Assembly (NCBI GenBank): GCA_903835385.1
Contig: CAILMQ010000011.1
Location: 1-38,681 of the forward strand
From: an uncultured Microcaldota archaeon
GTDB taxonomy: Archaea; Micrarchaeota; Micrarchaeia; Anstonellales; Bilamarchaeaceae
Length of the DNA stretch: 38,681 nt
Reading direction: 5' to 3'
The notes under the pieces were generated by a model, which searched no databases, had not been told where the DNA came from, and saw nothing but the letters and a program-made list of their open reading frames with translations. This document shows positions 1 to 38,681 of this stretch, in pieces; position 1 is the first letter of the stretch; every line of letters starts with the position of its first letter. Made by a program: the position numbers and the translations under genes.

Positions 1-1
1 C

Positions 2-133
2 AGCCTGCTGGAGCACGGGATGGACGAGCTCGTGACACTGCGCGAATCAGGCGGAAGGTTCGAGCTGGCCGTGCCTTCGCTGGGCATGCCGATACCTGTC
101 AGGCTCGGACCGTCAGGAATCACGGTGATTTAG
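2..133 (+). CDS. C-terminal fragment of an unidentified protein (5' truncated by window edge)
   Basis: Open frame from the window start, SLLEHGMDELVTLRESGGRFELAVPSLGMPIPVRLGPSGITVI, stop TAG at 131-133. Confidence 0.45.
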   Translation, partial: SLLEHGMDELVTLRESGGRFELAVPSLGMPIPVRLGPSGITVI

Positions 134-242
134 ATGACTCCAAACATACTTCGCAGTCTCCGGTTTTCTGGCAGAACTCCGGCAAACTCAGCGCCGTCGC
201 TGAAGCCGACAAACCAGCTGCCGCTCCGGCAGGTGATATAGG

Positions 243-803
243 ATGGCCGAGGAAAAGAAGCCGGCGAAGAAAATCGTGGAGCGCGACTGGGAAGGCATAG
301 GCGAGACAAGGAAGGCCGATGAAAAAAAGCCGGCCGGTAAAACCGCAGCGCATGACTGGGACGACATAAGCGAGATAAGGAAAACAAAGGCCACTGCGCC
401 CCATGCACATGAAGAGGCCGAAGCAACTGAAGAAACCCCTGCCAAGCCCCCTCCCCCGGCGGAACCCGCCAGGGTCAGCATATCGGACGAGCCGGGCGCG
501 GTGCTGGATGACATGAAGATCCATCTGGTGAACGGCGCAATTGTAAGGGCGGACGGCGTAATTGTCCATTCCACCATGCCGCTGACGGACGCCGCGGCGG
601 GCATGATGGCATCGGCCGCGAACATAACCGATGCACTCATGAAGCGCTCCAACGACGTGCCGAGGGAGATTGAAATCACGTTCGGCAGCAACATACTGGT
701 CATGATACCAATAGGCGCCTACATATTCTGCGGTTCCGTGAAGGACAGGGAGCAGAAGAAAATCATAAGGGAGTACGCGGAGAAGGCCAGGAAAGCGCTA
801 TGA
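243..803 (+). CDS. Roadblock/LC7-like domain protein with charged, repeat-containing N-terminal extension
   Basis: 186 aa; C-terminal half (VNGAIVRADGVIVHSTMP...AAGMMASAANITDAL...EIEITFGSNILVMIPIGAYIFCGSVK) matches the Roadblock/LC7 pattern. Confidence 0.6.
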   Translation: MAEEKKPAKKIVERDWEGIGETRKADEKKPAGKTAAHDWDDISEIRKTKATAPHAHEEAEATEETPAKPPPPAEPARVSISDEPGAVLDDMKIHLVNGAIVRADGVIVHSTMPLTDAAAGMMASAANITDALMKRSNDVPREIEITFGSNILVMIPIGAYIFCGSVKDREQKKIIREYAEKARKAL

Positions 804-808
804 AGGGC

Positions 809-1252
809 TCAGGGAGCCCGAATGGCTGTTTTCGCGTCCTCAAGAAATTCCGCCGCCCAATCGACTGCGGTCTTGGCCGATGTCTCCGAATAAACCAGCC
901 CGTAATCAGCATCTTCCCGAAGGCTCATGCAATCCCTGAATCTCGTGAAATGCTTGCTTTCCAAAACAGCCGCATCGATGAAAAGCTCCTTGAGCGCTAT
1001 GGAAAGGCAGGCATGGCTTTTCTCACGATAGCCGCGGCTGAGCACGAGGGCTTTTGCAGTATGGAACATGGAGTAGTATGCCTGGACGGTCGCCCACTTG
1101 AAATTCCCTTCGGATAAGGAATTCGTGGCGGTTTCCAAGTCGGATTCCGCGGCATTCAGCTCGCTTTTCACCAAATCCGGCTGCAATCCTTCCTTTGCGA
1201 GTTTGCCTTCCCTCAGGCATCGTTCGAGCTTATCAGTCATCTCCCTCACCAT
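809..1252 (-). CDS. HEPN domain protein (putative toxin of HEPN-MNT module)
   Basis: 147 aa; YYSMFHTAKALVLSRGYREKSHACLSIAL and LREDADYG motifs typical of HEPN. Confidence 0.8.
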   Translation of the reverse strand: MVREMTDKLERCLREGKLAKEGLQPDLVKSELNAAESDLETATNSLSEGNFKWATVQAYYSMFHTAKALVLSRGYREKSHACLSIALKELFIDAAVLESKHFTRFRDCMSLREDADYGLVYSETSAKTAVDWAAEFLEDAKTAIRAP

Positions 1253-1763
1253 AAAGCTCTATCCCGCGCAGCATGCGGTCGTAGAGCGGCTTGTCTTTTT
1301 GCTGCAGTTCGGCATACTCGACGCTACTCAGGATTATTGCCTGGATGGCGGGATAGTCATCCAACGCTCTTCTGACCTCTTCACGCCTGCGCGATAAAAC
1401 GAACAGGTCCACGTCGCTCTTTTCTCCGTTCCTGCCCTCGGCGCAACTGCCGAACAGGACGATGCGCTTGACCAGCGGGGCGATTTTTTCGATCGCGGGC
1501 ATCAGATTGTTTATTGACATGAAGACCTTGAACTGCCTGAGTAGCGGGCTTCTGTCGTTCCTGCGATAAAAAAGCATGCGCCCTTTTTTGGATTTGTTGA
1601 CAAGGCCCATCATGTCAAAGGTTTTGAGCATCGAGTTCACGGAACCGACGCTGACATTCGCTTCTTTTGCGATTTGGTATTGATACAGCTCGCCATCCTT
1701 TGTCGAGATGAACAGGAGAAGCTTCATCTCAGTTTTTGAAAACAAATTCAATTTTTTGAACAT
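1233..1763 (-). CDS. HTH-nucleotidyltransferase fusion (MNT-type, putative antitoxin)
   Basis: N-terminal HTH (YQIAKEANVSVGSVNSMLKTFDMMGLV), then FGSCAEGRNGEKSDVDLFVLS (GS-x10-DxD nucleotidyltransferase motif); overlaps the HEPN gene by 20 bp. Start chosen at MFKKLN; ORF extends to 1826. Confidence 0.75.
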   Translation of the reverse strand: MFKKLNLFSKTEMKLLLFISTKDGELYQYQIAKEANVSVGSVNSMLKTFDMMGLVNKSKKGRMLFYRRNDRSPLLRQFKVFMSINNLMPAIEKIAPLVKRIVLFGSCAEGRNGEKSDVDLFVLSRRREEVRRALDDYPAIQAIILSSVEYAELQQKDKPLYDRMLRGIELYGEGDD

Positions 1764-1850
1764 GATTTCAATATAATGAGCAATAAATATAAACATTCCT
1801 ATGCAATTCTGTATCGATATAGCCAACGAGGCCGACTAGGCGGGTATTCC

Positions 1851-3158
1851 ATGGATATAGAGTTGCTTCTTTCAGAATACAAATACGCGGAAGCGAGGCT
1901 CGAGAACGGGACCGAGGCGACCGTCCGCATACAGGACGACGAGACAAAGGTGAACTCCGGCAGCTGGCAGGGCGCGTCCGTGCGCGTTCTGCAGGGCGGC
2001 TCCTGGGGATTCGCATCCTCAAACGACGCCACCGATATCCGCGGCCTGCTGGAAAAGGCGGCGCGGCTCGCCTCGCTCGACAAGGGAAAAATAATGCTGG
2101 CAGGCACGAAACCGGAACGCAAAACGATAAACGCGAAGGTCGGGCCGGTCCCGCTGGAGGAACAGGTCAAGGCCCTGCTCGCGGCGAAGAAGGACATGGC
2201 AGGCCGGAAAATCAGCTCCTGCAGGATCGCATGCTCCAACAACGCGCTGATAAAGGAGTTCTACAGCTCCGAGGGAGCGGCGATAATCCAGGAAACCGGC
2301 TACGCATACCTCTCCTGCAGCTGCGTGGCCCGGGACGCGGGCATGCTGATAAGGGGGGTTGAAACCTCGGCTTCCAGGAAGGGGTTCCGCGGCCTGGACC
2401 TCCACGCGGCAGCCAAATCATCCAGGGAAAAGGCCGAGCGGCTCGTGGGCGCGCCGATTGCGCCCAGGGGCAGGTTCACGGTGGTCCTGGACCCGGAGAT
2501 AAGCGGCGTGTTCGCGCACGAGGCCATGGGCCACGCGGTGGAAGCGGATTCTGTTACGGAGCGCGAGTCCATACTCGCAGGGAAGATGGGGACTGCCATA
2601 GGCAACGGGCTGCTTTCAATAGTGGACGACCCGACTGCGGATGATTTCGGCGCCTATGCCTATGACGACGAGGGCACGGAGGCGAAGAGAACCGTGGTGC
2701 TTGAGCAGGGAGTGCTGAAGGGGTACATCAACTCCAGGGAAACGGCGCACGAGACGAAGGCAGAACCGAACGGCCACGCGAGGGCTGCCGGCTATGACAG
2801 CGTGCCCATTGTCCGGATGTCAAACACCTACGTGCTTCCCGGGGAGCAGAGCAGGGAAGAAGTCTTCGACGTGAAGCACGGGGTGTACATAAAGGGGATG
2901 AAGGGCGGCTCGGTGGACATCTTCTCAGGGGGCTTCATGTTCAAGGCAGAGGAGGCCTACGAGATAAACAACGGGGCCCTGGGCAGGGTGATGCGCGACG
3001 CCGCCATAAGCGGCGATATCCTCAGCACGCTCAAGAACGTGGCCGCGGTCGGAAAGGACTTCGGCACCAGCCCGGGCATATGCGGAAAGAACGGCCAGGA
3101 AGCGCCGGTAAGCGATGGGGGACCACACATCCGTGTGGACAATATGATGGTAGGCTAG
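1851..3158 (+). CDS. tldD: TldD/PmbA family metalloprotease
   Basis: VFAHEAMGHAVEADSV zinc motif and TldD-like C-terminal region (GGSVDIFSGGFMFKAEEAYEI); start at MDIELLLSEY. Confidence 0.85.
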   Translation: MDIELLLSEYKYAEARLENGTEATVRIQDDETKVNSGSWQGASVRVLQGGSWGFASSNDATDIRGLLEKAARLASLDKGKIMLAGTKPERKTINAKVGPVPLEEQVKALLAAKKDMAGRKISSCRIACSNNALIKEFYSSEGAAIIQETGYAYLSCSCVARDAGMLIRGVETSASRKGFRGLDLHAAAKSSREKAERLVGAPIAPRGRFTVVLDPEISGVFAHEAMGHAVEADSVTERESILAGKMGTAIGNGLLSIVDDPTADDFGAYAYDDEGTEAKRTVVLEQGVLKGYINSRETAHETKAEPNGHARAAGYDSVPIVRMSNTYVLPGEQSREEVFDVKHGVYIKGMKGGSVDIFSGGFMFKAEEAYEINNGALGRVMRDAAISGDILSTLKNVAAVGKDFGTSPGICGKNGQEAPVSDGGPHIRVDNMMVG

Positions 3159-3337
3159 GTGGGACCGTGTCTGTGTAATGGCTGAATGTTTTCTCAATCG
3201 TGCGGGTTGGCGTTGTTCTCTTTCTATGTTCAAAGGAGACGTGGATATCGGTTTGACCAGCGCCACGTCAGCCGTTACGGGTTCAACTCCAGTAGTGATT
3301 TGCCACGGCAGGATGGTGGTTATACTTGGAGATTGAC

Positions 3338-4486
3338 ATGCTGTTTTTCATCGGCGGGATTTTCCTCGGGCTCATAAGCGGACTTGTGCCGGGCATACAT
3401 TCCAACACGGTTGTTGCCGTGCTCGCATCATTGGGCCTCCCGCCCGAGAGCCTTGCGAGCGCCATAATCGGGCTGTTTCCGGCCCATGCCCTGGCCGCGT
3501 TCATACCTTCCATTTTCTTCGGCATACCGGAAAGCGGAACCGTGATTTCCGTGCTCGCGGGCCAGCGGCTCGTGATGCAGGGGAAGGGAATAGCCGCGCT
3601 CAAGGCGGTGCTGCTGAGCTGCGCCTTCGCGGCGCTCCTTGGCGTTGCGCTGTTCCAGCCGTCGCTCGCTTTCTACTCCGCTGCATACGGCGCGATACAC
3701 GATTACATAAAATGGGTGCTCCTCGCCTTCACGGCAGTCCTGGTCATCAGGTCCAAGCAGCCGCTGGTTTCAGCCCTTGTCCTGCTGCTCTCGGGCCTGC
3801 TCGGGCAGTACGCGCTTAACTCCGGCATAGAGGACCCGTTCCTCCCCCTGTTCTCTGGCCTGTTCGCCATGGGGGCGATACTGACGTACACGAAAGGCGC
3901 GGTGCCTGCGCAGAAGGACGAGCCGGTGGAACGCGGCATCCTGAAATGGTCCGCGCTCGGAGTCGCCCTCGGAATGGCGGCCCACCTGCTTCCCGGAGTC
4001 GGTTCGCCTTCGCAGATAGCGACATTGGCCACCTTGTTCCTGCCTCTGGGCACTGTCGCATTCCTCGCCACCATCTCGGCCATCGCCACGGGCGAGGGGA
4101 TATTCTCCCTTTCCACCACCGCGGCAATAGGGAAGTCCAGGATGGGGACTGTCCAGGTGCTTTCCCAGTACGTTGACGTGGGCCAGAGCCTCGTCCCGCT
4201 CCTTGTCCTCGCGCTCGTTTCCATAGCAGTTGCGGCTGCGGTTATTTACGCGCTGCGCAACCTCATAGGGAAGGCGGCGAACGTGGATTTCTCGCGCGCG
4301 AACATAATCCTTGCGGCATACCTTTTTCTTATCGTGGCGCTGATAGACGGCACCTGGGGAATGGTGATTTTCATACTCGCGTCGGCCATCGGCTGGCTCA
4401 CCATAAGGCTCGGGGCAGAGCGCACCAACATGATGGGGGCGGTCATCGTGCCGACGCTGCTGATGCTGTTCGGCGTGTTCATTTGA
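3338..4486 (+). CDS. Polytopic membrane protein, TctA/DUF112-like permease
   Basis: Multiple TM segments; GLISGLVPGIHSNTV resembles the archaeal TctA family. Confidence 0.65.
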   Translation: MLFFIGGIFLGLISGLVPGIHSNTVVAVLASLGLPPESLASAIIGLFPAHALAAFIPSIFFGIPESGTVISVLAGQRLVMQGKGIAALKAVLLSCAFAALLGVALFQPSLAFYSAAYGAIHDYIKWVLLAFTAVLVIRSKQPLVSALVLLLSGLLGQYALNSGIEDPFLPLFSGLFAMGAILTYTKGAVPAQKDEPVERGILKWSALGVALGMAAHLLPGVGSPSQIATLATLFLPLGTVAFLATISAIATGEGIFSLSTTAAIGKSRMGTVQVLSQYVDVGQSLVPLLVLALVSIAVAAAVIYALRNLIGKAANVDFSRANIILAAYLFLIVALIDGTWGMVIFILASAIGWLTIRLGAERTNMMGAVIVPTLLMLFGVFI

Positions 4487-4499
4487 AAAATGGCTCTGC

Positions 4500-4610
4500 A
4501 GAAAAACTTAGGCGCCATGCCGGGCTAGTCTGGCATTCAACTTCTGGACGCCCTTTGGGCACAGGACCCACCGTCTGCGGACGGTTCCCCCGTGCCAGTC
4601 TTTAGGTGCC
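4500..4610 (-). ncRNA. Candidate small structured RNA (unassigned)
   Basis: Minus-strand TATA-like TTTTTTAAAAA at about 4621-4632, strong hairpin ACCGTC-CGCA-GACGGT in a GGCAC/GTGCC stem, T-run near 4502. Confidence 0.25.
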
Positions 4611-4657
4611 ATTCTCGGGGTTTTTAAAAAACTCAAAATAAAGAAGTATCGCCGTTG

Positions 4658-4780
4658 CGTGCTCTTATCGAGCACGGCCGTCCACTTTTTCGACGTTTCG
4701 AAAAAGGGACCATATTTCGGATCGCCGAAATATTGGTCGTTTTTGTGAACAAAAACGCCGTTGCGTGGCTTTGAGCCACG
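4658..4780. repeat. Array of five perfect hairpins
   Basis: Stems at 4658-4676, 4685-4706, 4708-4738 (one bulge), 4739-4756, 4764-4780, each 7-13 bp with 3-5 nt loops. Confidence 0.75.
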
Positions 4781-4838
4781 GCCGACGATTTTTCCTGCGG
4801 CAAAACCCGAGACAGAAAACTGGAAACTAATGAAAAAT

Positions 4839-5055
4839 CGCCGAGAGCAGGATTTGAACCTGCAATCCACGAGGGATCGGTTGAATTGCGTGACCGGTTT
4901 CCTGTTCCCGGTTTCCCGCCCAAAACGGGACGCTATTGTCCGGCGAACCGGACAATGCGCGCCTTGTTTGCCGAAAGGGCAAACAAGTGCGAACCACAAG
5001 AACGAAACCGGAAACGGTTCAAGACCGACGCACTACCGGGTTATGCGATCTCGGC
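4839..5055 (-). tRNA. tRNA-Ser(UGA) with about 135-nt intron (about 4883-5017) after position 37
   Basis: Acceptor GCCGAGA/TCTCGGC, D-arm GCATAACCCGGTAGTGC, anticodon stem TCGGT/ACCGA, loop CT-TGA-A|A, class II variable arm TCCCTCGTGGA, T-arm GCAGG-TTCAAAT-CCTGC, discriminator G. Confidence 0.9.
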
Positions 5056-5151
5056 TAATGGATTAGACTAATTAAATCAGAAATATTTTAGAACGTGAGG
5101 AATGGGAAAAAGAAGGGATAACCCCAAAATGGGGGATATGATAATCAAAAA

Positions 5152-5520
5152 TCAGAGCGGCTTCTTCGGCTTCGGCTTTGATTTTACGATTTTCACGTTC
5201 GAAGGCGTGAGCAGGATCGCATCCGTCGAGAGCAGCGCGATGTCCCCGTTGGTCTTGTTCGCGTGCGATTTGAGCTTCGCGATTATGCCCTTGAGCCTGT
5301 TCGGCTGCTTCGAAAGCGGAAGCAGGTTTAGTATGATGATGTTTTTCTGAACCAGCTCCTTCACAACCAGGTCGCCATCGCCTTCATTCCTGAGGTCTAT
5401 CCTCTTGACGTAGAATTCGGCGGGGGGGCTGACGACGTCTCCCTCGGCCTCCATGACCTCCTCGAGGTCAGGCACGTCAACGTTTTCACTTTTTCCGAAG
5501 ATCTTGTCCAAAAGTCCCAT
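5152..5520 (-). CDS. sepF: Archaeal SepF cell-division protein
   Basis: YVKRIDLRNEGDGDLVVKELVQKNIIILNLLPLSKQPNRLKGIIAKLKSHANKTNGDIALLSTDAILLTPSNVKI. Confidence 0.85.
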   Translation of the reverse strand: MGLLDKIFGKSENVDVPDLEEVMEAEGDVVSPPAEFYVKRIDLRNEGDGDLVVKELVQKNIIILNLLPLSKQPNRLKGIIAKLKSHANKTNGDIALLSTDAILLTPSNVKIVKSKPKPKKPL

Positions 5521-5663
5521 CTGATCACCTTTTCAGCTTTACTGCCCTGGCCATGAACTCGCTCAGCAGCAATAGGCTGATAATAAATGGATTGTTTTTA
5601 AAATCTTGGGCTTCCCTTTCGACGGCGCACGGTGCCGGATAAATGGAAAGCCCGCAAAGAGCC

Positions 5664-5852
5664 CTAGCCTTTCACGTCCTTGTAGCGCTTCCTGGAAGGC
5701 ATGATGCTCCAGCAGCCCTTGCATATGTAAATCTTGCCCGGCTTCTTGCGCTTCTGGCTCTTTATGCAGGGGTAGCATATCTTCTTCTTGCAGTAGGCGC
5801 AGACCTCGAGCTTCGCGCTCTGGGCGCCGCATCTTGCACATGTCTCTATCAT
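5664..5852 (-). CDS. Small zinc-finger protein
   Basis: MIETCARCGAQSAKLEVCAYCKKKICYPCIKSQ...CKGCW; SD GGAGGT upstream of the ATG at 5852. Confidence 0.7.
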   Translation of the reverse strand: MIETCARCGAQSAKLEVCAYCKKKICYPCIKSQKRKKPGKIYICKGCWSIMPSRKRYKDVKG

Positions 5853-5885
5853 CAATTCAACCTCCTTTGAACGGGATGTATCCTG

Positions 5886-5974
5886 ACCTGGTCTCGCCAC
5901 CTGAGCCGCGTCTTCTGTTGGCAGAAAACGCGGCTTGTCCAGACGACGGTGTTTAGCAAGTGGCGAAATCAGGT
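5886..5974. repeat. 89-bp structured repeat element, copy A
   Basis: Gapless alignment to 23619-23707 (65/89 identical by hand); imperfect 15-bp terminal inverted arms plus internal GCCGCGT/ACGCGGC stem. Confidence 0.85.
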
Positions 5975-6047
5975 CCTCAGAATACGCCTTTTTCCATCTA
6001 ACACATGCAACGAAATGTATTTAAGTCATACGCCGTTTAATCCCTCC

Positions 6048-6542
6048 ATGCGTGGACAGTCCATGATAGAATACGTGACCACCTACGGGTGGGCGATACT
6101 TGCCCTGGTCATAATAATCGGCCTGCTGGTGAGCAGCGGGGCGCTCTCGCCCACGTTCCTGGTGTCAGAGGAATGCAGCCTCGGCTCCAACCTGGCGTGC
6201 AAATTCGCGCTTTTCAACAACAACAGCGATACGAAAATAGCGCTCGGCCTGTACAACGGCTTCCCCTACAAGGTAAACATCACGAATGTCAGGGTGTACG
6301 ACCCTTCCATTGGCCTGGAGTTCAGCGGTTTCCCCAAAGGCACGCTGGTGGAGAGCGGCTCGAGCTACACCTCCAACGCGGGGCTCGGCACCGAGCTGCC
6401 GGCGAACACGGTGATGCAGCTCTATGCCAACATCACCTACGAGGCATGCACGCCTGAAGTCGCCGCGCCGGGCAGCGACTGCAGCGACGCGCAGCACACC
6501 ATATCAGGGAAGATAACCGGAAAAGTAATCGCCGGAAGCTAA
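6048..6542 (+). CDS. Class III signal peptide (type IV pilin-like) secreted protein
   Basis: MRGQSMIEYVTTYGWAILALVIIIGLLVSS N-terminus. Confidence 0.75.
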   Translation: MRGQSMIEYVTTYGWAILALVIIIGLLVSSGALSPTFLVSEECSLGSNLACKFALFNNNSDTKIALGLYNGFPYKVNITNVRVYDPSIGLEFSGFPKGTLVESGSSYTSNAGLGTELPANTVMQLYANITYEACTPEVAAPGSDCSDAQHTISGKITGKVIAGS

Positions 6543-8893
6543 AGAACGGAAACGCCGAAATCCCCCTTTATCTGCTCCACTTCTTTTATCTTGCTGATGA
6601 GCTTCAGCTCGGATTCCAGTTCAGGGCTGAGCGGTTCGGGGAGGCTCAGGCGGACTTTCGCCAGCTCTGCGTTCTGCGCCATCTTGTTCCTCGCCTTGTA
6701 TTGGCGCAGCTCCGCGACCACGCGGTTGAATTTCTCCAGCGCGGATATTGCATCAATGTCCACCGGGCCTTTGGCAGGCCAGGCGCTCCTGTGTATGGAC
6801 TCGCTTGCACCGAACACCTCGTGGTCCAGCTCCTCGGCCATGTGCGGTGTTATGGGGGCGAGCAGCCTGATTGAATCGTGCAGAACGTGGCGCAGGCAGT
6901 GCTGTGCGTCGTGCTTCGCCTTCGCGTCGGCACCGTATATCCTGTGCTTCACGTACTCCAGGTAGTTGTCGCAAAAATCATGCCAGAAGAAGTTCTGCAT
7001 TGCGCGTATGGCCTTGTGGAATTCGAACGCCTCCATGTCGCGGGTATACTCCTCCACGACCTGGCTCATCCTGCTATTTATCCACCGGTCAATGGTGCCG
7101 AGGCTTTCGGGCTTCGTCCCGCGCGCCTCGTGGCCCTCGGACGATTTCTCAACCAGCCGCGCCGCGTTCCACACCTTGGCCAGGAAGCTCTTCGCGTATT
7201 TTATGTCCTCGTAGCTGAAGGGGCGGTCCTTCGCCATGGCCCCGGACATCGCGGCCCATTGCCTTATGGCGTCGGCAGGATAGTCCTGCAGCAGGTCCGA
7301 GGGCGAGATTATGTTGCCCGTGCTCTTGGACATCTTCTTGCCGTCCGGTGCGAGCACGTTGCCGTTGAGCAGTATGGTGTGGAATGGAGGGATGCCGGTG
7401 AGCGCCACGCCGCTGCGGTAGATGGTGTAGAACGCCCAGGTGCGCACGATTTCCACGCCCTGGGGCCTGAGCGATGCCGGATATAGCCGCGCCATCCTCT
7501 TCTCGTCATCGGGCCATCCGGATATTATGAGCGGCGTTATGCTGGAATCCACCCAGACGTCGCAGGTGCTCGTTTCGGGAAGCATTTTGGCTCCGCAGGG
7601 GCACGCCTTGCCTGCTGCTTTTTCCGGATAGAACGGCAACTCGCCCGGCCCGGCGCCCGCGGTCGCGCCGCATTTTTCACAATAATAGAACGGAAGCGGT
7701 GTGCCGAACACGCGCTGGCGGGAAATCACCCAGTCCCATTCCGCGCCCTCCACCCAATCGATGAGATAGCTTATGCCAAAGTCCGGAACCCATTTTATCT
7801 TCTCGGCAAACGCCTTGATGCGCTTGGCCGTGGTGCGTATGTCGGCGAACCACTGCAGCGACGGGATGAGCTCCACCGGGGTCTTGCACCGGTCATGCAC
7901 CTTCACGGTCTGCCGCAGCGGCACTGATTTCACCAGCTTCCCCCCGGCCTTCAGCTTCTCAACGACCTTTTTCTTCGCCTCCTCCACCTTCAGGCCGTCG
8001 AACTCGCCGCTGTTCCTCATCCTGCCGTGCTGGTCTATGGAATCTATCATTGGCAGCTTGTACCTGTGCATCCATACGACGTCCATCTTGTCGCCGAAGG
8101 TGCATACCATGAGCAGGCCCGTGCCGAATTCCTTGTCCACTTCCTTGTCCGCGATTGCAGGGACGTCTTTTCCCAGCGCGGTCCTGATTGTTTTGTTGTC
8201 AAGAGCCCTGTACCGCTCGTCATCGGGATGAAAAAGCACTGCCACGCATGCGCTCATGAGCTCGGGCCGGGTGGTCGCTATGACCAGGTTTCCTCCGTCC
8301 GGGCCCGTGAAATTTATGTGGTGCATCATCCCGTCCTTGTCCTCGTCGTCAAGCTCAGCCTTCGCGATTGCGGACACGCATTTCGGGCACCAATAAACCG
8401 GATACTTGGACCTGTACACCAGCTTGTCATCGTACATCTTCAGCAGCGAGAGCTGGACCTTCCTGTGGTATTCAGGGTCCATGGTCCTGTATTCGTAGCG
8501 CCAGTCAGGGCTGAAGCCCATCTCGTTCATCTGCGCCTTCATGCGCGCTATGAACTCCCGCGTCCATTCCACGCATTTCTCGCGGAACTGCACCGGCGGG
8601 AGCCTGCCGAACTTCTTTTCCACCCTGACTTCGGTGGGGAACCCCTGGGTGTCCCATCCCTGGGGATAATAGACGTTGAAGCCCTGCATGCGCTTGTAGC
8701 GGGCCACGAAGTCGAAATAGGAGTAGCTCAGCACATGGCCCATATGGAGGTCGCCGGACGTGAATGGCGGCGGCGTGTCCAGGGAATAAATCGGCCTGAC
8801 CTCGTCCTTCTCGTCGAACCCGTAGGTGTTGTTCTCCGCCCACCACTTCTGCCATTTTTCCTCTATGGCCCTGCCGTACCTTTCCTGAAGCAT
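6539..8893 (-). CDS. valS: Valyl-tRNA synthetase
   Basis: 784 aa; PPPFTSGDLHMGH (HIGH), KKMSKSTGN (KMSKS). Confidence 0.95.
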   Translation of the reverse strand: MLQERYGRAIEEKWQKWWAENNTYGFDEKDEVRPIYSLDTPPPFTSGDLHMGHVLSYSYFDFVARYKRMQGFNVYYPQGWDTQGFPTEVRVEKKFGRLPPVQFREKCVEWTREFIARMKAQMNEMGFSPDWRYEYRTMDPEYHRKVQLSLLKMYDDKLVYRSKYPVYWCPKCVSAIAKAELDDEDKDGMMHHINFTGPDGGNLVIATTRPELMSACVAVLFHPDDERYRALDNKTIRTALGKDVPAIADKEVDKEFGTGLLMVCTFGDKMDVVWMHRYKLPMIDSIDQHGRMRNSGEFDGLKVEEAKKKVVEKLKAGGKLVKSVPLRQTVKVHDRCKTPVELIPSLQWFADIRTTAKRIKAFAEKIKWVPDFGISYLIDWVEGAEWDWVISRQRVFGTPLPFYYCEKCGATAGAGPGELPFYPEKAAGKACPCGAKMLPETSTCDVWVDSSITPLIISGWPDDEKRMARLYPASLRPQGVEIVRTWAFYTIYRSGVALTGIPPFHTILLNGNVLAPDGKKMSKSTGNIISPSDLLQDYPADAIRQWAAMSGAMAKDRPFSYEDIKYAKSFLAKVWNAARLVEKSSEGHEARGTKPESLGTIDRWINSRMSQVVEEYTRDMEAFEFHKAIRAMQNFFWHDFCDNYLEYVKHRIYGADAKAKHDAQHCLRHVLHDSIRLLAPITPHMAEELDHEVFGASESIHRSAWPAKGPVDIDAISALEKFNRVVAELRQYKARNKMAQNAELAKVRLSLPEPLSPELESELKLISKIKEVEQIKGDFGVSVL

Positions 8894-8963
8894 AAAATCT
8901 ACCTGGAATAGGGATGGTATCTATTGGAATAGTAATAAAAGAAAAGCGGTTGGTATTATTCCC

Positions 8964-10616
8964 ATGATTATGAAAACCCTGCCCGCAATCGCGCTCCTGC
9001 TCGCGCTTTTTTACATGGCCGGCGCGGCAAATGCGTCCAAGAACGTGAGCATACCCGGCGAGTCTTACGGAAACATAAACTGCCCCATCACCTACCTGTC
9101 GCACATTATTTCCGGCGGATACAACACCACGGTCAGGATAAGATTCGAAAATCCGTCGGGCTCCTCCACAAGCGCGTTCCGGCTCACGCTTTCAAGCGCG
9201 CTCGGATGGTTCGCGCCCAGGAACCTGACTTATGCGCTTAATCCGGACGGTTACGGCTCCGGCGGCTGGCCGTACTGGGACATGCCGCCCCTGGGGCCGG
9301 GCGAAAGCGCGGAGATATCGTTCGTGGTCAAGGGGAGCGTCGGGCTGGTCGACCAGGTGGGCCTGGATGCGGAACCGCTCGGCCGCTGGAGCGCCACGTG
9401 CAGCCGCGTCGTGCCCTATTCCGGCTCGGAACTGCGCCAGAACATCAGCCGCTACCTGGATTCGCTGAACTGGAGCCAGAACGTGACCGTGTATTATGAA
9501 AGCGGCAATCTCGCGCTCGCGCATCTGGAAAGGAACGGCTCCTTCGCGGTGTTCGGAATCAACAGCGGAAACGTCAGCGCGGTTTCGGATTACGGAACAA
9601 TATCCTCCCTGGTTTCAGGATATGGCGCCGCGGCGACGCCCGCGTTCTCCGGGGACGCCTCAAAGCCTTTCAGGACGCTGAATTATTCCAAAGCTCTGAA
9701 GGCCGGAGTGGAGAACAACTGCATGATGATTACCGGAATGGACAAGCACCCGTGCGTGAACCGGACCACCTGCCAGTACGCATGCGCCTCCGTGCCGGTA
9801 TGCTGGTATGTGGGGCAGATGGGCTGGCCGTTCATAGATTCGCTTCTGGCATACAAGACGAGCGTGAACAGCGCGAACGTCGCGCTGGAGAGCTCCATCA
9901 GTTCCTCCTATGCCTTCGGCCAGACGCCGTCCTATTCTACAGCGAACGCGGCGCTCTCGGACATGGAAGCACTCAACCGCTACGAGACCTCGGTCATCTA
10001 CCAGCCGCTTTTCAGCACGTATAATTTCTGCCCGCCGCCGGAATACGCCATGCCGCAGATGATTGATGCAAGGCGCACGCTGCTGGATTACCTGGACCAA
10101 AGCTGCGTCCAGACCCTGGAGGGAAGCATAACGAGCCAGAGCGTTGCAATCGCGCCCGCCCTGGCAAGGGCGGAAAAAGAAGCCGCGGCAGCGGAATCCG
10201 CAAGGATAAATGCGAGCCTTGCGTTGAACGCCAGCATTGCGCTGAATGCAAGCATCGCACTGAATGCAAGCATCGCGCTTAACAGGAGCGCCGCACTGAA
10301 CGCAAGCATTGCGTTGAATGCCAGCATTGCGGCGAACAGGAGCATCGCGTTGAATGATAGCATCGCGCTTAACAGGAGCCTTGCGCTGAATGCCAGCATT
10401 GCATTGAACAGGAGCCTTGCACTAAACGCGAGCATAGCGCTGAACAGGAGCATTGCCCTGAACGCCAGCATCGCGGCGAACGCGAGCAAAAGTTCGAGCG
10501 CCGTGCCTCAGACCATCCCGGAGGGCGTGCCGTGCAAGGTTCCGGCGGCCGCGCTGCTCGCGCTCGTAGCGATTACGGTGGCGGCTTCAATTGGGGATGC
10601 CCGTCCTTTACTTTAA
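8964..10616 (+). CDS. Secreted protein with hexapeptide sequon-repeat stalk and C-terminal hydrophobic segment
   Basis: Signal peptide MIMKTLPAIALLLALFYMAGAANA; 16 x [NxS(I/L)AL]; C-terminal PAAALLALVAITVAAS. Confidence 0.8.
   Translation: MIMKTLPAIALLLALFYMAGAANASKNVSIPGESYGNINCPITYLSHIISGGYNTTVRIRFENPSGSSTSAFRLTLSSALGWFAPRNLTYALNPDGYGSGGWPYWDMPPLGPGESAEISFVVKGSVGLVDQVGLDAEPLGRWSATCSRVVPYSGSELRQNISRYLDSLNWSQNVTVYYESGNLALAHLERNGSFAVFGINSGNVSAVSDYGTISSLVSGYGAAATPAFSGDASKPFRTLNYSKALKAGVENNCMMITGMDKHPCVNRTTCQYACASVPVCWYVGQMGWPFIDSLLAYKTSVNSANVALESSISSSYAFGQTPSYSTANAALSDMEALNRYETSVIYQPLFSTYNFCPPPEYAMPQMIDARRTLLDYLDQSCVQTLEGSITSQSVAIAPALARAEKEAAAAESARINASLALNASIALNASIALNASIALNRSAALNASIALNASIAANRSIALNDSIALNRSLALNASIALNRSLALNASIALNRSIALNASIAANASKSSSAVPQTIPEGVPCKVPAAALLALVAITVAASIGDARPLL
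10209..10487 (+). repeat. 18-bp coding tandem repeat (16 units, NxSIAL)
   Basis: N codon recurs every 18 bp from 10209 to 10479 without register slip. Confidence 0.9.
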
Positions 10617-11399
10617 TCTCCATGCGGGTAATGGGTGTCTTTTTGTTCCTAAAGGGATTGAGACCATCTCCATGGAATCCGTATCCAACACTGCAACCCC
10701 GTTTGCAACTGTTCCGTTTGCAACGCAGGGGCATTTTGCCCAAGACAAACCGCTTATTTTTACCTTGGAACCGAACCTGGCTTTTCGAACACGATTTTCG
10801 CTTATTACTTCCAGCCCTTCCGTATGGTCGTGGCCGGAAATCCCCAGCGAACAATCGTTATGCTTCAGGAATTTCAAATGCCGGGCTGCGGCTCTTGAAC
10901 CGTCCACCTCGCAGTCAAGGCTGCCTGAAAGGTCCGGGTAAGCATAATGGGAGAGCAGCACCTTGAGACCGCCGAACCGTTCCACTCTGAACTCCGGCAG
11001 GGTGCCAAGGAAAATGACGTCTTTGTTTTGGAGCAAAGAAGGCAGGTCGTTTTCATACGAATACATGCCATTTGCTTTCGCAAACCTCGCACGCTCTCGC
11101 AAATTCATTCGCTGCCAGTTTTTCGGATAAGCGATTCCAGCTTCATGCTTCGGGGCCCTTGTCAGCGCAGCAAGGTCATGGTTGCCGAGTACCGTGGTAT
11201 AGCATTTCTTTTTCACCAATTCTACGCATTCATGCGCATTTCGGGATTTCAGGAAGCCGTAATACGGAACGGTGTATCCCACGGTATCCCCGAGGCAGAC
11301 GATTTTTTCGCAGCGGGATTGTAATATCCCGATTGCCTGGTCCAAACGACGCACGTCTTCGTGAATATCCGTGATAAACCCGACTTTCATGTATTTCAC
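10608..11399 (-). CDS. Calcineurin-like metallophosphoesterase
   Basis: GFITDIHED, CLGDTVGY, LGNHD, SGHDH motifs. Confidence 0.85.
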   Translation of the reverse strand: MKYMKVGFITDIHEDVRRLDQAIGILQSRCEKIVCLGDTVGYTVPYYGFLKSRNAHECVELVKKKCYTTVLGNHDLAALTRAPKHEAGIAYPKNWQRMNLRERARFAKANGMYSYENDLPSLLQNKDVIFLGTLPEFRVERFGGLKVLLSHYAYPDLSGSLDCEVDGSRAAARHLKFLKHNDCSLGISGHDHTEGLEVISENRVRKARFGSKVKISGLSWAKCPCVANGTVANGVAVLDTDSMEMVSIPLGTKRHPLPAWRLK

Positions 11400-11418
11400 T
11401 TCTGCTTCGGAAGCTTTC

Positions 11419-12210
11419 CTAAGGGTTGGACACCGTTATCTCATCGCCCACGGTAATCTTCATGCCGTCCTTTGCCGCGACGGTCTCGACTTCGCTCTCG
11501 TACTCTATTTTCTGCGCCTCCAGCTCCGGCCCTGCGCGCAGCATCTTCACCCCGAAATGGGACAGCACCGCCTTCTTGGGCTGCGCGGCCTTGAGCAGCT
11601 TCACTATGTCGCTGCTCTCGAGATGGTCCGGTATGCCGTCGGAATAGGGCTTGAGGCAGTTGGCAATCAGCAGGTCGCAGCCTGATAAGCGCTGCCCGAG
11701 CTCCTCGAACCAGTTGGTGTCGGAGGTGTACCCTATGACCCTGCCCTCAAGATAAAGCTTGAACCCGAAGGCGCTGGGCTCGTCATGCTTGACTTCTACG
11801 ATTTCCAGCTCGAATGAGCCTTTTTTCGTGGTGAATTTCTTCCGCTCGCCATAAACCGCGGTATAGACCTCCTTCGCGTGGTCCTGGTGGTATTTGGTTA
11901 TCAGCTGGTCCGGGCCGCTTAGCGAGTTCCTGCTGGCTATGAGTATGCCCTTTTTCTCAAGCGCGAACCTCGACATCCCTTCCACCATCACGTTCGCGTC
12001 GTTGCCATGATCCACGTGCGCGTGGGTCACTATCACCGCATCGAGCCTGAGCGGGTCGTGGCGGTATGCCGCGGAATAGACGAGCGCGCCGGGCCCTGGG
12101 TCCACGTGTATGTCCGCGGAGTCCGAGCTTATGCGGAAGCCGCCGGTCTTCCTCGTCTGCCTGATGAGGTTGACCCTGCCGCCCCCGGTGCCCAGAAATA
12201 CGATTTCCAT
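11419..12210 (-). CDS. MBL-fold metallohydrolase
   Basis: FLGTGGGR and VTHAHVDHGND motifs. Confidence 0.85.
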   Translation of the reverse strand: MEIVFLGTGGGRVNLIRQTRKTGGFRISSDSADIHVDPGPGALVYSAAYRHDPLRLDAVIVTHAHVDHGNDANVMVEGMSRFALEKKGILIASRNSLSGPDQLITKYHQDHAKEVYTAVYGERKKFTTKKGSFELEIVEVKHDEPSAFGFKLYLEGRVIGYTSDTNWFEELGQRLSGCDLLIANCLKPYSDGIPDHLESSDIVKLLKAAQPKKAVLSHFGVKMLRAGPELEAQKIEYESEVETVAAKDGMKITVGDEITVSNP

Positions 12211-12256
12211 GGAGGGTTATGAAATGAAAGGTTATTTTACTTTACTACTTTGCCCG

Positions 12257-13249
12257 TCATCTCGCTGCCTTGCCAGTCATCTCACAGAATTTGCAGAGCG
12301 CGGAGCTGCCCGGCTCCCCGCAGGAGGAACACGCGGTGAAGCGTGCCCGCGCAGGGTGTTCCCCGGGCGCCTTTTCCATCGCAAGGAAGCTGCCGAGCAC
12401 CTTATACTTCGTGCCTGGGTGGAGCTCCTCCATGTCGTTGAGCTGGCTCCTCACGAGCTGCCTGAACGCGGATTGCGCATAGGGGCATTCCTTATAGTTC
12501 ATGTCCATGCCGCGGACCATCGCATAGACCGCGGTTTCCTTCTCCGGAGTGCGCAGGAGCGGCCTTATGCGCCGGACGAATCCCGGGCCTTTGGCAGGCG
12601 GGTCCAGCAGCCTGCTTGTGCGCGATGGCTCGTTCCTGAATATGTTCATGAGCACGGTCTGCGCCATGTCGTCCAGGTTGTGGCCCATGGCGAGCTTGTC
12701 CGCCTCCAGTTCCCTGGCCGCCCGGTTGAGCAGGCCGCGCCTCAGGACCCCGCACCAGGAGCAGGGCAGGAAGTTGCGTGTTCCGTGTCCTGTGTTCCGT
12801 GTCGTGTGCCCTGTGTTCCGTGTTGGGTGTTCGGTGTCCTGTTCCCGGAGTATGGCGTCAAGGGTTTTGCCGATTTCTTTTTTGAATGATATGACGCGGT
12901 GCTCGATTCCGAGTTTTTTGGCCTGTTTTTTCGCGATTTGAAGGGTCGCGTTGCGATAACCTGCGATTCCTTCGTCTATTGTTATCGCCACGAGCTCCAT
13001 GGGCAGGTCTTTGGACAATTCATGCAGGCAATTGAGCAAAACCGTGCTGTCCTTGCCGCCCGAGAGCCCGACCGCCACCCGCTCGCCCTTGCTTATCATG
13101 CGGAACTCGCGCACGGTGGAGCGGAATCGCTTGTCGAACATGCGCACGAAATGCGCGGCGCAGAGGCTCCGCTCGCAGTAGTGCAGGCGGATGACGGCAT
13201 CGTCGTCGCATTTAAAACATTTGGAGAGTTTGCCCGCTGGGTTCGCCAT
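12257..13249 (-). CDS. ttuA: tRNA 2-thiolation protein, TtuA/NcsA family
   Basis: PP-loop GLSGGKDSTVLL; PCSWCGVLRR; YKECPYA; N- and C-terminal zinc fingers. Confidence 0.85.
   Translation of the reverse strand: MANPAGKLSKCFKCDDDAVIRLHYCERSLCAAHFVRMFDKRFRSTVREFRMISKGERVAVGLSGGKDSTVLLNCLHELSKDLPMELVAITIDEGIAGYRNATLQIAKKQAKKLGIEHRVISFKKEIGKTLDAILREQDTEHPTRNTGHTTRNTGHGTRNFLPCSWCGVLRRGLLNRAARELEADKLAMGHNLDDMAQTVLMNIFRNEPSRTSRLLDPPAKGPGFVRRIRPLLRTPEKETAVYAMVRGMDMNYKECPYAQSAFRQLVRSQLNDMEELHPGTKYKVLGSFLAMEKAPGEHPARARFTACSSCGEPGSSALCKFCEMTGKAAR
12776..12842. repeat. Degenerate GTGTTCCGTGTC minisatellite inside ttuA
   Basis: gtgttccgtgtcctgtgttccgtgtcgtgtgccctgtgttccgtgttgggtgttcggtgtcctg. Confidence 0.85.
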
Positions 13250-13253
13250 GATG

Positions 13254-13442
13254 TTACCCGCCGAAAACTACCCTGAGCACTTCCACCGTGTCATTCGCTC
13301 TGACGGAAGCGGTTTCGGGCGCCAGCCTCCCGTTGAGCTTGACCACGACCTCTTCGCGCCTGACTTTGAGCTTTTTGAGAAGTGACGCGATGTCGCCCCT
13401 GTGGCTGACTGCCTTTTTTCTTCCATCAATAATAAGGCGCAT
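13254..13442 (-). CDS. ThiS/MoaD-family sulfur carrier (TtuB-like)
   Basis: 62 aa ending VFGG; small ubiquitin-like fold pattern; 4 bp upstream of ttuA. Confidence 0.8.
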   Translation of the reverse strand: MRLIIDGRKKAVSHRGDIASLLKKLKVRREEVVVKLNGRLAPETASVRANDTVEVLRVVFGG

Positions 13443-13504
13443 GAACGGATATATCCTAACGAAACAATTTAAAGGTTCAGCGAGAATGTCGGTCAGGTGG
13501 TTTT

Positions 13505-14728
13505 TTGCATATCAAGCGGGTCCATGCGCGCGAGATTCTTGATTCAAGGGGCAATCCCACGATAGAGGTGGATGTCGAGACCGACGAGGGCGCGTTCGGC
13601 AGGGCGGCAGCGCCGAGCGGCGCGTCCACGGGAAGCCATGAGGCGCTGGAACTGCGCGACAATGACAGCCGCTACCTGGGCAAGGGCGTGAGGCAGGCGG
13701 TGCAGAATGTCAATGAGAAAATAGAGCCCATGCTCGTGGGCATGCCGATAGAGCCGCTGGAGGACATAGACGCCCAGATGATAGCCCTCGACGGCACGCC
13801 GGACAAATCCAGGCTGGGCGCAAACGCCATGGTGGCGGTGTCCATGGCCTGCGCAAGGGCCGCGGCCGCATCCAACAAGGAGCCGCTGTACGAATATCTC
13901 GGGGGCAGCCATCTCCCGAAAGCCATGTTCAACATACTCAACGGCGGCAAGCATGCGGGAGGCAGGCTGTCCATCCAGGAGTTCATGATAATTCCAGAGG
14001 CGCCGACGTTCGCCGAGCGCCTGAGGATTGCGAGCGAGGTGTACCACACGCTCGGCCAGCAGCTGGCGAAGAAGTACGGCCCGTCCGCTCGGAACGTCGG
14101 TGACGAAGGCGGATTCGCGCCGCAGCTCCAGAGCGCTTCCGAGGCGCTCTCAGCCATAGAAGGCGCGCTGGTGGAATGCGGCTGCAGGCAGAAGACCGGC
14201 ATCGCCATAGACGCAGCCGCAAGCTCGTTCTACGATGAGAAAAAGCAAAAATACAGCCTGGACGGAAAATCCACTGACGCGGAGGGCCTGCTTGACTTCT
14301 ATGCCGGCCTGGTGAAGGACTTCGGCCTGGTGTCCATAGAGGATCCGTTCTTCGAGGAGGATTTCGACACGTTCAGCGAGATGACGGAAACGCTCGGCAA
14401 AAAAATCCAGGTGGTCGGGGACGACCTGCTGGTGACCAATGCCAGAAGGATAAGGACCGCGATTGAAAAGCGCTCATGCAACGCCCTGCTGCTCAAGGTC
14501 AACCAGATAGGGACCGTGACCGAGGCCATAGCCGCGGCCAGCATGTGCAGGCACAAAAAATGGAACGTAATCGTTTCCCACCGCTCGGGCGAGACCGAGG
14601 ACAGCTTCATAGCGGATTTTGCGGTGGGCATAAACGCGGGCCAGATAAAGGCCGGCGCGCCCGCCAGAGGAGAGCGCACGGCGAAATACAATCAGCTGCT
14701 GAGGATTGAGGAGGAACTTGGGGAATAA
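13505..14728 (+). CDS. eno: Enolase
   Basis: 407 aa; REILDSRGNPTIEVDV, SGASTGSHEA, VSHRSGETED; TTG start likely. Confidence 0.95.
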   Translation: MHIKRVHAREILDSRGNPTIEVDVETDEGAFGRAAAPSGASTGSHEALELRDNDSRYLGKGVRQAVQNVNEKIEPMLVGMPIEPLEDIDAQMIALDGTPDKSRLGANAMVAVSMACARAAAASNKEPLYEYLGGSHLPKAMFNILNGGKHAGGRLSIQEFMIIPEAPTFAERLRIASEVYHTLGQQLAKKYGPSARNVGDEGGFAPQLQSASEALSAIEGALVECGCRQKTGIAIDAAASSFYDEKKQKYSLDGKSTDAEGLLDFYAGLVKDFGLVSIEDPFFEEDFDTFSEMTETLGKKIQVVGDDLLVTNARRIRTAIEKRSCNALLLKVNQIGTVTEAIAAASMCRHKKWNVIVSHRSGETEDSFIADFAVGINAGQIKAGAPARGERTAKYNQLLRIEEELGE

Positions 14729-14804
14729 TCGGTGCAGGGGCGGTGGAGAATAATCTTAAAAATCCCGTCGCCCATGTTTAAGCAGAGACATTCCAGTTGG
14801 TATC

Positions 14805-16565
14805 ATGATTGAGCGAAAACCGAATCCTACAGACGCGAAGACGTATTACCAGTTGGGCAACGATTACTACGAGAAGTCAGACTACGAGAAGGCCATAGAG
14901 AACTATAACATGGCCATCCTACTCAACCCGGTGTTCTCCGAGGCCTACTTCAACCGCGCCCTGTCTTATTATCAGCTCAAGAACTTCGACAAGTCCGTCG
15001 CGGACTACACCAAGGCCGCGGAGCTGGACCCCCAGAACCCGATAATCTACAATAACAGGGGCGACGCGTTCTACAGGAAGCAGGATTTCCAGACCGCGGT
15101 GAAGGATTACGACAAGGCCATAACCCTCAACCCCAACTACCTCAAGGCGTTCTACAACAGGGGGCTCTCCTACGCCTCCATAGAGGAGTACGAGAAGGCG
15201 GTGGAGGATTTCAGCAAGGTCATCCAGATAAAGGCGGACTTCGCCGAGGCCTACCACCTCAGGGGCCTGGCGCACGAGTACGCGGGCAGCATCAGCGACG
15301 CAATAGCGGACTACGAGAAGGCGCTGCAGCTCAACCCCGAGCTCGCGGAGGCCAAGACGCACCTGGAGAGCGCGAAGGCGAAGAAGGAGCAGGAAGGCAA
15401 GGGCGAGGGTGGCGGCGGCGGGGGGGCTGCCGGCGCGGACATAAAGATGCTCCAGAAGCCGACAATGACATTCAACGACGTCGCGGGCATGAAGAAGATG
15501 AAGGAGGAAATCCGCGAGGCAATCGTATACCCGATGATAAATCCGGACCTGGCCCGCAAGTACGGCAAGCTGGGAGGCGGCGGCATACTGATGTACGGCC
15601 CGCCCGGATGCGGGAAGACCTTCATAGTCAAGGCTGCCGCCGGCGAGTGCCAGGCGGGGTTCATAAACGCGAAGCTGTCCGATTTGCTGGACATGTACGT
15701 GGGCAACACCGAGAAGAACATACACAAGGTGTTCGAGCTGGCGCGCAAGCACGTGCCGTGCATACTGTTTTTCGACGAAGTGGACGCCCTCGGTGGCAGG
15801 AGGGACCAGCAGGAAGGCCAGCAGTACATGAAGATGGCCGTGAACCAGCTTCTCTACGAGATGGACGGCGTGGAGGCGAACAACCAGAACGTGCTGGTCA
15901 TAGCCGCGACCAACGCGCCCTGGGATGTGGACCCGGCGCTGAGGAGGTCCGGCCGTTTCAGCAAGCTGCTGTACATACCGGAGCCGGATTACGACTCGCG
16001 CGTCGCCATACTCAAGCTCCATGCCAAGAAAAGGCCGGTCGGGTCGCTGGTGCCGTTCAGGCTGCTAGGGACTGCGACCATGGGCTATGCCTCGGCCGAC
16101 CTCAAGGCGATTGTGGACGAGGCGGCGACCTACCCGTGGAGGGAGGCGTTCTTCTCCATAGAGAAGAAGGCGGAGAAGTACATCGAGCAGGGCATGGCCA
16201 AGGAGGAGGCCCATGAGAAGGCGAAGAAGGAGGTCTACCAGAGGTCGCTCAGCGTGGGCGATTTCACCAAGGCCATGATGAAGAAGAAATCCTCGCTGCC
16301 GCCCTGGTACGGCCAGGCGAAGAAGCAGATAGGCAAGCAGGAGGAAATCACCATAATAGACGGCAAGGAGCACAAGAAAGTGAGCGACAGCAAGATGGGC
16401 CCTGCGGAAAAGGAGTCCTTCAAGGAGCTGCTCAACGTCATAAACACCGGGAACCAGGCGTGGCACAAGTTCCTCGTGTACGGGGTGGTGCGCTACGCCT
16501 CGCTCGCGCTCCTGTTCCTCTACACGCTGGTCATCGACAGGAAGATAGTGCTGTCCTCGAAGTGA
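14805..16565 (+). CDS. TPR-AAA+ ATPase with C-terminal TM anchor
   Basis: About 5 TPRs, Gly-rich linker, AAA+ (GPPGCGKT; ILFFDEVDALGG; ALRRSGRF), C-terminal VRYASLALLFLYTLVI. Confidence 0.9.
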   Translation: MIERKPNPTDAKTYYQLGNDYYEKSDYEKAIENYNMAILLNPVFSEAYFNRALSYYQLKNFDKSVADYTKAAELDPQNPIIYNNRGDAFYRKQDFQTAVKDYDKAITLNPNYLKAFYNRGLSYASIEEYEKAVEDFSKVIQIKADFAEAYHLRGLAHEYAGSISDAIADYEKALQLNPELAEAKTHLESAKAKKEQEGKGEGGGGGGAAGADIKMLQKPTMTFNDVAGMKKMKEEIREAIVYPMINPDLARKYGKLGGGGILMYGPPGCGKTFIVKAAAGECQAGFINAKLSDLLDMYVGNTEKNIHKVFELARKHVPCILFFDEVDALGGRRDQQEGQQYMKMAVNQLLYEMDGVEANNQNVLVIAATNAPWDVDPALRRSGRFSKLLYIPEPDYDSRVAILKLHAKKRPVGSLVPFRLLGTATMGYASADLKAIVDEAATYPWREAFFSIEKKAEKYIEQGMAKEEAHEKAKKEVYQRSLSVGDFTKAMMKKKSSLPPWYGQAKKQIGKQEEITIIDGKEHKKVSDSKMGPAEKESFKELLNVINTGNQAWHKFLVYGVVRYASLALLFLYTLVIDRKIVLSSK

Positions 16566-16569
16566 GCCC

Positions 16570-17769
16570 ATGTCACCCCTTGTCAAAGGCGGCAGGGTTT
16601 TCCTGGAAGGGGGGTTCAGGGACGCTGACATACTAATTGAAAACGGGAAAATAAAGAAGGTCGGCCCCGGGCTGGATAAGGGGGGCGAGAGGCCCGTCAA
16701 CGCATCCGGGCTGCTGGTGGTGCCGGGCCTCATTGACCCCCATGTGCATTTGCGCGAGCCCGGCGCGGAATACAAGGAGGATTTCAGGACCGGGACCCGG
16801 GCCGCCGTGGCAGGCGGATTCACCACGGTCATGGACATGCCGAACAACAATCCCCCCACCACCACTGCGGAGCGCCTCGAAGAGAAGAAGAAACTCGCGA
16901 AGAAGAAGGCATTATGCGAAGTGCTGTTCCATTTCGGGACCACGGATTCCAATTTTGAGGAGGTAAGGAAAGCGGACCCCGGCTCGCTCAAGGTATACAT
17001 GGGCCGGACCACCGGGGAGCTCATGCTGAAGGAAAAGGATTCCCTGGAAAGGCATTTCTCGGAATTCGACCATCGTAGGCCCATAGTCGTGCACGCGTCG
17101 GACGATTCCCCTGACGAAAAAAAGAACCTGGCTGCCACCTACGCAAACGCGGGCCATGCGGCAAGCGTTGCCCAAAAGCACGGGCAAAGGGCCCACCTCG
17201 CCCACGTCTCCACGCCCCATGAAATCACGCTGTTCAAAAAATCGGCCAACACCACCTGCGAGGTCGCGCCCCACTACCTGTTCCTGTCCGCAAAGGATGC
17301 GAAAAGGCTCGGGCCCATGGGAAGCGCCTATCCGCCGCTCCGGAGCGAGCAGAAGCGCATCACCCTATGGCATTGCCTGGAGCGCATAGACTGCATTGCC
17401 ACGGACCACGCGCCGCACACAACGGAGGACAAGGAAGCCGGCGCGCGCGGATTCCCGGGCCTTGAGACCTGCCTTTCGCTCATGCTGGATGCGCACCATA
17501 AAGGGCTGCTGGGGATTGACTGGGTGATTCCGGCCATGACCGAAAACCCGGCGAGGATTTTCAACCTCAGGGGCAAGGGCAGGATAGCCGCGGGATACGA
17601 CGCGGACCTCACGCTCATTGACATGAAAAAGGAGTGGACCGTGGACGGTACGGAACTCCTCACGAAGTGCAGGTGGAGCCCGTTCGAGGGGAAGCGGCTC
17701 AAAGGCAGGGCGGTATCGGTCATGCGCAAGGGAGAGCTTCTCATGGAGGACGGGGAGCTTCGGGAATGA
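16570..17769 (+). CDS. pyrC: Dihydroorotase
   Basis: GLIDPHVHLREPG, CIATDHAPHT. Confidence 0.95.
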   Translation: MSPLVKGGRVFLEGGFRDADILIENGKIKKVGPGLDKGGERPVNASGLLVVPGLIDPHVHLREPGAEYKEDFRTGTRAAVAGGFTTVMDMPNNNPPTTTAERLEEKKKLAKKKALCEVLFHFGTTDSNFEEVRKADPGSLKVYMGRTTGELMLKEKDSLERHFSEFDHRRPIVVHASDDSPDEKKNLAATYANAGHAASVAQKHGQRAHLAHVSTPHEITLFKKSANTTCEVAPHYLFLSAKDAKRLGPMGSAYPPLRSEQKRITLWHCLERIDCIATDHAPHTTEDKEAGARGFPGLETCLSLMLDAHHKGLLGIDWVIPAMTENPARIFNLRGKGRIAAGYDADLTLIDMKKEWTVDGTELLTKCRWSPFEGKRLKGRAVSVMRKGELLMEDGELRE

Positions 17770-17780
17770 TGCCCCTGTCC

Positions 17781-18305
17781 TTAACCCATCAGTATCCTGA
17801 GCTGCTCTCCGACAAGGTATCCGATTATCGCACCGGCCACGCCGAGAAGCGAGTACTGGATGCCGTGGCTGAGCACGCTCTCCTTGCTGATTTTCGCGGT
17901 GTATGCCCCTAGCACGAAAAGCAGCAGCACGCCCACGGCGAAGGAGGCGAGCATGGCCTGCCCGATGGAAAGAGCAGTGAACGGGACCACCATGGCAAGG
18001 GAAACCAGCACGGTCGCGCAGAACGAAGCCACCGCGTTGACCACGTTTTCATGCACGGAATGGACGTGGGTGCGCTCGCCCTCCGCGACCTGCGCCTTCT
18101 GGAGCCCGCGCTCCGTGGACTGCGAAATGTACATCCCGATTCCATTCGCAAAGGAATTCGACACTCCGGCGAGCACGCCGGCGATTATTGCCAGGCTGGA
18201 GCTCCGGGTGGCTGCGGCCGCCCCGATTATGGTGCCCAGCGAGCAGATGATGCCGTCCGTGGTGCCGAAGGCCGCGCCTTCGAGCGTCTCGCGCAATGAG
18301 ACCAT
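17781..18305 (-). CDS. VIT1/CCC1 family transporter
   Basis: FGTTDGIICSLGTIIGAA; multiple TM segments. Confidence 0.75.
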   Translation of the reverse strand: MVSLRETLEGAAFGTTDGIICSLGTIIGAAAATRSSSLAIIAGVLAGVSNSFANGIGMYISQSTERGLQKAQVAEGERTHVHSVHENVVNAVASFCATVLVSLAMVVPFTALSIGQAMLASFAVGVLLLFVLGAYTAKISKESVLSHGIQYSLLGVAGAIIGYLVGEQLRILMG

Positions 18306-18309
18306 TCTA

Positions 18310-18753
18310 TCAGGACCTGTCTATGTTTATCGTCGCCTCTCCGCTGGTACTGTTGTATACCGAGGTTATGGTGAACCTCGCCCAGCCCGACTGGCTCTGG
18401 AGCTGCTGGGGGTTGGCGATGGGATACTTGACAATTTCCACCACTTCACTCGGCCCGGACGGAGTGTCCATGGCTAGCACGACCTCGCCGCCGTGCTGGA
18501 CGGTCCGGGTGCTGAAGTTGGATACTCCGGGCGGGATGTAAACCTCGGCGACCAGGGACGTGCTGCTGCCCAGGGCGCCGACGGAGTTCGCCAGGTAGGC
18601 GAGCCTGAGCGCGGCCAGTTCCGCCTGGTATTCGCCTATCTGCGCGTTGGCCTCGTTGGTCTTGAAATAGACGAACATGAGCAAGGGTATGAAAACGACC
18701 AGCACCAGGCCGATGATGATGAGGAATTCTGTCGCCACCTGTCCTTTTTTCAT
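18310..18753 (-). CDS. Class III signal peptide pilin-like protein
   Basis: MKKGQVATEFLIIIGLVLVVFIPLL. Confidence 0.75.
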   Translation of the reverse strand: MKKGQVATEFLIIIGLVLVVFIPLLMFVYFKTNEANAQIGEYQAELAALRLAYLANSVGALGSSTSLVAEVYIPPGVSNFSTRTVQHGGEVVLAMDTPSGPSEVVEIVKYPIANPQQLQSQSGWARFTITSVYNSTSGEATINIDRS

Positions 18754-19865
18754 AGAACTTCCTCTTCCCGGCCGCTGTTGACCCGCCTGGCCTTCGTGTG
18801 CTTCTTCTCTTTCTTTTTCAAGAGCACGGCGTCCAGCTCATCGGCCAGCTGGTCCACGGCTTCCTTGAGCGCCTTGCGTTCTGTTGACAGCGAAATATGG
18901 CCGTCATCAGTGTCGAAGTAGAGGAAGACCTCGAACGTGGATTTGTCCTCCTTCACGTGCACAGAAACGTTCCTGATGTTGAATGATTTGGAGAACTTCT
19001 CGAGCACCCCGCCGATCTTGGCTTTTATCTCCGGGAACTGCCATATGCTGTCCTCCGTGAGGCCGGAGACCGACATGGATATCTCCTCTTTGGCGATCTC
19101 CTGTATCCTCCTGAATATGTCTATGGCCGAGAGCACGCCCACAAGCCCCTTGCCAGAGACCGAGACCGCGAGCACCGAGGACACGCCCTTGTCTATCATC
19201 CGCTTGGCCGCCTCTTCTATGGTGGACTGCTCGGGGATGGTCGTCACATCCGCCCTCAGGTAGCCGGATATCGGCATTTCAAGCCCGCTATCCACTTCCT
19301 TGACAACGTAGGGCTTTTTCTCGATCAGCCTCGGCTTCGTGAGATAGGACGCGAGGTCCAGGGTGGATATCACTCCCACGGGAGTGCCCTTCCTGGTGAC
19401 CACGAGGCGGTGGCAGCCATACTCTTTCATCATGCCCCTGGCCCTGGCCACGGGCGCGCTTTCATCAATGGTGTATACCGGCGAACTCATGAGCTCGGAT
19501 ATCCGGTTCTTCGGCACCAGCCCCTCCTCCACCATGGCCTTGAGCAAATCGGTGCGCGTGGTTATCCCGAGCGGCTTTCCGTCCGCGTCCACGACCGGGA
19601 GCGCCTTGAAATGGCCGAGCAGGAACGCGTTTATCTGGTCCAATATGGCGGTGTCCGGCTTCAGGACGGGCGGCTTGACCACGCAGTTCTCGCATTTCGT
19701 CTTTGCCGAGTCCGCGATGCCGTGCCTGAGGTTCCGGTCGTCTATTATCCCGTAGTATCTCTCGTTCTTGGTGACCAGGACCGCGGTTCCGGTCTCCATG
19801 AGCTCGTTTATGGCCCTGGACAGGTGTTCGTCTCCATCAAGCGTAAGCGACTTCGTTATCTCCAT
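18750..19865 (-). CDS. Four-CBS-domain protein with C-terminal HPF/RaiA-like domain
   Basis: Four CBS repeats; C-terminal NVSVHVKEDKSTFEVFLYFDTDDGHISLSTERKALKEAVDQLADELDAVLLKKKEKK resembles HPF. Confidence 0.8.
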   Translation of the reverse strand: MEITKSLTLDGDEHLSRAINELMETGTAVLVTKNERYYGIIDDRNLRHGIADSAKTKCENCVVKPPVLKPDTAILDQINAFLLGHFKALPVVDADGKPLGITTRTDLLKAMVEEGLVPKNRISELMSSPVYTIDESAPVARARGMMKEYGCHRLVVTRKGTPVGVISTLDLASYLTKPRLIEKKPYVVKEVDSGLEMPISGYLRADVTTIPEQSTIEEAAKRMIDKGVSSVLAVSVSGKGLVGVLSAIDIFRRIQEIAKEEISMSVSGLTEDSIWQFPEIKAKIGGVLEKFSKSFNIRNVSVHVKEDKSTFEVFLYFDTDDGHISLSTERKALKEAVDQLADELDAVLLKKKEKKHTKARRVNSGREEEVL

Positions 19866-19957
19866 GCGAATGACCTCCGTCTCAAAAACGCTATTGGGAT
19901 ATGGATGCGCGAAGTTTAAAAAGATAGATATTTATTATTCGCCTCAGATATAACGCC

Positions 19958-20767
19958 ATGGCGACCGGTGTAGAAGTCACGTCTTCAGCCAGCTTGGAAA
20001 CGGAACCGCGTGCCCAAAGGCTGGACATAGACAGCATGGTAACCAAGCCGTCATGGAAGGCCATACTCCTCGAGCTCATTGAAAGCCGGCGCCTGGACCC
20101 CTGGAACATAGACATAGCCGAAATTTCCGACGCGTTTTTGAAAAAGGTCCGCGAGATGCAGGAGCTGGACCTGCTCGTGCAGGCGAACGTCATACTCGCC
20201 GCCGCCATACTCCTCAAGTACAAGTCCGAATACCTGAGACTGCTCCAGTACCAGGAGCAGATGAGCGATTACGTGGAAGGCGACGGGCAGGGCGTGCCCA
20301 TGGAGGACGTGCCCCAGCTCACGCTTTCATCCAGGATACCCCCGAAGCGGCAGATAACGCTGGACGAGCTCGTCCAGGAGATGGAAGGCATAATAAAGTA
20401 CGAATCCGACGAGCGGCTTTCCCGCAAGCCCAAGGGGGGCATAGACCAGATAGTGGACCTCAAGCTCAACAATGTGGACATCGAGGAGAGGATGGAACAC
20501 ACGATGTCGCGCATAAGGGGCAGCACCGACGAGGAGGGATGGACGCTCTTCTCGCGCCTGCTTGAGGACAGGGAGGACAGGCTCGAGCTCATATACGCGC
20601 TCATGTCCGTGCTCCATCTCACCCAGAAGGAGGCGATACTCATCAGGCAGGACAAGCTGTTCGGGGAGATATTCATAAGGCTGGCGGACGGCAATGGAAA
20701 GGCGGACGATGCGACGCAAGCGAAAGACAATGGCGCCGAAGCCGGGGATGCTGGAGAGGATTCGTGA
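19958..20767 (+). CDS. scpA: Segregation/condensation protein ScpA
   Basis: LLELIESRRLDPWNIDIAEISDAFLKKVREM...LAAAILLKYKSEYL. Confidence 0.85.
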   Translation: MATGVEVTSSASLETEPRAQRLDIDSMVTKPSWKAILLELIESRRLDPWNIDIAEISDAFLKKVREMQELDLLVQANVILAAAILLKYKSEYLRLLQYQEQMSDYVEGDGQGVPMEDVPQLTLSSRIPPKRQITLDELVQEMEGIIKYESDERLSRKPKGGIDQIVDLKLNNVDIEERMEHTMSRIRGSTDEEGWTLFSRLLEDREDRLELIYALMSVLHLTQKEAILIRQDKLFGEIFIRLADGNGKADDATQAKDNGAEAGDAGEDS

Positions 20768-20771
20768 TTCT

Positions 20772-22046
20772 ATGCCAACTACGGTCGTCGTGGGCATGCA
20801 GTGGGGAGACGAGGCCAAGGGCAAGATAGTGGACATGCTGGCCCAGGAACACGATTACATAGTGAGGTTCAACGGCGGGGACAATGCCGGCCATACAATA
20901 AGGCACGGCGAAAAGACCTTCAAGCTCCACCTGGTGCCTTCTGGCGTTTTCTATCCGGAAAAAACCAAGGTCATAGCGAACGGCGTGGTGGTGAATCCGA
21001 AGACGCTGCTCAAGGAGCTCCAGGAGATAGAGGCGGCCGGATATTCCATGAAGAACCTGGCCGTGAGCGAGTCCGCGCACCTCATAATGCCCTGGCACAT
21101 AGTGCTGGACGGCATAGAGGAGAGAAGCGGCGGCATAGGAACCACGAAAAAAGGAATCGGTCCCGCATACTCGGACAAAGCTGCGAGGGTGACTGCGGTT
21201 CGCACCGCTGACCTGCTGCTCGATGAAAAGGAATTAAGAGCGAAAATCGAGCGAATCGGGGAAGTCAAAAACTTAATAATCGGGGCGCTTGGGGGCGAAC
21301 GGCTCGATGTCGCGAAAATCGCTGACGAGACGGTTGCAGCCGCCAAGGCCATCCGCCCATACATCACGGATACCCGCTTCCTGCTTAATGGCGCGCTCGC
21401 GAAAGGCAAGAAAGTGCTGCTCGAAGGCGCACAGGGCGGGCTTCTGGACGTGGACCATGGCACTTACCCTTATGTGACCTCGTCCAACATGACCGCTGGC
21501 GGAGCGTGCACAGGAACCGGAATCCCGCCCTCTGCAATCAACAAGGTGGTCGGCGTGGCAAAGGCCTACACCACGCGCGTTGGCGCGGGCCCGTTCCCAA
21601 CAGAACTCACTGACGCGCTCGGAGAGAAAATCAGGCAGAAGGGAGGGGAGTTCGGCACCACCACGGGAAGACCCAGAAGATGCGGCTGGCTTGACCTTGT
21701 TGTCGTGCGCTACAGCGCGATGCTGAACGGCACTAACGAGCTGGCGCTCATAAAACTGGATGTGCTCGATGGCATGGAAGAGCTGAAGGTCTGTGTTGCT
21801 TATGAGGCTGGAAACGGAAAGCGGACAACTGATTTCCCGGCGGACATAAACGCTCTCGCGAAAATGAAGCCCGTGTACAAGGCGTTCAGGGGATGGCCTG
21901 TGTTCGACTGGAAAAAGGCCAAGGCGAAAAAGGACCTTCCAAAAGAGCTGCAGGAATACCTATCGTTCGTTGAAAAGGAGCTCAAAATCCCGATACGCTA
22001 CGTTTCCTACGGGCCGGCGAGGGAAGAGACGATTATTGTTCGCTAG
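20772..22046 (+). CDS. purA: Adenylosuccinate synthetase
   Basis: VVVGMQWGDEAKGKIVDMLAQ, RFNGGDNAGHT. Confidence 0.95.
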   Translation: MPTTVVVGMQWGDEAKGKIVDMLAQEHDYIVRFNGGDNAGHTIRHGEKTFKLHLVPSGVFYPEKTKVIANGVVVNPKTLLKELQEIEAAGYSMKNLAVSESAHLIMPWHIVLDGIEERSGGIGTTKKGIGPAYSDKAARVTAVRTADLLLDEKELRAKIERIGEVKNLIIGALGGERLDVAKIADETVAAAKAIRPYITDTRFLLNGALAKGKKVLLEGAQGGLLDVDHGTYPYVTSSNMTAGGACTGTGIPPSAINKVVGVAKAYTTRVGAGPFPTELTDALGEKIRQKGGEFGTTTGRPRRCGWLDLVVVRYSAMLNGTNELALIKLDVLDGMEELKVCVAYEAGNGKRTTDFPADINALAKMKPVYKAFRGWPVFDWKKAKAKKDLPKELQEYLSFVEKELKIPIRYVSYGPAREETIIVR

Positions 22047-23007
22047 CGCATCCCGGGTTCTCCATCCTGGCCTGAAGCGCCTCCACGCAGCGCGCGAGCG
22101 CCTCCTGCGTGTGAACCTTAACAGTTGCACCAGCGGCCTTTGGATGCCCGCCTCCGTTCCCGCCGAGCGAGATGCCAACGTCCTTCATCACTTCATTGAG
22201 CTCAATGGAAACCGACTTGCGCGCCCTCGCGGATATGCGCGTCTCGCGCTCGCGGTCCTTCCAGCTCGCCACGAACGCCACGTCCGCGGCTTCGGAAAGC
22301 ACCTGTGCGGCGTCGGATTCGTTGGAGCCGACTTCGGACGTGGCTATCACCAGGCCTCCGGAATAGACCACGCTGACCCTCTGGCACGCCTTAAGTATCG
22401 CCATCTTGACATCCGCCCTTGCCTCGGGCTCCGCGACCTCGAGCAGCTCGTGGTAGGTCGCGCCGCAGATTTTCATCAGCCTTGCCAGGGTCTCGAAGGT
22501 CTCCACACGCCCGGACTTGAAGCGGGCGGTGTCGGATATCACCGCGCAGGCGAGCGCGAACGCGGTCTCCTTGTCGATTTCCGGAAGCAGCGCTGCGATT
22601 ATTTCCGCGGTGGAAGGGGACTTGTCGTCCACTATGAAGGCGTCGGACTTCATGTCCCTGCCCTGGGGGTGGTGGTGGTCTATCACGAGCAGTATCTTCC
22701 ATTGTTTCGCGGGCTCCAGCAGGGTGTAGGCCGCGGTGTCCACCACAAGAAGGCCGGCGTATTCCTTCCTGTCCAGCTCCCGCAACGGGAGGACCTGGAT
22801 GTCCAGCCGCTCCACGAGCGCCTTCGCGTTCTCGTCAAGCTCGTCGGTGGCTATCACTGATTCGGGCAAAATGCGGTGCATGGCATAGGCGCATGCCAGG
22901 CCGTCCACGTCGGTCTTCCTGTGGGACGTCACGACGAGCCTGGATTTCCCGTTGTTGGAGAGGAAATTCCTGAAAATCTCCCTATCCTCCGGGCTGGGCG
23001 GCGCCAT
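22033..23007 (-). CDS. DHH/DHHA1 family phosphoesterase
   Basis: TSHRKTDVDGLACA, LLVIDHHHP, GGNGGGHPKAAGA; 14-bp convergent overlap with purA. Confidence 0.85.
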   Translation of the reverse strand: MAPPSPEDREIFRNFLSNNGKSRLVVTSHRKTDVDGLACAYAMHRILPESVIATDELDENAKALVERLDIQVLPLRELDRKEYAGLLVVDTAAYTLLEPAKQWKILLVIDHHHPQGRDMKSDAFIVDDKSPSTAEIIAALLPEIDKETAFALACAVISDTARFKSGRVETFETLARLMKICGATYHELLEVAEPEARADVKMAILKACQRVSVVYSGGLVIATSEVGSNESDAAQVLSEAADVAFVASWKDRERETRISARARKSVSIELNEVMKDVGISLGGNGGGHPKAAGATVKVHTQEALARCVEALQARMENPGCASEQ

Positions 23008-23338
23008 AGTCCTTCATCCGCTCCTGGAGCGACTTCTGCGCACTCATGACCGAATCGCGGAGCTTCTCCTCCTGCTTGGCCTGCGCGTTGAGCTTCACTT
23101 CGAGGAGCTCCTGCCTGTCTTTGAGCTCCTTCTCCGCTTCCGCCCTGTCGCTGAGCATCATTATGGAGCCTATGGAGCGGTATATCGCGCCCTTGGCCTT
23201 CTTGAGCTCCTCGGCCGCGTGCTTCACTTCGTTGAGCTGCAGCTGGAGCTGGTGCTTCTGTATGAGCACCACTTCGAGCTGCTTTTCGAGATTCTCGTAT
23301 TCCAGTATGTCCTGGTCTATTTTGCTGTCTCTTTTCAT
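22982..23338 (-). CDS. pfdB: Prefoldin subunit beta
   Basis: Coiled-coil small protein YENLEKQLEVVLIQKHQLQLQLNEVKHAAEEL...YRSIGSIMM; canonical position. Confidence 0.8.
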   Translation of the reverse strand: MKRDSKIDQDILEYENLEKQLEVVLIQKHQLQLQLNEVKHAAEELKKAKGAIYRSIGSIMMLSDRAEAEKELKDRQELLEVKLNAQAKQEEKLRDSVMSAQKSLQERMKDYGAAQPGG

Positions 23339-23348
23339 ATCCGCACCC

Positions 23349-23591
23349 CTAGGCATCATTAGTATTCTTCTCGATAGATTCAAAAACCTGGAGGTTCCTC
23401 AGCAGGCTGTTGGCAGCCGCCCGGAACGCAACCACGTCGTCCGCTTCTATTTTTATGGTGAGCGATGCGCCGGACAACCGCACCGAGCATGCCGAGCGCC
23501 CGAAACCCTTCTCGCCTGCGAGCGCGGTTGCGGCTGATTTCGCCGCTGCGACGGAATCGAACTCCACCTCAATCCTTCCCTTTGCCTTCAT
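23349..23591 (-). CDS. pcc1: KEOPS complex subunit Pcc1
   Basis: MKAKGRIEVEFDSVAAAKSAATAL...LTIKIEADDVVAFRAAANSLLRNLQV; operon context. Confidence 0.8.
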   Translation of the reverse strand: MKAKGRIEVEFDSVAAAKSAATALAGEKGFGRSACSVRLSGASLTIKIEADDVVAFRAAANSLLRNLQVFESIEKNTNDA

Positions 23592-23943
23592 GATCAACGA
23601 CTTCCTTCCTTCCCGACCACCTGGTCTCGTCACCGGAGCCGCGTCTTCTGCCTTTCTTCGACGCGGCTTGTGCCACCGGCTCTTTGGCGCAAGTGGCGAA
23701 ACCAGGTGCCCAGCGCCAGCCGCCCCTTTCCAGGACTTCTACTGATGAGATGAACGCGGGCTTTCCGCCCCTTTCCTCCACGATGCCGACACTCGCGTCG
23801 CCGGCCCTTCTCGCGAATTCGGCGAGAGCGGCGATTGTTTTCTTGCCCCGGGCCACGAAGCGCGCGCCGGATGATGCGGCGAGAGAGCGCGCAGCCTTCC
23901 GCGTCTCCTCGGACGCGTACCTGCTGGTTGTCAGGAGCGCCAT
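23569..23943 (-). CDS. Brix domain (Imp4-like) protein, C-terminus encoded by repeat element B
   Basis: MALLTTSRYASEETRKAARSLAASSGARFVARGKKTIAAL; canonical position between rpoP and pcc1. Confidence 0.7.
   Translation of the reverse strand: MALLTTSRYASEETRKAARSLAASSGARFVARGKKTIAALAEFARRAGDASVGIVEERGGKPAFISSVEVLERGGWRWAPGFATCAKEPVAQAASKKGRRRGSGDETRWSGRKEVVDHEGKGKD
23619..23707. repeat. 89-bp structured repeat element, copy B
   Basis: Gapless alignment with 5886-5974. Confidence 0.85.
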
Positions 23944-24081
23944 CTAATCAGTGCCGCATTCCTTGGCTATGGGCGGCCTGGATTTGAGAAGCATCTTCGC
24001 GCCGGATGAAGGGAACTGGAAGTTCTTCTCATCGGCGATGGTCACCAGGGCGCCGCTCTTTAGGTCTTTGTATTCTCCCAT
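23944..24081 (-). CDS. rpoP: RpoP (Rpb12)-like protein lacking zinc-ligand cysteines
   Basis: MGEYKDLKSGALVTIADEKNFQFPSSGAKMLLKSRPPIAKECGTD; position between rpl37ae and brix; RpoP-like C-terminal signature. Absent from the ORF track. Confidence 0.65.
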   Translation of the reverse strand: MGEYKDLKSGALVTIADEKNFQFPSSGAKMLLKSRPPIAKECGTD

Positions 24082-24091
24082 TGATACAACC

Positions 24092-24325
24092 TCACGACTT
24101 CTCGTATTCCTTGGCCAGGCGGAGCATTATCTCGCCGGTCTCGGTCTTTAGCGCGTAGGCGCCGCCTGCGAATTCGGCATTGCAGGAGCGGCACTTCCAC
24201 AGGGCGTTGCTTTTCCTTGCGACTTTCTTCTTGCCGCAGCGGGGGCACTCGTACCTGGTCCTCTTGGATTTCTCTGCAGCGTCAACGAGCTTCCTTATGG
24301 TCGCTCCGTATTTAGGTGTCCTCAT
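24092..24325 (-). CDS. rpl37ae: Ribosomal protein L37Ae
   Basis: MRTPKYGATIRKLVDAAEKSKRTRYECPRCGKKKVARKSNALWKCRSCNAEFAGGAY. Confidence 0.95.
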   Translation of the reverse strand: MRTPKYGATIRKLVDAAEKSKRTRYECPRCGKKKVARKSNALWKCRSCNAEFAGGAYALKTETGEIMLRLAKEYEKS

Positions 24326-24337
24326 TGCCATTCACCA

Positions 24338-25126
24338 TTACAGCATTGCCCTTATCTCGCTACCTCTTTTAAACGCTATGTCGATGTTATCCAGCAGCTC
24401 CTGCTTCGTCAGGCTGCCCTTGCCCTTCTGGATGGCGCATACGTGCGACTCCGTAGTCGCTATGGTTATCCTGCAGTCCTGCACCATCTCCTCCTCGCGC
24501 GTGGGGTCCACAAGCCAGGTCTTCCCGATCTTCACCAGCGTGGTGGAGATGGGCAGCGCCCTGGGGTTGAGCGGCCCGACGTACTCGCCGCGGACTATCT
24601 TGTCGCCCTCGACTTTGGGGAATTTCGCGTCGCTCAGAGCCGCGGATGCCGCAAGCGTGCCCGCGTCTATGAAATTGCCCGTGTGGTCGAGCACGTAGAG
24701 GTCCAGGAACAGTGAAATCACCTTGCCCTCCTTTATGAAGAGGGACTTGAGGTCCACGCATTCCGCGCTCCGTACGGCCCTGTCCACTATGCGCGCGAAT
24801 TCTACGGAATTCTCGTCCGGCGGCCCGGGCTCGAAGCTCGGCGACGCCAAGGGGAGCAGCTCCGAGTTCGTGATGAGCACTCCCTCGGTCGGCCTGTCGG
24901 CGAACGGGGTTGCCACGTCGAACTTGACCGAGGCCAGCACCTTCGTGCCCCCTATGCACGCCAGCGCCGAGCCGTCCGCGCTCTTGAGCGCGCCCTTCTG
25001 CACCGATATGGGCCTGAATTCGTCCAACTGCCTGCCGTCGTACCTGGTGCCCTTCGCCAGCGTGCCGAGCATCACGTCTTTCTTGATGCGCGACATTACC
25101 ATGTCCTTGAGTTCATCTGACATCAT
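24338..25126 (-). CDS. rrp42: Exosome subunit Rrp42
   Basis: RNase PH fold, catalytically inactive paralog, operon position. Confidence 0.9.
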   Translation of the reverse strand: MMSDELKDMVMSRIKKDVMLGTLAKGTRYDGRQLDEFRPISVQKGALKSADGSALACIGGTKVLASVKFDVATPFADRPTEGVLITNSELLPLASPSFEPGPPDENSVEFARIVDRAVRSAECVDLKSLFIKEGKVISLFLDLYVLDHTGNFIDAGTLAASAALSDAKFPKVEGDKIVRGEYVGPLNPRALPISTTLVKIGKTWLVDPTREEEMVQDCRITIATTESHVCAIQKGKGSLTKQELLDNIDIAFKRGSEIRAML

Positions 25127-25133
25127 GACCACC

Positions 25134-25883
25134 TTACATGAGGAATTTCTTCTCGCCGGCTTCCTCGTAGTGCCTCTTGAGCGAATCCGCCTGCACGGCG
25201 TGTATCTTCCCTTCGGCGCGCTCCGCCATGTCCAGCACCCTCGCCATCTCATCCCTGGTGAGCATGCCGTCCATCTGTATCAGGAGTATGTCCTTGCTCC
25301 GGGATGCGAATGCCACCGGAGTGTCGGACTGGCCGAAATTGTCCTCCGCCTTGCCCAGGTCCACGAGAAGCTGGCCGTCGGCCTTGCCGACCGCCACCGC
25401 GGAGACCATGTCCTTCATGGGTATGCCCGCGTTCGCGAGGGCCACCGCGGCCGCGGTTATGGACGCCGTCCTCGTGCCCCCGTCCGCCTGGAGCACGTCT
25501 ATGTAAATGTCTATCTGGGTGTTCGGGAATTTCTCGGCTATCACCAGGTTCTCGAACACTTCCCTTATGACCTTGGAGAGCTCGGTGCTCCTCCTGCTCG
25601 GCCCGGACCTGCTGTGCTCCTCCAATGATGCGAAGGGGGACATCATGTACCTGCATTTGACCAGCGCCCGGTACGGGCTTGCCAAGAACCTCGGGATGCA
25701 CTCCCTGGGCCCGTAGACGCCGCAGATTATCTTGTTGCCGCCCCACTCCACGAACGCGGAACCGTCCGCCTCGTGGAGCACGCCGGCCTCTATGCGCAGC
25801 TGCCTGAGGTCTTCGGGGCCCCTGCCGTCCATGCGCTTGCCGTCTATGACGAGCCTGACTTCTGATGTAGAGCTTGCCATCAT
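25134..25883 (-). CDS. rrp41: Exosome subunit Rrp41
   Basis: RMDGRGPEDLRQLRIEAGVL...CRYMMSPFASLEEHSRSGPSRRSTELSKVIREVFE. Confidence 0.95.
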   Translation of the reverse strand: MMASSTSEVRLVIDGKRMDGRGPEDLRQLRIEAGVLHEADGSAFVEWGGNKIICGVYGPRECIPRFLASPYRALVKCRYMMSPFASLEEHSRSGPSRRSTELSKVIREVFENLVIAEKFPNTQIDIYIDVLQADGGTRTASITAAAVALANAGIPMKDMVSAVAVGKADGQLLVDLGKAEDNFGQSDTPVAFASRSKDILLIQMDGMLTRDEMARVLDMAERAEGKIHAVQADSLKRHYEEAGEKKFLM

Positions 25884-26506
25884 ATCACCTTGTTCTGCTT
25901 TTCCTTGGCGAAAAACGCCGCGACCCTGTCCGTTAGGCCGGAGAAATGCGCCCCCTCGTCTATCATCTTGACCACTTTAATGGCCAGCGGGATGTCCGCC
26001 TTCTCCGAAATCCAGACGTAGCCGTTGTTTCCTACGAGTATGTCCCCCACGTTCTCCTTGATGAGGTTTATCATGCTGAGCTTCTTGCCTATGAGGCGCG
26101 GCACCTTTGCCGGCGGGAAAACCACCATCTGGCCCCTGGGCAGGCGGCGCACGTCCGCAAGGTCCATGTCGCCGGTCTCGGTGACCTCGCGCACCTTGCA
26201 GACCACGAAGTCGCCCAGCTCCAGCTTGAGCCGGATGTCCCGCGCGGGTATGAACCCAACGTTCGGGAGGTTGAGCTCCACGTCGTAGCCCGCGTGCCTC
26301 GCATCCGTCACCATGCCGATGACGACGTCGTCCACTATGGGCCTGTACTTCTTCTCCATGGGGATGAATCTCCCCTCCTCGTCAAGCATGCCGACAACGG
26401 ACGCGTAGGTCGCCTGGCTGTCATTGAAAGCACCCGGCACCTGGACCCGCGCGTCGGCTATCTTCTCGCCTGGAAGGATTATCTTCCTGCCATTCATCAA
26501 ATTCAC
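25880..26506 (-). CDS. rrp4: Exosome subunit Rrp4
   Basis: S1/KH protein with NVGDILVGNNGYVWI; upstream of rrp41. Confidence 0.9.
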   Translation of the reverse strand: MNLMNGRKIILPGEKIADARVQVPGAFNDSQATYASVVGMLDEEGRFIPMEKKYRPIVDDVVIGMVTDARHAGYDVELNLPNVGFIPARDIRLKLELGDFVVCKVREVTETGDMDLADVRRLPRGQMVVFPPAKVPRLIGKKLSMINLIKENVGDILVGNNGYVWISEKADIPLAIKVVKMIDEGAHFSGLTDRVAAFFAKEKQNKVI

Positions 26507-26670
26507 CTACGTGTTGCGGCATGGTGGGCATGTACCGAAATAGTCGGGCAGCAGCACCGCCGCTCAATTCACAGCGTCAAAATACAGCAATATGTTTCGA
26601 CTGTCTGTCTCTCTCAACATGGGAATTAGGCACGGAAAGATTTAAAAGGGATTGAGACCGGGCGCTTTTC

Positions 26671-27390
26671 TCACGGGAGGGTGCCCAGTATCTTCGTCTC
26701 AACCTGGCCGCCGGTCATCTTGTTGAGCTTGTCGAAAAGCTCGCCCTGCTCGCCGCCGAATATCTCCAGCACGCATATGAGGTCGCCGTTCTTGGCCCAC
26801 TCCTCCTGCTTCATGCCCCAGCCCTTCAGGGAGCCGTAGGCGCGGTGGGCGAAGGCTGCCGGTATTTTCACCGCGACCCTCACCTTCTCGAACTTCAGCG
26901 GAAGCAGCGGCCGCAGCTTCTTTATCACATCGGGGAGCTGCTCGCGGGCGTCCTTGAACGGGTCCACCGTTATCCTCGCCTCCTCGAAGGCGTTCTCCAT
27001 CCTGATAAGCGTGTGTGGCGCATTGGTGCGCGGGTCTATGGACTCGCGCAGCAGTATGGTGAGTATCTGCTTCCTCCTTTCTTCCAGCTTCTTCCGCTTC
27101 TGCTCCGTCGTCAGCTGGACCTCCCCGTTCTTCAGGACGAACTCCAGCACGCCCATTATATCCGTGGTGCCGAAGGCCTTTTGCACTGCCGCGCTTGTCG
27201 CACGCTCGCCTTTTTTCGCGTTCTCGTAGACCTCCTCGGCCACGAGGATGTTCTTCAGGTCCTTTTTCTGGCCCTCCAGGTAGGAATAGGCGGCATCAGG
27301 GTCCACGTAGAGCTCGAAATGCTTTCCCTCCCGGTCATAGGACGCGATTATCGCTTTGTCAAGAGAAACCATCGTATCATCCATTGGCAT
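26671..27390 (-). CDS. sdo1: SBDS family ribosome maturation protein
   Basis: FELYVDPDAAYSYLEGQKKDLKNILVAEEVYENAKKGERAT...PHTLIRMENAFEEARITVDPFKDAREQLPDVIKKLRPLLPLKFEK. Confidence 0.92.
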   Translation of the reverse strand: MPMDDTMVSLDKAIIASYDREGKHFELYVDPDAAYSYLEGQKKDLKNILVAEEVYENAKKGERATSAAVQKAFGTTDIMGVLEFVLKNGEVQLTTEQKRKKLEERRKQILTILLRESIDPRTNAPHTLIRMENAFEEARITVDPFKDAREQLPDVIKKLRPLLPLKFEKVRVAVKIPAAFAHRAYGSLKGWGMKQEEWAKNGDLICVLEIFGGEQGELFDKLNKMTGGQVETKILGTLP

Positions 27391-27506
27391 TACATCGCTA
27401 ATATTAATACGGTTTTTGGCTGGCCTGAACGACACCGAAACGGGTTTATAAAGTGTTTCTTTATATAACTAGATGGGTGGGATTCGTGGCACGGGACAAC
27501 AGGTTA

Positions 27507-28208
27507 ATGCTGGTTCAGTACATACAACCGCAAATCAAGGCGAATACGGCCCGGGCGAGAGCGGCTTTCGGAAAGTACATGAGCGAAGAACCCGGCACGA
27601 ACGCCGCAAAAAAGGTGGGCGGCCCGCGGATTACGAAAGACGGGGAAGCCGGACAGCAGTTAACGCCAGTGGGACAAATGAGCATTGCCGAGAGGATAGG
27701 GCGGGCTGAAACGAATTCGTTGGGGTGCAGGTTCCTTGAACGCTGCGCCGGGATTCTCGGTACAACCTCTTCCGTAATCGTGACCGACTTGCTGTCTGCT
27801 GCGGCAGTTGGAGGCTTGTTTCACGCTGTCCAGGCGGCCACATCGCCGCGTTCTCCGGACCCCATAACGCATGTATGGCTCAATGTTCCGTTTCCAGTTG
27901 GATTCATAGTAGGTGCCGTTCTTGGATTGTACCTTGGTTCGATTCTGGCTGGCGGCTTGGAGGACAGGCTGAAGGGACTGGCCCGCGACATAAAAAATCG
28001 TAAAGCAGCATCCCTGGCATGCGATGCCCTTCTGAGCGGCACTGTTACCGACCCGGCTGCGCAGGAAAAACTTGTGGATGTCATAGGAAAAGGCATGAGA
28101 TATGATTTAACTATCCCCCGCCTCCCTCGCGGCATAATCAAAAAAGTAGAAACGATTCTCGCGAGCGGTGTGCTTTCACAGGACCAGGCAAAACAACTGC
28201 CCCAGTAA
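27507..28208 (+). CDS. Hypothetical membrane protein
   Basis: Central hydrophobic segments (SVIVTDLLSAAAVGGLFHAV; PFPVGFIVGAVLGLYLGSILAGG); TATA box ctttatataa at about 27460 argues for the internal start. Confidence 0.55.
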   Translation: MLVQYIQPQIKANTARARAAFGKYMSEEPGTNAAKKVGGPRITKDGEAGQQLTPVGQMSIAERIGRAETNSLGCRFLERCAGILGTTSSVIVTDLLSAAAVGGLFHAVQAATSPRSPDPITHVWLNVPFPVGFIVGAVLGLYLGSILAGGLEDRLKGLARDIKNRKAASLACDALLSGTVTDPAAQEKLVDVIGKGMRYDLTIPRLPRGIIKKVETILASGVLSQDQAKQLPQ

Positions 28209-28240
28209 AACGTATAAAGGTTAGAGTCCAATGTGTAATC

Positions 28241-28963
28241 ATGCTAGCCGTGATAGGTGGAACCGGATATCTCGGATTGGGAAAGGTTTTGGAGAAGGAG
28301 GACGTCATCACGCCCTATGGCCATGCGGCAGTGGACCGCATGAAGGTGCTGGATGAGGAGCTGTACTTCATTCCAAGGCACGGGGAGGGGCACGAGCTGC
28401 CGCCTCATCGGATAAACTACAGGGCCGAGGTCTATGCGCTCAAGAAACTGGGCGTGAACGCCATACTGGCCACCTACGCGTGCGGGGCGATAGCGAAATA
28501 CAAGCCCGGCGACCTGGTTATGCTCAAGGACTTCATCGCGTTCAACACGCCTGTGACTTTCTTCGATGATTTTTCGGCAGGCATAAAGCACGTCGATTTC
28601 ACGGAACCCTTCGACTTCAGGCTCTGCAGGCGGACCAGGGAAATCGCGAGCGCGGAGGGGGTAAGGCTCGTCGAGGGCGGAGTGGTGGCGACGACCATTG
28701 GCCCGAGATTCGAGACGAAATCCGAAGTCGTCGCATTGAAGAAGATGGGCGCGAACCTGGTGAGCATGACCGCTGGTTATGAAATAATCCTCGCCCATGA
28801 GGTTGAAATCCCGATGACGGGCCTGGGGATAGTGGCCAACTACGCATGCGGCATATCCAAAAAGCCCCTTATCCACGACGAGATAGTGGCCATGACCGAA
28901 AAGGCGAAGGGCAAGATAGACCCGATAATCGGCGGGCTGCTGGAAGTCGTGGCCGACGATTAG
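28241..28963 (+). CDS. MTA/purine nucleoside phosphorylase family
   Basis: MLAVIGGTGYLG...RHGEGHELPPHRINYRAEVYALKKLGV...GPRFETKSEV. Confidence 0.88.
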   Translation: MLAVIGGTGYLGLGKVLEKEDVITPYGHAAVDRMKVLDEELYFIPRHGEGHELPPHRINYRAEVYALKKLGVNAILATYACGAIAKYKPGDLVMLKDFIAFNTPVTFFDDFSAGIKHVDFTEPFDFRLCRRTREIASAEGVRLVEGGVVATTIGPRFETKSEVVALKKMGANLVSMTAGYEIILAHEVEIPMTGLGIVANYACGISKKPLIHDEIVAMTEKAKGKIDPIIGGLLEVVADD

Positions 28964-28977
28964 GCGGCTTTACCGCT

Positions 28978-30042
28978 TTAGCGGGTTATTTCGACTTCTT
29001 TCATCTGCTCCAGATACTCCTTGTTTTTCGCGAAATACTCGCGGCAGGGCGCGAGCATGGTGATTAGCTCCCTTGCGACAGAATTCTTCAGGTCCATGGG
29101 GTGGAGCTTGCCTTCGGAATAAACGGTCCTGAGCGCAGCCGCGTCCGGAATCTCCAGGTCGCCGCCGAATTTCGCAGGCCGCTCTATTTTCATGGGCCGC
29201 TCGCGCAGGACCAGGTACTCGGCCATTTCGAACACGGGGTTCCCTTCCGCGACCTTCTCCGGGCAGTATGCCTTGCTGATTTTCTTTTTTATCTCGTCCT
29301 CGGAATCATGGATGAATATTGCCGAGTCGGGCTTGGATTTGGACATCTTGGCGTCCACAACCGCCTCCTCGTCCGGATTCATCCTCTGCACGCCAAGCAG
29401 GCTGGGGAGCAGGTGGCCGTGGACGGAGGCGAATTTCCTGTTCCCGAACTTCGGCGCGAGCTCGTGGGCGAGCATGTGCACCTTGCGCTGGTCCATGCCC
29501 GCGTGCGCAATCTGGACGTCCAGCCCGAAAAGGTCCGCTGCCTGCATGGCAGGATAGAAGATGACCGAAGACTTCATGCCCTCCTCCTCCTTCCTGCCCA
29601 TGATGGTTATGCAGCGCAGCATGCGCTTCATGGTGGTGTCCTTCGCGACTTTCAGCACGTCGGCCCAGTAGTCGTTGTCGTAGAACTCGCTGGCGAGCAC
29701 GTATTCCACCTTGTCCTCCGGAAGCCCGAGCGAGACGAAGCAGTGCTTGAAATAGCCGTTGGCGACCTTGCGGATTTTCTCCATGTCGCCGCCGAGCTTG
29801 CCGTTGATGTAGGAATGGTAGTCCGCCAGGAAAATAGTCGGCTTGATTCCCGCCTGGATGAAGTCCCGTATCTTCAGCGTGGTGCAGAGCCCGGTCCCGA
29901 GATGGACTTTCCCGGAAATCTCGAACCCGATGTAGTGCTTCGGGTGCTCGTATGCCTCGAAAATCTCGCGCAGCGACTGCTCGGTCACGATTTCCTCGGT
30001 CGGCTTCTTTTTCACGAGTTCTATCTTCGTTTCTATGTCCAT
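28978..30042 (-). CDS. tyrS: Tyrosyl-tRNA synthetase
   Basis: YIGFEISGKVHLGTGL, DQRKVHMLA, KMSKSKPDS. Confidence 0.95.
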   Translation of the reverse strand: MDIETKIELVKKKPTEEIVTEQSLREIFEAYEHPKHYIGFEISGKVHLGTGLCTTLKIRDFIQAGIKPTIFLADYHSYINGKLGGDMEKIRKVANGYFKHCFVSLGLPEDKVEYVLASEFYDNDYWADVLKVAKDTTMKRMLRCITIMGRKEEEGMKSSVIFYPAMQAADLFGLDVQIAHAGMDQRKVHMLAHELAPKFGNRKFASVHGHLLPSLLGVQRMNPDEEAVVDAKMSKSKPDSAIFIHDSEDEIKKKISKAYCPEKVAEGNPVFEMAEYLVLRERPMKIERPAKFGGDLEIPDAAALRTVYSEGKLHPMDLKNSVARELITMLAPCREYFAKNKEYLEQMKEVEITR

Positions 30043-30155
30043 GTGAATGGCACCTGCCTGGATAGAAGGTAGATGAGAGGCAATAAAATTAAAGCGTTTG
30101 TAACGTCACATCCTCAGGCATTGTTTCGCAAGCCTGAGGAATTTCTTCGCGTCGC

Positions 30156-30890
30156 TTATGGCTTCCTCGCCAGAATCACCGCTTCCAGCTTCTCCCGGTA
30201 TTCCACTCTTGCCGTGAAGCCGATGCCTGAAAGGACCGAAAGCAGCTGCTCCGCCGTGAAGTACCGCAGCGCGTCCTGGTTGTAGTGGTCGATCCACTGC
30301 TCTGCAAGTTCCGGAGGCAGGTTCTTCCTGACCATGTCCTGCTGCCACTGGAAAACGCTCCTCTGAAGCTCCGGGTCCTGGTATGCAAGGAGGTCGCCGT
30401 CCACGAAACAGCCGCCGGGCTTCAGTTTCGCATATATCGCCTTGAAAATGGGGACCTGGTCCACCTGTGGCAGGTTGTGTATCGTATAAGCGCTATAGGC
30501 GCCGTCCAGCGTTGGGGCGGAACCCCCAAAGAAGCTGAGCAGGTCCGCGGTTACGAATTCTATCTGCGGGATTGCGAAATCCCTTCTGCAAATATCAACC
30601 ATGGCCGGGCTCACATCCACGGCATAGAGGCGTTCCACTCCGGCAAGCATGCCTGTTTCATCAAGCACCATGGAAAGGGTGCAGCCGGTCCCGATGCCTC
30701 CTTCTGCGAGCGTGGCCTTTTTCCCTTTCGCCGCGGCAGGGCGGATTATGCTGGAATTCACCAGCCGCCCGACCGTCCGCTGGAAATCGTCGTGGTGCGG
30801 AACCGCGCGATTGAACAGCGCGTATTCCTTCGCCTGGCTGCCCTTGAAAAGCGCGTCCTTGTCCTTCATCGCATGTTTCACGTAAGCCAC
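30156..30890 (-). CDS. Class I SAM-dependent methyltransferase
   Basis: TLAEGGIGTGCTLSMVLDE...YAVDVSPAMVDICRRDF; exact start uncertain (ORF to 30938). Confidence 0.8.
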   Translation of the reverse strand: MAYVKHAMKDKDALFKGSQAKEYALFNRAVPHHDDFQRTVGRLVNSSIIRPAAAKGKKATLAEGGIGTGCTLSMVLDETGMLAGVERLYAVDVSPAMVDICRRDFAIPQIEFVTADLLSFFGGSAPTLDGAYSAYTIHNLPQVDQVPIFKAIYAKLKPGGCFVDGDLLAYQDPELQRSVFQWQQDMVRKNLPPELAEQWIDHYNQDALRYFTAEQLLSVLSGIGFTARVEYREKLEAVILARKP

Positions 30891-30897
30891 GCCCCAA

Positions 30898-31560
30898 TCA
30901 GAATCTCTTGGACATGAAGCCGCCGACATTCCAGCCAAAGGTTCCGTCCCCGAAACTCGGATTGTGGCCGGTTTGTGTCAAATCAGCCGCGGCTCCGGCT
31001 CCCCATCCCTTCAATTCAACCCCGAGCCGCATCCTCTGCGCGCTGAAAACGTTCCCTCCGGCATCGGCATCGTTCAAAACCTCTATTTGCGTGAACAGCT
31101 TCAGGATTTTGTACAGCGAAGGGTCGTATCCCAAAATCGCAAGTGATTCGACATAGGGATTCTTGTCCAGACCCATTGTCGCAAGGGCGTAGACGCTAAG
31201 ATTTCCGGTCTTGGTGAAATACTGCATGCCTGCCCTTGGAACCGCCTTTCCGCCGAAAGCCTGGACCTCCCCTACGGCGTCCAGTCCGCCGCCCAGGTTG
31301 ATGGTCAGGTCTGCAAGAGCGAACGAACTGATTGTTCCTGTGTAATCCACAGACGGCCTCGCCCTGATGAACACGCCGAGCCTTTTCGCCACTTCGGCCG
31401 ACGCCTTCAGGTCAATGGTGGCGCTCTTGTTTCCTGCCATCAATTCGATTGAATCCGCCCTGGCCGGCTTCGGCAGCATCATGCCCGCGGCCAAAATCGA
31501 TCCAACAAGCATTCTGCCAAGTTTTCTTGTTTCCGGCTTAATGGTTTTTTTGAACTTCAT
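30898..31560 (-). CDS. Secreted beta-rich protein resembling an outer-membrane beta-barrel
   Basis: Signal peptide LVGSILAAGMMLPKPARADS; alternating amphipathic strands; C-terminal GGFMSKRF. Confidence 0.55.
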   Translation of the reverse strand: MKFKKTIKPETRKLGRMLVGSILAAGMMLPKPARADSIELMAGNKSATIDLKASAEVAKRLGVFIRARPSVDYTGTISSFALADLTINLGGGLDAVGEVQAFGGKAVPRAGMQYFTKTGNLSVYALATMGLDKNPYVESLAILGYDPSLYKILKLFTQIEVLNDADAGGNVFSAQRMRLGVELKGWGAGAAADLTQTGHNPSFGDGTFGWNVGGFMSKRF

Positions 31561-31665
31561 AATTATCAGCAAATACAACAATACAATTCTGATATATATT
31601 ATATGGTGAAGAAAAACGCAAGAAAACCGGAATATTCTTAATGTTTTTTAGGATAAGTAGTATCA

Positions 31666-32649
31666 ATGAAACTGGACAAGAAGGATAGGGACCTGCTCAC
31701 GCTTCTCTACGCAGACTCGCGCGCCAGTTTCACAGAGATGGGAAAAAGGCTCCAGCTGAGCAGCAGCACGGTGGAAAGGAGGATGCGCAGGCTGCAGGAA
31801 AGCGGCGTCATAACCCTGCTGTTCGCCAATATAAATTTCGCCAAGTTCGGCCTGAGGTCTTACCGGCTCTACTTCAAATTCGACGTTATGGACGCAAAAA
31901 CAGAGAAGGGGATGCTCACGTTGTTTGATTCCATCCCGAACACGGTCTGGGGCGTGGTGTGCGAAGGGGAGTATGACATCATATGGAGGATCATCGTGCG
32001 CGACGAGATGGACGTGCAGGATACGATAGACCTCGTCACAGAGCGCTTCGGCACCAGGATAATAGAGAAGGCGGTCGCTACAACCACGTACCAGACCTAC
32101 CTCTCGTGGAACCGCGCGTTCGGAGGCGTGCGCAAGCTCGAGTTTCCGCTCCAGCGCGCGTCAGGGATTGAAAAACTGAGCGACACGGACATGAAGATAC
32201 TCGCCGCGCTCTATGGGAACGCGCGTGCTACCACGGTAGAACTTGCGGCTCTCGTAGGCCTCACGCCGGATGCCGTGCAGTATAGGATTAAAAAACTCAC
32301 GGAAAAGGGCTTCGTCCTCGGCTACACCGCATGGTATGATGCCAAGAAGCTCGGGCTGGAATACTACAAGATCCTCTTCGGTTTCCGTGGGATGACTGCG
32401 GAGAAGGAGAAAAAATTCCTGGATTTCTGCCTTGAGCATGACGGCGTCGTGTTCCTGAACAAGACAATCGGCTCCTGGGACATAGAGCTGGATGTCATAG
32501 TGAAGGACGTGATGGAGCTGCACGGCTTCCTACTTGAGATAAAGACGAAATTCGGCCACATGATAGGCAAGCACGCGTATATCGCAGCCATAGAGGAAAG
32601 GATGCTGAATCCGCTAAGGGCAGAGCTGAAAAAAAGCCCCAGAGGGTAA
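31666..32649 (+). CDS. Tandem Lrp/AsnC-family transcriptional regulator
   Basis: Two copies of HTH + RAM-like domain (KLDKKDRDLLTLLYADSRASFTEMGKRLQLSSSTVERRMRRL; KLSDTDMKILAALYGNARATTVELAALVGLTPDAVQYRIKKL). Confidence 0.85.
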   Translation: MKLDKKDRDLLTLLYADSRASFTEMGKRLQLSSSTVERRMRRLQESGVITLLFANINFAKFGLRSYRLYFKFDVMDAKTEKGMLTLFDSIPNTVWGVVCEGEYDIIWRIIVRDEMDVQDTIDLVTERFGTRIIEKAVATTTYQTYLSWNRAFGGVRKLEFPLQRASGIEKLSDTDMKILAALYGNARATTVELAALVGLTPDAVQYRIKKLTEKGFVLGYTAWYDAKKLGLEYYKILFGFRGMTAEKEKKFLDFCLEHDGVVFLNKTIGSWDIELDVIVKDVMELHGFLLEIKTKFGHMIGKHAYIAAIEERMLNPLRAELKKSPRG

Positions 32650-32801
32650 TTGAAACCCCTGCCTCTCGCTCCCAAGCCTTTTGGCTTACGTTTCTCTTCG
32701 GGCAAAAGGCTAGGGCTTATCCAAAAGCCCTGAGGCCTGCCTTCGAAGAACGTGCGCCAAACGGATACAAGGCGAGCGCTCTACCGATGAGCTACTGGGG
32801 C
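32635..32801 (-). tRNA. tRNA-Thr(UGU) with about 95-nt intron (about 32671-32765) after position 37
   Basis: Acceptor GCCCCAG/CTGGGGC, D-arm GCTCATCGGTAGAGC, anticodon stem CTCGC/GCGAG, loop CT-TGT-A|A, variable AGGCA, T-arm GGGGT-TTCAATT-ACCCT. Confidence 0.88.
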
Positions 32802-32897
32802 GGCAGCACCTGTTATCTGCGCAGGACAGTTTTAAACTCCTATACTTATGATTTTTAATCATTCCCATTTTACAAGTAAAAGGTAAGAGGTGTGTTA

Positions 32898-33182
32898 ATG
32901 ACCATTAGCGAACTTAAGCCTGGCACCGGCAGCGTGAACCTCGATGTGGAGGTCGTTTCCATAGACGCGGCCAGGGAGATAAACAAATACGGCCGCAAGC
33001 TCAGGGTGGCGAACGCCACGATAAAGGACGAAAGCGGCACCATAACGCTCGTGCTCTGGAACGAGCAGATAGACCTCGTGAAAGAGGGCTCGAAGCTGAA
33101 AATAGAGAACGGCTACGTCAACGAATGGCAGGGAACCCCGCAGCTCACGCTCGGCAAGTTCGGCAAGATGACCGTGCTCTAG
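32898..33182 (+). CDS. Single OB-fold nucleic-acid binding protein (RPA/SSB-like)
   Basis: VNLDVEVVSIDAAREINKYGRKLRVANATIKDESGTITLVLWNEQIDLVKEGSKLKIENGYVNEWQGTPQLTLGKFG. Confidence 0.85.
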   Translation: MTISELKPGTGSVNLDVEVVSIDAAREINKYGRKLRVANATIKDESGTITLVLWNEQIDLVKEGSKLKIENGYVNEWQGTPQLTLGKFGKMTVL

Positions 33183-33574
33183 GGAAATGCGGCAACGGAC
33201 ACCCTCCCATCCTCATTTTTTACTTCCACTTTGCCATGGAGCGAGTCCGCGCTGTTGACCGGGCAGAAGGTCTTCCGCGAGAGCGACAGGCCATATTGCG
33301 AGTCCTGGAATTCCGCGTAGTGCATGGCGCCGCTTTGCCCGCCAGACACATCAACGGCCTGTTTCACATAGACCATGCGGCTGTTGCCGGCCCCCAGCGC
33401 GCACACCTCGTCCATGGCATTGCCCAAATCTATTGCCGAGCTTTTGAACAGCAGGGCCGCGTATGCCCTGGCCGAGGAATCCCTGATGTGCGCCAGGGCG
33501 AGCACCGAGAACGATATGAGTGAGAGTGCGATGACGGAAAGAAGAAGATACTCCACGGTCACCTGGGCCCTCAT
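33179..33574 (-). CDS. Class III signal peptide pilin-like protein
   Basis: MRAQVTVEYLLLSVIALSLISFSVL. Confidence 0.7.
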   Translation of the reverse strand: MRAQVTVEYLLLSVIALSLISFSVLALAHIRDSSARAYAALLFKSSAIDLGNAMDEVCALGAGNSRMVYVKQAVDVSGGQSGAMHYAEFQDSQYGLSLSRKTFCPVNSADSLHGKVEVKNEDGRVSVAAFP

Positions 33575-33575
33575 G

Positions 33576-33845
33576 CTAATCGCAGACGTAATCGCCCGAG
33601 CCGCCGCTGCAGCCGGGGTCGGGGCATCCGCAGCTGTCGCTGAGGCACCCCTCGTCCTTCACGCAGAATTCCCCTGCCTTCGCCTTCATGGATTTTTCAG
33701 CCATGGACCCTATTTCCTGAGACTGGTTGCCGACCTGCTCGGAAGACGCCTTGGCCGTTGATATGAGCCTCGTGGCTGCTATGGCAACGACTGCGACCAC
33801 TACCGCTATCAGAATGAGCATCTCGGCAGACAGCTGGCCTTTCAT
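33576..33845 (-). CDS. Short class III signal peptide protein with Cys-rich C-terminus
   Basis: MKGQLSAEMLILIAVVVAVVAIAATRLI...EFCVKDEGCLSDSCGCPDPGCSGGSGDYVCD. Confidence 0.75.
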   Translation of the reverse strand: MKGQLSAEMLILIAVVVAVVAIAATRLISTAKASSEQVGNQSQEIGSMAEKSMKAKAGEFCVKDEGCLSDSCGCPDPGCSGGSGDYVCD

Positions 33846-33962
33846 GCATCCCACCCCCAGGGGGGATAAGGGTAAAAAAGTTTTTTAAGGCTTTGTGTGG
33901 CTGGGCATAACTTAGGCATTCTCATTATTAGAGAACCGTCGTCTTGCCGCGACCGGCGCCCA

Positions 33963-34113
33963 CTTATTCGGCGCTCCGAATAAGGGGGCACCATGTTGCC
34001 CGGCAACATGATTGTGCCCGCACAAAGGCGGGCATGTGGTCGTCCCCGTACAAACTCGTGCTCCGTCCGGAGCCACGAAGTGGCGAGGACCCTTGCCCGG
34101 TCCGCCGGGCAAG
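33963..34113. repeat. Array of perfect hairpins in a roughly 315-bp non-coding gap
   Basis: Hairpins 33963-33984, 33993-34009, 34015-34034, 34072-34084, 34092-34113. Confidence 0.75.
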
Positions 34114-34161
34114 CGGTCAGTCGTCGGGGCTTGGCTTCTGCACGAATTTCAAGCGCTTTCA

Positions 34162-34917
34162 CTACCGTATGTAGGAAACGCCCTTGGGCGACTCGAAGGG
34201 GGCGACCATGGACTTCTGGATTTCCTCCTCTATCCTCTTGAGCATTTTCTCGCTCTCCTTGGCCTTCTGGTCCAGCCTCTTGAGGTCCACGGGTATCTGG
34301 AAGTAGCTTGACAGCAGCTTCACGATGTTCCTGGCCGAGGCCGTGTCCACATAGCCACCGTGGGTCTCGCCCATGAGGCATACGCCCTTGAAGCCGCGCA
34401 GCTTGCCGATGGCGGGCAGGAGCCCGGCCACGCCCACTATGGAGCCCTTGGCCTCCCCGAATATCACGCCATGCTTCTTGAAGCCGGACAGCATCTCCTT
34501 GTGGGTGGTCACGGCGAACACCCGCCGTTCCTCGCTTATCTTGCCTGTGCTGTAGCCGCCGACGCTCATTATCCGGGTCACGCCGACTTTCTTCGCATAA
34601 TCGAGGATGTAGTCCACGACTTCGTACTGCCCGATGGAGGACATGGCCTGCACGTCCCCGACCAGGATGAGGAATTCGTTCTTGCCGTCGCGGTACTCGT
34701 AGAAGCTGTTCTTGATGAGCCGCAGGCCGCCCTTCTTGGTCATGAAGACCTGGTGCGGGAAGTGGTGCGAGTAGAGGTTGGCGACCTTCTTCGCCTTGAG
34801 CTCCTCCACCAGGTAGCGGCCCACGACCTGGCCTATTAGCCCTATGCCCGGAAGCCCGGTTATGAGCACGCCGTCCTTGAACTTTATTTTTCTTTTCTCG
34901 ACGATTTCAGTCTTCAT
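34162..34917 (-). CDS. PAC2 family (proteasome assembly chaperone-like) protein
   Basis: GVLITGLPGIGLIGQVVGRYLVEEL...GVAGLLPAIGKLRGFKGVCLMGETHGGYVD; start MKTEIVEK. Confidence 0.88.
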   Translation of the reverse strand: MKTEIVEKRKIKFKDGVLITGLPGIGLIGQVVGRYLVEELKAKKVANLYSHHFPHQVFMTKKGGLRLIKNSFYEYRDGKNEFLILVGDVQAMSSIGQYEVVDYILDYAKKVGVTRIMSVGGYSTGKISEERRVFAVTTHKEMLSGFKKHGVIFGEAKGSIVGVAGLLPAIGKLRGFKGVCLMGETHGGYVDTASARNIVKLLSSYFQIPVDLKRLDQKAKESEKMLKRIEEEIQKSMVAPFESPKGVSYIR

Positions 34918-35065
34918 AAGAAACACCTTTCCATCTTCTCCTGTAATCGCCGTAGCGGTCGTTCGGGTCATAGCCGGCCGGGTGGCCGGAAGCCGCCGGC
35001 TTCCCGCAGTGCGCGTTGCCGAGCGTATAGTTGCCGCAGACCGCACATTTACGGAGCTTTTTCAT
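34907..35065 (-). CDS. nop10: H/ACA RNP protein Nop10
   Basis: MKKLRKCAVCGNYTLGNAHCGKPAASGHPAGYDPNDRYGDYRR. Confidence 0.92.
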   Translation of the reverse strand: MKKLRKCAVCGNYTLGNAHCGKPAASGHPAGYDPNDRYGDYRRRWKGVSYED

Positions 35066-35112
35066 GTGATACCATCCACTCTCCGGCAAGGATTAAAATA
35101 GATGGGGCTTGC

Positions 35113-35871
35113 TCAGGATTTTTCCAGCTCGAAACCGAAATCGCAGGTGCATTTTTCGGCCGCAGCCTGCATCTTCTCGATTATCTTCGCAAGCCGCTTC
35201 TCCCCGTCCTTGTAATTCGCCGCGGTGAGCTGTATCCTGTAGCGCGGGGCGCCGAGATAGTGCACTTCAACGCCCTCTTCCTCCGGGCCGAGCACCTTCT
35301 TTATGTCGTCCACGCCGTCCATGCCCCAGCAGGCCAGGTTGATCATCCCGGAAACTTCCACCGTGGGCCTCTTGATGTTCTTCTCCGCTATGGCGATGAT
35401 TTCGGCCTTGACCGCGTCCGGCACCGCAAGATTTTTCAGGCCTTCCTCCTTCTTCTCGAAGGCCACGGCGAATGCGGACCAGACGTCGCCGAACTCCTTT
35501 GTGAGCAGTTCCGCCGCCTCTTCTGGCTTGAGCTTGGACTTGGAATTCTTGAGCACGAGCGAGAGCAGCTTCTCCGCCCTCTTCTCGGTGCGGATTATTT
35601 CGAGCTTGCCCTTTTTCTCCTCCTCGTTGACGCGCTTGAGCGAGACGTCGACCTGGTTCTTCTCCCTGTCCACGCGGTGTATCTTCGCAACGTGGCGCTG
35701 GCCCTCGGAGATGAACTCGTGGATGTTCTTTATCCACCTGGGGGCGATTTCAGAGACGTGGAGGAACGCCTCCAGGTTGCCGTATTCCGGGAGCACGCAG
35801 AACGCACCATAGGGCATGATTTTCTTTATGACCACTATGACGAGCTCGTCCGGCTCCGGAAACTCCACCAT
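35113..35871 (-). CDS. eif2a: Translation initiation factor aIF2 alpha
   Basis: S1 domain IKKIMPYGAFCVLPEYGNLEAFLHVSEIAPRWIKNIHEFISEGQRHVAKIHRVDREKNQVDVSLKRV. Confidence 0.95.
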   Translation of the reverse strand: MVEFPEPDELVIVVIKKIMPYGAFCVLPEYGNLEAFLHVSEIAPRWIKNIHEFISEGQRHVAKIHRVDREKNQVDVSLKRVNEEEKKGKLEIIRTEKRAEKLLSLVLKNSKSKLKPEEAAELLTKEFGDVWSAFAVAFEKKEEGLKNLAVPDAVKAEIIAIAEKNIKRPTVEVSGMINLACWGMDGVDDIKKVLGPEEEGVEVHYLGAPRYRIQLTAANYKDGEKRLAKIIEKMQAAAEKCTCDFGFELEKS

Positions 35872-36036
35872 TCATCCCAACTCCTTCACAATGTCCCCGT
35901 GTATGATGGCCTCGCCGCCGGCCGGGTGCGCCAGTGGCTCGCTGCACTTTGCGCAGTTGACCACTGAGGTCGCATGGGAAAATATCTTCTGCTCGTTTCC
36001 GCATTTGCATTTCACAAGAAAGAACTTGCCTGCCAT
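35872..36036 (-). CDS. rps27e: Ribosomal protein S27e
   Basis: MAGKFFLVKCKCGNEQKIFSHATSVVNCAKCSEPLAHPAGGEAIIHGDIVKELG; absent from ORF track. Confidence 0.93.
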   Translation of the reverse strand: MAGKFFLVKCKCGNEQKIFSHATSVVNCAKCSEPLAHPAGGEAIIHGDIVKELG

Positions 36037-36045
36037 TGCAACACC

Positions 36046-36324
36046 TCACTTGAGCTCGATTTTCTTCTTGGTCCTGGTTCCGACCGTGCGCTGGTGCTTC
36101 TTCTTGCACGTGGAGCACTCCAGCATGAGCACCTGCCTCTTGCCCTGCTTCTTCACGGTCTTCTCGCCTGCGACCTTGCCGCCGTGGCCGAGCAGGCTCC
36201 TCTCGTGGGCGCGGTTTCCCGCGGCCAAGGTCCTGGCCCTGCCTTTGCTCACAAGCCTCACTTTGTGCGCCTGGTGCGACTTGCAGTATGGGCAATATGT
36301 TCTCGTTTCCTTCGGGAATTTCAT
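36046..36324 (-). CDS. rpl44e: Ribosomal protein L44e
   Basis: MKFPKETRTYCPYCKSHQAHKVRLVSKG...LECSTCKKKHQRTVGTRTKKKIEL. Confidence 0.95.
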   Translation of the reverse strand: MKFPKETRTYCPYCKSHQAHKVRLVSKGRARTLAAGNRAHERSLLGHGGKVAGEKTVKKQGKRQVLMLECSTCKKKHQRTVGTRTKKKIELK

Positions 36325-36378
36325 CTTCTCAACCTCTCTTTTTTTCGCTAAAGCAGCCACACATGGCCGGAAGGAACT

Positions 36379-36897
36379 TTAGAGAAGCTCCGCCAGCCTG
36401 GATTTGAGCAGCCAGTCGGCCTCGGACATCGGCAGGATGCGCTCCTCGCCGGTCCGGAAGGGCCCGTAGACCGCCTTGTCAATGCCGCTATATGCTTCGA
36501 TGTCCTTTAATATCCTTACTTTCCGCGTGCTCGGGGCAGAACCGGCCTCGCGGCCATTGTTCCAGATGTCCGACACCCGCGCGCGGGAGGACGCTATCCT
36601 GTCCGCCAGCTCGCCCAGCAGGCCCGCCTCGTCCCTGGTGAGGCTAGGCGAGTCCCTCTCGCCGCGCACGGCCATGAGCACGATTTTCTCCTCGCGCTTC
36701 ATCTGGATGGCGGCGACGATTTTCCTTGCGTTCTCGTACTCCTTTATGGCGAGTATGGAGCCGGAATCCAGCGCCGCCTGCTTCCGGTCCGCTATGAGTT
36801 TCGCCGCGTCCTCGTAGAACGCCGGTTCGAGCCGGACTACTGCTGCGGACTCGGACTCCTTCTTCTGTATGTCCCGCAGCAAGACGTAGTTAAGCAT
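36379..36897 (-). CDS. GINS complex protein (Gins51-like)
   Basis: MLNYVLLRDIQKKESESAAVVRLEPAFYEDAAKLI...VRILKDIEAYSGIDKAVYGPFRTGEERILP. Confidence 0.75.
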   Translation of the reverse strand: MLNYVLLRDIQKKESESAAVVRLEPAFYEDAAKLIADRKQAALDSGSILAIKEYENARKIVAAIQMKREEKIVLMAVRGERDSPSLTRDEAGLLGELADRIASSRARVSDIWNNGREAGSAPSTRKVRILKDIEAYSGIDKAVYGPFRTGEERILPMSEADWLLKSRLAELL

Positions 36898-36988
36898 CGT
36901 TCTCCCAAAAGATGGTTTTGCGGGCAGGGGTTTTTATTGGTTCGTGGAAGTTGCAGAAACGGAAACAAACGAAACAAAAAAATCCATG

Positions 36989-37050
36989 CACGTTCGCGTG
37001 CGCGCGCATCCGAGCGTTCGAGTGCGTGGTTCGGGCGTCCGGGCGCCGTG
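36989..37050. repeat. GC-rich degenerate minisatellite with alternating purine-pyrimidine tract
   Basis: gttcgcgtgcgcgcgcatccgagcgttcgagtgcgtggttcgggcgtccgggcgccgtg. Confidence 0.5.
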
Positions 37051-37126
37051 TTTTTTTTGCACGGTCACGAGATACGAATATAGAGAAACAATAACAAATT
37101 TAAATCGTTCCCAATAAGATAAAATT

Positions 37127-38681
37127 ATGGACATTACTAATCGTTACCGGATGAATGTATTTGGAAGCTACTCGGAATGCGCCATAACTTTGGACAGTGC
37201 GGTGTTCCAGAGCGTGAATGACGGATTGCCTGATTCGGGCAGCTCCAGGCTGGACAGGTCTGGAGACGTCGCGTCGCTCATAACGGGGTTGCTCGGACCC
37301 CCGGCGTTGGGAAGAGCGTTCATGGAAACAAGGCCGGCGTTCAGGACCACCGAAGCAGGGACAAGGAAAAGCGAATGCAACAGCGAGGTAAGCGTGGAGC
37401 TGGATATGGACATTGAGATAAGGTTCGAAGTGCCCAACGCCGGAGCGGGAACCACCCCCGAAGATGAAAAAGCCAGGCGTGTCATTAAGATTTGGGCGGA
37501 GAGCGACACAATCTCCAGGATGGTGGAGGACGGGAGCATTCCGGACGCAGTGGAAAATCTGCTGCGCAGGAGCAGGGGACGCGGGAGTGGAAACATGGAA
37601 GCGAATCTTGATTTGAGTTTTGAGGACCTGGACGACGGGCGCCGGAGGTATGTGCTGCCCCTTGGCAGGGGAATAGACCAGCAGATAGAGCATAGCAGCG
37701 GCGTATTGAGCAGGGAAAGCAGGCTTGTGGGGCAGGGCGACATCGTGCGCCTGGCAGAGGGCCTGTTCCCGAACAACCTCAACAAAAGGCTGATTTTCGG
37801 GACAAACACGAATGCTGGCCAGATGGCGATGCTGAGGGCGTACCCGTACCAGGATGAGGGAAACACGTCGGAGCAGGTTGAGATTTGGTTCGTGGCGCCT
37901 GATGCAACACGTGAAACAATAGGAGGCGAATGCAGGACCGAAATCACGATGACAGGTGAGAAGTGGGTTTTTCCGCATGAATCCATAATACGGACGGCGC
38001 ATGCATCGCTGAAAGGCCGCACTGCCGCGCAGCCAAAAGCAGCGGAAGCCCGCGAATTGATAATTTTCCAGAGGCCCGTGTTCCAGCCGCTTCTGCGGTA
38101 CAAGGACCAGGCGTCCGAAAGGCAGATGCAGGTGCCTCATTCCGAAGGGGACGTCGCAGTGCTGCTGGCGCGAACGCTCGGAAACGGGGTTCTGAGAGAT
38201 GTGATGGTCACCGAAGCCGCGGTGCCGGAAAAAGGCTCGGAGCCTGCCGCGCGTCCTTCGTATTTCGATTACTTTTCAGAACCGCCGCCACCGCCGACGT
38301 ACAATACGATGGTGGCCATGCACATGCAGGTTGACGGCGGCACCCTTACCCTGAGTTTTGAAATTCCGCACGGAAGCCGAGCGCGCTCAATGGCAGGCCC
38401 GAAAGAAGCGTTGGAAAGAAGAAAATTAATCACAATATCAGGGCGAAAGGAAACGGTCGCAAGAATAACCCAGCACCCGAATTTCGAAAAAATATGCGAT
38501 GGGTTGAGGCAGCGGAATACTGCGGCAATCAATGTTTACGAGGACCCGGCGAACCCCTCTGAATTCACGATTGCGCTCGCAAGGCCCGTGTTCCAGCCGC
38601 GCGCGGAACTCAACGGGACCCTGGCACCGGCTGAAGGGGACCTCACGATACTGTTTGGCAGGGTATTCGGGGGAAATGCGA
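37127..38681 (+). CDS. Large protein with internal repeat domains (3' truncated by window edge)
   Basis: Uninterrupted frame from ATG 37127 to window end (518 codons), TATA-like tttaaat at about 37097; missing from ORF track because no stop is in the window. Confidence 0.85.
   Translation, partial: MDITNRYRMNVFGSYSECAITLDSAVFQSVNDGLPDSGSSRLDRSGDVASLITGLLGPPALGRAFMETRPAFRTTEAGTRKSECNSEVSVELDMDIEIRFEVPNAGAGTTPEDEKARRVIKIWAESDTISRMVEDGSIPDAVENLLRRSRGRGSGNMEANLDLSFEDLDDGRRRYVLPLGRGIDQQIEHSSGVLSRESRLVGQGDIVRLAEGLFPNNLNKRLIFGTNTNAGQMAMLRAYPYQDEGNTSEQVEIWFVAPDATRETIGGECRTEITMTGEKWVFPHESIIRTAHASLKGRTAAQPKAAEARELIIFQRPVFQPLLRYKDQASERQMQVPHSEGDVAVLLARTLGNGVLRDVMVTEAAVPEKGSEPAARPSYFDYFSEPPPPPTYNTMVAMHMQVDGGTLTLSFEIPHGSRARSMAGPKEALERRKLITISGRKETVARITQHPNFEKICDGLRQRNTAAINVYEDPANPSEFTIALARPVFQPRAELNGTLAPAEGDLTILFGRVFGGNA

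Follow-up and report, generated by a model that had tools for sequence, protein, structure and literature searches.

Introduction

The systems closest to the element described here (PMC2229807, PMC10969869, PMC3733652) are the Rickettsia palindromic elements (RPE; Ogata et al. 2000, 2002), palindromes of 105-146 bp with long stem-loops, which are found both between genes and in frame within conserved genes, where they lengthen the protein by tens of residues (PMC2229807, PMC10969869). Protein-coding palindromes were earlier called unique to Rickettsia, and were then seen in Wolbachia and one methanogen. As cited in PMC2229807 and PMC2996958, palindromes with coding potential lie inside Wolbachia genes (Ogata et al. 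2005), and palindromic repeats are fused in frame to protein genes in the archaeon Methanocaldococcus jannaschii.

The window, the whole stretch of 38,681 nt analysed (contig CAILMQ010000011.1, from an uncultured Microcaldota archaeon), carries two segments, termed w1 and w2, which are very probably divergent copies of one short palindromic mobile element, MITE-like and non-autonomous, present at low copy number in a few Micrarchaeota. Like the RPE, this is a short palindrome with a long stem-loop, located at intergenic and in-frame genic sites and supplying a peptide of tens of residues, a likeness of description; unlike them, it has an archaeal host, spans 89-116 bp, and occurs at one or two copies per genome as opposed to the 44 insertions of R. 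conorii. Compared likewise by description, it shares coding-capable palindromes within genes with the Wolbachia repeats, which are bacterial, and archaeal in-frame fusion with those of M. jannaschii, which belongs to another phylum. Its affinities with the MITEs (Sulfolobus, Halobacterium, Correia/NEMIS, RUP) are the terminal inverted repeats, target duplication, absence of a transposase gene and length below 200 bp (PMC2229807, PMC10969869). It differs from them in its few copies, in the want of an identified parent insertion sequence, in being palindromic over almost its whole length, with a second stem inside, and in a 4-bp duplication without TA ends. Most of the MITE features tested were found; the element probably works as the RPE do, and the preferred reading is a new family of a known type. 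The literature searched yielded no paper joining Micrarchaeota to miniature inverted-repeat elements.

That a family with a defined 4-bp duplication and clean empty sites occurs in the Micrarchaeota (DPANN) supports the recurrence of such elements in small genomes. The family also supplies a target duplication of the sort that a review (PMC2229807) lists for the RPE as unknown ('?'), together with a clean gain of 31 residues in a small conserved protein.

The pair of copies in the window

The original prediction had singled out w1 and w2 as a pair of 89-nt segments with 65 of 89 positions identical in an ungapped alignment, and recheck showed these values to be exact, as was the reported divergence of the loops: the 10-nt loop is identical at 0 of 10 positions and the 19-nt segment at 8 of 19 (11 differing). 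The parts of the two copies are set out below, with scores from the covariance model of the element (R1).

5886-5974, unstranded: w1, palindromic element copy, 89 bp (R1 92 bits, E 4e-21)
5882-5885, unstranded: w1 left 4-bp target duplication CCTG (3/4 match to right CCTC)
5975-5978, unstranded: w1 right 4-bp target duplication CCTC (3/4 match to left CCTG)
5886-5900, unstranded: w1 left terminal inverted repeat, 15 nt (13 Watson-Crick pairs and one G.T of 15 with 5960-5974)
5960-5974, unstranded: w1 right terminal inverted repeat, 15 nt (pairs with 5886-5900)
5903-5912, unstranded: w1 inner stem, 5' side, 10 nt (pairs with 5927-5936)
5927-5936, unstranded: w1 inner stem, 3' side, 10 nt (pairs with 5903-5912)
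23619-23707, unstranded: w2, palindromic element copy, 89 bp (R1 99.7 bits, E 4e-23)
23615-23618, unstranded: w2 left 4-bp target duplication GACC (3/4 match to right GCCC)
23708-23711, unstranded: w2 right 4-bp target duplication GCCC (3/4 match to left GACC)

The 14 of 15 paired positions previously given for the outer arms hold in each copy if a wobble is counted, as 13 Watson-Crick pairs plus one G.T; the mismatch, which had been placed differently in the two copies, is a C.A at position 8 of both, and the wobble alone moves. No other plus-strand 89-mer of the window exceeded 40/89 identities (mean 22.7, sd 4.2), which leaves the w1/w2 pair about 10 sd out. In the folding check that had been suggested, both copies clearly outdid shuffled sequences, whichever strand was folded (z -4.9 to -8.3).

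Copies in other genomes

Searches by blastn with w1 returned w1 and w2 as the sole matches in the window's own genome (G000), and among relatives gave two full-length copies in G038, one in G015 and a partial match in G032. Once the loci were read, five copies proved to be exactly 89 nt long, while the sixth, whose inner loop is longer, has 116 nt. A covariance-model search had also been proposed in the original prediction: run with R1 on genomes of the same family (43), order (84) and class (303) in the Micrarchaeota, it recovered the same six copies (80-103 bits), in 4 of the 303 class genomes and all at different loci. Two of these are in G000, two in G038, and one each in G015 and G032, the assemblies being 81-90% complete.

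When 85,488 species genomes were scanned for the exact pattern of the left arm, the matches were the Micrarchaeota MAGs Sv217, Sv348 and Modern_marine.mb.318 plus two bacterial contigs, one judged to be chance and the other (L039) uncertain, and no Rickettsia. A match in an alphaproteobacterium (L042) was likewise put down to chance, and the viral contigs L044 and L111-L114 each offered a single chance arm without a convincing palindrome; the plasmids and phages searched gave no real match. When lone arms were compared by blastn with 148 relatives, only short matches, taken as chance, were recorded outside the four element-bearing genomes, and none convincingly indicated an insertion sequence sharing the element's ends; in these searches neither a transposase nor a full-length partner with such ends was found.

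The uncertain bacterial match is a deltaproteobacterial contig (L039:186-263), on which a 78-nt palindrome with arms resembling the element (22 bits) lies immediately upstream of hppD in an hppD-hmgA operon. It is without a 4-bp duplication and without a second copy in its own genome, and none was found in 143 relatives.

Target duplications and empty sites

With the boundaries of all six copies fixed from the inverted repeats alone, the 4-nt flanks agree at 18 of 24 positions, a level reached in 0 of 200,000 random flank draws; other lengths gave at most 14/54 or 20/60 matches, and shifted boundaries at most 13/24. Two flank pairs are exact (TTGA/TTGA and TCAA/TCAA) and three match at 3/4 (CCTG/CCTC, GACC/GCCC and AAAA/TAAA); the G015 copy has no recognisable duplication (TGTA/ACTG, 1/4). 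Both G038 sites are empty in the relative G035, where each is shorter by 93 bp, that is 89 + 4: the site in a DUF167 gene measures 249 versus 156 nt, with 124/156 flanking positions identical, and the second site 164 versus 71 nt. At the empty DUF167 site of G035 the target TTGA is present once, and the flanks align to positions overlapping by exactly 4 nt. For w1 and w2, the empty sites were deduced from intergenic lengths and protein ends rather than from a close DNA relative. The element was present at 0 of 49 orthologous loci examined in relatives.

As the duplication is fixed at 4 bp, the empty sites are 93 bp shorter, and w2 is nearer to a copy from another genus (85% identical) than to w1 (73%), the copies have moved and were not inherited locus by locus. 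Of the candidates put forward in the original prediction, a MITE-like element is thus the one that these fixed duplications, two empty sites and unrelated loci favour, and a REP-like element fits neither the size nor the copy number. A DDE-type transposase acting in trans would be the most natural agent, its cut staggered by 4 nt so as to leave the 4-bp target duplication.

Genes adjoining w1 and w2

The genes beside the two copies are the following.

5664-5852, minus strand: gene for a zinc-finger-like protein, 62 aa, adjoining w1 (tblastn 46-71% identity in 20 relatives)
6063-6542, plus strand: pilin-like gene on the other flank of w1 (syntenic in 12 relatives; no Pfam match)
23349-23591, minus strand: pcc1, KEOPS subunit, downstream of w2 (PF09341 E 4e-13; NF011470 E 1.5e-14)
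23569-23943, minus strand: Brix/Imp4-like rRNA maturation ORF (residues 3-66 match NF002093 at E 1e-7, short of the curated cut-off)

The copies w1, w2 and that of G032 lie 27-33 nt ahead of a minus-strand start codon, and the distances first reported were right (w1 33 nt from the zinc-finger ATG at 5852, w2 27 nt from the pcc1 ATG). Together with the strong predicted fold, this placement is what would commend a cis-regulatory leader RNA, either riboswitch or attenuator, acting before minus-strand genes. The placement is nevertheless not family-wide, w2 lying also inside the upstream Brix-like ORF and other copies being located inside the DUF167 gene and between convergent genes; moreover, R1 detected no element at the 20 zinc-finger loci and 20 Brix loci searched in relatives, the zinc-finger gene being conserved in genomes that lack it, and neither an Rfam match nor covariation supports such an RNA. 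A leader is consequently very improbable. The proximity to start codons can be explained by the shortness of the native intergenic gaps: w1 occupies the divergent gap between the zinc-finger (minus) and pilin-like (plus) genes, which measures 210 nt, or 117 nt after subtraction of 93, and in the 12 syntenic relatives without the element this gap is 92-246 nt.

Structure and conservation of the six copies

The terminal repeat reads ACCTGAyTTCGcCAC. Across the six copies, 96% of cells in the outer 15-nt arms and 95% of those in the inner stem are paired. Identity is 89-91% in the arms, 38% in the hairpin loop and 52% in the side segment, and no covariation beyond that of shuffles was recorded with these six sequences. 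A match to a known Rfam family, which the original prediction had counted as evidence against its reading, was sought at gathering and at lax thresholds: there were 0 matches in the window, apart from chance-level microRNA matches. The element, at 89-116 nt, has no transposase gene, its longest internal frame being of about 38 codons.

Stems kept, loops wholly different and a fixed length are features that a small RNA gene, a guide or antisense RNA with its specificity in the variable loops, might be expected to display, and this had been one of the earlier candidates. However, the arms are conserved at the level of sequence and not by covariation, the copies have 4-bp duplications and empty sites, and their positions are scattered, coding sequence among them, with no Rfam family to which they belong; a small RNA is accordingly given very little credence. 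Movement by transposition is the favoured account: a transposase provided in trans would recognise the arms at the DNA level, since they are conserved while the loops drift, excess covariation is absent, the duplication is fixed and the element has no gene of its own. Such recognition would hold the arms fixed and leave the loops free to diverge.

Insertions within genes

One of the G038 copies splits a DUF167/YggU gene (PF02594) between native codons 19 and 20, adding in frame 31 residues that are absent from 19 relatives and leaving the rest of the protein intact; comparison of this gene with that of G035 gave a dN/dS of about 0.2. An AlphaFold2 model of the protein from single-sequence input (pLDDT 47) was set aside. 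In the window, the last ~45 codons of the Brix/Imp4-like ORF pass in frame through w2, just beyond a conserved GGWRW, and the C-terminus is thereby extended in the same element strand and frame as in DUF167; the equivalent proteins of relatives stop 0-20 residues beyond GGWRW. In-frame insertion with the flanking protein preserved is therefore recorded internally in DUF167 and at a gene 3' end with w2, a small number of cases.

So exact an insertion within a conserved gene might suggest an archaeal intron spliced from RNA, which would account for its neutrality with respect to frame. The stem is, however, continuous to the ends of the element with the duplicated flanks unpaired, no bulge-helix-bulge being present at the junctions; the reading frame is open through the element, intergenic copies exist, and a 4-bp duplication would be unexpected of such introns. 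Splicing is hence scarcely credible here, and the insertion is better attributed to the mobile element itself.

Several reading frames of the element are free of stops, and the inserted length (89 + 4 or 116 + 4, the longer copy having 27 extra nt) is a multiple of three in 6/6 copies, a regularity resting on two distinct lengths. Given these lengths and open frames, the element would be tolerated within genes, and may in this way persist in a gene-dense genome, its genic insertions being read out as extra predicted peptide rather than as gene loss. The two genic copies share strand and frame, open in both, and encode in that frame the peptide P-[DG]-[LF]-A-T...PVA-A-S...RRRGSG-E-R, which is partly a consequence of the conserved arms.

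A variant compatible with mobility is that this is an ordinary MITE, with coding compatibility unselected and the DUF167 case a chance survivor. There is one clean internal gene insertion only, the intergenic copies w1 and G015 have a TAA in the frame that the genic copies use, and in-frame fusions of MITEs have been described as not unusual (PMC10969869); the multiple-of-three length of all copies, that of 116 nt included, and the single strand and frame of both genic copies tell against it. With six copies known, lucky survival of this kind is tentatively regarded as a real possibility beside selection for gene tolerance. The further proposal of a gene-tolerant element shaped by selection, its peptide tolerated in protein loops, and moving between archaeal genera, or possibly between domains if the L039 palindrome were related, is unlikely.

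Other features of the window

Within the plus-strand ORF 8964-10616, about 15 tandem 18-nt units (10209-10524) encode hexapeptides N-[AR]-S-I-A-L, and so a dense series of N-x-S glycosylation sequons; the product, which NCBIfam does not match, is predicted to be secreted, and the sequons lie close to its C-terminus. A short, imperfect, G/T-rich tandem repeat of GTGTTCCGTGTCCT units is located at 12778-12848 in predicted ORFs. At 14805-16565 (plus strand), N-terminal TPR repeats are joined to an AAA ATPase domain of the CDC48/FtsH/PAN-like type, and at 18750-19865 (minus strand) CBS-domain matches occur in one protein with a match, at its C-terminal end, to the HPF/YfiA family of ribosome hibernation factors, an unusual pairing.
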